DNA of 64,000 nt from Amphibalanus amphitrite (lineage: Eukaryota > Arthropoda > Thecostraca > Balanomorpha > Balanidae): contig NW_024883032.1 in assembly GCF_019059575.1 (NCBI RefSeq), positions 1-64,000 of the forward strand, given 5' to 3'. The stretch's first letter is position 1, and each line of letters begins with the position of its first letter. Below, in pieces: positions 1 through 64,000 of the stretch. Both the position numbers and the translations under genes were made by a program. Under the pieces are notes generated by a model. The model was given only the letters and a program-made list of their open reading frames with translations, was not told where the DNA came from and did no database searches.

Positions 1-92
<92 letters not shown>

Positions 93-115
93 GAGAGAGA
101 GAGAGAGAGAGAGAG

Positions 116-180
<65 letters not shown>

Positions 181-185
181 GAGAG
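1..185. repeat. (GA)n microsatellite
   Basis: An almost uninterrupted GA dinucleotide array with a few extra G bases starts at the first base, so it probably continues beyond the window edge. It has no coding content. Confidence 0.97.
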
Positions 186-1812
186 GCAGATACAGAACAG
201 AGACACAGCAGAGGGGAAAGCAGAGAAGAAAGAAAGGGGAGGACCTTTTAGGGCAGTGTGATTGTTTGCGCCACACGGTAAAGAGAAGACGACACCCCAA
301 TGCCCACTGCATGCTCCACTGAGTCAGAAATGTTTTCAAGCAGAAGTGCTGTTGCTCAATGCTTGCCAGTTGGACCTACTTCTGTACGTTAAATACACAC
401 TGATTGCCAATCCAATTGTCAATAATAACTCCACTTCACGTTTGCTATCTGGCTAAGCCTTCCACGGAAAGCTTATCATTGAAGTAACGCGGATATGCGG
501 TCACGGTGGTTCAATGTCAATGGACATCAGCTCTGAAAGCAGAGCGACTATACATTCCGTTTGCAGCCAAATCGCAAAAACTTTCGCCGAAAAAAAAATC
601 GTCGCGCTCTTAACATAGAGGAAACTGACATTCGTTTCAATGGCACCTCGAATCAGTGACCGGTGAAGGCAAATAGTTATGTAGAAATATTTTATGTATA
701 TCTGTTAAGCAGATGTCAAGTCATGAAGATATTTTCATTAAGGTAGTTAGAGCTTTCCTGACATTTTAAGCAGCGGTCATTTCTTGATACGATTCGAAGT
801 TATTATTTATTAAAACCGAGCACTGCGAGTAAAAAGAGACAAATATATCAGTTGAATTATTTTTCATTTTTTTAGGGAGAAAAAGACCCACTTTAGAGCT
901 TTAAGTACCTATACAACATAAAAGACATTTTAGATGTCCTCACTTTCCTTGAGAACATCGCATTACCAGAATTTATTCCCTAGAGTAGACATTGCAGCAA
1001 CTACACATGACACCAATCAGCACAATCAGAACATTAACAATGAAATCCAAATCAAATAACTCCTTATTCCGTAAACGGAGCCAGCTTTCGTTTGACTTTC
1101 TGAGCCGTCTGTTTGTGTGCCCTGATAATACGTTTCCTCGGAGTGAGTGTCGCGGTTTGGTGTCTCATATGGCCAATATTGGAGCTCCGCTATTTGCACT
1201 CGGAGCAGACCCAACAATCGACGAGCTCGGCTCCGGCCTTGGACCAACATGGCGCAAGGAGCATCGAGTGTTGACGATGGGACGAGTGGGGCTCTCGGTG
1301 TTTGGTCGATCCCCGTCGTAGTCGAGCCAGTCGAAACTGAGACGTTCAGGCGGGTCAAGATCTTTGTAAGTCGGGAAGTCAGCCGCGTGCTTCTTTTAAT
1401 TATAATATTCATACTTTCCATCTAATTTTACATGGCACATGTGATAGGAATCGAAACTTAAATATATTACAACAATGCGGATTATTCTGATAATATTTAC
1501 GCCTTAGTTAGTTGTTCTGCAGAGCATGCTGTTACCGTTTGAGTGTTGGGAAATGGAGCGTTTCTGCCGGCGCGGTCGGGCGGTATCAGTGGCATGGTCG
1601 TGCCGAGCGCCAGTGTCTGTGTGCTGTTAGTCTCTGTCCAGTGCAGCCGCGAAATGACGGTCTCATCAGGCGGCCACAGATGGGCGCCGACGCGGCGGAG
1701 TGGACCGTGACGCCGACACGACCCCGCCGCCGCCGCCGCCGGGGCTGGCGGTCAGAGCCTCCGCCCAGAGTCGCCGCCCTCAGCCGTGGTTATCATGGGG
1801 AGCATTCATTCT
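186..1812. other. Unannotated non-coding stretch
   Basis: No convincing exon, RNA gene or transposon end is visible. Open frames here, such as the overlapping ones at about 1000-1420 on both strands, are short and lack recognisable domains or good splice sites. The segment becomes GC-rich near 1700-1750 with a CCG run. Confidence 0.5.
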
Positions 1813-2239
1813 GGCCAGGGTTCATAATGTCCAGGGTACGCTATGCCCAGTGTCAAAATGGCCAGTGCTTTGAATGGGCCAGAGTTCATAATGTCCAGGG
1901 ATTGCATGGTCCAAATGTGGCCAACTGGCTGCAGATAGGGTATATTCAAAGAGGCCAGGGTTCATAATGTCCAGGACACGATGTGTCCAGTGTTCAAAAT
2001 GGCCAGGGTTCATAATGTCCAGGGCACGATGTGTCCAGTATTCGAAATGGCCAGCGTTCATAATGTCCAGGGCACGATGTGTCCAGTGTTCAAAATGGCC
2101 AGTGCCTTGAATGGGCCAGAGTTCATAATGTCCAGGGATTACATAGTCACTGAAAGTGACGTCATTATGTAAAAAACACGGAATCAGCTCAATGCAAAGC
2201 AGTGCAGTGCCGAAGGCAATGCCTTAGGAGAGATTACAG

Positions 2240-2353
2240 GCAATAGTAAATCAAATATTTTTAGGTTAAGTGGTTATGTATCTGGCTTCAGGCCGAAGGC
2301 CTGAAGCCTGATGCATAACCACTTAACCTAAAAATATTTGATTTACTATTGCT
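2240..2353. repeat. Near-perfect palindrome core
   Basis: About 50 bases on each side of an axis near 2296 are inversely complementary. The innermost part reads GGCCGAAGGCC, and the outer part pairs GCAATAGTAAATC with GATTTACTATTGC. It is the centre of the 1813-2900 inverted repeat and would form a long cruciform or hairpin. Confidence 0.9.
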
Positions 2354-2411
2354 TGCAATCTATTCATGCGAGAAACTATTTCCTTATCCCTGGAAGGCAA
2401 ACTTCATTACC

Positions 2412-2547
2412 TTAGGTTAGGTTAGGTTAGGTTAGGTTAGGTTAGGTCAGGTTAGGTTAGGTTAGGTTAGGTTAGGTTAGGTTAGGTTAGGTTAGGTTAG
2501 GTTAGGTTAGGTTAGGTTAGGTTAGGTTAGGTTAGGTTAGGTTAGGT
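2412..2547 (+). repeat. (TTAGG)n array, arthropod telomere-type
   Basis: About 27 consecutive TTAGG units with one internal variant (TCAGG) are followed by degenerate units (TTTGG, TTGGG). TTAGG is the canonical telomere repeat of most arthropods. Here it is interstitial, inside a foldback element and flanked by unrelated sequence on both sides, so it is not a chromosome end. Confidence 0.95.
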
Positions 2548-2900
2548 TTGGTTGGGTTGGGTTGACTATGTAATCCCTGGACACTATGAACTCTGGCCCA
2601 TTCAAGGCACTGGCCATTTTGAACACTGGACACATCGTGCCCTGGACATTATGAACCCTGGCCATTTCAAACACTGGACACATCGTACCCTGGACATTAT
2701 GAACCCTGGCCATTTTGAACACTGGACACATCGTGCCCTGGACATTATGAACCCTGGCCTCTTTGTATTTACCCTATCTGCAGCCAGTTGGCCACTTTTG
2801 GACCATGTAATCCCTGGACAATGTGAACACTGGCCAATTCAAGGCACTGGCCAATTCGAGCACTGGACACATTGTGCCCTGGACATTATGAACCCTGGCC

Positions 2901-3601
2901 TAAATAATACGCACCCGTTATCATCGTCTTCAAATCTAGAGCGTCGTTCGAAAGGTTTAAATTAATGTAAAGTAAATACAAAATATAAATCCCTACCTAT
3001 TGCAAATGCTTCCTCAGAAATTAGCTGAGCCGGCTTCCATATAAGGGATAATGCTGTGAGAAAGGTATAAAATAATTGATCATGTCTCTATAACTCTATT
3101 TAGTTTAACTCTTTATTATTAATTACTATTATCATTTTGTTGGTTTAGGCTCACTCAGTCTAACGAGATCACTTCAGCGCCGGAAGGATGATAGGAATTA
3201 GGGAGGAGGGGCGACATTGGTCTGGGCGAGCACCCTGGTGACCCGCCGTGGCAGAGCTCATCACGTGGACAGGAGCCTCGCTAACGGTCACAGCATTACG
3301 CCTACAGGCCTGCTCCTGGGGTGGAGCTACCCGCATGGTATAAACTATACTGGTGACCGTCCAGCCCGGGCCAGGGGGTTGAGGTGTGGAGGAGAAGGAT
3401 TTTAGCATCCTGAGGATGGAAACGACAGCATAGAGGTTTAACTCTCTACTTATTATAAATGAGATGCTACCAATGACCAAATATATTTTGTAGAAGAAAC
3501 CTTTCCGACCTAAAGCCATTCATTTTTCTGAAAACATGCATTCCCTCGTTTTTTTTTTAACGGTGGTCAGTTCACCTTTGACTCATTTCTCTTCCACACA
3601 G
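2901..3601. other. Unannotated non-coding stretch
   Basis: AT-richer sequence with no recognisable gene or repeat. It ends in a pyrimidine-rich tract (TTTCTCTTCCACACAG) that could be a splice acceptor at 3601. Confidence 0.4.
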
Positions 3602-3914
3602 TCAGAATCACCCTGCCGCATTTCGGCGCCGTCATCCTGTCTCAGTCGGCACGGCTCATCGGTCTGTCAGACTGTCTGTCTGCGCGGCCATCCTCGGCCC
3701 GCGGGCCGCCGTGCTGCCGGACCCGAGATGGCGCTGCAGGTCCCGGCGGCAGCGGCGGCGGCGCAGCGGCCACCGCCCCTCCGTCAGCTGACGGGTCGGC
3801 CGGCCGGCTCGCCAGTTCCTCGCCCCGCCGCGCCCCGGGCACACACAGTGCGGAGAGCGGTCGCCAGCCGCCACCAGCCGGCACAGAGAGTCATAGACAC
3901 GCGCTGGACATAAG
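3602..3914 (+). other. Putative non-coding exon with strong splice donor
   Basis: A GC-rich, CpG-rich block ends in AAG|GTAAGTGAT, an excellent donor (exon end 3914). It may begin either at a CpG promoter or at an acceptor-like CTTCCACACAG ending at 3601. The reading frames look like translated GC-rich DNA rather than protein. I infer a 5' untranslated exon of a plus-strand gene. The gene at 24-48 kb is the only obvious candidate, but the link is unproven. Confidence 0.3.
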
Positions 3915-5739
3915 GTAAGTGATGGATGTGGGGAGCTCTGGCTGGCCCTCGCGTATTGTGACCTGTTTTTGGTGGTTCTGGGAGTTGTGATTTACCCCTG
4001 ATCCATGATGATGAGGTATGAACATTGAACATCTTCATTTTTGAAACGTATCCCGGGTCTTCAAGGCGATAAACTGCTCCTAAGTTAGTTCACAGAGTGT
4101 TTCCCAGGGAGTATATTCGATCCAGGGCAATTACCCTATAAAGTTGTCGCGCCATTTCGATTATGAGCCATTTCCGGAAACCGTGAGAAAATCGCGACTG
4201 TCGTGGGTGTGGCTGCTTGGTGACTTCCGGCAAGGAAAGTCTCGCCTTGAAGGTTGAACAACTCATTTTCTCAGCATTTCATCTCGCTTGGCTGCCCTAG
4301 GGAACACATTTAAGCGGATCCTTCTCTTTTCCCCATTTCTCTGAAATGCTCCGGTTTAATTCGGTCTGGTTTTCGACGTCGAGCGTCGCCGCGCTGCGCC
4401 CTCGCAGCATGACGTCACCCGGTACGTCCTTCCTGTCTCTGCGGCTCGCCACATCCTCCTGCGTCTCGGACGGCCGGCGGCGCCGCGAGGGGCCCTTCGG
4501 CGCCGCCGCCGTCGGCAGAGCGGGGCTGTTTTTAGCCCCGTCGGCGGCGGCGGCGGCGGCGGTCGTCGGGCGTGGTCGCCGCCGCTCTATCGAGCGCTGC
4601 TCAGCTGACTCACGCGACGCGAGGGGACTGCGGCCCGGGGTCGGTCCGGGACCCTCCTGTCCCCAACGCCGACCGAGGGGACACGGAAGGTCGTGACGTG
4701 CACGAAGGTCAGGAAAGTGACTGTTGTTGTGGTGTTTTGACCAGGTGTGACGACGGCGCAGGTAGAGGCGCGGTTATTACCTGCAATTTTAAGGAAATGT
4801 CGCGAGGTACTCGTGGGTAAGCGATGAAGCTAAAGAAGCATGAGGCTTCTGAAAAGAGCATGGGAAGGATGAGAGATTCGTGAACGTGGAACAAAGAGAG
4901 CAATGCAAGCTTACATTTGTAAGAGGAGAGGGATAAATATTAGATCTGATGGAATATGTATCCGGTGCATCGTCTGGTGGGGTCAACGGAAGGAAACCGA
5001 TTCTGGCGGTCTGAGGTGTCATAATACTCGACTTTTATCCTGATCGATGTATCTAAAAACGGAAGTGACTCTGTGCCTATGTTACGAGCGATGCTTGATT
5101 TAGCGAACTCATTGACCATAAGGTGGCTATAATTGGCTATTGCTTAGGCAGCTTCAAGTAGCTGCAAACGACCCTGCCTCTGCTGTCCCCCGGGCTTCTT
5201 TGCAACGCAACCAGATACATCCTGCAGTAGAGATATGTGCAACACAACACGATCCAATCATGAGTCCCTGATACTCCTCTGCAACGCTCGGCGATCCTAT
5301 TCGCTCTCCCCAGTCGCGGTAACTACTCCATCACGAGTCAGCTCATTAGGGACGTGCCGAGTCACCCTGCCGGTAATTACGTCGGAAATCAGCCGACGCA
5401 CCCCGCCGCGGCCGGCCGCGTCCCGTATCTGTGAGACAGTTCTGATCTGCTGGAAAACATTGAACGTTTTTGTGCTGACGGAAAGCTGCAGAAAGTTCTA
5501 CGAGATGCTTGCAGGAATGATGAGAGATGTAGGATGAGATTCGTGCACAGTGCAGCTGCATATTTCGATATGATTTTGAACCGTAGGAATCGTGAGGCTG
5601 CATTTGACCCTGACTCCAGAAACGTGACTCAGAGGTGTCTGTTGTGACGGACTGAAGGTCCTCTGGCCGTCCACTGTCAACTGTCACTCGTTAGTCGCTC
5701 GTCTATCTCTCCTCTGCCGCAATATTCATGAGACTGCAA
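3915..5739. other. Non-coding stretch with CpG-rich island
   Basis: The block around 4370-4700 is very GC-rich, with a GGC run near 4540-4565, and could be a promoter CpG island. The remainder is unremarkable. No exon with supported splice sites could be defined. Confidence 0.35.
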
Positions 5740-6525
5740 TGTACACTCGGGGGCAGATTGATGTTCCACAACTCTTTATCCACCGGGTTCCTATGGCTCA
5801 GCATTGGCAGCAGCCGCCTGGTACCGGTAGACTGTGCCGCTTCACTTACTTGTCAAGCGGCACAGCCTACCCACCTGTATGACACCGGTCTGAGTCGGTG
5901 GCTGGAAGGCGATGTGGGCCGCCTGTGACGTCAGCGCAGCGGTGAGGGCCGAGCCCGGAGGCATGGCTCGGGTCGGCGCGGCGCGGCGGCTGGCGAGGAC
6001 TGGGGAGTGAGGTGGGGTGGGAGCACGGACATCGCGTGGCTGGGCGAGTGTAGTTAACTTTCGCATCTCAAGGCGCCAATTATTCTACCTAACAATTGTG
6101 CTAAAGCAGTTGTTAAAATGTCCTATCCCCAAGACAGCGCCTATCATCATACTTGCAATGCACATTACGACACACTTAAGCGTGGCAATGGGACAGCCGA
6201 TAGAACTTATGTCACTCGTGCATCGAGGTGCGGAGCTATATTTTGTATAACATATTAGTATTAAGGCTTTGATTGAGCAGATTGGTGTCTATTGTTTCGC
6301 ACGGCAATCGTCCAGAGACGTGGGAACTGGGGGTTATGAGTAGTGCCGCAGCCAACGCTCCAATTTAAAGCGATTATTACTGTTGCTCTAATATGTGGTC
6401 GCAGCCTCCAATAGCAAACCGTTCCAACTAGGAGCCAAAAAGTCGGCCATTCAGGGGGATTCGAACCGGGCTTCTCCCACCGGCCAATTCACGACACGAG
6501 CGTTCATCCACTGAGCTACCGAGAA
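5740..6525 (-). mobile_element. tRNA-headed SINE-like repeat, copy 1
   Basis: On the minus strand the element begins with a tRNA-like head. An A-box-like GGTAGCTCAGTGG lies at 6508-6520 and a B-box GGTTCGAATCC at 6458-6468, at spacing compatible with an RNA polymerase III promoter. A tail of roughly 700 bases follows and is shared, inverted and diverged, with the copy at 6624-7394. The head lacks a convincing cloverleaf or intact acceptor stem, so it is not a functional tRNA gene. The tail is unusually long for a SINE, so this may be a composite or a different tRNA-headed element. Confidence 0.7.
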
Positions 6526-6623
6526 TGGTCCTCGTCTGCACAAAACAAAATGACATTCACCCGCTGACCGCCAATGACAGTATTGTGACATTTGATCGCG
6601 TTTGACCGCGGCGGGTGGTCGCT

Positions 6624-7394
6624 GGTTTCGGCAGCTCAGTGGATACAGGCTAGCGTCGTGGGGTGACCGGTTGGAGAAACCCGGTTCGAACCGTCCCAGG
6701 TGCGCGACTTATTTGTTCCTAGATGGAACGGTTTGCTATTGGTGGCTGCGACCACACATTAGAGGAACATAAGAGTTGGGACGCCGCGCTATCCAAAAAC
6801 CCCAGTTCCCACGTCTCTGGACGATTGCTGTGCGAAATAATAGACACCAATGAGCTCAATCAAGGCCTTACTACATATCTGTTAAAAACAATGTAGCTCC
6901 GCAACTCGATGCACGTGTGATATAAATTCTATCGGCTGTCCCAATGTCACGTTTAAGTGTGTCGTAATGTGCATGGCAAGTATGTTGATAGGCGCTGTCT
7001 TGGGGATAGGACATTTTAACAACTGCTTTAGCACAATTGTTAGGTAGAATAATTGGCGCCTTGAGACGCGAAAGTTAACTACACTCGCTCAGCCGCGCGA
7101 TGGTCCGTGCTCCCACCCCACCTCACTCCCCAGCCCTCGCCAGCCGCCGCGCCGCGCCGACCCGAGCCATGCCTCCGGGCTCGGCCCTCACCGCTGCGCT
7201 GACGTCACAGGCGGCCCACATCGCCTTTCAGCCACCGACCCAGACCGGTGGCATACGGTGTGGGTAGGCTGTGCCGCTTGACAAGTAAGTGAAGCGGCAC
7301 AGTCTACCGGTACCAGGCGGCTGCTGCCAATGCTGAGCCATAGGAACCCGGTGGATAAAGAGTTGTGGAACATCAATCTGCCCCCGAGTGTACA
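6624..7394 (+). mobile_element. tRNA-headed SINE-like repeat, copy 2
   Basis: Plus-strand partner of the 5740-6525 element, with an A-box-like GGCAGCTCAGTGG at 6630-6642 and a B-box GGTTCGAACC at 6683-6692. Its tail matches the other copy through its GC-rich middle to an outer end reading CCCCCGAGTGTACA at 7381-7394, the complement of TGTACACTCGGGGG at 5740-5753. The copies diverge head to head around a spacer at about 6526-6623 and have clear point and indel differences. Confidence 0.7.
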
Positions 7395-10140
7395 ACTGCG
7401 ACATGCGACTATCATTCCAACATCGCAGTCGATGACATTCTGGCACGGCGTCCGGTGACATTGACCCCGAGACAGGGGCGGGGCGGGCCTGCGGTCAGCC
7501 GCCGCCGCTGCTCCGGCCGTCCGTCGTAGGTGACGGCACCCGAGGAGCGCGCCCCTCCCCCTGGGGGTGTGACGTGACGTGACGACACGCCGTGAGCGGT
7601 ACCCCGGACACGTGGTCGGCCCGCCGCCATCAGTCACGGCCCGTCACCATACCCTGCACAGTGCACGGTGCACGGTGCAGACGCCAGCTGTCGACAGAGG
7701 GGTGCACCAACCGCCCCCGGCGCCGAGCGGGGGTCGACGCCTGAGGCAGGTGGCGACGGGAGTTGAGCCGGTGGGATGTTCTACGCAGCGGGAGCGGTCG
7801 TCTATTTCCGCTGACTTCATCACCGGATCTGCGTTTAGACGGAACTGCAGTTCGGGCTCTCGGCCAGCCGCGTCGCGAACAATGCCACCCACGAATAGCG
7901 CGTCTCTGTTTCACGGTGGATCTTTGGTGACACAAGTAGCGGAGCTGGTGGCCGACCCGGCTGAACAATAGCTACTCATGGCAGCCCCTTCCGCTGGGCG
8001 GATCTCGCAACCTCACGGTCACCCCGTCCCCGCCCCCGTCCCGCTCACAGACAATGCGAAGCTCGCGGAGTCGCCAATTTCCCGCAGACAATGAGCGGCA
8101 GAGTAGGGGTTGGTGGTCTTGTCTGTCTTCCCCGGTCGCTCTGCACAACCGACCCTTGCGCAGACTGTGCTCTCACTCAACTCTCATGACTGCTATCTTG
8201 AGGTGACACTTAGTCTGCCCCTCCCTCGCGTCGTTGCACCCGGATGAGTTATCTAGCGTGTCATGCTGCTCCCCGTCAGCCACTTATGCGATAAACGAGT
8301 CATAAAACTGCACTGCCGCCGCCGCCGGCCGTGCTAAAGACGTCGTCATGGGCTATGCTGTGAACGGACCGTATCATGACAGATTAGCAGAAGCACCGCA
8401 GAAGAGCTGTGTGTTTCTTTACATTGAAAACTTTAAGTGGCTGTCCTTGAAAGAAGTATCGGTCAACAGCACTGCAGTCCGTGAGGTACTCCTCCATTGC
8501 TGTTTTGTGGTTCTGACCGATCATGACGCCTGTCTGTCGGCACGGCCAGGCCGGGCTGCTGCTCGCCAGATCTCTCGTTCAGCCCAGCGCAGGCCTCTGC
8601 AGGCCATGCCTCTGGTCCAGACCAGCAGGCTGCCACTCTCCCTACCTCTGTCCGCGTTCCCACTCCATCTGGATAATAACGCCAGCGGCACAAAAACGTG
8701 GGGTCGAGCCGCACGCACTACTGGATGCGTGCGTGCGGTCTGCACGAGGGGGAGGGAGAGAGGTGCGTGTCTCTTGCGTCTAGGGGCGTGGCTAGTAGGG
8801 AAGGGAGAGGGTCGCTCGCTATATCTAACGCTGCGCTGGTCCATTGGCTGCAGTTTAGTGCAAACGCCGCATTTTCCACCGTGCCGCCGGAGCAGGGCGG
8901 TGGTAAAAACTGCACCGCTTTGACTGTGTCCCGTGCGTGACTTTACCTCGTGTGGCTGCAGGGGAACGCCAGCCTGTCCGGTAAGCTTCGGGCCAATGCG
9001 CCGGATAGCGTGGCGCGATACCTTCATGTCGAATCCATTGTGGCCCAATCGGCGTGACATTGCGCTCCCGGCTCACAGTGGCCGAAAATTGCCGGCCTTT
9101 TGAGGCACTTATTGCATCAACTCTGGGCATGAATTGTAAATTAAATCAGCGATGGTAATCATGTGTGTCACTTGAGATATGCGGGGCTCACCTTTCACCT
9201 GAGGTCATGGAATGGCCTGTTCATTGACGTCGAGGGGTTTGGCATGGTGACTTATCTGCGATTTGCATCTTAGCCTTATTTAGGGTTGAGACACGATATT
9301 CCTACCATTTGCGACACAAGCTAAATTCGTATTGAGCGTCCTGGGATCGGATAGCCCATTGTGTTTGAAGATACCTAATCGGATATTCGCTTTGACCATG
9401 CCGACTTTCTGGTCTCGGGTGTCGAAATAGTCAGTGTCCGATGTTCATTACATTTCTAGCCATGTCTTTCGAACCTTCCTCACGCGCCCCGATACCATAT
9501 GCAAATATCGATCACATCAGTAACCAGTGATGTAGCCCCGTAACATGTCGTCGTAGCGTGACGTCATTCGTGGCTATGATGTCACACACACTGTCATCGC
9601 GCATCCCTGTCAGCGACGGGCAGGGTGGCGCACGCTTCCTCCACTGTCGAGTGACATTGTCGAGCCATGTGGACGAACTCTCTGACCCCAGAAGACAGAA
9701 TTCCGCCGACAAGGTTTCAGTAGCAGAAAGGAAGCCCCACAAATTTTGCCAAATGTTGCAGAGACCTTTGAATCGATCGCCCCGAGAAGATTACAGTGCA
9801 GGTCTTCAGCAACTTATCTGCTGTGGGATTTCGCGACGGAAACCTACCCGCACCAGAGCGACAATCTTGAATGGAATTTATGGGCACGTGACCTTTCAAG
9901 GCTCTGAGGGCAAACTTTGATGCTTTGATTGTAACGTGTGCTGCTGGGTCTTTGACTCACCGGAAACCTTTCAGTGCAACAGAAACCCAAAATTGAATTG
10001 CATAAACGCAATGCTACTAGACGACGACATATTCCTGGATAATGGATACGGATAGCTATTTACGTATAACTCGTTCAGCGCATATGTAACTAAATTTGTA
10101 TCCAAACAATCTAATAAATGATTGCGAGTCGTTAATTTAT
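7395..10140. other. Non-coding stretch, GC-rich in 7440-8060
   Basis: Contains CpG-rich sequence (7440-8060) with small duplications such as CAGTGCACGGTGCACGGTGCAG near 7660-7680. Many overlapping open frames occur on both strands, as expected of GC-rich non-coding DNA. No domain, signal peptide or supported exon was recognised. Confidence 0.35.
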
Positions 10141-10144
10141 TTAA

Positions 10145-10741
10145 CCCGGCGGCCGCTGGGCCTCCGCGCCACCCGCCGGCCGCTGGGGGGGGGGCATATA
10201 GTTGCCCCCCCTTTACTTCTGCGACGATATCGTCGCAACGCGAAGAGATAGAGAAGCGAAACTTTGCAAACATCTTCCTGAATACCTAGCCGAGGTCGTG
10301 TCCAAATTTGGTGTCGATCCCATTTGAAATGACGTCACAGTGACGTCATAAGTGAAATTACAGATTTGCGACTCTCATATTCCTCACGATACATCGGATA
10401 TATGGGACCGAATATAAAGGGCCGATTATTGGTCAGAAACTAGATGGAAGTGTAGTTAGATGTTTTAGGATGACAGCAGGTGCTGTCTAGTTCATTAACA
10501 GTTGAGTTTCATGCTGAGCGTCATCAGAAACGGTCCATATCGGAAAACGACAAAACTTTATGACGTCACTGTGACGTCATCTTAGGTGCTACAACCACCA
10601 AACTTTCCTCAAACATTGCCTAGGTATTCATTTGAAGCTATGCCAAGTTTCACGCTCGTAGCTCATCAGGTTTCGGAGATATTTCACAAAACGTAAAGGG
10701 GGGGGGGCAACTTTATGCCCCCCCCCCCAGCCGCTCGTGGG
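10145..10741. mobile_element. TTAA-flanked MITE (piggyBac-type), element A
   Basis: TTAA occurs at both ends (10141-10144 and 10742-10745). Inside these the termini are inverted repeats beginning CCC and passing through CGGCCGCTGGG, a G run, GCATAWAGTTGCCCCCCC and TTTAC. TTAA duplication plus a CCC-beginning terminus is the signature of piggyBac-superfamily transposition. There is no transposase, so the element is non-autonomous. Related elements lie at 36042-36932, 49480-51444 and 50362-51297. Confidence 0.82.
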
Positions 10742-11791
10742 TTAAGCAATCCCTCTTTTTAACTACCAGTAGTGGCGCAGTCTCGGTCGCTACTCGCTAC
10801 CAGTTAATAACCACTGAGGCGGTAAAGTTCACCGGAATGTTTCACGCCGGCTGTTTTTTACTGGCCGCTCGAGTTCGGCGGCACGGCTTGCGCCACTGCC
10901 GGTCGCGTCATCGGCAGCCCGTGTGGCCGTATGGGGATAGAACACACTGCGTGGCAGAGGCTGGGAGCGGCTCCAAGTAACCACACTGCCCGGTTCCATG
11001 GAGCTACCAAGGAGTGTCAAATGAGCGACTGGAAACGACAGAGGAGTGTCGAAGGAGCGACTTGGGAGTGACAGGAGTGTTTTGAAAGTACCCAAGGGAT
11101 GTCTTAAGGCCCCCAAGCCTAATATTGTCTTAGAAGCGGCTGAGAGTGTGTAGAGGCCACGAAAATAAACGTGCATGTATGCAAATTTAACGAACACCCA
11201 GGGGCGTTTGTTTAGAATGTTGTTATTTAGGTTCGAAATTTCCAACAGTAGCAGAATATCATGAGTCATGACCAGTCCTCGATAGCTATCCTCGAACTGC
11301 GCAGGTGGAGAGGAAATTGGTTAGCATCGGATGGAAAGCAGCATTGATCAGCGCTTGGGTGGTCTCCCCGAAACGCCGCTAACGTGTCACTGCATCCAGA
11401 GGAAGTCGTAACATTCCAGCCCGGACATCAACTTCCGCGCTCTTGGTGTGGAACGAAGCGCCAAAAACACCGGCCGTAACGTGCCATTTTCATGTCTCGA
11501 CGCACCACTTTGATTTATATGGTTTCTTTTATAAATTAACCGGCATCAAATGGCCGCTTCCCAACTGCAGTACCAATAAGCCGTGTCTAGAGGTGGCGAT
11601 TATAAGTCTTCCTTTAGCTCGCAGGGGATGACGATCGGTTCACGGTCTAACCGAGCCGTCTGTGTCGTGATAGAGTGCCGGCAGCATTCTCAGGGTCACT
11701 GTGCCGGTCGAACGATCTGCGGCGTTTTCACATGGCTGGACAGCTCAATGCTGACCTTGGTCAGTGCCCCGCTCCCACTGTCGACGGCCCG

Positions 11792-11915
11792 AGCACGGTC
11801 AGAGCACGACCAGGGCACGGCCAGGGTACGGTGGAGCACACCAGGGCACGGTCAGAGCACGGCCAGAGCACGGCCAGAGCACGCCAGGGCACGGCCAGAG
11901 CACGGCGGAGCACGT
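11792..11915 (+). repeat. GAGCACGGCCA-type minisatellite
   Basis: Roughly a dozen degenerate 9-11 base units (GAGCACGGCCA, GGGCACGGCCA and variants) in tandem. The repetitive peptides in all frames (for example ARPEHGQST) are a by-product of the array and not evidence of a gene. Confidence 0.85.
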
Positions 11916-13188
11916 CTGGGCGCGGCAGGTCGCCGTGGTGGCGCCGCCGCCGCTCGGTCTTGACAGCTCGCCGATCCTGTTACAGTCACAGGAGAACAGT
12001 CTGTCGGTGCCGCGGTGGCTAAAAAAGGCCCGGATGGCGCCCGGCTGACGCCGACCGCCCTGGCGAAGTATGACATACTCTCACACAGACACATAGACTG
12101 AGCGCCGCCCGACAGACTCACACCTACATACAGAAGACCAAGATTGGTTGGCTCTGACCTTCGGTCCCGCCCTCTGGATTGCATTTCTATTCCCTCCTCT
12201 AAAATCTCAAACAGCGGCAGCCTCGTTTCCAGCGAAAATCTTTCGACAATAGCCAAGCCTTTGTTTCGGTTTTCTGTTCTATTCTCGATGGCGCCTCAGC
12301 CTCTGACACGTTTCCAACTTAAAAGCGATGTTTTTCTTCGAACTTGTTTCGTTCTGTTTTCCACTGGTCTAGACGCTGGACTTGCATTAAAACTTCAAAT
12401 GGCTCAATGCACACAAATTTTCTGGAGTGGCAGCCCAGCTTTAAAAACCAGCCAAAGAGCCCCGCAAGCGAAAGAGTCAGGCGTGGCAGGCAAGCATGCT
12501 CCACTGGCAAATCCCTCCAGGAACTGACAATCCCTCTTCTTAGTGGATTCTGTTATTGACTGAGTCCCCTGCTAAAATTGAATTGATACCCAATTTAATT
12601 ATTCCTTGAAAGCTGCAAAACTTTAAGTCTCGACAAGCTGATTGCTTACACTGTCGGAGGCACTTTCACTGATATCAATGCATTGATTTGAATAAGTTCT
12701 TTATTTATATAATTGTGTGAACAGGAAATGGTAACTCGTGGTCACCTGCAACAGCATGACATCAATTTCGTAGCGAAATGCAATTAATTTGCAGTCCACT
12801 TAATGCACTTTCCCACCGTTTAATTAACTGTTCTTTCGAAACTTCAATATCAAGCTGCAAGCTACACAACGTGGTATAGCCTTTCAATGCATTTAACAGC
12901 AAGGCTCTCCTAACAGAAGTCGTACGATCACGGATCAAAGTAATACCTCAATTAATACAAAGAACGAAAGGTAATCCTGTTCTGTCATAATATATCGCGA
13001 ATGTTTCCCTTTCCTTCCATGCAGCACGGCTGCACGATGTAGGACTGCGTTTGTCATGTTAGAACCGTACTCTCAGGAATGGTCGACGGGAGATGTTATT
13101 GGAACTGAGCTTGGTGCAATTCTGTAAGCCATGCTCGTTGGTCTAAAATTACCTCGGCGCAGGAACGCTCACCGCCATAATGCTCCTC

Positions 13189-13219
13189 CGAAAATGTTGA
13201 TTGTTTGAATCAACATTTT
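13189..13219. repeat. Perfect short hairpin
   Basis: GAAAATGTTGATT is followed by a 5-base loop and its exact complement AATCAACATTTTC. It is a 13-base stem with no flanking context that suggests a terminator or processed RNA. Confidence 0.7.
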
Positions 13220-13682
13220 CAATCCGAAAATCTTTGCGTAGTATCGGAGCCCCTTGCGACTAAAGTACTGATTAAACTGCTCTCCTAAATCCTTGTGATC
13301 GCTTATATAATTTGACATGTGCGTCACAACGTTGAACGTTTTCTCGAAACTTCCAGCGCGGCAACGTCGGATGAAGCTACGTCTCAGTAGCTTACATAAT
13401 CGTCCCTAGATGGCAGCAGTGGTCTACGCCTGTAGGTATGCTGTACCGCCCAGCACGGCCGATGATATTTACAAGCGTAGAGAGGTTCCAGTATTTCAAT
13501 CTGCCATTATTAGAGAAGATGGGACTGCGATTCCCACAGGCGTCACATCTGTGCATTGGAGTTCCCGGTATCGATCGATACAACTGGAGCATATTGCACA
13601 GGTGTGCAGCGTTCATTGAGCCAACATCAATCACGCCGAACCGTGCCGGGCCACATGTCTCCTGCGGTGGCCTGCGCAGCTG

Positions 13683-14555
13683 GCGGGGGGGGGGGGGGGC
13701 GATACCGGCGCTGCCTGCCCGCTCTCTGCGACGCACGAGCACTACGTGAGTCAGGCAGCGAGTCCCTGAGCAGGGTAGCAAGCCAGCGAGCCGGTGCGCG
13801 GCGACCCCAGCGCCGCCCAGCGGCAGCCATGGCAAACCGCCGCGCCGGAGATACGGTGCAGTGACTCATCGGTCTACCGCGCCGCGCCGCGCCGGCCGAC
13901 CGCCGCCCCGCGGGAGTCGGCGGCCGTCTCCGCGAGCGGCGCCGACGCGACGTCGCGTGCTCAGTCGGGAGCGGCTCCTCACCCGCCGCCCCCGCACGGC
14001 CGCGGAATGTGCGTCACACCCCAGTCGCCGCACGCGCCGCCGTCGTCTTCACCCGCCCCTCCCAGCCCAGCCCAACCGCGCCGCCGCGCCTGGCCTCGCC
14101 TGCCCAGCCCAGGGAGGAAAACTGGGCACGTCACGGCGACTGTCACCGGACAGGGTGTGACTGGTGACGACACATTTCACTGCCTGGAACTAGCTGCCCT
14201 TAGAGCTCGGTCTGGCGGCGACGGTAACGGCGGCGGGGTGACACTCAGTCTGCCTCTGAGGTCACAGCCCAGCCGACCGCGGCGCGGCGGGGGTGTGGAC
14301 GACATTCCTAGCACAGCACCGACGCGGCCAGCGAACCCGCTGTGGTATATCCACCGCCCGTGTGGTGAGAAACTGCAGCCGCGACGGGCGCAGCTGGAAA
14401 GGCGGACAGGCATGCGACTCGGCGGCGGTGGAGCCCTTTCGCCGAGTTGCAGGCGCTCCGCTATCTCCCTCGCTGCACCAACCCGGCCTCTCCCGGCGGC
14501 CTACATTCCATTTCCAGGAGTGACCGATCTTTGCGAAACGGTGTCGGTATTAGCA

Positions 14556-14587
<32 letters not shown>

Positions 14588-14900
14588 CGACACACCACAT
14601 TAGCGGTGATGGAGCCGGCCGACGACTCTGCCCGCGGACGGAGGAGCAGCGGACCGGTCGACGGAGGGCGGGGCGTGCCGGCTCGTGCTATCGGGCCGTG
14701 ACCGCTCGTGACGCGGCCCGGTCGTGACGCGGCGGTGATGGCCGTCGTTACACGATGCGCCCGCGCCGCGCCGCGTGATGGACGCGCGTCTGTCGGGCTC
14801 GTCCCGGCGACGACGGCCGGCGGCGGCCACTTCCGGTCCGGCGCGGCCCGCTCCGTGACGGCACGACGTCGAGCCGCTGCTATCGCGGCGCTGAGCTGAC
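13683..14900. other. CpG-rich island with G and GGC runs
   Basis: Extremely GC- and CpG-dense sequence with a G run at about 13685-13700 and a (GGC)n run at 14555-14585. It could be a promoter CpG island. The 269-residue frame at 13794-14603 has no protein-like features. No transcription start or exon boundary can be defined from sequence alone. Confidence 0.45.
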
Positions 14901-17900
14901 GCGGCTGTCGGTATCGCGGCGCTGAGGAGCCAAAGCTGAGCGAGAGTAGCTCTCAGTAGATTTTGAACTTAACTGAGGACTCGGTAACTTAGTGATGTGC
15001 TTGCTTGCTTTCGTCAGAAACCTTTGACCCTGAGCAGATAGGAATGTTGACCGAATTCCTAACTGACCAGCCCCCAGTGGGTCGAAGTCAGCAGCTCAGC
15101 CGAGGCACCAATGTTTATCGTGGGGCCCATGCGCTGTGCATGCACTGTGCATCGCTTTGGCACGGCTCCGACAGCGCTGTCGTTGGAAGAGGCGTGATGC
15201 AACTGGCGGCGTCTCTGTAAACATTCTCTCCGTCTCTGTCGTGTTGCCTGTCCGCCCACCGGCCGGCCCCGCCCTCCTATCTCCCCCTGGCTCTCCGTGG
15301 GTCATCAGTCTCGCTGACATGGAGAGACACCACCAGGCGTTGACCGGCGTGCCCCCTCAGCCCCTCCCCCCGCGCACGATCGGCCGATCACGGTGACTCA
15401 CCGCCCCCCCCCGTGCCGCTACTCCCCCCAGACCGGTGGACCAGTCAGTTGGTCTGCACTGCAGCGGCTCCATCTAGGGACAAAACCGCCGACTGGGCCG
15501 GAATGTGACTCAGCGCTGCTGGGCTGTGGAGCGGCGCGTGGGGTGGGGTGTGGGGAGGGGGTAGGTGGTGAGGGACCGAGCGTTGAAATGAGATCTGTGC
15601 CGCCGGCTGGACTCCAGGGGACCGTATGAGTGACACGTCTCCCACGGCGCTACTGCAGGGCGCCTACTCGGAGCCGCCAATCTGGAAGAATTTCTGCACC
15701 GACACCGACCGACTTTTCATCTGTCGATGTCTCCGTTCGTCTGTGACGGTCTCCGGATGTTTCCGGACGTTCGTACTTCGTAGTCGTTTTTGGTTGTCTC
15801 CGCAAGCTGAGCGAGACTTTTTGTGGGACAGCCCCCGATGTTGTCCATCGTGGCACGCTTCCGTCTGCCGTATCAGAGTTTTCCAGTCGGCCGACCGCAT
15901 ATTGAAATCCTATGCAGGGGCGGCGTCGTACCCTTGCAAATGCTGATCTTCATCAATCTCCCGTCCCGGCGGATGTTCGCGCCAGCGAGCTGAAGTGGGC
16001 CGGCTGATAGGATTCCGATTCGCATATCTGTTTGTTGCCTCATCACTTTTCATTCTGTTCGTCTATTGTTTCCGAATTAAATCAGCGCACGCAATCGTGG
16101 CATCACGCGGGAGCCAGACGGCGGTTTGTCAGAGAAAGTGGCCGGCCGTAGCTGTCTGGCTGCCGATGCGTTTCCCACCGGCAGCCCATTCTGGAGTCGG
16201 TGTGACATCACATTAACCAAACTTGGCGTCACCGGCCTTTCTAAACACAATCCCACCTCACCGCTTGGCGGCCTGTTGGCTTCCCTCGTCCGTCCGTGTC
16301 CGCTGCCTTTCACACCCTGTCACCGGACTGTCGTACGCCCTGTCTCCCGACAGTTAGGTCCGGCAAACAATTTGTCTCTGTTGGTGGTCGCATTTGGGCC
16401 CATTCAGTGCCATGATTAGATCAGTGTCTGTCTATTGTCCCAGCGTATAGTTCCGATCTGTCTGGCGCTGGACAGCAGACAGCTCAGCCGTTGTGTGTCG
16501 TGCGTCCGTCCCCTCTCTCCCTCCCTCCCCTGCTCTACCGGCCGGCTGTTTAAATGGCCCGGTCGATGTCCCCTCCCCGTCCCCCGGTGTAACTGACCGC
16601 GCGCCGCTGCAGAGGGGGAGAGAGGGGAGCAGACGCGTGCCGGGAGCGGAGCTCAGAGCCAATCAGCACTCGGCGTCAGTGGTCCGCGCCAGGTGGTCCT
16701 CGCGCGCCGGACGCCGGTCCGCCGGTCCGCCGGTCCGATGGTCCATTGGTCCACCGGTCCGTCGCCCACGCCGGCACACCGGACACGGGGCGAGCCTAAC
16801 CAGCAGGTGGAGATTGGCAGTTCCGAGCTGCCGACCCTCCCAGGACCGCCCTCCGCCCTACGGCCGGCTGACGAAAAACGCCACTGGACGTCTCCTGTCT
16901 TGACGACGCCCTGGTAGATGTTTGATTGATGGCCAATCCTGTTATATGGATCTTATGCTTTGAAAAGATGAGCAGAAGCTGCGTCGGTGTATTTATTTTT
17001 ACGCACTCTCCTCCAAGAATTTCATGGATTACTATTCACTGGATCGCCAAGGATTTCTAATCTAACGGTATGGATCTCTTATAACACACGCTGAGAGCGA
17101 GCCAGCTAAAATCATTTCGATTCGCTCACCCTCGAGCTCCGTACGGTGTGCTCTATTAATGGCACTGCCTGCGTTTCGTGCCGGTTGGCTGTCGTACGGT
17201 TCTCGCGACACGACAGCCATCATGCGTGCCTCGCGACTCGGAGTCGGTTTTTATCGTCTGCACGGTGTCTGTGTCTCCTATGTACCGTCTGTTGTCTCCG
17301 CTGCGCTGGTCATCACTGGCCGTTACATTCCGGCGTGGACACCGTTGGGAGAGGCGTGGGTGCCGGCTGGATGTCGGTGGACACCGGTGGAGTGTGGACA
17401 CCGGTGGAGTGTGGACAATGGTGGAAACAAATCGAATGAACGCAGTCGAGAGAATGTCGGCAGTCGTATACGGCCGACTACGTGCTGCCGGCTGAAACCG
17501 AGCTACATCTCCAAACGGAAACGGACGGAGACTCGGGCAGCTCGACAGGTACTCAAAATTCAACCCATTTATCCACGACAAACCGACGACTGATAGGCAA
17601 ATGGATAGATCGGAAGCTATCAGTTGCTCGGTTGACAAATGGGGCCAGTCAGCAGCTGCAATGGCGCAACAGAAGTTCGGTTTGACCTCAAATGGTAATA
17701 CAGTGGATGGGCCAGGTAGATGATAGCTGCGTGTTTGTCTTTTCTTCTGATAAAGCAGAAGTTCATTTCGGTTACGTTACGTTCTGTGTAACCATTTCAG
17801 CGTTATGAGCCGCTAACGAACTTTTATCTCGTTCGGTATTTGATTTAGCTCCAGTGATGCATGGCTTACTAATGCACCAAGGAATAAGTAATCATACACA

Positions 17901-19370
17901 AAAGTTAATGTTTCAGGAAATGCATGCATAAATTTACGTGCGTCATTTAACGCTCAAGTTAGAACAGTAATCATCTTCCGCTTTTCTTATGAGCCATCAC
18001 ATTTGTTTATTTTGAAATCAATTATATCAAAGGGTCAGCCAAGCGGCCGATAGGGGCACCAACTGTGAATTTGGGGCTGCAAGGTCTGTTGGATTTGGTG
18101 CAAATCGGGGCTACAAGGCTAATGAACTGGGACTAGTCGGGTCAGTGGGTTAGCCGTCACGCCGAGGCCTGCTGGGGAGTTGAACAAGTGCTACAAACGC
18201 GGTCAGCCGCCGAGGCCAGCAGCAACGATATTCCGAGCGCCGGCGTTCCTGTGGCTAAGATCAGAGTCTGTGCTGCCCGATAGACGCGAAGACAAACATA
18301 ATGCAGCGGCTCGGCTGTGATAGGTGGGCAGATGTACTGCAGCCGGCGGTGTCAGAACGTGCCAGAAGTGTCAGTGGAGATGGGCCAAAGGAAGCGCCAG
18401 TCGCGTCATCTCAGTCTGGCCTACTGAATTTTCTTCCGCCTCCTGTCCGTGTCTAGGCTCTTGTCCTTGCTGGTCTGCGCCGTCACGGTCGCGTTGGAAA
18501 GGGATGACACCAAGAGAAGAGCGGGAATTTTCCATTTACTCCTAAAACCTCTTTCACATCGACATCATTTTGTCGTCGTGAACATGACATGACATAACAA
18601 TAAGTAACGGTTGTCTCGGCCTCCTGAACCATTTCGGCTTGAAAACTCCAGAGTCACGAAGGGACTGAAGACTGCCGATCAAGCGAAACACTTTACACTA
18701 TAGCGTTCGGACCATCAACCAAAACAACAGGTCATATTCGTAACCGTTCATCTGCGTGTGGGCTTCAGTCGTTATGTGGCTGGTGAGGCAAGACAAACAT
18801 TATCCAGTCACTACCACCGTTCCACTGACAGTCCCGGTGGTCTGCAGCGTCATGACTAGCCAGCGATGACGATTTCCGCACCGCTCGGACGGTGACCTCA
18901 GCCCTGCGGTACTGCCTCGGAACGCGTCCGGTCAGGGGGCTGGCCGAGCGCCGCCCGCCCCGTCTCGGTCCATGTTTATTGTATCTTTGCCCCGGCGCCG
19001 CGCTGGCGGCTGTTTGTGTTTCACTGGAGCCGTGCTCAGGTAGGTCGGCACCGCTGGATGACAGGGTAACACAGGCGAACACGGGGAACACGGATCACAG
19101 AACACACAGGCTGTAGAGCGGCACTCTGGTCCGTCCGACCCACCCTGACCTGACCCTACCCGGCCGCACCGCCCGCGCCAGGGAATGTGGCTGTTCCGGT
19201 GCTGCAGTGTGGGTGCACGCCGCACGGCATACCGACGCCAGTATGGGTAGCGGTCAGGGGCGTGTCACGTGCCCATAACCACCGCTGATTGGCGGCGCCG
19301 CGGCTCCTGGGAACCTCGGCGGCTGATGCCCGGCCTCCATGAAGGGCTGTGCAGCCAGCATGAAGGACAG
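14901..19370. other. Non-coding stretch with short degenerate repeats
   Basis: Contains a run of GGTCCGCC-type units at about 16712-16766 and a duplicated GGTGGAGTGTGGACACC at about 17379-17415. No exon, RNA gene or transposon boundary could be supported. Confidence 0.35.
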
Positions 19371-19434
19371 ATGACCGTCGCGTCGGCGGCGGCGCGGCGC
19401 CGGCACAGACGACGCCGTCACGCGGCGTCAGGAG
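19371..19434 (+). CDS. Weak candidate first coding exon
   Basis: An ATG at 19371 opens a short Arg/Ala-rich peptide (MTVASAAARRRHRRRRH, then AASG) that runs to a possible donor GGAG|GTGATG at 19434. It ends in phase 1, which is the phase needed by the exon starting at 23983. The donor is only moderate and the peptide is low-complexity, so this is a guess at the upstream partner. Other first exons are equally possible. Confidence 0.15.
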
Positions 19435-20969
19435 GTGATGAAGATGGCGTGCGGCTGGTTTAGAGGTGGCTAGGTGTAGTGCGTCCGCCGACCGTCGCCC
19501 CCCGTCCGGTGGAGGAGCTCGAGGGTGGCGGTTCTCTGCTGTGTGACCGAGACGCTCGGCTGGACACGACCGAGGAGCGTCCGCTGGATGGTGCTGGGGG
19601 AAGAGGTGCAGCCTGCCGCAACTATCGCCCGATCGGTGATGGAACTGGTGATGTGGTGTCTCTGATCGTCTGATGTCGCCATCAGATTAGCATGCGACCT
19701 GGGGATCTTTGGTGATGTGTTCCACTTTTTGTTAGCGCTTACCAATACACGTTTGGAATATTATTCTATTGATGGTGCTGATAAGTGATAGCCATCTTAT
19801 TCTTTTAGGAGTTTTATGTTAGCTTTGTGATATTCAATGTTTTATTTAAGGTGAAACGGGCGAAATTAATATCATGCATTGCACACTGCCATTAAAATAT
19901 AACTTCTGTTAGCGCTTATTAGTTAACTAAATTTATGTCACCATTCATAAAATGTGGTGACCTACATGATTGCCAAACTGGTATCCCTACTTTTGCTTGT
20001 CTTGGAACATTGTAGCCTGCTCCACTAGAAAGTGGAACCAGCTAAATTTGGTTTCAAGTGTAGGCAACGGTAACTAGCTCGTCATGGCCTGTCTGACAAC
20101 AATAATAAGCCCCATTCTATTGCCATTGTTTCAAATTTCATTCATTCGTTTTCTGGTAGTCTCTCATTTCACTTCAACAATTCGTGAGCTCTGGTATGAT
20201 TGTGTATTGTCTATCAGAATTTGTTCAATTTTAGCTTTCAAATGCACTCATACGGCGCCCGCATTGTGTATTGTCCGTCGCTAGGGAAGCACGCTTGTTT
20301 TCCGCTTCGACGCGCCTGTTTTCGACTCTGCAGAAAACGTGCACTCCCGTCTTTATCTGACACCGCTCTTCCTGCTCGAAACACGGTCCATGACGCCTGC
20401 ATGCCCGCACCAAGCTGTCAAAGTATAAATCTGTATGATCGACGGGAGAACTACCGACAACTTCGCCTCACGAGACCGCGGCTCTGCAGTTTGTGCAAGC
20501 CATCTGTGCTCCCCGAATCTGCCTCTGGCGCCGGCCTTAGCAGATTTCGGCCGCTGCATTGCAACATACATGTCTCCATCGCGGTGCAAACCAGTATCCC
20601 TAGGGAACACGAGCCCGGAGATACGGCAGCGGACATGTTGAGGTCCAGCTCTGCACCAGCCCCAGCCCCGACCCCGGCCCAGACTGCAGCTCGTATCACG
20701 ACCCGAGTGAATGATTGTCCGGTCGGAGACGGAGACACTAATGTCCGTGCCCTGTCCCCAGAGACTGGCATGACCGGAAGACCATCGGACAAATGATAGT
20801 CGTTTGATCTCTGCCCGTGGCGACAGGGCGGTCCCAAGGGTTTGGTTTGTCTGGAGTAAAACAGACGTCGGCATATACCTAATTGCGGGCTCTGTTTGGT
20901 GAAATGTGTTACCTTGGGCCACTGTGACTTTGTGACGTGGACTGGGTCTCCCAGTTAGGCCTCCCGCTA

Positions 20970-21859
20970 GGGGAAGTTGGGGCAATGCCGGAGTTGGGGC
21001 AAAGCCGAAATTCGAGATATTTCGAAAACCGTAAGACATGGATGCCACCTGTCAGTGATGCTCTGAAGCTTAAGTGACTACAATTATCGCATGTTTGTTA
21101 CGAGTCGTCATTCGGAATACTTCGGCTGTGAGGGCGCCAAGAGCGTTTTCAAGGTACGCGTTCCTTGTACTACATGCGCCTTTGAAGCTGCATTTCTTAC
21201 TCATTATGCTACCGTTTGTCTGGCCAATTCGGTCAAGTAATCTTCAGCATGTCTTTGCATTAGTGTGCTGCCTATTTGAAATTTATACGACACGTTGAAA
21301 AGTTATGGGCCTGCAAATGAAAGTATGGCTGGCTGGGGTAATGCCGAAAACGTGCAATTACGCACGTTAAAGCACGCTACGTGCACTTTACTGCTGTAGA
21401 ATAGCAACGCGAATTTTTAGTCACACAAATTACACTTTCAACCGACACAACGGCCTGTTACCTATAAGGAATTATTTACCTGGCATTTTCTTATTATATC
21501 ACACAATTGTAACTTCCAGTGTGCACCAAGCGTCCTCAAGCTCTTAAAACGCGTGTCAGCTTTGATAAATTCTGGATAAAGTTTGAGATAAAGTGGCAAA
21601 ACATCAATGTCGGCATTCCCCGTAGATCATTTCTCCCATTTTCGGCTTTCCCCGCAGTCCGGGGCAACGCCGAAAAAGTCACTTCTTTGATATTTTTAGT
21701 TTGTGTGCATAACGGTATGCGAATTCATCAGATGCGCCTGGTATGTTTGAAAGGCAAAAGACTGGCCTCTCGAATGATGCCAACAAGAATAGTTTATGTT
21801 GTCTACCTTGCGTGCTACGGGCGTCAGAAAAAAGTATTCGGCGTTCCCCCAACTTCCCC
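20970..21859. mobile_element. TA-flanked inverted-repeat element (Tc1/mariner/pogo-like MITE)
   Basis: The ends are GGGGAAGTTGGGGCAATGCC at 20970 and, inverted, GGGGAAGTTGGGGGAACGCC from 21859 inward, each flanked by TA (20968-20969 and 21860-21861). The motif GGGGCAANGCCGAAA recurs inside at about 20994, 21337 and 21660. No intact transposase frame is present. TA duplication points to the Tc1/mariner superfamily, but assignment needs a family search. Confidence 0.72.
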
Positions 21860-21861
21860 TA

Positions 21862-23982
21862 TGGTCTTCCAGTGATGATCTGTTGTTCAGAAATTTTCGA
21901 CTTATGCAATCGTTTCTATTATTCTATAGTCTTTTTTTTTTAGTATGACAGTATGACCGCGGGGTATTTTAGGATCGCAATTCTTCTGCCGTAATGTCTT
22001 GTTTTCTCCGGAGTGCGGGATGCGTCGGGATCCCCCAGTGGTCTGGCAGCGCGTTCTGAGATAGAGATTGCAGCTGAACTGACTCGCGAGATGCATCGTG
22101 CACTAGTGCGGAGCGAATGACCGCAGTTGTCCGGTCGTCCGGTGGTCTGATCTTTCGTACGTCGAATGGTCGGGCGAGCCGTTCGTTCAGTACGGTCGTC
22201 AGCTAGCCCGGCCGTTCAATGGTCCGATGGTTGGGTCGTCTGGTACGCTGGTTCGATGGTCCGCTGGCTCGGTTTTCCGGCAGTCCGGCCGTTCAGTGGT
22301 CCAGCGCCGGTCAGCACGCCGCTCCGGCCTGCAGACTCGACACACGGTCACGGCGCCGGACAGTCGGCAGGGTCATCGCTCTCAATTCACGGACGACATG
22401 CCGGAGACCCCTGACCGACACGGACCGGGCTCCACGCCGCCCGGCGAGGTCAGCATAGCGGTCATGCGGGTCACATCGAAACTGGCTGCTTGGGTTAGAA
22501 ATGAGGGTGTAATTTTTCGAATTCTGGCGGTGGCTGATGGTTAATCGTTGAGGCAGGAGGTGGCAAAATAAAAAATGGCGTATTATCGTACGACCTAACA
22601 AATGAGATGGAGTCTATGGGCTTCCACAGATGGAGTGAGCTTCCCGTGAACATAACATGCAGTTCGTGACTCGTGAGTCTCGCCCGCGGCAACTCACGAA
22701 ACTCCGTGACTGTACCACTAATGTGAAACCGAGCCCGGGCCGGGCCAGTTCTGCTGCAGCTGCAGTTCGTGGCCTGTCCCATAAGACCTTCTGTCTCCGG
22801 TTCACGAACCAAGAGACGGCAACATAACGGAGCCGTGAACTCACGGAACGGCCGTGCCGCTGTCTCCCTCGGCCAAATGTCGTGCTGGGATTTACAGAAG
22901 TCGCCGATCCGTGGCCGGGTGGGATTTCCTGTCTGGTCGATGCACATTGGGCGTGTCCCGCGCCGTGAGCCCACAGCTGCGGTTTTACGGTGCCGGGACA
23001 GATCGTCGTGTGCTCGGGAGTGCGTCTGGCCGGCTGTGACGGCCAACGCCTCTTCATTCGGCCCGGGGATGAGTGTTCAGCCTCTCCGCGGAGCACACCG
23101 GTGCAGTGTGCATCGCCGTGAGGGCCCGCGACAGGTACCGTTGGTGACAGTCCCGTGCGACTCTCCGGCTGACACGCTCCCTGATGAGCTTGGCTGACGG
23201 CCAGCGTCGGCGCCGACACGAGGCTCTCGCGTGTCGTCGGCGGCGGCGTCAGACTGTCGACCGTCCGACGGGAGAGCGAGGACGCGTGCCGTGCCGTGCC
23301 GTGCCGTGTCGCGTCGCGTCGCGCGGTGTCGTGCCCGTCGCCCCGCCCCGCCATCACACCGCACGCGCAGCCGTGGCCCAGTTCGGTGGGAGCGTGGTAA
23401 GCGCCGCGCCACCACCGTGTACGGTGCGCCGGGTTTGTCACGGCCGCGCAGGAAGGACAGCCGTGGGCTGCCGTCACGCCTCTCGCCGTGGTCTGTCGGC
23501 TCGGTAGTGGCGGCTCTCAGGGACACCCGTCCCCAGCAGCCCGTGTTTTCCCGTGGTGCCGCCCGTGACGGTGTTCGTGAGTGATCCGTGACGCATCGGG
23601 TGACGTCATCTCGGAAGGAATGAGTACAGATCGGTCTGCACCGAACGGCTCTTCCGCTGCTGTCGCTGTAATTGGGCGCCCTTGGTCGTCCAGGGTCTCT
23701 GGTCTGATTGTCGGGGCTGGCCGCTGACTGTACTCCGTCCCCTCCCCCCCCCGCTACAGTTCAGTGGAGTTTGACGAAACAGCCGCGCTCGGAACCACCT
23801 TGAACACGGACAGGTGTAACCGTGCGCTTTATCATCGGTAAAAATAACGCACTGTCCACGCCGGGGCCGCGGTGCTAGCTGAGCGTTTCGACCGGCTGAG
23901 GTGCACCTGCTTCCCATGGAATGGGTGGCAAGCGGAGTCTTGTGGCGGGTGGACTGCTCACAGCACTGTCTGTCTGTTCCAG
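21862..23982. other. Non-coding stretch upstream of the 23983 exon
   Basis: Includes degenerate GGTCCGNTGG-type units at 22140-22320 and a CGTGC/CGTCG run at 23284-23330. The 287-residue minus-strand frame at 22614-23477 and its neighbours are low-complexity translations of CpG-rich DNA. A polypyrimidine tract leads to the acceptor at 23982. Confidence 0.4.
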
Positions 23983-24170
23983 TGAGCTGCTTCTCGCCCA
24001 AATCAGCCGACAAACGGCGCAGTGAGGGCGACATCTCGGACGAAGAGGGCGACCCGAACGGCGTCGGCCGGCACCGGCGGCAGACGGCGGAGACCTGGGG
24101 CTGCGCCGATACCGACAACGATAAACACATCGACCCCGACACCGGCGCTCCGCGACCACTCGGAGAACAG
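23983..24170 (+). CDS. Internal coding exon, possibly upstream part of the PAM2 gene
   Basis: The acceptor CTGTCTGTCTGTTCCAG ends at 23982 and the donor GAACAG|GTGAGC follows 24170. The 188-base exon enters at phase 1 and leaves at phase 0. It encodes about 62 hydrophilic residues, beginning SCFSPKSADKRRSEGDISD and ending DTGAPRPLGEQ. The codon use and lack of stops are protein-like, with a mix of acidic (DISDEEGD) and basic (RHRR) clusters. I do not recognise the family. The next good plus-strand acceptor I found in phase 0 is at 40246, so joining would give ...PLGEQ-GPTQTVVRDPAMDF... across a 16 kb intron. That join is inference. Confidence 0.62.
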
Positions 24171-27100
24171 GTGAGCGAGACGCACTGGGCCGCAGGAGTT
24201 CAGAGGATTTGATAAAGTGTGCTGTACAGCGTAGCTTTATGGCGATATTGTGATAGTCAGGCCTAAATTATAGGTTGAGGCATTTAATAAGGAAAGTTTA
24301 TTTGGCCATTATAATAAATAAATGACAGGTACATTGGCGTACGGGTTCAAAAGTGTACATTTATCAACCATCAACAGTTGTCGACCATTTTGACATACAT
24401 GAGCCTCATCTAAGGTGTGTTTAAACTCTGTTCTCTTGTTGTGCCAGCATTGTTGTTAATTTTCTTAATTTCCGCCTCCATACACCGTTATCAAACGTCA
24501 ATTTTTCAATTTAATTCTTCGAAGGCAGGATACGAACTTTTACGGGAGCAAAGTTGTACTTGGCGACAGTGTCTTAGCACATTTGCAATGACTGACGCCT
24601 TGGTCCAAAATAATGAAACTATATAGGTATATGATCATTTGACATGTTTTCCTCACTTCTATGGCCGTGTCCCTGCCTTAAACATGTTCAATCTGTTACA
24701 TATTCCCTGTTCTCGGGTGCAAGTGTTCGCAGTTTGTCGATAACCATTTCGCTATTTATTAGGCACACCACACGTGACACATATTTTCGAATGACAACAA
24801 TGGGAGCCACTGTTGAATCATCCACACTTTCTCCTCAAACAGTAATACCCGGCTTTCACCGAGTTGTAATTATTTTTAAGTTCATGATTTTTATTGTGGA
24901 TTCGTATGTAGCGTCCAAAGCAAAGGTATAATGCGTCATCATACAACACATTTATTGCTTCACCTGAACGTCCTCCTTATACGGTAGTTCCAGCGCAATA
25001 GCTCACCTCAGTTCTCGTTTCACCAATTTGCATTCCGCCGCGTCTCGTGCGGTCATTCTGAGGGCACGGTGCAGCGGACGGGGTGAATAGAACCTGCCAT
25101 CTACAAAAACGGCCTGACGCGGCCGGCGCCGACCGCGGGGTGCACATGCGCTGCTGCCCTCGGCTGCACGGCCCCGCGGCTGACTCACGGGGAGGGAGGC
25201 GGTTCTGTTTGTGTTTGGTTAGCCACTGGGAGTGACGAAACGCCCCCTCCCCGGCCGCGCCGCCCCCTCGAGTCCCCCCCCCAGACCGGCGCTGCACCCG
25301 AGACGACCGAGTCAGGTTCAGTCTGACGCAGCGAGTCTGCTGTCGACTCGGCGCCAAATGAATCGTCTTATCTCTCCAGTTTATCGCAATTGAAATGTGC
25401 GCCGTTATTGTCTAGATTACAGTTTACACCTCGAAATCTCGATATATCGCAAATCAATCTGCAGCTTCAGAGCAGCAGAGAGCAAATATCACATTTCTTT
25501 AGGACGTGCAATGGCGGCAATGACGTGAAAGGGCATTTCGTATGGAATGTGTATGTCGAAGCGGCTTAATTTTCACTGCTAGTCAAATGTCGAATGTGAG
25601 AATTTTAACGCTAATTTGAACATTAGCGTATGATTATGAAAATTACGTGCCAAATTCATTCACAATAATTGCAAGGTATTCACAGCCTTTTCAGTCGCTT
25701 ATCAACTCAAGACATTTGACGCGCTAAATGCCATGTGTGTAAGTCAGCTAGGTACAGACATTTGGGAAATTAGCTTAAACCAACGCTTCGAAGGCGTTTG
25801 TGTAGATGTTGAAAGCATTATATACCGCTGTTGGTTGTCTAGCGAGTTATCGCTTGATATCTTTTTGGTCAATCATTACGTAAACAAAACCTAATAGCGA
25901 CCATTTAACGTGGTCATCAAATCCAGGTCTAGCCTGTCTAGGGCCAGGGGTCATCCGCTAAATGACATGTCATTGCAAATCTCCCTTCACATATGCCGTT
26001 TTCTCAGTGTTACCTCACCGCCAGATTTGCTGGCTCACACCTTCTGACGTTACGAGTGACTATATTGGACCTGTGTCACACTGGCAAAGCTGTGACTGCC
26101 AGCGTCACCGGGGTATAAGCTACTCACCAGGCTAGCCTGATAGCCGCTGACTGCTGACTATACGAGTGGTTTCTAACACCGGGCTTCCGGAGTGTCGCTA
26201 TATCAATCCCGTTCTATTCTGGGTATAGTTTCACTGTACCGAGTTATCAATACGTTGACCGGTCGCGTGGTATGATAACGACTGACGTGAGGACTCTAGT
26301 CCCGATTGAGGCGCTCCAAGATGCTAAATATAATCACAGGTCAAATTTATTCGCTGCAACATCCTCCGCTCTGTCAGCGTTAGCACGTCAAAGCACACGA
26401 AATATGTGTGTGCAGCTCTGTCAGAATACAAGCAGAGTCCAGCCTATAGCACCGTCACGCTCCCTGCCTCCTCGTAGTCTGGGACGACACGTCGGCTAGT
26501 TTTATTAGCTGTTTGACGACGCGCCGTACAGAGAATGGACTCAATTAGTGAGTGGCTGACCAGGTCGTAAAACAATCAAGTGTAGTTCACAAACGCTGCG
26601 GAGCGTCAGTCGAGTCCCCCAGCGTGACGCACGGTAAACGAATTTCGGAGAAGAGCAGGCGCGTTCCGACTGAGCGAAGAAGTCAATTGGTCTGTCTCGC
26701 CGGCACCGCGCCGTCACCGGTCATTGGTCAGTGGTAGCTCACTGGTCACTGGTCAGTGGGTGTGACTCGCCTCCCTAGTGGCGCAGTCACCTCGGTCGGA
26801 TGTTTTTGTTGGCGCCCCGAGCGGCCAGTGGGAAGGTAGCGTGACATCAGCGGAACTCCGGCCGACTCATCCGCCTCCTCGCCGCCCGTCGGCCGGCCCG
26901 GAGGGTGAGGTGACCACTGGTCGCCGTCCACGCCACCCACCCGCGTGGGTCGCGCTGTCAACGGTACCGCCTGAGCGTCACGGCACACACGTGACGTGAG
27001 TTCAGCCGCGGGGGGGAGGAGGGCGGCAGTGGCACATACGCACCGCTGCGTGCAGGCTCGCCGGCGGCGGGCAAAACCTGTGGACGCTGCGAGGACCTCA

Positions 27101-29302
27101 CCAGGTCACCGGCTTGTCAGAGTTTAGCACTCTGACGTAACCTCTACGGCTGAGAAGCTGGGTCAGAATTCGGCTTATTCCGAGTCCGAGTCAGTGGGTT
27201 ATCAGTCCCTCAGCCGAGGCAGATGACGGGTTGGTATGGGTGCATCATCCAGTTAGTCGGGTTGACACATGACGCTCTAAGCGAGCAGCTGATTTCAGGG
27301 CTCGTTTGCTGCGCTTATTACCGGATGTGACTCAACATGTATACGGGTGGTAATGCATTGTTCATAACCATGAAGAAGATTTCAATGGATTAAAAAGTGT
27401 CGTAGGCGCAGAAGCGGCTGTTTATATGTCGCAGGGCAGGGAGACAGTATTTTATTTATTGGTGACATTTTTAAGACACCAAGTAAAGGCGACAATAGAA
27501 ATTGTTTACAGGTGCTCGAAACTTGAGTGGATGGCTTGCAGTGACCAAAAATGAATGACTCTTCTTAACAAATGATATTCATACGCGCAGTTTTATGAGC
27601 AACTGCTGCTACAATGTCGCTACAATTCTGCTACAATTCAACAATGTCGAGCTGCTACAATTGCTGTAAATGTCACCTGCACGCCGTCCGAACCCTTTCC
27701 TTTTAACCCGCGTGCACCGGACCGAGCCATAAGGCGGATGTGGCGCTCGCCGACGCCGGCCGGCCGGGCCTTTGGCGTCCGCTGGGAACCGAGCGGTTAC
27801 CGATGGTTACTGGGCGGTTACCGGATGGCTACCGGACGCCGCTCAAGGTCGCCGCCGCTGGAATTCCAGTCGGCAGCACCGGGCCGTCGTCATCGCGGCC
27901 CAAATAAACATCTGTGCCCTGAGGCCTGACGGCGCGGGGTGGCCTGGGGTAGGTGAGCGTCGCCGCCGCTGGCCTCCGCCGAGACGTCTGGGCAGTGGTG
28001 ACATTCCACGCCGTTGTCACCTCAGCAAGAGTGAGGCAAAACATGTGCCTCCTCAGCCGTGTCGTATGGTGGCGACGGTCGAGCTCTAACCGTGTTGGGT
28101 TCACGGACCGCTGTGGCAGGGCGCGCCGTGCGGCCACTTTGATGGTTATCGTGCGATACGGAGAAATCATAATGGGAAACTCGTGAGATTGGGTTGAGCG
28201 TGGCTATCGGTTTGTAGTTCACACCCTTGGTTTATCTTTCCTTGCAAATGACAGAGCGTGTGACATTTTTTCCTATGAATAGCACACGGACAGGAACACG
28301 ATGTTAACTTTAGCGCAAACGTGTTCTGCCATTGTTCGCTTTTAAAAGTTCATATTTCGCGATCCAACGGGCCGATTTTCACCATCCGTGCGGTGCCGGC
28401 CGACTTGGCGTCCACGCCGACTCCGTCTCTCGTCTCCTGTCTCTCGTCTCCCGTCTCCCGTCTCCCGTTCACAGTCTCCATGCCTCCCGTCGCCGTCGTC
28501 CGCAGACGATACCATCCGTCCCGTTCCGTTGCGTCCCTTCCCGCCCGTCCCCGGTAATGGCTGGTCGTTCCCACGGTATCCAGCGCGGTGCGACCGTTAC
28601 GTCGGCACGCTGTAATGGCCGCGTCTCCACCGGACGTCCGCCGTCCGGCCGCGTCGCGATCCGATCGGTATCAACGCCCTATCGCAGCTTCTCTTCTCTC
28701 ATCCTCCTGACTTCTCAGCTCCTGATTTCTCACCCAGCTGTTCCCTTATTTTCCTCTCTCTTCTCTTTTCCTTGTCTCTCGTGTTCGCCGCAATCCTTAC
28801 GCCATCTTTATTTTTCTTTATTGTATTCACCACTCAGTACCCTCCTCATCTCTGTTCTCAATTCTCATCCTACTTTTCCATGTTTTCAGATATCCGTAGC
28901 TTTCTCCCTCTCTTCTTTTTCGTTTGATACGCTTCTATGGATAAACTTGGCTCGACCGTCCGGCGTTTCAAGACTAAAGGTAACAAATGATGATACTTTG
29001 TGCTCGCTAGAAGCTGGTAAGCAGCGAACTCTCTGCAAACTTTGAGTCTCAGGGGCTGCGGACCCATCCAAACCAGTCGACTTTCTGCTGGAGTAGATGC
29101 CCGAATCGTCCAGAAGGCTGTGGATCTTTCTGGACCCGACATACATATAGAGTCAGAAGCCGCTGAAGTCGAAGGCTACGGAGTGCGGACCCTTCTAAAC
29201 CCGCCTAGTCTGAGTCGAAGTCGGAGTCACCTGATTCGGAGTCGCCGGAGTCCCGGTGGAGTCGGTGGCGCGTATCGACGGCGGCGGCAGCGTGGCCGGG
29301 GC
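24171..29302. other. Non-coding stretch, possible long intron
   Basis: AT-rich to about 26.2 kb, then mixed. It contains a CTGCTACAATT-type short tandem repeat at about 27601-27668 and GTTACCG-type repeats near 27790-27835. No other exon with good splice sites was found. If exon 23983-24170 joins 40247, this is the start of the intron. Confidence 0.4.
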
Positions 29303-29369
29303 CAGGGGCGTAGGCAGGGGGGGGGGCACTGGGCCATGGCCCCCCCCTTGGGCGCCGAAGGCGCCCTTT

Positions 29370-29404
29370 GCGATTGGAGGGCGCCGAAGGCGCCCTCCAA
29401 TCGC
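29370..29404. repeat. Perfect GC-rich hairpin inside hAT element
   Basis: GCGATTGGAGGGCGCC, loop GAA, then its exact complement gives a 16-base stem. A related imperfect copy with the same GGAGGGCGCCCTCC core follows at about 29444-29467. It lies close to the left end of the hAT element. Confidence 0.9.
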
Positions 29405-29639
29405 AAATGCAATTGTGATATAATCGAATCGAAAAACAATCGCGACTGGAGGGCGCCCTCCAATCGCGAATGTGTTTACAGGGAAAATACGGATGGAGGG
29501 CGCCCTCGGAGGACGCCCATTCCAAATACGCCCTCCAAATACGGTTGGAGGGCTCCCTCGGGCGCCCTCCAACCACATTTGTAGGCTGTAGCTCTCTAAG
29601 CGTAACGGTGGTCGCCTATGTAAGCCGCTGTCCTGTAAA

Positions 29640-30395
29640 TAAGCGCCCTCTCACCCGAAGGCGCCCTCCTGTAGGTCGCTACCCTGCTACACATTGCCGC
29701 CCTTCTGCTGATCGGCGTCCTCATAATTATTGGCGCTCTTCTACCTATTGCGCCCTCATGTGAAATTTTGAAGGCCGCCTTTCTCCCTTTTGGCACCCTC
29801 TTGTTCAGTGCCGCCCTCCTACCTATTGGTTCCCTAGTCCTTCCTGTTGAATGCTAATCGGGGCCCTTCTCCTATTGGCGCCCTCGTGTTGATCGCCGCC
29901 CTCCTAACCACTGGCACCCTCCTGTTGATCACCGCCCTCCTATCTACTGGCACCTTCCTGTTGACCAGCGCCCTCCGCACAGACGCCGTCCTGTTCGTGT
30001 CATCCTCTTGAGCAAAGGCGCCCTCCTCACCATTGCCACCCCCATTTTAATCGTCACCCTTCCGCTCATTGGCGACTTGCAGTTGATGACCGCCCTCCCA
30101 CCTATTGGCGACCTCTTGTTGATCGCCACCCTCCTATTGGTGCTCTCCTGTTCCTCGCCACCCTCTTACCTGGTGGCGCCCTCCTGTTGATTGTTGATCG
30201 GGGCCCTCCTACCTATTGGTGCCCTCCTGTTGATCGCTGCCCTTCTATCCATTGGCGCCCTCCTGCTGCTCGCCAACTTCCTACCTATCGGTGCCCTACT
30301 GTCGAAACTCGGGATGTTGATCGGGGCTCTTCTACCTATTAGCGCCCTCCTGTGGATCGCAGCCCTTCTACCTATTGGCAACATCCGTTGATCGC
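29640..30395 (+). repeat. GGCGCCCTCC minisatellite inside hAT element
   Basis: Some twenty degenerate units of about 30-36 bases contain GGCGCCCTCCT, CTGTTGATCG and CTACCTATTGG. They create low-complexity frames on both strands, such as IGALLPIGALLLIAALL on plus and RRAPIGRRAPI on minus, which are not genes. The units share the GGCGCCCTCC core with the hairpins at the element's left end. Confidence 0.85.
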
Positions 30396-30444
30396 TGCCC
30401 TCCTATCATTTATTTACTCCTTTGGCATGTTCTTCAACTTAGTC

Positions 30445-30633
30445 GTTCTATTGCACATAGTTGATGTCTTGCCTGTGAAAACTGCCACAAATGAACGTGC
30501 ATTCAGCACAATGAATGAAGTACCTATACCTACCAAAACTATCTACGCTCTACGATGCATAAAACACGTCTTTGGTCTTAACGGATTGATCCTACTTTAC
30601 GTGCATCATGGCATCTATATGTATTACGATTAA
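30445..30633 (+). pseudogene. hAT transposase C-terminal (dimerisation) domain relic
   Basis: The frame reads IVDVLPVKTATNERAFSTMN, followed about 20 residues later by a segment ending in LNGLILLYVHH. This matches the pattern of the hATC dimerisation domain: a LP(V/I)-(S/T)-(A/S)-x-x-E-R-x-F-S motif followed by an R-LNGLALL-like helix. Only this C-terminal part survives. The zinc-finger N-terminus and most of the catalytic region are not visible, and the upstream sequence is minisatellite. It sits in the expected place, toward one end of a hAT element with proven target duplications. Confidence 0.78.
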
Positions 30634-31294
30634 GTATTGTCAACAGGTTCGGCCGCAACAGCAGGCATCTGAAGTTTCGGTGATTGAAACTGGTTATGTG
30701 GGTACACTGTATGCACCTGTGAGAAGGCTATGAAGGCTGGTCTGAGGTAATTTGGATGATGTTTACGCATCTCGCGCTCCGGTATCAATCCGATACGGTG
30801 ATCTGGTGCGTAGATATGCCACCGCCAATAAACTTTTATAGGTACATCGAAACCCATGAGCCAAGCTTTCTATACAGTTTGTGTGGCAGCGGCCCGACCA
30901 AACCTTAGGTATTTTTTATACCTTCAAATTTGGTAAAAGAGCGAGAGGAGCTTTGAACAGTGATCGTATAAAAGGCGTGCCTAAAAAGCGGAGGACAAGG
31001 TTGTTTTCAAAAATTTCGCGCGCCTTCGGCGCAGCATTTCAAGACCACTTGACCTTTTGTGACCTGGAGTATAAAGAATACACACGATGCAAAATCAATG
31101 CAGCACGACCTATACGAGGTTACGCAAAAAAAAAACTGGTGGCATGGTAAAAAACGCCTCCCAACCCCCCCCCCCCCCCCGTTGAGTGATTTTTTATCTC
31201 GCGACCGTATGGCGCCCTCCTTGGGTAAGGTGGCGCCCTCCAAACCCTTGGCCCCCCCCCTTCGCGATTTTCTAAATACGCCGCTGGCCGGGGC

Positions 31295-34200
31295 GTGTCC
31301 GTCGCAGGCGCGCCGGGAGCGTCGACCGGACGGCGAAATCGGCCGGAAAATCGCCCGCTCGGCTGCTCACGAGCCCGCACGGTCTGCGGCCGGCCCGCGG
31401 AGCACCAGAGCGCAGGAGCACCGAGGAACAGGAACACTGGACAGAACGGGCACGGCCCACCAGATAGGCTTGCGGAGCATCGGAACACGGTGCACAAGAC
31501 GGTGAAAGGCCGGAGCAAAGGCCGGACTAGCCAGACGAGCACTGGAGCACATGGCATGAGCACGGGACCGGGCGAGCAGCGGACCAGCCAGCCAAGCATC
31601 AGGGCCCTGGGTGGGTCCTGGCTACGTCAGCTGCCGACAGCAGATGTGACGCTTCGCTGACCACCGCGGCCGCATGTTAGCCGATGTTTGTGCATAGATT
31701 ATTACGTTGGTTATTCCACCGGAGGCGCAAACACTCTGACGTCCTCAGGATGACATCTGTTGTTGATTTATCTTCGTATCGCAGCTTGTTCGAAAACAGA
31801 GCAGAGCTGTGACAAGAGCTGTGACAGAAGCTGTCGCAGCCTCCTCCGGAGTGCCGACACTCTGACTGTTCAGGCTGTCATCCCTGACAGTCGTCAACTG
31901 GGCCTCAGTCGCTCCCTCTTTGACTCCACTGACCCCGCGTGCCGGACAGGGCGTCCACCTCTGACAGCGCGGTACTGATGGCGCTTCTCACCGGTCACTC
32001 GGAGACAGATCGAGCTGCGAAGCCGGCCTGCTCAGCTCAGCTCAGCTCAGCTCAGCTCAGCTCAGCTCAGCTCAGCTCAGCCCGCTTACTCAGCTCATGT
32101 CGTCTCGCGGCACATCATCACTCGATGCGTCACTGCCCGTCTCGCCGGCGTCAGGTTCGCCGCGCCGTCGGCGCGGCGCGGCGTCTGGCGCCGACCTGTC
32201 AGCGGCCGCCGTCTTGGGGCGCTAATTGCCGAAGCGGGGTGTGTTTTTCTGCAGCTGGCCGACGCTGCAGCTGCTCCCCGCCGCCGACTGAGCGTGCCAC
32301 GTGCCGACACGTGCGGACTCCGCCTCGACGGGGCGCGGCACCCTCTGCGGGGGCGGAGTGCGCCCGGGCAATCAAAAGGAGAAGATGATATCCCGGGCGC
32401 GGCTCAATTGTTTTAAACCGCTGAAAGTCATCGGTGTAGTCCCGCCCGCCGGCTCTATGCGTACACACCTACTCCGGAGTCTCTCGCCGTGACCTGACCG
32501 TGGCGCGCCAGCTGGCCGGCCGCCCTGACCCCGTGAGTCGGCAGTTGGCCTCCTGCCCTCCAACCGAGCCCGGGGCGAGCTGGCCCCGTGCCCGAGCTTC
32601 CCGACATCACCTGCTGTCATGAATATTCCGCTGAGCTGGCACACGGGGCGCCCCGTGAGGCCGAGCCGCCCCGTTGGAAATGATGGGGCCGGTGCGACTT
32701 CTAAGTAGCTGAAGCAGCTTCGGCTGCTCGGCTGTGGATCGATCCGTTCCCCAGCTGGCGGCTGCCGAGCTGCCGTCTGCGGGTCGTCCAGCTTCCAACC
32801 TTTGGCTGCCCGAGATCGATGGCCGCTCTGCACTGCTCGCTGGGCGGACAAAATTGTCTCCGAACAGACACCATCAATTTTCTCGAGTCCTCCTGTGACG
32901 GGCGCTGATGATTGCTTTGCCGTGAGGCACCACACGGTTTGTCGGAACCAGAGAGGAGCGGGAAATGCCGGACATGTTGCAGAGTGCCAGGGGTTGCACA
33001 TCGGAGTGCTGGTGATGGCACTCGCCTGGGCGCTGCAGATGCTGCACAGGAGTGATGGAGATGACACACGGCAGTGCCGGACATGACGCAGGGTGCCGAG
33101 CTCAGGGTGTCTGCTGCACATAGAGTGCCGACAAGAGGGTGTCTGCTGCAGACAGAGTGACGGGAGGTGAGTGAGTGCCGCGGCGCGTGTCTAGCGCCGC
33201 TGATGCAGACCACGTCCGATGGCGATAAATAGTCCGTAACCGACGGCCCGTCGTCTTCGTCTGGCGCTCGGGGAGCCCGCCGGCCCAGAACGGTCTGAGC
33301 ACCGCACATCGCGCCACTGTGGGCAGACCGCAAGCCAGGGCAGCCCGAGAGCTGCACATTGCGCCACTGTGCAGGGTAGACTCTGAGCCAGAGCAGCCGG
33401 CCCGAGAGCTGCATTGCGCCCCGGTCTGACCCGACTGCACCAGTATTTGGGGCAGGCTCCTGGCAGCTTCCTTTTTCGGGAAAACAGGAGGATTCGATGA
33501 CACAGCCTGATGGCGCGGCTCCCGCACGAAGTAGGTTCCATCCCTGGTGACGCTGTCTAACCGGACCTCCCGGGTATAGAGATGGTCCGACCTCATTTAC
33601 AGTATGGCCGCCAAGGGAGCGATTAAGCCCACTTTTGGAGCACATCGCGCGATTGCTAATATCTCGCTCAGCTAAGTGCGCGAACGGTTTAGCTTCAAAG
33701 GCGCTGTTTCGTGGCTAGCGTCAAACAGGCTTATTTTGCCTTGTTTATTTAATCATCGAACATCTGACGTAATCGGGTGATTATCAGCAATTTGCGTTGC
33801 AATTTTTTTACATTTCACATCTGTTTTGCCGTTTCGCTCGTTACTGTGTCAGCGGTGATGCTGCCATTTAAATGACACCTATCACCGATCTGTAATACAA
33901 CCTGCGTCTGACGGATGACGCGTCTGCCGCCCGCTGTCAGACGTTTCCTACAATGTTATCTGTCTTCGACCCAGCGACCGTGTCCAGTGTCCAGCCCGTC
34001 GGCCACGCCCGTTGGACCGCGCGGGCTGGACATGCTCGGCGGCTGTCGGCGGCCCCTCTGACCGCGCTTCCTCTGCCAGTCCGCTCATGCATCCCATTTT
34101 AATGGCCTCCCGGGCGTCGCCACGACTCTCGCAATGGTCAACCACGCTTCACTGCTGCCGGTAACGAAGACCGCTAGCGCTTAGTGATGGTCGACACGAC

Positions 34201-36037
34201 CCGAGTGTGGCAGCCGCGCTACTGGATAATGGGTAATGGTGAGCATCAGCCTGACAAGATACCAACCGGACGGCAGAGCCTCGGATGAAGGATAGTGGTT
34301 GATAACAACATGGCCAGACTCCCGGCAGCAGCGCCACTAGATAATGGTTTATAGTCAGCGTCAAAATGACATGACACTGGACAGTGGCGTTATTTCATAA
34401 TGGTTGACATCATAACGGCCACCGTCCGAACAGCGGACAGCCCATCAATAATGGACAACGCAACAGAGAGCTCTTGGTGTCAGTTAAGGACAGTTAGCGG
34501 GAATAAGAACACATAAAACAGACTGGAATATCGACGCACACGCAGTCCTCACACTAAAACAACCACTTTCAGCGTCAAAACAACCATAGTTCAACGACAA
34601 AATGCATCTCCTGAGGCGACCTAGCGCCTCTCCTCGCCTCGAGCTGCAAAGCGTTCAATCTCTATCGCTGTGCTGACGTCGACCATCAGTCGTCTAATGA
34701 ATACGTCCATAGCATAATGAGCAGAGGCACTGAAAAATGACTTCAGAAACCCGCCCTTCAGTTATGAATGAACACAATACCGAGAGGCGTCAATGTATTT
34801 AATCGTGGCATGAACTGCCGACAGCAGACCCCGGTCGTGTTTGAAACAGGAGTTAGAAGCCATAACTGCCACCTGAATAACACCTAGACATAGCTAACCC
34901 AGTTTTTAGCACAACTCTCCTGTTTTATCGCCAGCACGACCCCTGGCCCGCCAATACGTGCACAAACCTCCCGCTCCTGTGGCGGCGAGGTCAGCTCGGT
35001 AATAGCAGCTGACAGGCGCGGAATGGCTGCCGTCCCTCGTGGGTTTAACGGGGACCGAGAAAACACCCGCGATCGATACCCGGGCTCGGACAGAGTGCTG
35101 GGCAGCGGCGGGGGCGGCGGCGGGGGCGGAGTGGGGGCGGGTCCAGCTCTTACCGTGATTGGACTGGCCACCGGCATCGTCAAAGCGCGCTCTGCCGGTA
35201 GTGGAGCGGAGCTCTGCACTCTGCGGAGCCGTATCCAGGGGTGACCGGAGCCGCAGCGGCTGCTCGGAAACTTTGGCCTTTTAACTTCTCCGGAAGTGAG
35301 ACCTAGGATCAGAGGCAGGTTGATGGATTAGAATGGGAAACGTCTCATCCTCTGGCTTCTAACCTCGATTGGTGCTGGAAGTCTTCTTGTTTTGTTGTTA
35401 CAGAAGGCCGATCTCTTTCCATTCCAAAGTATGCGATTTCATATCGCCCCTTTGGCATTTGCTCGGTTGAGTGACCGCGCTGACCTCTGCCGGTCACGTG
35501 GTCGGTGTCCGTGTGGCGGAACGTGAGTCACGTGACGGTGACGTGGCAGACGGCCGTCTGTTTCACCGCTCCGACCGCCGAGAGACGGGAGCGGCGGCGG
35601 CGGCGGCAGCGAGCGCGACATTTACATGGAAATGGAATGGCGCTCCGGTGGCGATCGGTGGAGCCTAACGGAGTCACCGCGGCGGCGAGACGCGCTGGAA
35701 AACGCAGCAGGAGCGCCAGAGAACGGCGCTGGAGCGTCCCTTTCGCCGCAAAGGCGCGGCACGGCTCGAGTGGAGGTGCTGAGGGATACAGAACACTGAA
35801 CAGTGAAACGTCAGTCGCTCACTCAGCAGGCTAAAATGGGCACGATCGTCTGTTCTCAGTTGGTCCTAGGAGCTCGAGAGGCTCTTTCGTCTATGGGGAC
35901 GTGCCTGATCACGGTAGAACATAACTCGTGTCAGGCGTGTTATAATGGGCAGCACTCCCATCAGCTCATTCAAATACCTTTTTATGTCCAGAACGAAAGG
36001 GAATGTTTAGGCACGCGTCGGCTGTACAGATGAACCA
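31295..36037. other. Non-coding stretch
   Basis: Contains a pentamer array at 32036-32083, short duplications at 33080-33170 (GGTGTCTGCTGCA) and 33290-33420 (GAGAGCTGCAYATTGCGCC), and GGC-rich patches at 35100-35130 and 35595-35615. The minus-strand frames of up to 314 residues at 32.4-33.6 kb are low-complexity and built on those duplications. No gene is supported. Confidence 0.4.
32036..32083 (+). repeat. (GCTCA)n pentamer microsatellite
   Basis: Nine or more exact tandem copies of GCTCA. Confidence 0.95.
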
Positions 36038-36041
36038 TTAA

Positions 36042-36932
36042 CCCTCGCCGGCACAGGCCATTTTGAGTCCTTCGACGGCACAAGGGGGGGGGGGGGTGGT
36101 ACGACCCCCCTCGCGTTTGGCCCCTGATGGAGCTAGAGCTTCGCGGAAAAACGAGCGTGTTGCCCGTCACAATAGGAAGCCAATGATACCCAATTTTAAG
36201 GTCCTAGGTCATCGGTTGACCTTCCAGGTCAGGTCAATGACCCAAAAATCGGGAATATCGGGACCTGTTAGAAAGTCGTAAAGCGTGGCTGCTAAGGGGT
36301 TTTCCGGGGTGCTGATCACGAATATCGTGTTAGTTTTGATCACAGATGATTTCGCTAAGCGTTTAGACTAGGTCGGGTCAGGTCAGGTCAGGTCAGGTCA
36401 ACCGGTAGGGGTCGTGGCGGGTATTCGTAGTACCTGTCATCCGCCTCTGACAGCTTCGTAACATGTTACGAAGGCACCAAAACTACTTCGTAAGTGTTCA
36501 AATGCTTGCTAAATAATTCGAATTCAGCTCCAAAAACTAGCCTAGAAACATGTAAAACTCGAAAAAGTGAACCGAGGTCACCAAAGGTCAATGACCTTAC
36601 CTGACCTTCGGGTGACCTTAACACCCACCCTAATGCATGGGAGCAACATCAAATCACATGTTTCAACGTTTGAAACCACGAAAAGCTTGCAAACGCGCGG
36701 CTAATGCGAGCCGACATACGCCGAATCGCGATTTCGGCCAAACATGGTCACGGAAAAGAGGTCACGGGTCAAAGGTCATTGGGGTCAGGGTCATGAAATT
36801 TTCAGGGTAGGTGTAAAATTGATCAATGCGAGGGTGCTGAAAGCTTCGTCGCGATCAGCCGCTTTTTACGCGAGTTATTCGCGAAAAACCTTAGGGGGGG
36901 GGGTGGCATCAACCCCCCTGTGCCGGTGAGGG
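36042..36932. mobile_element. TTAA-flanked MITE (piggyBac-type), element B
   Basis: Flanked by TTAA at 36038-36041 and 36933-36936. The terminal inverted repeats are CCCTCGCCGGCACAGG at the left and its near complement CCTGTGCCGGTGAGGG at the right, each followed inward by a long G run and ACCCCCC. There is no transposase frame. The interior is rich in GGTCA half-sites, including a tandem GGTCA run at 36375-36400 and a GGGTCA-A-AGGTCA direct repeat at 36766-36778. The start of this element is also found truncated at 53421-53590. Confidence 0.88.
36766..36778 (+). promoter_or_regulatory. DR1-type nuclear receptor motif in MITE B
   Basis: GGGTCA A AGGTCA is a direct repeat of two nuclear-receptor half-sites with one-base spacing, the arrangement preferred by RXR/USP- and HNF4-type receptors. 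Half-sites are abundant across the element, so this may be chance within a GGTCA-rich repeat. No evidence of function exists in the sequence. Confidence 0.4.
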
Positions 36933-37789
36933 TTAAAGCATTAGCTCCATCACTACCTACTATCTGGCACCTCAACCTATATTAAACATGTAGTTTAAGA
37001 TATTCAATACATAACAAAAACTGCATGCATAACATAATTAGGAAAACATAATAAAGCAAGATAACATGACTTCTTCCGCTATTGATGATGCCTATTACAT
37101 ACCTATAACAATAGCTTGCTATTAGTGTAATAGGTAATAGGAAAAAAAAAACAAAAGTCAGCTATGTCACAAGAGACCTACCTATTGGACAGCATTGACC
37201 ACGAACCGGCACATCATTTCTAATATCTCTACGCAGTGTTTTCGGAATTGTGCCCTTTTGAAGGGTCGTGTCAGTTTCTAGGCATCTTTCAACCCATTTT
37301 TGACACTATAGGCATAAGCGTAACTTTATATCTCTTTGTGGGTGCTCAAGCACCCCCAATCCTGAGCTCAGCACCCCCTGCCTTCTCAAAGCACCCCCAG
37401 CCTCCTCAAAACATTCCCAGCTGACTCAAGGCCCTCAATAATCAGAATGTCCATCTCCTAGTACTGTAATGAGCCCAGTGAATCATGCAAATACTATGCT
37501 TACTCAATTCAGTGACTAAGAGAATATACATTGAATAAATCACCACAAATTAAGATACATGACATTTGTGTTAACATTACATCTGATATTATCAGGGGCC
37601 CGGGAACCATTTTCAAGTTGGGGGGGAGCCTAAAATACCTGACATGATGCATATGAAACAGTGGCATAGCTAGGGGTCTAAGGGGACACGTACCCCCTCC
37701 CCCCCCCATCGAGTTCAAAGGGACCCTCGGGTCCGAGAGGCCCTGCGGCGCCATTTGACCGCTGAGGGTTAACGATGGCCATATTTCTA

Positions 37790-38830
37790 CTCAGAAGGGC
37801 CCGCTCGTTAGAGCACCTCATGGGCCCTAAATAGCCACACTAAGGTCTCCATAAGGGCCCCACGCCGACTTCTGAGGGCCTCTTGCGGCTTTTAAGGACA
37901 CCTCGGTGGTCTTCAAAGGCCTGTTAAGCCTGAAACAGACTCTTCCCGCAGTCAGGAAATCGCATGCGAGAGCCTATTCAAATACATGGAAGCACGCTCG
38001 CATCAATCGCACGCACCTCCCGCGAGCGATTGATGCGAGAGGAATTACAATGTATTTGAAGAGGCTCTCGCATGCGATTTCCTGAACGCGGAAAGAGTCT
38101 GCTTCAGCCTTTACTGGCCTCTGAGAGGTCTTACCGGCCTTTGAGGGGACAGTTCTAGGGGCATTTCCTACCTGTGATGGTCCCACACTTATTTTTCTAA
38201 GGGCCCCATAACGGCAACTGTTGGGCCCTCGTCGGTGCCTATGAGGGCCCACACTGGTGTCTGAGGGTTTCACACCCCCAAATCTGAGTGCCTCACCAGT
38301 GCCTAGTAAAGCCCTATTTCGGCGGCTCTGAGGACTCACCCAACACCTGTGCATCTAAAGGCCACCCACTGATGACTTGAGGGCCCCACCGGCGTCTGAC
38401 AGTACCATGCCGGTCTCTTAGGACCCCGCAGGACTTCTTCTGCCGGCCTAAGCCCTAAGGACCCCTTGCCGGTCACTGAGACCCCCTGCCGGCTTGTAGA
38501 GAGTTCGCGTCAGCAGCTCTAAAGGCCCCACACCCGTCTGTAACGGCTCTACACCAGCGTCTATGAGGGCCCGGAGCAACGCCTGTAAGGACCCTCATCG
38601 GCGCCTCTGAGAGAATCACACTAGCACCTCTGATCGTCCACACCGGCACCTGCATGGCGGCCCCACACCGGTGCCTCCCTTACCGGCGGCTCTGAGGGCC
38701 TTACGCCGGTGATTCTGAGGGTGCCACCGATAACTGAAAGCACCACACAAGCCCTTAGTGTAGCTGAGCTTTAATCCCATACCGGCCCTCCGAGGGCGCC
38801 ACGTCAGTGCACTCATTGCCCCACATCCCT
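37790..38830. repeat. Degenerate GAGGGCCCCAC minisatellite
   Basis: About thirty loosely conserved units of 25-35 bases combine GAGGGCCCYAC, CACCGGYGCCT and CTCTGAGGGCC. Some intervals have lost periodicity. It lies within the hAT-type element at 37313-39450 and is interrupted by a foldback sequence. Frames across it are low-complexity and not genes. Confidence 0.7.
37929..38108. repeat. Foldback (hairpin) sequence of about 180 bases
   Basis: The left arm, with CAGACTCTTCC and TCAGGAAATCGCATGCGAGAG, is matched by the inverted right arm with CTCTCGCATGCGATTTCCTGA and GGAAAGAGTCTG. The inner arms pair CGCATCAATCGC with GCGATTGATGCG. It resembles a small foldback MITE that landed in the minisatellite. 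Confidence 0.85.
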
Positions 38831-39458
38831 CCCTCACACCCGGAGCGGGTAAACTGTGTTATACCTATAGCAACGATTTTACCACCGTTGTACATTATGT
38901 ATTTCTCAAAGTTGACTCAAAATGGTCCAGTACCAAATCTGGCCTGCCAAACTTATGGCCAAGGTCAGGCCCAAACACGTTTTGGGCAATCAGTCTCAGT
39001 CCATGACTCCATTCTTCGGCAACTATACGGTGCAAGGCCGATACTGTAGAAACTTGCAATTTGTACCCTTGACCTGACCTTGACATTGACCTCAAACTTT
39101 AAATTAAGTACATGTTTTTAGTTATTCGTGATGAGATCTTTCGATTGGCGTTTGAATTTTCCAAATCGGACCATTAGTTCGGGAGATAACAGGGGGGTAA
39201 AATTTATCCCCCCAGCCCCGCGCGTTCGGCTGGAGACCCCAGCCCCGCGCGAGTTAATGCATTGGGTGAGCCAAAATTGTTTTACAGTGGCGCTATTAAA
39301 ACATGCTCTCGAACCGATTAAACATCATTTCTTGCATGATGCCTGATGGCTACAGTAAAAAAGAACAGCTAAAAAAACTACAAAAACTATGGCATGCCTT
39401 TCTGAAAGCTATTGAGCACCCCCAATGATTTTTGGAAAACTACACCCATGACTATAGG

Positions 39459-40246
39459 TAATTATGCGAGGAACACACAATGCACAACACGTTCCAATTT
39501 TCATGTTACATAAGGTCGTGCGCATCTTCTCACGACTTATCACGAAAAATGTCGTGTTCCTTGACGTACCCAACACGGAAGTACTGGGCTGTTTCCGCCA
39601 CGTTTTATCTTTCGTTCGGCTGGCTAATCGCTTGGCTAATTAGAAAAGCCTTGCAAGCGGGAGGTGGCCTCACAGAAGCGGCGAGTTTTTAGACATTTGC
39701 GGCGATAACAAGCCACGAACGTCTACAAGCACCCAAAAGCACCTAGCAGTCTTGCTAGCAGTGTGCGTGCTTTGAACAAATTGAAAACGCCTATGATAAA
39801 TGAGCATTGAGCATGATGCAACTCATCCAGCGTCAGTGAGCTTATGTGGGTTCAACTTGGCGTTGTTTTTTACGATGTGATAAGTAATTAATTTCTTATC
39901 TACTTATTTGTAGGTTCTGACGTCAATTGACAATGGCGTTTATTCGAATCGCAATTAACTAGGAATGTCCGCTGGCTCCTTAGATAGTGGAACAAAGTGA
40001 CGGTAAGCAGCCTCCAAACAATTAAGCAAAGTCGTACGCGCCTTGTACAATACCTTCACTGAATCCATCACACTTACCCCAAACCGCAAAATACGTGTGA
40101 CACACCAGAACGCCACCAAAACAAGCCACCTACGCTGTCTGTGACCCGATTTCCCCGGCCGACGGCCTTCGGCGCCACCAGACCGAACCGCGCCGATGGC
40201 CGACGGCACTGGTCGCGCTCTGCTGACCCCGTCCTCGTCGTTCCAG
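39459..40246. other. Sequence upstream of the PAM2 gene's large exon
   Basis: No repeat recognised. A pyrimidine-rich tract with CTGCTGACCCCG and TCGTCGTTCCAG ends at 40246 and looks like a branch point and acceptor. An ATG in fair context at 40196 is in frame with the large exon, so an unspliced start is the alternative. Confidence 0.4.
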
Positions 40247-43200
40247 GGGCCCACGCAGACAGTCGTCCGCGACCCGGCCATGGACTTCAATCCGTTCGGC
40301 AACGGTCACCACGGCACCAACGGCTCCGGCGCTGCCGACGGTGCCAATGGCTCCAGCGACTCGCACACCTTCGGCGTGGAGGCCTTCGGCGCGAAGCTCG
40401 GCTTCGGCTCGGGCCAGGCCAGCGCCGATCCCGACTCGCCGCTGAACCCGCAGGCCCCCGAGTTCACCCCGGGCCAGCTGAAGGCGTCCTTCGGCGGCGG
40501 TGACTCGGCCCACCTCGACCCGAGCGCGGCCGAGTTCGTGCCCTCGGGCGGCGCCGTGTTCGAGACAGAGGTGCCCGAGCAGTCGACTGGTGGCGGCCTG
40601 TTTAGCCAGCTCAGCGACGGACTGAACTCGGCCGCCGCTGGCCTGTCCTCGGCGGCCGGGTCAGCAGTCGACTCGTTCAACCAGTTCACCTCTGACGCCG
40701 GAGAGGGAGCGCAGACGGCGCTCGACTCGACCACCGAGCTGGCGCCGAGTGCTGCCGACAGAACGGCAGACGGTGTGGAGACGGCCTACGACAGCGCCGC
40801 CCAGCAGCTTCAGGGCGCGGCGGACCACGCAGCACAGGGAGTCGAGGCCGCCTTCGGCAAGACGGCCGAGGTAACCCAGGATGCCTACGACAAGACAGGT
40901 GAATTTGCTGAAGATGCTTATCAAAAGACGAGTGACTTTGCCGAGGACGCATATAAGAAGACGAGTGACTTTACCGAAGACGCATTCAATAAGACTGGTG
41001 AACTGGCCGATGATGCATACCACAAAACGAGTGAATCGACCGAAGACGCCTTCCACAAGACAAGTGACTTTGCTGAGCACGCTTTCGACAGCACCGCAGC
41101 TGTCACTAGCGACGCTCTCGGGAAAGTGTCTGAAACTGCGGACAACGCATTCGACGCGACTGCTGAGTTCGCTCGGGGCGCATACGACAGCGCCAAGACG
41201 GGCGCTGAGACTGCGTTTGACAGCACCACAGAGGCGGCTGAGACAGCGCTCGGTGCAGCGTCAGAGGGCACCAGCGCGGCCTACGAGCAGACCGCCGAGC
41301 TGGCTCAGAACGCGGCCAGCGGACTGGAGGAAGAATATGACCGAGCAGCACAGGGACTGAGCTCTACCCTGGAGAAAACGGCCGACGCTGCTGATACGGG
41401 CTACAACCGAGCTGCGGAGTATGGCGAGGAGGCCTTCGACACCATGGCACGAGGCGCCGATTCTGCGCTGGAACACGCCTCTCAGTTCGCACAGGAGGCG
41501 TTTGACGCACCGGCGCGGTCGGTGGGCGCTCCGTTTGACATCGGTATGACGGCCGAGGAGCTTGATGCCGCCTACGGCAAGACCGAGGACGTGGTGGAGA
41601 AGGTGGAGAAGGACGTCGAAGGCGCCCTCGAGACGACGGCCGAGAAGGCCCAGGAGACCGCCGACGAGGCCGAAGCAGCGACTAGCGGCGTGCTGGGCTC
41701 TCTCGCCGAGACTGCGACGTCTGCGTACAACACGGCCGCCGAGAAGGCATCGTCTGCGTTCGACACGGTTGCCGACACCACTGGCTCGGCGCTGGACGCT
41801 GCCGGCCAGGCTGCCACGTCGGCCTTCGACACGGCCGCCGAGACGGCGACCTCAGCCTACTCTACCGCCGCCGAGAGCGCCGGGTCCGCGTTCGAGGCGG
41901 TCAGCTCGGGATTCGGCTCTGCCTTCGACACAGCCTCGTCCACTCTCGGATCGGCGGTCGAGTTCGGCACCGACTCCGCCCAGACTGCCGTCGACAAGTC
42001 GGCTTCCTTCGCCGATGAGGCTGCCGACGCTGCAGCTGACGCGACAGAGACCGTGGAACGGAAGGTCGAATCTGCCGCCGCGTCAGCGACTGAAGCGTTT
42101 GACGTGGGTGCCGGCAAGGTGAGCGAGTATGCCGATGAAGCTGCCGAAGAGGTGCAGCAGCACGTGGACGAAGAGCCACTGGCCGAGCGTGCCGGCTCTT
42201 CGTTTGAGCCTGTCCAGGAGCGGCTCGGCAGTGCGCTGGAGGCGGCCGGCGACTTCGTCAGCTCGTCGTATGACGCTGCCGCCGCCGAGCTCGGATCGGC
42301 GACCGAAGTAGTCACCGGAGGCGTGCAGTCTGCCGTTGAGTCCGCCTTCGACACCGCGACTGCCGCCTACTCTGCCGTGGCTGATGGGTTTGGATCGGTG
42401 GCCACCTCAGCCGAGACAGAGCTGGAGAAGGCTGATGACACCGTCACCAGCCAGGTGGAGACTGCTGTCGACAAGACCGCCGCAGCGCTTGACTCGGCCG
42501 CGGGACAGATGGACGACACGCTGGACGCTACACTGGACGCCACAGTGGACGCTGACGCGACCTTGGAGTCGAGTGCGGTACTGGCCGGCGCTAACATCGA
42601 TTCCGCAGTCGGTGGCGTCACGGCGGCGCTCGATACGGCTGCCAGTGAGTCAGCGGCGGCGATGGAGTCGGCAGCCGACCACGGACGCTCTGTGTTTGAC
42701 ACGGCCGCGGGCGACGCCGAGGACGCCTACCACAGTGTGACAAAGGAGGCTGCGGAAACGCTCGAGTCCGCTGCCGTCGCGGGCGAAACCCTGCTTGACT
42801 CAGCCGCAAGCAAGATGGAGACCTGCTACGACGAGGCGGCCGGCGCCGCGGAGGACGCTGCCGAGGCGACGGAGCGGACGCTCGACTCGGCCGCCGCTGA
42901 GGCGGAGACGGTGACCACCGAGGCGGCTTCGACACTGGAGGCGGCCTACGACCAGGCGGCCGACGCCGGCGAACAGGTGTCGGGAAGCATCCAGTCTGGA
43001 GTGGATGCCGCCGTCGAGAACACCTCTTCCCTGCTGTCGGCTGGAGTCGACTACCTCTCAGGCGGACTGCAGTCGGCTTACGATACCTCCGCTGAGGCCG
43101 TTCAGTCTGCCTACGACACCTCTGCCGAGACTACTAAATCTGCTTACGATACGTCAGCTGAGTTCGCTCAGTCAGCCTACGATACATCTGCTGAGACTGC

Positions 43201-46121
43201 CAAGTCTGCTTACGATGCCTCCGCTGAGGCTATCCAGTCTGGCTTCGACACCTCTGCCGAGACTGCTAAATCTGCTTACGATACGTCAGCTGAGTTCGCT
43301 CAGTCGGCCTACGATACATCTGCTGAGACTGCCAAGTCGGCTTACGATGCCTCCGCTGAGGCTATCCAGTCTGGCTTCGACACCTCTGCCGAGACCGCCA
43401 AATCTGCTTACGATACATCAGCCGAGTTTGCCCAGTCGGCCTACGATACATCTGCTGAGACTGCCAAGTCGGCTTACGATGCCTCCGCTGAGGCTGTCCA
43501 GTCTGGCTTCGATACCTCTGCCGAGACTGCTAAATCTGCTTACGACACTTCAGCCGAGTTCGCCCAGTCAGCCTTCGATAAATCAGCCGAGGCCGCCCAC
43601 TCGGCGTACGATACCGTGTCTGGTGGTGCGGAGACTGCCCAGCAGGAGACGCAGGCGCTCGTTGACGACCTGTCCGACCCGCTACAGGCGGTGCGTGATA
43701 ACGGCGAACAGTTCAGCAAGGTGATCACCGACTCTGTAGAGTCTGTGTCGGGTAGCGTGCCGGACACAGAGGACGTGGACGTCGACCGAGAGCTGGAGGT
43801 CAAGGGAGAGTCTGTGATGGAGCAGCTGAAGGACGGTCTGCAGTCGGCGGCCGACTCTGCCGCCGAGACGGCCACGTCCGCGGCCGACTTCTTGTCCCAG
43901 GGTATCAGCTCTGCGTACGAGACGGCAGCATCCGTCCTTCCTCTGTCCCAGGACACACAGGAGGACGAACAGCCCGAGCAGAAGTCTGACAAGAAGGCCG
44001 AGTCCGATGACGACGAGGCAGAGAAGGAGGCAGAGAAGGTGATCGAACAAGACACCGAGGAGCTGTCGCACGACATCCAGCGCGCTGCTGACGATATCGA
44101 GAAGTTCGTCGAGCACGCCGCCGAGACGCTGCAGGACGACTCTGAGGAGGCACGCGAGGCCGTCCGACGGATGGAGGAGGAGGATGTCTCCTCCGTCACC
44201 CCGCTGTCACCCGCCGAAGAGCTCAGCTCTGTTGCCGATGATGTCACCGATGAACTGAAGGAGACTGCTGCCGAGGCGGGCGAGCGGTTCGAACAAGAGG
44301 TGGCTGTGGATGTACACAGCTCACCGGCGGCAGAGGAGCCGCCTGCCCAGCTTGGAGACTTGGTTCGGGAGAAGGTGGCGGCGGCAGTGGACGCTGCTGA
44401 AGAGGCTGCTGAAAAGGCTGCTGAAGCTGTTTCTCCGGCAGTGGAGAAGGCTGGTGAGCTGCTGGGGACGGCAGGAAGCCCGGCTGAAGGTGACGTGACT
44501 GAGGAGTTCGAGACGATCGAGCAGAGCGAGGTGGAGGCAGTGCGCCGCGAGATGGCTCAGGAGGAGGAAGAGGAGCCTCAGATGGACCCGATTGAGTCCA
44601 ACGAGCTGCTGCAGGCCTCCTTCCACGAGGACATGCAGACGTTCTCGCACCACAGCGCGGACATCCTCAGCCCCGAGCAGGAGCATTTCGATGCCATGGA
44701 GAGGGCGCTGGAGCAGGGAGACGAGGAGGTTGTCCCGGGAGGCTTTGTCTACCACACGCCCGTGCGCAAGCCCACTGAGCCACTGCTGCCAGAGATGTCT
44801 GAGCCGGCTGTCCCGGCCTCCGAGCCGGAACCTCAGCCGACTCCGGAGCCCGCCGCTGAGCCTGAGAAGGAGCCTGTCGTCGAGCCGGAGCCGGTGGTTG
44901 AGTCGGCGCCTGAGCCAGTCGCTGAACCTGAGCCGACACCAGAGCCGACCCCAGAGCCCGAGCCAGCCCGTGAGGCCTCCCCAGTGCCGGAGCCCGAGGC
45001 TCCTGTCGAGGCGGCCGCAGTCGCTGCCGACCAGGAGTCGGCTCCCCCTGCTCCCAAGGAGCCGGAGCCGGAGCCCGCTGCGGAGGACTCGTCTTTGTTG
45101 GCCGCCGCCGGTACTGCTATTGCCGCCGCCGGAGCCGCAGCCGTCGCCGCTGTCACCGGGGCTGCAAAGAAGGCCACCAAGCCAGACGCCAAGGCTGACA
45201 AGAAGGCGCCGACCGTCAAGAAGACCGGCAAAGAGCCACTGAAGAAAACTGTTGCTGGTAAGACCGACACCGGCAAGCCAACCGCCAAGCCTTCGACGAC
45301 CACCACCGGAAGGCCGACCGCGGCGAAGACGACCACCAAGCCGGCCACGAAGACGACCACCTCTCGTCCCACCACGGCTCCGTCGAGCCGTCCGGCCACC
45401 GCAGCCACTACCGCCGCCAAGACGACCGCCGCGGCCCGCCCGCGCCCGGCCACAGCCACCACCAAGCCATCCACCACCGCGTCTGCCAGGACCTCCCTGG
45501 GGGCGGCCAAGACGTCCACCACGCCCACTGCGCATAAGACTACAGCGTCCACCACCAGCTCTGCCCGGCCGGCCTCGGCCAAGACGGCGGCTCGTACGCC
45601 CCTCAGTCACCGAACCACATCGCCGACTAAGAGCGCCTCTGCCACCGCGCCGACTACTGGCACCACCAAGACGCCGACCAAGCCCAAGCCGACAACTACC
45701 AGCGCCCGCACCACACCGACCACGGCTCGCACCACCACCTCAGCGCGCACCACCCTTCTCAAGAAGACGCCCACCTCGCCGACCAAGAGCGCCGACGGCA
45801 AGACGGCTGACGCCAAGCCGGCGACCAAGCCGACCCGTCCGAGCACGCTGAGCACCCGGCCGGTCGCCAGTCGCACCTCGACCACCAAGTCGAGCTCCAC
45901 CACCGGCAGCAGCACCAGCCGCACCGGCACCACTGCCGCGGGCCGCACCGGCACCACGGCCACCAGCCGAACGGGAACCAGCACCACTCGGCCCACGAAC
46001 GGCACCAAGACGGCTAAGGAGGCGGTCAACAGCAAGATCTCTGCTACGCTGAGCCACCGTCCGACGGCCGCCAGCAGCACCAAGACAGGAGGAGTCGGGT
46101 TCGGCACCAGAGTTCCCAGAG
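40247..46121 (+). CDS. Giant coding exon: PAM2-motif protein with 11-residue amphipathic repeats
   Basis: One uninterrupted frame of about 5.9 kb from an acceptor at 40246 to the donor CCCAGAG|GTGAGA at 46121 (phase 1). ATGs at 40196 and 40280 (GGCCATGG, good context) are alternative starts; numbering here uses 40196 as residue 1. Residues 81-92 (SPLNPQAPEFTP) and 104-116 (SAHLDPSAAEFVP) are PAM2 motifs, which bind the MLLE domain of poly(A)-binding protein. About 190-1180 is Ala/Asp/Glu-rich with an 11-residue period, most regular at 960-1135, and should form long amphipathic helix without heptads. About 1180-1540 is acidic, 1542-1630 is Pro-Glu repeats, 1631-1658 is Ala-rich hydrophobic, and the remainder is basic Thr/Ser/Pro/Lys-rich and tau-like in composition. 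No enzyme domain is seen. It is likely cytoplasmic. I cannot name the gene; a link between mRNA-bound PABP and a membrane or lipid surface is inference. Confidence 0.9.
40436..40471 (+). other. PAM2 motif 1 (PABP MLLE-binding peptide)
   Basis: Encodes SPLNPQAPEFTP. It carries the defining LNPxA and the Phe three residues after the Ala, as in PAM2 peptides of Paip2, ataxin-2, Tob and eRF3. The Leu and Phe are the two residues that insert into MLLE pockets in known structures of that family. Confidence 0.85.
40505..40543 (+). other. PAM2 motif 2 (PABP MLLE-binding peptide)
   Basis: Encodes SAHLDPSAAEFVP, with Leu, Asp in place of Asn, the conserved Ala and EFVP. It lies 12 residues after the first motif. 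Tandem PAM2 motifs are known in Tob and eRF3, where they raise avidity for poly(A)-binding protein. Confidence 0.8.
43073..43600 (+). repeat. Coding 33-base repeat nested in a 132-base higher-order repeat
   Basis: About 16 units of an 11-residue repeat, consensus SAYDTSAETAK, occur in tandem. Units alternate in a fixed order of four (SGFDTSAETAK, SAYDTSAEFAQ, SAYDTSAETAK, SAYDASAEAIQ), giving a 44-residue, 132-base higher-order period repeated three to four times with very high DNA identity. This implies recent expansion by unequal exchange or replication slippage inside the exon. Confidence 0.95.
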
Positions 46122-46933
46122 GTGAGATATCGGGAGAGGGGGGCTCCGTTCGTACCGCCGGCCGTTTGACCAGAGAGGTAGTGTCAGGACGGGTGATGAC
46201 TGATGGGGCTATTGCTTGGTCTTGGGAATGGAATAGGCGTTTCACGAGGCTTTAATCTATATTATGATTTTTTTTCTAAAAGAAAAGATTTTCAGTCCAT
46301 GCATTATATTCATTCATTCATTCATTCATTCACTCATTCATTCATTCATTCATTCATTCACTCATTCATTCATTCATTCATTCAATACATTAATTCATAC
46401 AGTAAATTTTCATTAAAAACGTCACACATAATTGACACGAGCTGTATCGATATTGATATCAAAACGCCTTTATTCAATGCCTATTCAATAATGCGCCTAA
46501 TGTGCTTTTAAAACAATCAATGGTCACGTTGACAACTCTCAAACTCTTCTCACCTCTAAGAGATGAGAGGTGATGAGAGGTAGCTATAGCTCTCATCACA
46601 TTTAACATTTAACGTTCTGAGATAGCTGACATACGCCACAGGCCCAATAAGAAATCAAAGGACGTAGGTATGGTCTTTAAGTACCCACATGAAGACAAGT
46701 GAATGCTGGTACCCTCCCGACATACGATGCATTGTGAATGAACAAAACTTGTATGAATTGTGTGGACCGGAAGCCATGCTACAACATTCTAACTTCTAGC
46801 TTTGTCGTCTTCTGTCGGTAGCCCAGCTGAGCAGCCGTTACACTGGGAGGTCCTCTAGTGGGGAGTCGCATATGAAGAAGAATTGGCCTCCTCGCAAATG
46901 TTCACCACTAACTCTGCCCCCGTGTGCCCTCAG
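46122..46933 (+). other. Intron of the PAM2 gene
   Basis: The donor GTGAGA at 46122 and the acceptor CCCCCGTGTGCCCTCAG at 46933 bound an intron in phase 1. The frame continues through the donor to a stop at 46255, so intron retention would add about 45 unrelated residues. It holds the ATTC tetranucleotide array. Confidence 0.85.
46308..46384 (+). repeat. (ATTC)n tetranucleotide microsatellite
   Basis: About 19 copies of ATTC with two ACTC variants, inside the intron of the PAM2 gene. Confidence 0.96.
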
Positions 46934-47250
46934 ACGCGGTGAAAAAGGCTGCTCCTGGCACCACTGCCACTAAGACGTCCCCGCGGGCCCCGATCAGCGG
47001 CAGCCGAACCAAGCCGGCTTCCAAGACCACGCCGGGCAAGGCGGCGCCCATCAAGAAGGGGGCATCCCCGATCGTGGCCGAGACAGCAGCGCCGGTCGAC
47101 AATGGCGGCGGACTGGAGAAGTTCACCTCCGAGGATGTGGTGATAGAGGTGGCTGACAAGCTGGCCGGCGAGACCAACGGCCACCACACCGAGCTGGCCA
47201 GCTTAGGAAACGGAAACGGCATCGATCACCACGCGGAGGAGCTGTCGTAA
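46934..47250 (+). CDS. Last coding exon of the PAM2 gene
   Basis: Enters at phase 1. The G ending the previous exon plus AC completes an Asp codon, and the frame continues AVKKAAPGTTATKTSPRAP, with the same Lys/Thr/Pro-rich composition as the end of the large exon. The last part changes character: LEKFTSEDVVIEVADKLAG is acidic and mildly hydrophobic, then NGHHTELASLGNGNG leads to the end EELS and TAA at 47248-47250. The conserved-looking C-terminal 40 residues may be a functional tail, but I do not recognise a domain. Confidence 0.88.
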
Positions 47251-48125
47251 ATCCCCGAAACGACACGGAGCATGTGATAGACTGGTGGCGGACGCGAGCG
47301 ATGATCGCGTGACGGGAGTGTTCCGAGTGGTAGAGGTCGCCACGAGCGGCGACAGTAGCGTGCAGAGGTCGCCACGAGCGGCAGCGGCACCGGGCGAGGC
47401 CTGGCGAGCCGGGTGGCGCCCTCTGGGTGCCACCGGCCGCCCTGCATTGTGATATAAGCACGCAACGAACTGAGGGACACGAGGCTTGAAGCGCTTACTT
47501 TTAGTTTATTTTGGTAATTTATTGTGCGGCGAGCCCCATTCGGGGCAGCCGAAGAGCGTCTGAGTGTGTCACCTATATGGATGGGTGAGCGAGTGAGCAA
47601 ACCGGCGCCAGAGCCACGAATCCGCCGGCGGATTGACGCCTGTCATATAGCGAGCGATGGGGCGTGCCTGCCCTGTATGCGCGGAGCTTATCGTTCCTGC
47701 ATTCTTTACGAATGGCGCCGCGGAGCGCCTCTCAGATTAGACTGTATTTTTAGATTGTTGTCGAGTCTCGGTTCGGGGCGGGGGAGGGATGTGAGGGAGG
47801 GGCGCTGCCGGTGGCCCGAGCAGGGTTGTCGGCACGTCCACCTTTCGGTCAGGTCAGGTCAGGTCAGTGTGCGGCTTCTGGCCGCTCGCTGCCCTTCCGT
47901 TCCGAGCTGCTTGGCCTGTTTTATCCTGCGGCCGGTCGTGTTTGTGTTTCTGTCTGTCCGTCCGACCTGCCGATCGGCGGGCGCGGACCCGCCGTCACAC
48001 GGGGAGGGCTGCTCTGCATATACTTACTCTGACCGGCGCCGCACGTCGGCCAGCCCGCGCCAGACATTCTCTGTGTGTTTTATTATGATTATTATTGCAA
48101 GGCACAATAAATCTTCCTAGTTTTC
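47251..48125 (+). other. 3' untranslated region of the PAM2 gene
   Basis: Follows the TAA and runs to just beyond an AATAAA at 48106-48111. It includes a short GGTCA tandem run at 47847-47866. Frames inside are short and low-complexity. The exact cleavage site is not determinable. Confidence 0.65.
48106..48111 (+). terminator. Polyadenylation signal AATAAA of the PAM2 gene
   Basis: Canonical AATAAA about 855 bases after the stop codon, followed by a T-rich segment (TTTTCTTCATTTTG) suitable as a downstream element. Confidence 0.6.
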
Positions 48126-49068
<943 letters not shown>

Positions 49069-49479
49069 GTCACTCTGTCTCTGTATGTGTCTCATGTGTC
49101 TCTGTATCTGAATCTGTCTCTGTCGTTTGTCTCTGTCTGTCTGTCTCCGTATGTCTCTGTCTCTTTTCTTGTCATTGTCCCTTCCTACTTTTCTCCTTAC
49201 CTCTCAGGGTTGAAATCCAGCCGAGCGTGAATAGAGGGTGGTGCGAATGGCGAGTGTCATGCATAGGAAAATAGTTTGACACGGATGTCAGCAAAAATAG
49301 TGTGGACGGATGGAAGTCTGAGACGGTAAGGCGTTGGTGAGGCGTGACAAGTCCGAAGGAGGACTGAAAACTGAGACATCAGTGAGAACGGCTCTGGCAT
49401 GTGAATGCAGTGTATTTTTTTATGAATGAAGTGCGATATAATCTTACGTGTTTCCAACGTATAAAAAACAAGCACTTAA

Positions 49480-51444
49480 ACCCTCGCCGGCCGAGGGGGA
49501 GGGGGGATGCCGCCCTCATACGTTTTTACACGATAGCTCGGAAGACGCTGGTGATAAAGAGCTGAAATTTCGCACGCCAGACTTTTGATTCAAACCCAAT
49601 CTTGTGGCACCAATCGCATTTGCAGGTCAACTCAGGTCACTGACCTATGGCGTCATAAGTGAGCCTCTGCACTGTCCTAAGCTAAGAGGTTGCAATTTCG
49701 TAACGCCCTCAGTGCCAGAGAAGTTTTCGAGTGGGTGAAACTTACAGTGCGTAGTATCCATCATAGGCCCCTTACTTGTATGCCTCGGATTTTTTTCTAA
49801 GGGTCACCTGAGGTCAGGTCGGTCATGTGATTATACGTCAATGGGCAAATAAATGGAATCTGTTTTTTTTTTGCCCCGGGATTGGCATACAACTAGCTAA
49901 AACACATGGAATCGTAATCTCATGCACTCCTTGCACGGCCCCATGTTTAACTTCTACATTGTTGACCTTGCGTGACGTCATTAATGACGTCACTAAAGTC
50001 ATAGCAGTTTTTCGTCAATAGCTCCCGATCATATTGAGCTAGCCTACCAGGAAAGCCACCAATTGACTGAAAAAGGCCTACCGAATTGAATGATTAGCGA
50101 TACGACCTCCTTCGGCCATCTTTATGACCTGAGTGGGCCTGAGCTGACTTTGTCCCCGAGGTGACCTTTACCTGTCCTTACCGAAACAAAAAGTATATCA
50201 TTCGACGCGCCTCAGCACGAAGATCACGATGCTGCCCAAATCCCGGCTCTGTGACCAATTTTAGCAATGCTATTAAACAAAAACCTAACGCGTACGACGT
50301 ACCTTAGGGCGCTTGAACTGGCCAGTGACTGCTTAGGTTACCGGTTGACCTGAGACCTTAACCCTCGCACGACCAGGCCATTTCTCATAACACGAACGAC
50401 CAGGGGGGGGGGGGTTGTTACGACCCCCCCCCTGGCGTTTCGAAACGGAAGGTCGTAGAGCCTAGCGGAAAAAAACCAACGGATTGCTCTCAACGAGATC
50501 TCGCGATTGGTGGTATATTTTTTGGTCCTAGGTCAACATTTGACCTACTTATGACCGGTCAAAGGTCAAATTTTCCGAAAAAATCAAACTTTTTCAACTT
50601 TGCGCAACGATTGCGGCAAAACGGTGAGAGATATTAACTTCAAACCTTCAACAACGTATTCCCCACTCAATTCTGCATCATATATGGTGTTTTTGTTGTA
50701 TTTACCCTATAAAAGTAAGAGGCCTATTGCTGATGAGTGATATGGTGTCACATCACCCTCCGGTGTTTGTCCCGATTCGTCGGCTGTTGACCACTGCTCC
50801 GCTATAAATACTGTAGGTAACGACTCAGAAAAGATATGTGGATATCCACTGCAATGTGGATAGCATCAGCAGAAAACCTCGGGACTCGGTACACACTTCG
50901 TGAAAATCCGGCCGGAGGCTGTACCTCTTATGACGTCATAACTCCGTGACCTGACCTGACCCGGTCAATTTTCTTGCACCACACGATAGCCAATGCTTGC
51001 CCCAACATGCATAGGAAGTTTCATCATGATCCATCAAACAATGTGGGTATCACCGGCAGAAAACCTAGGGATTCGGCGCACACGTTTGGTAACTGTCGGC
51101 CGGAGGCTGTACCTCTTATGACGTCATAACTCCGTGACCTGACATGACCCGATCAATTTTTTTTCGGCAAAAGATGCGCAAAGGTTGCCCCAGAGGGTAT
51201 TGAAAATTTCAGCCCGCTACGACAAGCCGTTTAGCGTGCACTTCGAAAAAACCTCAGGGGGGGGGGGTTGATACAACCCCCCCTAGGCGTTCTAGGGTTA
51301 AAATCGAGTACCTGCCGCTGCGTCTCGTAACGACACACACTCATTTTTCCGCGAGGCTTTAGCTCAATTAGGGCGAAACGATGAGGGGGGGCGTACCCTC
51401 CCCCTCGGACGGAGCGTAGCAGAAAACCATAGCTTCGGCGAGGG
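49480..51444. mobile_element. TTAA-flanked MITE (piggyBac-type), element C, interrupted by D
   Basis: TTAA at 49476-49479 (with an extra A) and 51445-51448. The left end CCCTCGCCGGCCGAGGGGGA corresponds to the inverted right end CCCTCGCCGAAGC, followed inward on both sides by a GGGGGAGGG and CCCCTCAT-like block. The element is interrupted by a second TTAA element at 50362-51297. The original element would be about 1 kb. No transposase is seen. Confidence 0.72.
50362..51297. mobile_element. TTAA-flanked MITE (piggyBac-type), element D, nested
   Basis: Flanked by TTAA at 50358-50361 and 51298-51301. The left end CCCTCGCACGACCAGG and the right end CCTAGGCGTTCTAGGG form an imperfect inverted repeat, each followed by a G run and TTGWTACRACCCCCCC. 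It contains two diverged copies of an internal segment (about 50870-50960 and 51045-51150, both with GGCCGGAGGCTGTACCTC). It also has a CGGTCA-A-AGGTCA direct repeat at 50556-50568. It inserted into element C. Confidence 0.78.
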
Positions 51445-51448
51445 TTAA

Positions 51449-53420
51449 CTTTGTCACACTTCTTCGATCTTACTTTCGCCACCATAACACATTCATATAC
51501 CGAATGGTGTTAATTTTATGCACTACTAAATTTGCACTGCTCCATTGTTTTGAGAAAGATCGAGATTCCGACTGACGGAGCGTCACGGAAAGTCGACTTT
51601 GCACGCTGCTGTGCACACTCTCATGTTTAATCGCTGGAACACGCTGTGTCGCCTGCAGTCAGGAAGACATTACGAACATTTCATAACGTGTATTCCCACA
51701 GAACATCGAGAAATGATATCAGCTCAACGTGAGAGTGTGATATGTTACGCGATGGCGGGCGTTGGCAAACTGCCGTGGAGCCGTTTGAACCGAGTCATAA
51801 CGAGAGTAGTGATGACGAATGGATGGTTGGTTCATCAACGAATGATTCTTTCTAGGATGTCCCAACAAGAAATCCAGATGGTATTTTCATTGGGCAATAA
51901 AACCACACAATAAAAGCAAAGCTGATTTGCAGTTAAACGCTGGAGGGAAGGAGGCATCACAACAGTAGTCAGTAGAGCTGCTAACACAGCTGCTAGCAAT
52001 GTAAGCAAGTAGTTACCTAAAGCCAGTTAAAGAACGAAAGCCAAACGTGCTTATCATTGCTAAAAAACACGGTTTCTCAAGATGTCACGATTTTTTCATA
52101 ACATTTCCTTTTATTTCTCGGAAGCCGGACACGTTCTTCTAACGATATAGGTATTCGTGTTTATTTCCAGGTCCTCCCCTTCCTGTTCATTTTACTAAAG
52201 ATCGATATGCCACACAGCAAGAGTCTAAAAAAGAGCATTTTAAATACGTGAATGTGACTTTGATGCATGTAAATACTTGCAGAGAATTGATTATGTCATC
52301 CAGAAATATTCGCATTTGTTACACTTCGTGGTGTTATATGCGCCACTGCAGTCTCCTTTTCGGGCTAGTTTAGGTGCTAGTCTTTTGTACATTCGTGCAG
52401 TCTCCCTGCGTAGAAACATGACAGCCGCGCCGGCCGAACGCCTGGAGTGGTATGCTGTTCCGCACTACATGAGTTGGATACCGCGGCTGTTGAATGGCTG
52501 CCCACTGACCACTGACCACTGACCAGTGCTGGTCGGCTGACTAATGGTTGAATGGATGGTTGCAGAGGAGGATCGCTGGTCATGTGAGAGGGAGTCAGCC
52601 GACCTGTATTGAGTAAGATTCGCGTCGAGTTGATGTTTGGACTTCTGCTTCACACTATCCTACCTTTCTAATTGTGTTACCAGTGGTCAAGACTTCTAAT
52701 GGGAAGTTGTGTCCGACGCTGATGAAAACACGGTCCATGATTGGCATAATTCACTATCACAACACAGCTTAACTTCTTCAAAGCCGGGCTGATGGTGATG
52801 GTCTCGCATAATGCGGTTTACGAGTATTTTTGGCTATTTCAGGGGAGTGCGATATTCACTGAAACTTTGTATGCTGGCTGGCCGTGTCCTGGCGTGCAAC
52901 TATGTCAAGAAAATGTTCTTACCCCCTCTCACCCTGTCGCTGTCAATATTTCTCTGCCTACCTATATCTCTGTTTCTGTATTCACCTGTCTATTTTAATC
53001 TCCTCCCCCCTCTCTCTCTCTCTCTTTTCTCCCCATCTCCACCTTCCCTTCCGGCATCTTCAGCATCATCGGAGAGAAACGAGTGCTGACCCGGTCACTA
53101 GAAAGCTGATCGCCGCTACCATTATTCGGTGTCGGGTCAACAGCCGCACATAGTTAGTCCAACAAAGGCCAGCCATGCCTGTCAGGGTATCGTCAGCATA
53201 CGTGAAAACGACCAAGGCGTGTGTTGTCACCGGAGCAGAAAATCATTCCTTCACTGTACCGTAAAAGATGGAGAGATGAGCATCATGCTTATCGATGAAG
53301 CACAAAGCTTTGAGCCGATGTGTAAAAAAGTTGAAAAGTTTAGTTAGAATTGAAATTGGAATAGAATGTTGGCTTGCGAGAGTAAACAAAAATGTCTGTA
53401 AGAGTCCAAATGCATCTTCA
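51449..53420. other. Intergenic stretch
   Basis: No gene or transposon boundary recognised. A pyrimidine-rich tract with CTCTCTCTC lies near 53000-53030. Confidence 0.4.
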
Positions 53421-53590
53421 CCCTCGCCAGCATTTTGCATCCTTCGACCGCACAAGGGCGACACAACCCGCTGTCGCGTGTGACCCCTTCCCGAGCTAGA
53501 ACTTTGCGAAATAGATGAGTGCATTGTTCTACGCAAGAGTAAGCTAATAGTAACCAATTTTAAGGCCTCAGGTCGATAGGTGATGTCACA
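53421..53590. mobile_element. Truncated copy of MITE B
   Basis: Starts CACCCTCGCCAGCATTTTGC and then follows element B in order: CCTTCGACSGCACAAGG, GAGCTAGARCTT, ACCAATTTTAAGG and the AGGTC block. It breaks off where a hAT element is inserted at 53599. The TTAA flank and right end are missing. Confidence 0.7.
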
Positions 53591-53598
53591 GGTCGGAT

Positions 53599-54001
53599 CA
53601 GGACTGTGGAGTCAGAGTAGGAGTCGGAGTCGACAGTTCTGTCCGGAGTCGGAATTGACTTTGTAATGCTCAAAGTCATGCTCGACACCTGGTCCTCGGA
53701 AAATATTACACAGGACTGGTTTTGTCGAAGATAAGACCATACTGCCGTTTTGAACGAACAATTTTAGAATGAAAATCAAAAGATGCACCAGAGCCTGTTT
53801 TCAGTTCATTAGGGCTAACTTGAGAGGTATTTTGCAAATTAACATCTTGGGACGCGCCAGGAATTGTTTCAGGCAAGCTAAAAGCATCTTCGATATAAAC
53901 TTTACCATTACAACGCTGGCTTAAAGAGAGATGTCCGGACTCAGAGTTGCAGTCGGAGTCGGAGTAGAAGTTACCAACAATCCATCGAAACCGCAGCCCT
54001 G
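53599..54001. mobile_element. Small non-autonomous hAT element
   Basis: The ends are CAGGACTGTGGAGTC at the left and, inverted, CAGGGCTGCGGTTTC at the right, matching the CAGGGCTGTGGAGTCGGAG-type terminus of a widespread hAT group. The interior has GGAGTCGGAGTCG runs near both ends (53618-53655 and 53950-53976). It is flanked by GGTCGGAT (53591-53598) and GGTCAGAT (54002-54009), an 8-base duplication with one mismatch. At 403 bases it has no coding capacity and sits inside the truncated MITE B copy, 228 bases ahead of the TATA box of the next gene. Confidence 0.8.
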
Positions 54002-54228
54002 GGTCAGATGAATGATAAAAGTGGGTTTTTATTGTTGGCGAGCAGCTTTGTGATACATGAGAAGTGGCCCCTTTATATCATTCATCAGCCGATTGTTTTG
54101 CATTCAATAAACATAAGTCTACCACCCCGAATACCACTGTATCTCCACCATATCTGCCAAACAATGGACATGCGCCGATGATCAGAGCTCGGCCGGGAGG
54201 GCGCCCACAGCTCCGGAGAAACCGCTCA

Positions 54229-54235
54229 CTATAAA
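54229..54235 (+). promoter_or_regulatory. TATA box of the secreted-protein gene
   Basis: CTATAAA lies about 30 bases ahead of an initiator-like CCAGTC at 54260-54265. The start codon follows at 54280, so the untranslated leader would be only about 20 bases. A TATA-driven promoter suggests regulated, possibly tissue-specific, expression. Confidence 0.75.
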
Positions 54236-54279
54236 GGCTCGGTGGGCGCCGGCGGCGGGCCAGTCGGTCGCGCATCACC

Positions 54280-54340
54280 ATGGCGTCTGCACGCGCTGCC
54301 TGCCTCGTGCTCCTGGCCCTGGCCGACGCCGCCTCAGCCG
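54280..54340 (+). CDS. Secreted-protein gene, exon 1 (signal peptide)
   Basis: The ATG is in a strong context (CACCATGG) and encodes MASARAACLVLLALADAASA, a typical signal peptide with a short basic n-region, a Leu/Ala core and an ASA cleavage site. It ends at CCG|GTAAGG in phase 1. The product therefore enters the secretory pathway. There is no other coding sequence between promoter and donor. Confidence 0.85.
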
Positions 54341-55375
54341 GTAAGGTTTCATCATCCTAGCCACCTTGCCTTGGTTTTGTAGTTCGTGTTTACAGCAGCT
54401 TTTTTTAGACCAAGCGTTTTTGTTTCAACCATGATTTTGTTCCAACTCATTATTCTAAGTGTCTGTAGCCTGATGTTTATGTTTAACACCAGTATAGCGC
54501 CTTTTGGGGCGACTAACGGAGCGAGCGAGAGGGTGAGCCTTGCACGTGCGAAATTTCGAGGGGGTACCTCCAGCTGACTTGTGCACGGCACCCTACTAAC
54601 CGGTCTCTAGCGATGTGCCAAATTTGAGCACAATCGGCCCAGCCGTTTTCGAGATCTGGAAGCGGCACCCTGCACGTGCGCACGTGCAAAATGGGTCCCA
54701 ACTGACTTTTGCACGGCACCCTACTAACCGGTCCCTAACCATGTACCAAATTTGAGCGCCATCGGTCCAGCCGTTCTCGAGATCTGGAAACGACCCCTGC
54801 ACGTGCGCACGTGCAGCAGCACCCCAACTCTGGCACATGGATATGCAGTGCCTAGTGGGTGCCTACCTACATGCCAACTTTCAGCGCAATCGGCCAAGTA
54901 GTTACCGAGATATTGCAACAATTACAAAAGTGACACCTCTTCGTTTTGCACGTGGCACGTGCATAAGGGGTCACCCACATGCATCGGGAATAGTCCAATA
55001 CTTGGTAGAAGGAATGAAGCTACCCCACAAAAATTACCGCATGTAAATCGGTCAAGTGGTTGCTGAGATATAAGCCTCGCAAAAGCGTGACCACGGCCGG
55101 CCGGCCGGCCGGCCGGCCGCTCATACTCAGAAATTTCCGTTATTCTACGTAAGACTCCGCTCGCTTCGCTCGCTCCGTAATCAGGGCTTGACGTAAACAA
55201 ATACAATAGATAAAATATAAGATTTTGACATTTATTTTTATAACTTGTACCATAATATTTTCGCGTATCTTTCGAAAGCAATTCAGCATTTCTTCGATAC
55301 TTCCCTCCCACAGAGAGCGACCAGTCACCTGACGTGACGAGCCGTAAAGTAACATATCTGTTATCCCTTCCCCAG
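54341..55375. repeat. Intron 1, filled by diverged ~130-base repeats
   Basis: About four diverged units between 54535 and 55130 each contain CACGTGCRCACGTG-like palindromes, then CCAAATTTGAGC, then CAATCGGYCNAG and GAGATCTGGAA. The last unit ends in a GGCC run at 55095-55118. Near the ends, ACGGAGCGAGCGAG at 54518 and its inverse CGCTCGCTCCGTAAT at 55167-55181 hint at an element boundary. The family is unknown; such tails are common in invertebrate dispersed repeats. Confidence 0.6.
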
Positions 55376-55437
55376 GTTCGATGCTGAGGAGGAGACAGCT
55401 GGACACGTCTGGAGCCCTGCTGCAGGCCTTTGTGTGG
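55376..55437 (+). CDS. Secreted-protein gene, exon 2
   Basis: The acceptor CTGTTATCCCTTCCCCAG ends at 55375. Entering in phase 1 it encodes GSMLRRRQLDTSGALLQAFVW, a short linker with a basic RRR cluster. The donor is uncertain: TGG|GTATTT (end 55437, phase 0) fits the next exon if its acceptor is at 55825. A donor two residues earlier (GT|GTGGGT, end 55433) would fit an acceptor at 55818. Both keep the frame. Confidence 0.65.
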
Positions 55438-55825
55438 GTATTTACTCCTCTAAAAATGTTTCGTGTTCCTGACAAACAACGTTTGGTGATCTATCTATTG
55501 ATAAGGGCTTATGAGGATTTTATCCATCTATAGACAGTGGGCTGTCTATAAATGTGTAAGTGTATATTGGTCGCAAAATTTGACAACTAATGTAAGATAA
55601 TTGCTGTTTTCAAGGGCGGCACGCAGAGAACGTTCTCATATAGAAAAAAATATATCTAAGGCTTTCAGGTTTGTTGTGTCGACGCAAAGCAAAAAAAGCG
55701 CAAAAAAACTATTAAAAAACTGGAAGAGGTGTGAAATGATAAGGTCTTTGTCATCTTGTATGCCCTATGTGACCTGTTGTGACCTCTGTGACCCGATGTA
55801 ACTCGCCGTCTTATTCAGCCCCCAG

Positions 55826-55928
55826 GAGCCACCGGCGCTGGCTGACCCTGCCGGCGCCGAGAACCGCCAATCGGAGGGCGGCTTCAGCCCGCAGATCCCC
55901 AACTTCCAGGCCGGCAGCTCACTCCCGC
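55826..55928 (+). CDS. Secreted-protein gene, exon 3
   Basis: The acceptor is CAGCCCCCAG (55825) or the upstream TTATTCAG (55818). The frame reads EPPALADPAGAENRQSEGGF and ends QAGSSLP with donor CCGC|GTGAGT in phase 1. It is hydrophilic and Pro/Gly/Gln-rich, consistent with a disordered extracellular segment. Phase continuity with the exon on each side supports this frame over the overlapping open frame that begins at 55779. Confidence 0.78.
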
Positions 55929-56553
55929 GTGAGTAGAAAACTAACAAAACACTCACAGCAGTCTCGTGAATCTTATGAAAACGTTTGCGAGTTTTAGTGA
56001 TTTGTTGAATTGATAATATCATACTGGCACTGTGTTGAGTCGAATACCTATTAGGACGGCATCCTAGAAAAAAATGCATCGACATACAGCCGACGCAGTT
56101 TTCTTTCAGCGATTATGCACAAACATTCCGGATACGATGTCGGCAACCGTTTCTTACGGCAACCGCTCTGGAAGCACGGTGACTGAAATGAATGTTGCAC
56201 AGTCACCATGAGTTTGGTGTTACGAACGGTAGATGTTGTTACCAACAGTGGATAATTAGCGAAGAATAGCTCGCATGAGATAATTGCGTTATGTGGCCAT
56301 TACGAGAGGCAGCTGTGTTGTAACCATTGCGCAGGAGAGCACCCATCATGCAAGACGATGCACGGAGGCATGCACGCGTGACGCAGATGCCGTCACCCAC
56401 ACTCTAGAAAGCATAAAATCACGGCTTCCAGCGTGAAATTATCACGAAAAACTGCCGCGTCGTTGGTCTTTATCATGCCACCTTGCCTACCGAGCCCGCA
56501 CGAGCACCTGCCGTTGCTCTGACGTCACGCCTGAAGCCGGGACACCTTTGCAG
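55929..56553 (+). other. Intron 3 of the secreted-protein gene
   Basis: Bounded by GTGAGT at 55929 and the acceptor CACCTTTGCAG at 56553. No repeat recognised. Confidence 0.7.
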
Positions 56554-57420
56554 GTGAAGAGCCGACCACCCACGGGCGGCGGCGGAGACGTCAGATCGCG
56601 CAGAAGCTGCAGGACATGCTGAACGCGCCGTACAGCGGCCGGCTGCCCACCGACCTGCAGCCGCTGATGCATCAGAGCCTGGAGCGACGGCGGCACGTCC
56701 AGCAATTCAACGCCATCCGGCGCAGTGGCGGGCAGCAGGAGGACCTGCGCAGCCGACCCGCCTTCCAGCCGGGCCCGCAGCCCAGCCCGCAGATCGACCG
56801 GTTGGCGCTGCCGAGCCTCTTCCCCGAGAGAGACGAGTCGGAGGAGCGGCGTCCCGAACAGGGATTCGGACAGCAGTTCGGCGGCCAGCAGGACTTTCGG
56901 TCTCAGCAGGACTTTAGACCTCAGGACGAGTTCCGGCCCCAGCAGGACTTTAGACCTCAGGACGACTTCCGGCCTCAGCAGGACTTCAGAAATCAGGACG
57001 AGTTCCGGCCCCAGCAGGAGTTCCGACCCCAGGACGACTTCCGACCTCACGATGAGTTCCGGCCTCACCAGGAGTTCCGTGACCAACAGGACTTCCACCA
57101 GCAGGACTTCCGTCCGGAGGACGACTTCCGCCGGGATCAAGGCTTCAGGCCGGAGCAGGACTTCGACCCAAGCCACGAGTTCAACTTTAGCCCGGAGCAC
57201 GACATCCGTCGTCGGCCGCGCCCGGCTCGCAGGCCACAGAACTCAGGCTTTGTGCCGGACAACGGCGGTCTGTCCAGCCGCCTCTTCAGCCAGATTCGGA
57301 GGACGTTCTTTGGAGGCCAGGCGCAGAACCGCCGGAAGAGAAGTGTTGAACAGACCAGCGACGTCTCGAGACTGACACCTCGGCAGTTGTTTGACGAAAG
57401 GCCAGCAGACAACGGGCCAG
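56554..57420 (+). CDS. Secreted-protein gene, exon 4 (FRPQ hexapeptide repeats)
   Basis: An 867-base exon, phase 1 to phase 1 (donor GGCCAG|GTGCGT), encoding about 289 residues. It opens with a basic cluster (RRRRRQIAQKLQDMLNAPYSG). About 16 tandem units of consensus FRPQ[Q/D][D/E] follow at 56895-57182. After the repeats come RRRPRPARRPQ and a furin-type RRKRS near 57328-57345. The Arg/Asp/Gln/Phe alternation gives a polyampholyte with evenly spaced aromatics, as in some structural or adhesive matrix proteins. I know no named family. Reading through the donor gives a stop at 57474-57476. Confidence 0.9.
56895..57182 (+). repeat. Coding 18-base repeat (FRPQQD/FRPQDD hexapeptides)
   Basis: About 16 units of six codons; Phe is invariant, the second residue is mostly Arg, and the last two are acidic or Gln. 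Early units alternate FRPQQD and FRPQD[E/D], giving a 12-residue higher-order period, and later units degenerate (FHQQD, FRRDQG, FDPSHE). Confidence 0.95.
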
Positions 57421-57584
57421 GTGCGTTGACAAACAATGCAGCCCCGACAGTTTTGGCTCCGGTTCTTGCGCTGTAGCGATATGCGATGGACATGGTGCTG
57501 CGGAAATGCAGTTCAAAGTGGGACGGGCCACAAAGCGCATTAGTTGAGACAAAACCATAACAACGGACAAACTAGGGAAGTTAA

Positions 57585-57590
57585 ATAAAA
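57585..57590 (+). terminator. Possible intronic polyadenylation signal
   Basis: AATAAA lies 109 bases after the stop reached by reading exon 4 through its donor (57476). It could terminate a short transcript encoding a protein ending in ...VLAPVLAL. It could equally be chance in an AT-rich intron. Confidence 0.35.
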
Positions 57591-57773
57591 GTCAAACCCT
57601 GACAGGACAGGTGCGGATAAAGAACGCAGAATTGAATGGAATTCTAATTTACGTGACAAATAACACCAAATAGGTCGGCATATCACACTGCAGAAGGTCT
57701 GAAAGTGTATCTATTTTTAAACTACGCTTCCCCTGTCTCCATGAACTAACGGTGGCCTTTTCCTCTTCCGCAG

Positions 57774-57878
57774 CCGCCGACGAGAACAGCGCAGGTTTCT
57801 TCCAGATGCCGCCGGGCTTCCCCAACATGGCGTCCCTGAGCGGATTCGCCGACCAGTTCCAGGACTCGCCCAACGCTG
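57774..57878 (+). CDS. Secreted-protein gene, exon 5
   Basis: Acceptor TTTTCCTCTTCCGCAG at 57773, donor GCTG|GTGAGT at 57878. It is 105 bases, phase 1 to phase 1. It encodes AADENSAGFFQMPPGFPNMA, continuing SLSGFADQFQDSPNA. It is rich in Phe, Gln, Pro and Gly and consistent with the extracellular composition of the other exons. Being phase 1-1, it could be skipped or included without a frameshift. Confidence 0.85.
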
Positions 57879-58171
57879 GTGAGTGCGCACACCATGCAAA
57901 TGTATGAAATCCGCAAAAAGGAATTACATTTGACAATCAAACAATTTTTGGTGTTCAAAGAAATACAATACAACCCTTCCGTGGGATCAATGACCACCGC
58001 AGATGCAGCAATGATCACTGAAAGCTGATTATCTACTCAATCGTTGAGAGATCGATAACTACTTTGTGCGAGCTCTATCCGGCGTTCCACGGCTGATCCA
58101 TGTCTTTTGTTTGTGACTGGCGAGGCGGTCGACATCGTCGTTTGACCCCTCGAACCCATGTTTGTCGCCAG

Positions 58172-58266
58172 TGAACAACATCGACGTGCCGGGCATCCAG
58201 TTCCCGGCCTCGCCGTTCCAGTCGCGCTTCGACGACGAGCCGCAGCCTGTGTTCCAGGACACGCCA
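58172..58266 (+). CDS. Secreted-protein gene, exon 6 (alternative)
   Basis: Acceptor TTTGTCGCCAG at 58171, donor ACGCCA|GTGAGT at 58266. It enters at phase 1 and leaves at phase 0, encoding VNNIDVPGIQFPASPFQSRF and then DDEPQPVFQDTP. It resembles exon 5 in its FQDSP/FQDTP ending. Its phase 0 exit does not fit exon 8 (phase 1), whose frame would stop after 14 residues. It does fit exon 7 at 58936, which stops after four codons. It therefore probably belongs to a short alternative isoform, unless an exon between is missed. Confidence 0.75.
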
Positions 58267-58935
58267 GTGAGTCTCCCGCCGCCTCACACTCCTCCTATGT
58301 AGTCACTCAGTCACACTAGCTCACTCACCCACTCATTCACAAGCGCTCATTCACTCACTCCAAATTCACAAATTCACTCATACAATTACTCTTCTGCTCT
58401 GGGACGTTCACTCACTCGCTCGCTCGCTCGCTCGCTCACTCACTCACCGGCACTCCGAAACGCTCACTCGAACACCGCACACATCCTAAAATAGATGCCG
58501 CGTCGCGCCTCGATGAACTCCCAGTCAATCAGTGGGCGGTTGACCCCGGTATCGAGATGAAACAGACTTTCACGAGCGGCCGAGGAGGATGTGTTGGTCG
58601 CGCCCGGCCGCCTTCTCCAGGCGTTAGGGAGAGAAACGTGGTACACTGGCCGATACACTGTCAGCGACCGCACCACGGCGGCGAAAGTGGCTCCACTCGA
58701 ATGGTGATGATAATGAACGAAACCTGTGATCATCTATTCAGCTGAGTTCATTTAAAAACGGCATTCAAAACAATGAGCCCAAGTCGCTAGGTGAGGGATT
58801 CAATACCATTAGTACAGTATATCTGAGTCAGCGATAACTCAGACCGTTCCTTACATTTCGTAGGCGACTGTGATCGTATGATATATCATGCCAAAGAGCA
58901 CTTTTCCAGCTCAGTATACTTGTTTTTCGTTCCAG
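58267..58935 (+). repeat. Intron with ACTC/GCTC tetranucleotide tract
   Basis: Between about 58300 and 58470 the intron holds interrupted CACT, CATTCACT and (GCTC)n units. The remainder has no recognised feature. The small frame at 58557-58745 is not supported by splice sites of suitable phase. Confidence 0.6.
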
Positions 58936-58991
58936 GCCGGCAGCAACTAAACTCGAGTTCTAAATGTGCCCGCGCGGACTCTAGCACATAG
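58936..58991 (+). CDS. Secreted-protein gene, exon 7 (alternative terminal, AGSN stop)
   Basis: A strong acceptor (TTTTTCGTTCCAG, 58935) and a strong donor (CATAG|GTAAGT, 58991) bound 56 bases that have a stop in all three frames. Entered at phase 0 from exon 6 it reads Ala-Gly-Ser-Asn-TAA. It may be a terminal coding exon followed by a spliced 3' leader, or a poison exon that exposes the transcript to nonsense-mediated decay. The strong splice sites make it unlikely to be random. Confidence 0.45.
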
Positions 58992-59541
58992 GTAAGTCGA
59001 TTTTATGCATCACTTTTCAATTTTCATTTTTCATAATTGTATGTTTCATAAATGTATAATGTATTGCATGACAGTTAACTAGGATATGAAATTTCTTATA
59101 TCTGACGATTAAAACATGAATAATAATTACCGACCATTAATTATAATAACTGGCAGGAAATGACGGGACACCAGTGTTATGTAATTGTATAACTAGTTAC
59201 ATCGAAGTTTTCCTCGGTGTCGGGATACACGCTACCCAGTAGCTCTCTCAAGCCGTCGCCGGCGGCGGCTGTCCACCGGCGCCGCTAAAAGTGAGAGTAT
59301 CACCCGGGAGGGAGGTAATGGGCCGGAGAAACGGCCGCATCGGACGGTCACGTGAGCGGACGGAGGGGTGACTCACAGTTCACACACCATGCCATTGAAT
59401 GAAAACGGATGGCGGACGCAGACAAAAAGTGTAGTGGCGTTAGTCAAGAGCGTAACTGCAGGGGCAGTCAATAAGTTAGGTATAGGTATTTCGGCCAGAG
59501 AATCAGAATGATCTGACCCGTCGTTTCTCTGTCTGTTTCAG
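58992..59541 (+). other. Intron before the last coding exon
   Basis: AT-rich at first, then GC-rich near 59245-59350. It ends in the strong acceptor CTCTGTCTGTTTCAG at 59541. No repeat recognised. Confidence 0.6.
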
Positions 59542-60482
59542 GTGCCAGAGCCGGCGCTGCGCCCCTCCCCCACACTACTCCAGTGACCGAGCGCCCCTTT
59601 CAGCTGACCCGGCGGCGGCGCCGCTCGGCGCCGTTCCCTCGCGGCGGCGGCTGGCGGGACGCCCGCCGCCACTCCCACCACGGCCCGACGTACCCGGCGT
59701 ACCCGGTGCACGAGCGGCACGACCCCGGCCCCGGCCCGAGCGGCGGGCGCTACCAGCTGCCGCTCAGCCCTGTGCCGTACCGCGCGCCGTTCGACGAGGC
59801 TCGTCACCCGGTGCTGCCGCCGCCGCCGCCGCGGCACCCGGCGCGGGCCCCCTCTCCCACCTCGCCCCGGCCCGGCTTCCTGGAGGGATTCCGGGAGCCC
59901 TTCCCGGCCCAGGAGCGCTCCAGCCTGCTCGGCTCCGGTAATTACATCATCCTCCGTGGCGGATCGTTCGTCGACGACTACAGCTACCTCGACAACCACC
60001 TGTCGGCGCGGCCGTACCCCGACCGGCGGCCGGACATCATCGACAACTTCAGGGACTTTGCCGAGTTCGCGCACGGCTCCGAGCCGGCCTACAGCCTGGC
60101 GGTGCCCGAGAGACGTATGAGCACGTCAGAGACGAGTACGGACGTTGTCAGAGCATCTGCTGAGAACAGCACGGAGGCCGATACTGCCGAGATCCAGAGC
60201 ACAGCGGACGGAGTGGAGATAGAGGAAGAGAGTGAGGTTGAACTGAGCGGGGAAGGTGAGAATCGACCTCGCCAGGCGGCCAACATTCAGGAGATCTTGT
60301 CTGATATCTCCAACGACGTTCAGGCCGACCGACTGCCCGATCACGGCACCAGCCATGTCAAGAAACGCGTGTTGAAAGACAAGCGTCTGAGGCTACGCCG
60401 TCAGCGCCAGAAAGAGGCGAGTCTGGAGAGCCGGCTGTCAACCGAGCCGGAACCCGAGGATCCAATGGTGGCAACCTTCTGA
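59542..60482 (+). CDS. Secreted-protein gene, last coding exon
   Basis: A phase 1 exon with frame GARAGAAPLPHTTPVTERPF to TGA at 60480-60482, about 312 residues. Near the start is LTRRRRRSAPF, a furin-type site (about 59605-59630). Next comes a Pro/Arg/His/Tyr-rich region with a PPPPPRHPARAP stretch, then a more ordered-looking GSGNYIILRGGSFVDDYSYL. The C-terminal third is acidic (EIEEESEVELSGEGE), then basic (HVKKRVLKDKRLRLRRQRQ), ending PEDPMVATF. The phase fits direct joining to exon 5 (phase 1). With exons 1-5 the product is about 710 residues. Confidence 0.87.
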
Positions 60483-62238
60483 GCTCCGGCCGCCCGGCCC
60501 ATCTGACCCCGCTCAAGCATCGTCATGATCATAGCGTCCGGGCGCCGCGGCCGCGCCGCCGTCACCTCCATTCATCAGCGAGTTTCTCCTGTAACTCTTT
60601 GTCTCCCTCGGCCTGGCCCATCAGATCGACCGTCCCTGTTCAGGGGCTGTCGGAGAAAGTCCAGTCCAGCGCCGGCCGCCGCCGCCGCTGCCGCCCGACT
60701 TTCACTCTCAGACGGGGAAAAGTGACGCCGGTCGGGCCATCCGGGCACGAGTCACGCTCGGTCGCGCACCGGTCTGTACAAAAAGCGGCCCGTGTCGACG
60801 ATCCGGTACTGGCGCCGAGAGAGCGGCACCGGCCTCCGGTAAACGTCGGCCGAGTTACGAGGGGGACGTATTTCAGGGACTGGAGGACATGGGAGTAGTG
60901 TGGGGGACGCCGGCACAGGGCAGAGGAGACCTCCCCAGGGAGGGAGGTCCGGGGTGCGTCTTGTCCAGCGGCACCAGAGGTCCTTTACCACCACTCCATG
61001 TCTTTCATTGTTGTTACGTATTGGTGTAAGCTGAGCGGAAATGTTACGTAGCGTGGCGGAATAATTACAGTATTGTCAGCAGGTTTCTCTTCGAATTAGT
61101 TACTGTTATGCCAAGTAGTACATGCCCGCTAGTGATCTGCTGGTACTCAGCCTTGTACAACGAATCGTATTTTTGGTTGATTGTGATGCAAGTTGTCAAT
61201 GATTGAGAGCGTTTGGATGGTATTCTTGCTATCAAAATACATCTTGAAAACGCACCACAGGTTTTGGACAAGACACACAGAACAAACAACTCTCGAGATA
61301 AATGAGTTGCAAAATGAGAAACAATGGATCACGGTTGAAAAGGAACGAATAATGTTGCGAATATAGAGAATGTCGATTGAAATAGTGGTTATCGGCCATT
61401 AACAATCGCACACCAATCAAAACGTACCATCTATCTGAGATAGCTGGAGTCTAAACTACCTACTTCTATGCATTGTTTGTAAAGCCAAATCACTTTATCG
61501 CACAAACGTTAATTCGCATTCGCATCAGTTAACACACAACCATGATACTTTGGGAGAACGGGAACGCCTGAGTAAAACCAGACTGACATACCCATAAACA
61601 AGAGCGCCTTCCACTACAATTGAGCAATGCTAGCATATTGTGACAAACTCCTCTAATTTAGCCACAACATTCGTAAATTTTGGGGCCAAATAAGGTTCGA
61701 TGAGGTCCATGGTAAAGGTCCATGTAAAGGTCCATGAGGTAACGAAGCTCCGAACATAGCAATTCTCTTCAGAACGACAGAAAAAAATCGAAAGCTTTCT
61801 GTATCAGCCCTCGCCCACAAATCAATTAATAACACGGCGACATAACATCGAGACGGTAAAAAGCCACTAATTATTTGGCCAATCTGTAGAAACCGGGCTA
61901 CAATACCAATGAGCACCAGTCATGTATGCATGATTCTCATCCTGCTTCTAGGAAGTCTTACCATTCATGGCACTTGTCGAAGCTATGATCTTACTAATGG
62001 TTGTACGGGTACTACAGGTTCTCGAAGCCCCTTAGAAGAGCGTTCATGCGCGTAGCCATCCAGTAGTGAGAGTTCCATTAGGGTCGCTTCGCTGCTTGAG
62101 CTCCCGACTAGATATTCTGCGGCCAATGAATATGGCCGCTTCAAGTCAGATGAAATCGATGAGCGCAAACAGCCGCGTCCGGCGATCTTGAAAGGTCCAA
62201 TACTTCCTCTTTATTCCGGCAATACAACACGCGTTATA
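60483..62238. other. 3' flank of the secreted-protein gene and intergenic stretch
   Basis: The first 500 bases are GC-rich and probably include 3' untranslated sequence, but no AATAAA close to the stop was found. AT-rich non-coding DNA follows from 61 kb, with a small GGTCCATG duplication at about 61695-61735. No gene is supported. Confidence 0.4.
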
Positions 62239-62830
62239 CAGGGTGACACAAAAAAGCGGTCATCACCAAAATTCGAATAACTTCGGAAGTTTTATTCAGA
62301 TCATCACCAAACTTCGGCCACTTTAGGTCACACCTATGTAGCAGACATCCACCAGGTTTCAAGTCTTCACTACGAATACTTTTAGTACAGTGTGTGTTTT
62401 ACGGACGCTCCACAATGTGCTCCAGGTGAGCGCCCCGGCGCTGCAGGGCGTAGGCACACCTGCATCCGGCGGGCAAAGTTGCCGATAACCCGATAAGAAT
62501 AACGTTTCAGGGGTAGCACACCCCCTGAGCACTGTCTCCAGAGGCCATTGCACTCTGTAAAGTGCACAGCCATCGGGTTATCGACAACTTTGCCCGCCGG
62601 ATGCAAGTGTGCCTACGCCCTGCAGCGCCGTGGCGCTCACCTGGAGCACATTGTGGAGCGTCAGTAAAACACACACTGTATTAAAAGTATTCGTAGTGAA
62701 GACTTGAAACTTGGTGGATGTATGCTACATAGGTGTGACCTTAAGTGGCCGAAGTTTGGTGATGATCTGAATAAAACTTCCGAAGTTATTCGAAATTTGG
62801 TGATGACCGTTTTTTTTTTGTGTCACCCTG
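62239..62830. mobile_element. TA-flanked foldback element
   Basis: Begins CAGGGTGACACAAAAAA at 62239 and ends TTTTGTGTCACCCTG at 62830, with TA on both outer sides (62237-62238 and 62831-62832). The inverted match continues through almost the whole element: the arms pair TCAAGTCTTCACTACGAATA with its inverse, and TTGCCCGCCGGATGCA with its inverse. Only a short centre near 62510-62550 is unpaired. TA duplication and a CAGGGTG terminus suggest a Tc1/mariner-related foldback MITE. No coding capacity. Confidence 0.85.
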
Positions 62831-62832
62831 TA

Positions 62833-64000
62833 GGTATTACCTACACAAGACCACGGATATGTCAAAAAGCACTTCACACAGTTCAGCCGCCGCGCTGTTG
62901 CGTTAACCTAGAGAAAATCTAGCCATAACGTTTTAGCGTCAGAGGAAAAGAGAGGCAAAATCGCTGACATTTTTAACCCCAGTAAGGTTATATCTTCTGC
63001 CCATGTGATTGATAACTTTTGCCGAGGTTGACATGAAACAACTGTCACACAATTATTGCACATTGTACAAATACTTGTAAGAGTATTTGCATATACACTA
63101 AACACACCCATGAATGGAAAATAGAGTCACAGCGCATGCAAAAGCGTATCCGCATTCTGCATAGTGCATAATGCGTTTCGGATTCTACTACTCCCCGCAC
63201 CTATTGTGTCGCCTGCACCGCCACGAAACCACGTATGCGTTCCACCTTCATCTGAATTAACACTTTCAGGCTTAAAAAATGGTTCCCGCAATTAAAATAA
63301 ATATCCAACACAACGACAGGTTGACGTAACGTTTTGAACTTATGCACCACCTTCCGTCACGCAGACGTTTCTCTGTTCTGTTATCGTATATTCATGATTG
63401 GCGGTAGTTGGTATTACAAAATTTCACAGAGCCCATCCTACGGAGCACATTCCACAGAACACATTCCACCGAGCACATTCCACGAGTAAATTTCAACGAG
63501 CACATTTCAATCGGCATATTCCACGGGGCCTAAGACGAAGCACGTTCCACGAAGCAAGTTGGAGGAATACCATCGCGATGCATACAAACCAATGTTGCGC
63601 GCTCTTTTAGCGCCTCAAACTGTTTGCGCTGCAGTATCAACTATAAAGCTTTATACTGCCACCTGAGACTTATACCGCCATGTTTTAGGGATAGAAATAG
63701 CCAAGTTTTAAAGCAAATATGTTGGACGTCACTGGAACATAGCTACAAACGATAGAAACCTCCAGCATTTGCCTGGTATTCTAACTCCTAGTCCGTATTC
63801 TCGTAAAAACAAAAACAAATCGTCCCGTTGGCATGGAACCACAACACATTCAGAGAATATTACAACACGGGCCCTATTTCAAGCATTGCAACGCCAACAT
63901 CGCACGCACGCGTGCATCTCAATGTACCCGGCACACGACAAACACAGCATTCAGAGGGCACCAACAAGCAAGTCACGTTTCACATCAAAGGCAATCCAAA
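62833..64000. other. Non-coding stretch at the right end of the window
   Basis: No gene recognised. It contains the short tandem repeat at 63425-63555. Confidence 0.4.
63425..63555 (+). repeat. GAGCACATTCCAC tandem repeat
   Basis: About eight degenerate units of 14-16 bases (GAGCACATTCCAC, GAACACATTCCAC, GAGCACATTTCAA, GAAGCACGTTCCAC). The short His/Thr-rich frame across it is an artefact. Confidence 0.8.

Follow-up and report, generated by a model that had tools for sequence, protein, structure and literature searches.

PAM2 peptides bind the MLLE domain of cytoplasmic poly(A)-binding protein (PABP), or that of HYD/UBR5, and Ataxin-2, PAIP2 and USP10 are among the animal proteins that carry them. 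PMC12852828 adds GW182, eRF3 and LARP4 to the animal set and describes the multi-PAM2 scaffold system Upa2/Upa1 of the fungus Ustilago maydis, which helps to place Pab1-bound mRNA on the endosome and in which Upa2, called a scaffold, has four redundant PAM2 motifs. The PAM2 consensus is given as LNxxAxEFxP in PMC7356810, where its Asn is said to stabilise a turn. Giant 11-residue repeats have been described in human PLIN4, in which a 968-residue region of 11-mers (33-mers) forms a 3-11 helix (PMC5889406). The protein that we describe here resembles the six animal proteins in possessing a PAM2 peptide of the kind that binds MLLE, and PLIN4 in possessing a very long 11-mer region. Among the open-licence papers covered, we found no report of PAM2 together with a giant 11-mer helix in one protein, and none that takes up poly(A)-binding protein, lipid droplets and mRNA localization together. 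To our knowledge, no animal PAM2 protein has a giant 11-mer helix; PAM2 peptides and such helices are each known, and it is their combination that looks new.

The gene lies on the plus strand of the window, by which we mean the whole 64,000-nucleotide stretch of Amphibalanus amphitrite DNA that was analysed. An open-frame scan returned 2,036 codons without a stop at 40145-46255, and joining exon 40196-46121 to 46934-47250 gives a single frame that predicts a protein of 2,080 residues ending at a TAA (47248-47250). Its features are as follows.

40196..46121, plus strand: large coding exon, 1,975 codons plus one base, with a consensus donor at 46122
40442..40471, plus strand: PAM2 motif 1, LNPQAPEFTP, residues 83-92, an exact fit to the consensus LNxxAxEFxP
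40514..40543, plus strand: PAM2 motif 2, LDPSAAEFVP, residues 107-116, with Asp at the consensus Asn
40616..43615, plus strand: region of 11-residue period, 1,000 residues, acidic (net -156) and amphipathic, with 48 complete 11-mers in one register
43071..43612, plus strand: young tandem array of 132-bp units (44 aa, 4 x 11), 4.1 copies, 91% matches
43616..45088, plus strand: spacer, acidic and then Pro/Glu-rich, net -107
45089..45163, plus strand: Ala-rich uncharged segment of 25 residues (1632-1656), Kyte-Doolittle 19-residue maximum 1.94
45164..46121, plus strand: basic tail rich in Thr, Ala, Ser, Pro, Lys and Arg; residues 1657-1976 carry a net +51
46122..46933, plus strand: predicted GT-AG intron of 812 bases, holding an (ATTC)n microsatellite
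46934..47250, plus strand: last coding exon, made up of the two bases that complete the split codon, 104 further codons and the stop TAA
48106..48111, plus strand: AATAAA, candidate poly(A) signal, the first of two between the stop and 48200

The splice sites of this model were read by eye from the sequence and the junction is predicted: the donor AG/GTGAGA (exon end 46121) and the acceptor CCCTCAG/ (exon start 46934), which is preceded by a pyrimidine tract, preserve the frame. Three candidates exist for the 5′ end, namely ATG 40196, ATG 40280 in a GCCATGG context, and an upstream exon spliced at an acceptor at 40249. The long frame and the splice model agree well with the extent of 40247..47250 that the first-pass annotation had assigned to the gene. 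Signs of coding are the length of the frame and the substitution pattern of the young array, in which dN/dS between the four 44-residue units was 0.00-0.31 and below 1 in all six comparisons. Among eight older 11-mers, dS was computable in only 8 of 28 pairs (mean dN 0.35, mean dS 1.57), which makes them unusable for dN/dS, and the 269 non-synonymous against 112 synonymous codon differences between adjacent in-register 11-mers say little alone. A further frame at 47518-48120, in the presumed 3′ UTR, gave 15 bits to PLA2_inh against a cutoff of 22 and was taken as a chance match.

The PAM2 pair sits in a Gly/Ser-rich N-terminus with 14 residues between the motifs. That two such motifs lie close together ahead of the repeat had been noticed at first pass, and the observation is borne out by profile, by shuffling and by uniqueness. 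Against a cutoff of 20, Pfam PF07145 scored 26.9 bits (one stretch) for exon 1 and 33 bits (two stretches) for the 99-aa N-terminal piece alone; shuffling residues 28-140 20,000 times, or the entire protein 3,000 times, never produced the pattern L[NDS]PxAxxFxP; and in all six frames of the window (127,996 residues) this pattern finds these two sites and no other. At the sequence level, the PF07145 scores thus give good support to the docking on the MLLE of PABP or UBR5 that had been proposed from the two peptides, and we consider it likely that the motifs would bind an MLLE domain.

The region that follows is periodic at 11 residues. Over residues 142-1140, residue identity at lags 22, 11 and 33 is 0.343, 0.319 and 0.314 against 0.121 expected (2.6-2.8x), and when the near-perfect array is removed it is still 0.263, 0.252 and 0.259 against 0.118 expected (814 residues; 2.1-2.2x). 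Hydrophobicity peaks at 98.25, 98.5, 99.0 and 98.25 degrees per residue in four segments covering residues 141-1140, where 11/3 corresponds to 98.18, and the power of these peaks (59.7, 25.5, 34.6 and 34.4) compares with 2.0, 0.2, 1.8 and 0.7 at the heptad angle of 102.9 degrees. A heptad coiled coil is therefore rejected in all four segments, and the period is 11, as the first-pass annotation had it, and not 7, the value that it had named as telling against its reading. Beyond the repeat the 11/3 peak is lost: residues 1140-1280 peak at 96.5 degrees (power 9.9) and residues 1280-1500 at 100.5 degrees (power 13.1). A strict 11-state register covers 597 of the 1,000 residues, leaves 403 unassigned and has 7 phase breaks; its score of 543.6 compares with 0 to 0.2 for ten shuffled sequences scored under the finished profile without retraining. 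In the larger unassigned part, residues ~620-960, the register slips while a period near 11/3 stays, because lags 11, 33, 22, 40, 29 and 15 exceed expectation there and the hydrophobicity peak is at 99.0 degrees.

The chemistry of the repeat is that of an amphipathic helix with a wide hydrophobic face, mostly of Ala. In register, Ala occupies position 7 (88%), Tyr, Phe or Leu position 8 (88%), Glu or Asp position 2 (74%) and Asp or Glu position 9 (77%). On a helical wheel, the three bins centred at 0, 30 and 60 degrees from the middle of the face take up 144 of 166 bulky hydrophobic residues, a clustering that is partly built in because the uncharged residues define that middle. The charges had no part in defining it, and the acidic residues peak in the 150-degree bin. 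The 42 Lys and Arg lie closer to the hydrophobic face than the 196 Asp and Glu (mean 117 vs 135 degrees; p 0.0013 by permutation), a charge layout that we take to be class A of the apolipoproteins. The fractions of hydrophobic, aromatic and charged residues are 0.42, 0.071 and 0.24, and the mean moment is 0.300-0.320 depending on window size, the 33-residue windows giving 0.300 against 0.114 in 50 shuffles; these are sliding-window means on the Fauchere-Pliska scale, so that comparison with published moments is approximate. The published values (PMC5889406, Table 1) are 0.35, 0.002 and 0.15 with a moment of 0.257 for Plin4 (about 0.31 here), 0.47, 0.02 and 0.24 with 0.30 for alpha-synuclein, and 0.40, 0.065 and 0.35 with 0.39 for ApoA-I, while Plin3 has an aromatic fraction of 0.01 and a moment of 0.35. 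The amphipathicity of the repeat is within this published range of lipid-surface helices, and its charge is the outlier, at a net -5.15 per 33 residues as compared with +1 per 33 for the Plin4 helix (PMC5889406).

What this charge means for the surface can be judged in part from Plin4 itself. A 4-mer with the 2K->Q change, which shifts the net charge from +1 to -1, was reportedly cytosolic, and extra hydrophobicity restored its droplet location (PMC5889406). Because a helix of net -1 could be rescued by added hydrophobicity, negative charge does not exclude droplets, and because the barnacle repeat exceeds Plin4 both in aromatic content and in moment, we do not regard its charge as an argument against droplets. 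Per 33 residues, though, its negative charge is five times that of the mutant, which puts it outside the range covered by those experiments (PMC5889406). A net charge of about -5 per 33 does argue against anionic membranes and against a plain Plin4-like mode. The suggestion made at first pass, that the protein could tether PABP-bound mRNA to a lipid droplet, a membrane or a stress-protective assembly, is only partly supported: the amphipathicity is in the lipid-helix range, and the charge tells against anionic membranes, against the Plin4-like mode and against likeness to the near-neutral LEA_4 proteins. AlphaFold2, given residues 141-740 alone and no alignment, returned six helices over nearly all of the piece with a mean pLDDT of 53.9, a pTM of 0.40 and none of the 600 residues at pLDDT >=90; the model fits a conditional helix, as weak evidence that proves nothing.

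Exon 1 matches the profile of the exchangeable apolipoproteins, PF01442 (ApoA1/A4/E), at E 1.4e-22 and 80.8 bits in six stretches, under the curated cutoff of 90. Repeated amphipathic helices with basic residues nearer the face are common to both; the 186-residue ApoA-I helix has 7 prolines (PMC5889406), whereas the repeat here has 5 in its 1,000 residues, and the PAM2 motifs would imply a cytosolic protein, unlike the exchangeable apolipoproteins. Neither the perilipin nor the LEA_4 profile of Pfam matched at E up to 1, and besides Apolipoprotein and PAM2 no family did so on exon 1, nor any on the last exon, in searches where the HMMER filters drop most weak matches. The comparison with PLIN4 is one of published description, and PAM2 goes unmentioned in the sections of PMC5889406 that it draws on. 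NCBIfam, a prokaryote library, gave 0 families at E up to 0.1. Against the protein collection, no relative was found for residues 28-160 among 2,521 exon 1-sized candidates at E 0.01 or among 2,624 smaller candidates at E 10, nor for residues 1-1600 among the best 7,985 candidates by shared words at E 1e-5; a protein comes into view in this search only if it has exact five-residue words in common with the query and 0.55-1.75 times its length, and the outcome is no evidence for a lineage-specific gene. By sequence, residues 29-148 found nothing in the PDB at E up to 10. Foldseek of the model against viral models gave 94 matches at E up to 10 and 0 at E up to 0.001, weak matches as expected for a low-confidence all-helix model. 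A viral origin was also considered and set aside, since none of the 15 pattern matches of the N-terminal 120 aa in viral contigs was confirmed as a relative. The GT-AG intron, the PAM2 motifs and a TTAGG array in the window point to an animal gene.

The reading that we tentatively favour on these features is that of a cytoplasmic PABP/mRNP adaptor with a helix that would fold when it meets a hydrophobic surface. Each PAM2 would bind the MLLE of PABP (or of HYD/UBR5), such that a single molecule could carry a poly(A)-bound PABP, or two of them. The 11-mer region would be largely unfolded alone and, on such a surface, would turn into a very long 3-11 helix; were all of its 1,000 residues helical, at 0.15 nm each, it would measure ~150 nm. 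Folding of the repeat on a surface of some kind seems reasonably likely. As the helix is strongly acidic, this surface would most likely be a neutral-lipid or ER-derived monolayer and not an anionic bilayer; its identity as lipid droplet or ER is a possibility to which we give somewhat less than even odds. The basic tail could make a second contact, with an acidic surface, a microtubule or RNA, or could fold back on the acidic part, and the Ala-rich segment, which the first-pass annotation had also noticed, is a borderline candidate for a transmembrane or insertion segment. The net effect would be to hold PABP-bound mRNA on the surface of an organelle. We count in support of the adaptor model the PAM2 scores and the lack of the motif in shuffles and elsewhere in the window, the 11-residue period, the moments and aromatic fraction, the position of the basic residues near the face, the E-value of PF01442, the hydrophobic rescue of the net -1 Plin4 helix and the dN/dS below 1 in the array, and against it the net charge per 33 residues, the cytosolic location of the 2K->Q Plin4 4-mer, the PF01442 score under its cutoff, the low confidence of the AlphaFold2 model and the loss of the 11/3 peak at 1140-1500.

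The main rival is a microtubule-associated protein of the MAP2/MAP4 type, a family whose layout is an acidic projection domain and a basic tail that binds microtubules. The N-terminal 1,600 residues would then form the projection domain, the tail would sit on microtubules and the PAM2 pair would bring PABP-bound mRNA. We retain this rival because the acidic-then-basic layout fits it too (residues 1-1631 carry a net -274, residues 1657-2080 a net +51), and the tail is suitably rich in Thr, Ser, Pro, Lys and Arg; on the other hand, a projection domain would need no 11/3 amphipathic period over 1,000 residues, and no tubulin-binding repeat (Tau/MAP2/MAP4) is present among the Pfam matches at E up to 1, so that of the "basic tau-like tail" seen at first pass the basic tail stands and the likeness to tau goes without a domain match. 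On balance, we think a microtubule-associated protein unlikely. A soluble acidic spacer that carries PAM2 and competes for MLLE, as the regulator PAIP2 does, with the repeat as a drifting low-complexity expansion, would account for the acidic, soluble composition, for the young 132-bp array as a recent tandem expansion and for codon differences that give no strong sign of constraint in the older part; the persistence of the amphipathic period through the old, diverged part and the low dN/dS between array units speak against such drift, and we give this explanation little credence.

Two further alternatives retain the 11-mer helix and assign it another partner. By analogy with Upa2, itself a scaffold with four PAM2 motifs (PMC12852828), the protein might be a PAM2 scaffold in which the 11-mers drive self-assembly into a right-handed hendecad coiled coil. 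The period and the defined hydrophobic face can be cited for it, as can two weak matches of the repeat in the PDB, where KWOCA_39 (0.0075) and a designed protein of helical repeats (0.11) are the only ones at E up to 1. Like-charged helices at about -5 per 33 should repel one another, however, and the face is wide and mostly Ala; we consider this form of assembly unlikely. Alternatively, an LEA-like stress protectant that folds on drying could keep PABP-bound mRNA soluble, as the Ala-rich amphipathic 11-mers and the helix-prone, low-confidence AlphaFold2 model might suggest. This we regard as improbable, given that no LEA_4 match was obtained at E up to 1 and that the 18 Arabidopsis LEA_4 (group 3 LEA) proteins of PMC7215670 have balanced charges with a net near zero, as opposed to -156 over the 1,000 residues here.

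If the adaptor reading is extended to its most specific form, the protein would represent a new class of animal mRNA tether, in which an acidic helix coats lipid droplets or the ER and holds poly(A) mRNA. Such a tether would do in animals what the Upa system does on fungal endosomes, but with a helix of the perilipin or apolipoprotein kind; the likeness to Upa2/Upa1 is one of description, and we consider this extended form rather unlikely. Were the protein to coat an organelle, it would connect poly(A) tails in animals to a lipid surface in a direct and generic way.

Other parts of the window hold repeats and open frames of separate interest. TTAGG, the arthropod telomere unit, forms an array of 30.4 copies at 2412-2563 within a large inverted repeat, the arms of which (1853-2149 and 2563-2859; 297 nt, 94% complementary) hold 48-bp tandem units and have a second palindrome between them (2231-2294 / 2298-2361); the array could be an interstitial telomere seed or the interior of a mobile element. 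Rfam at gathering scores and ARAGORN gave 0 matches in the window. An open frame at 56535-57476, in which DFRPQ/EFRPQ repeats recur with periods of 18, 36 and 72 bp and a cleavage site resembling RRKR is present, had no Pfam match at E up to 1 and perhaps encodes a secreted or cuticle protein. Another, of 321 codons at 59517-60482, is Pro/Arg-rich and then acidic, likewise with no Pfam match at E up to 1. A long TCTGTCTC-type microsatellite (8-bp unit, 49 copies) at 48771-49164 is open in several frames by simple repeat only, and 50852-51259 holds a tandem 188-bp unit in 1.8-1.9 copies with 75-82% matches, possibly the remnant of a satellite.
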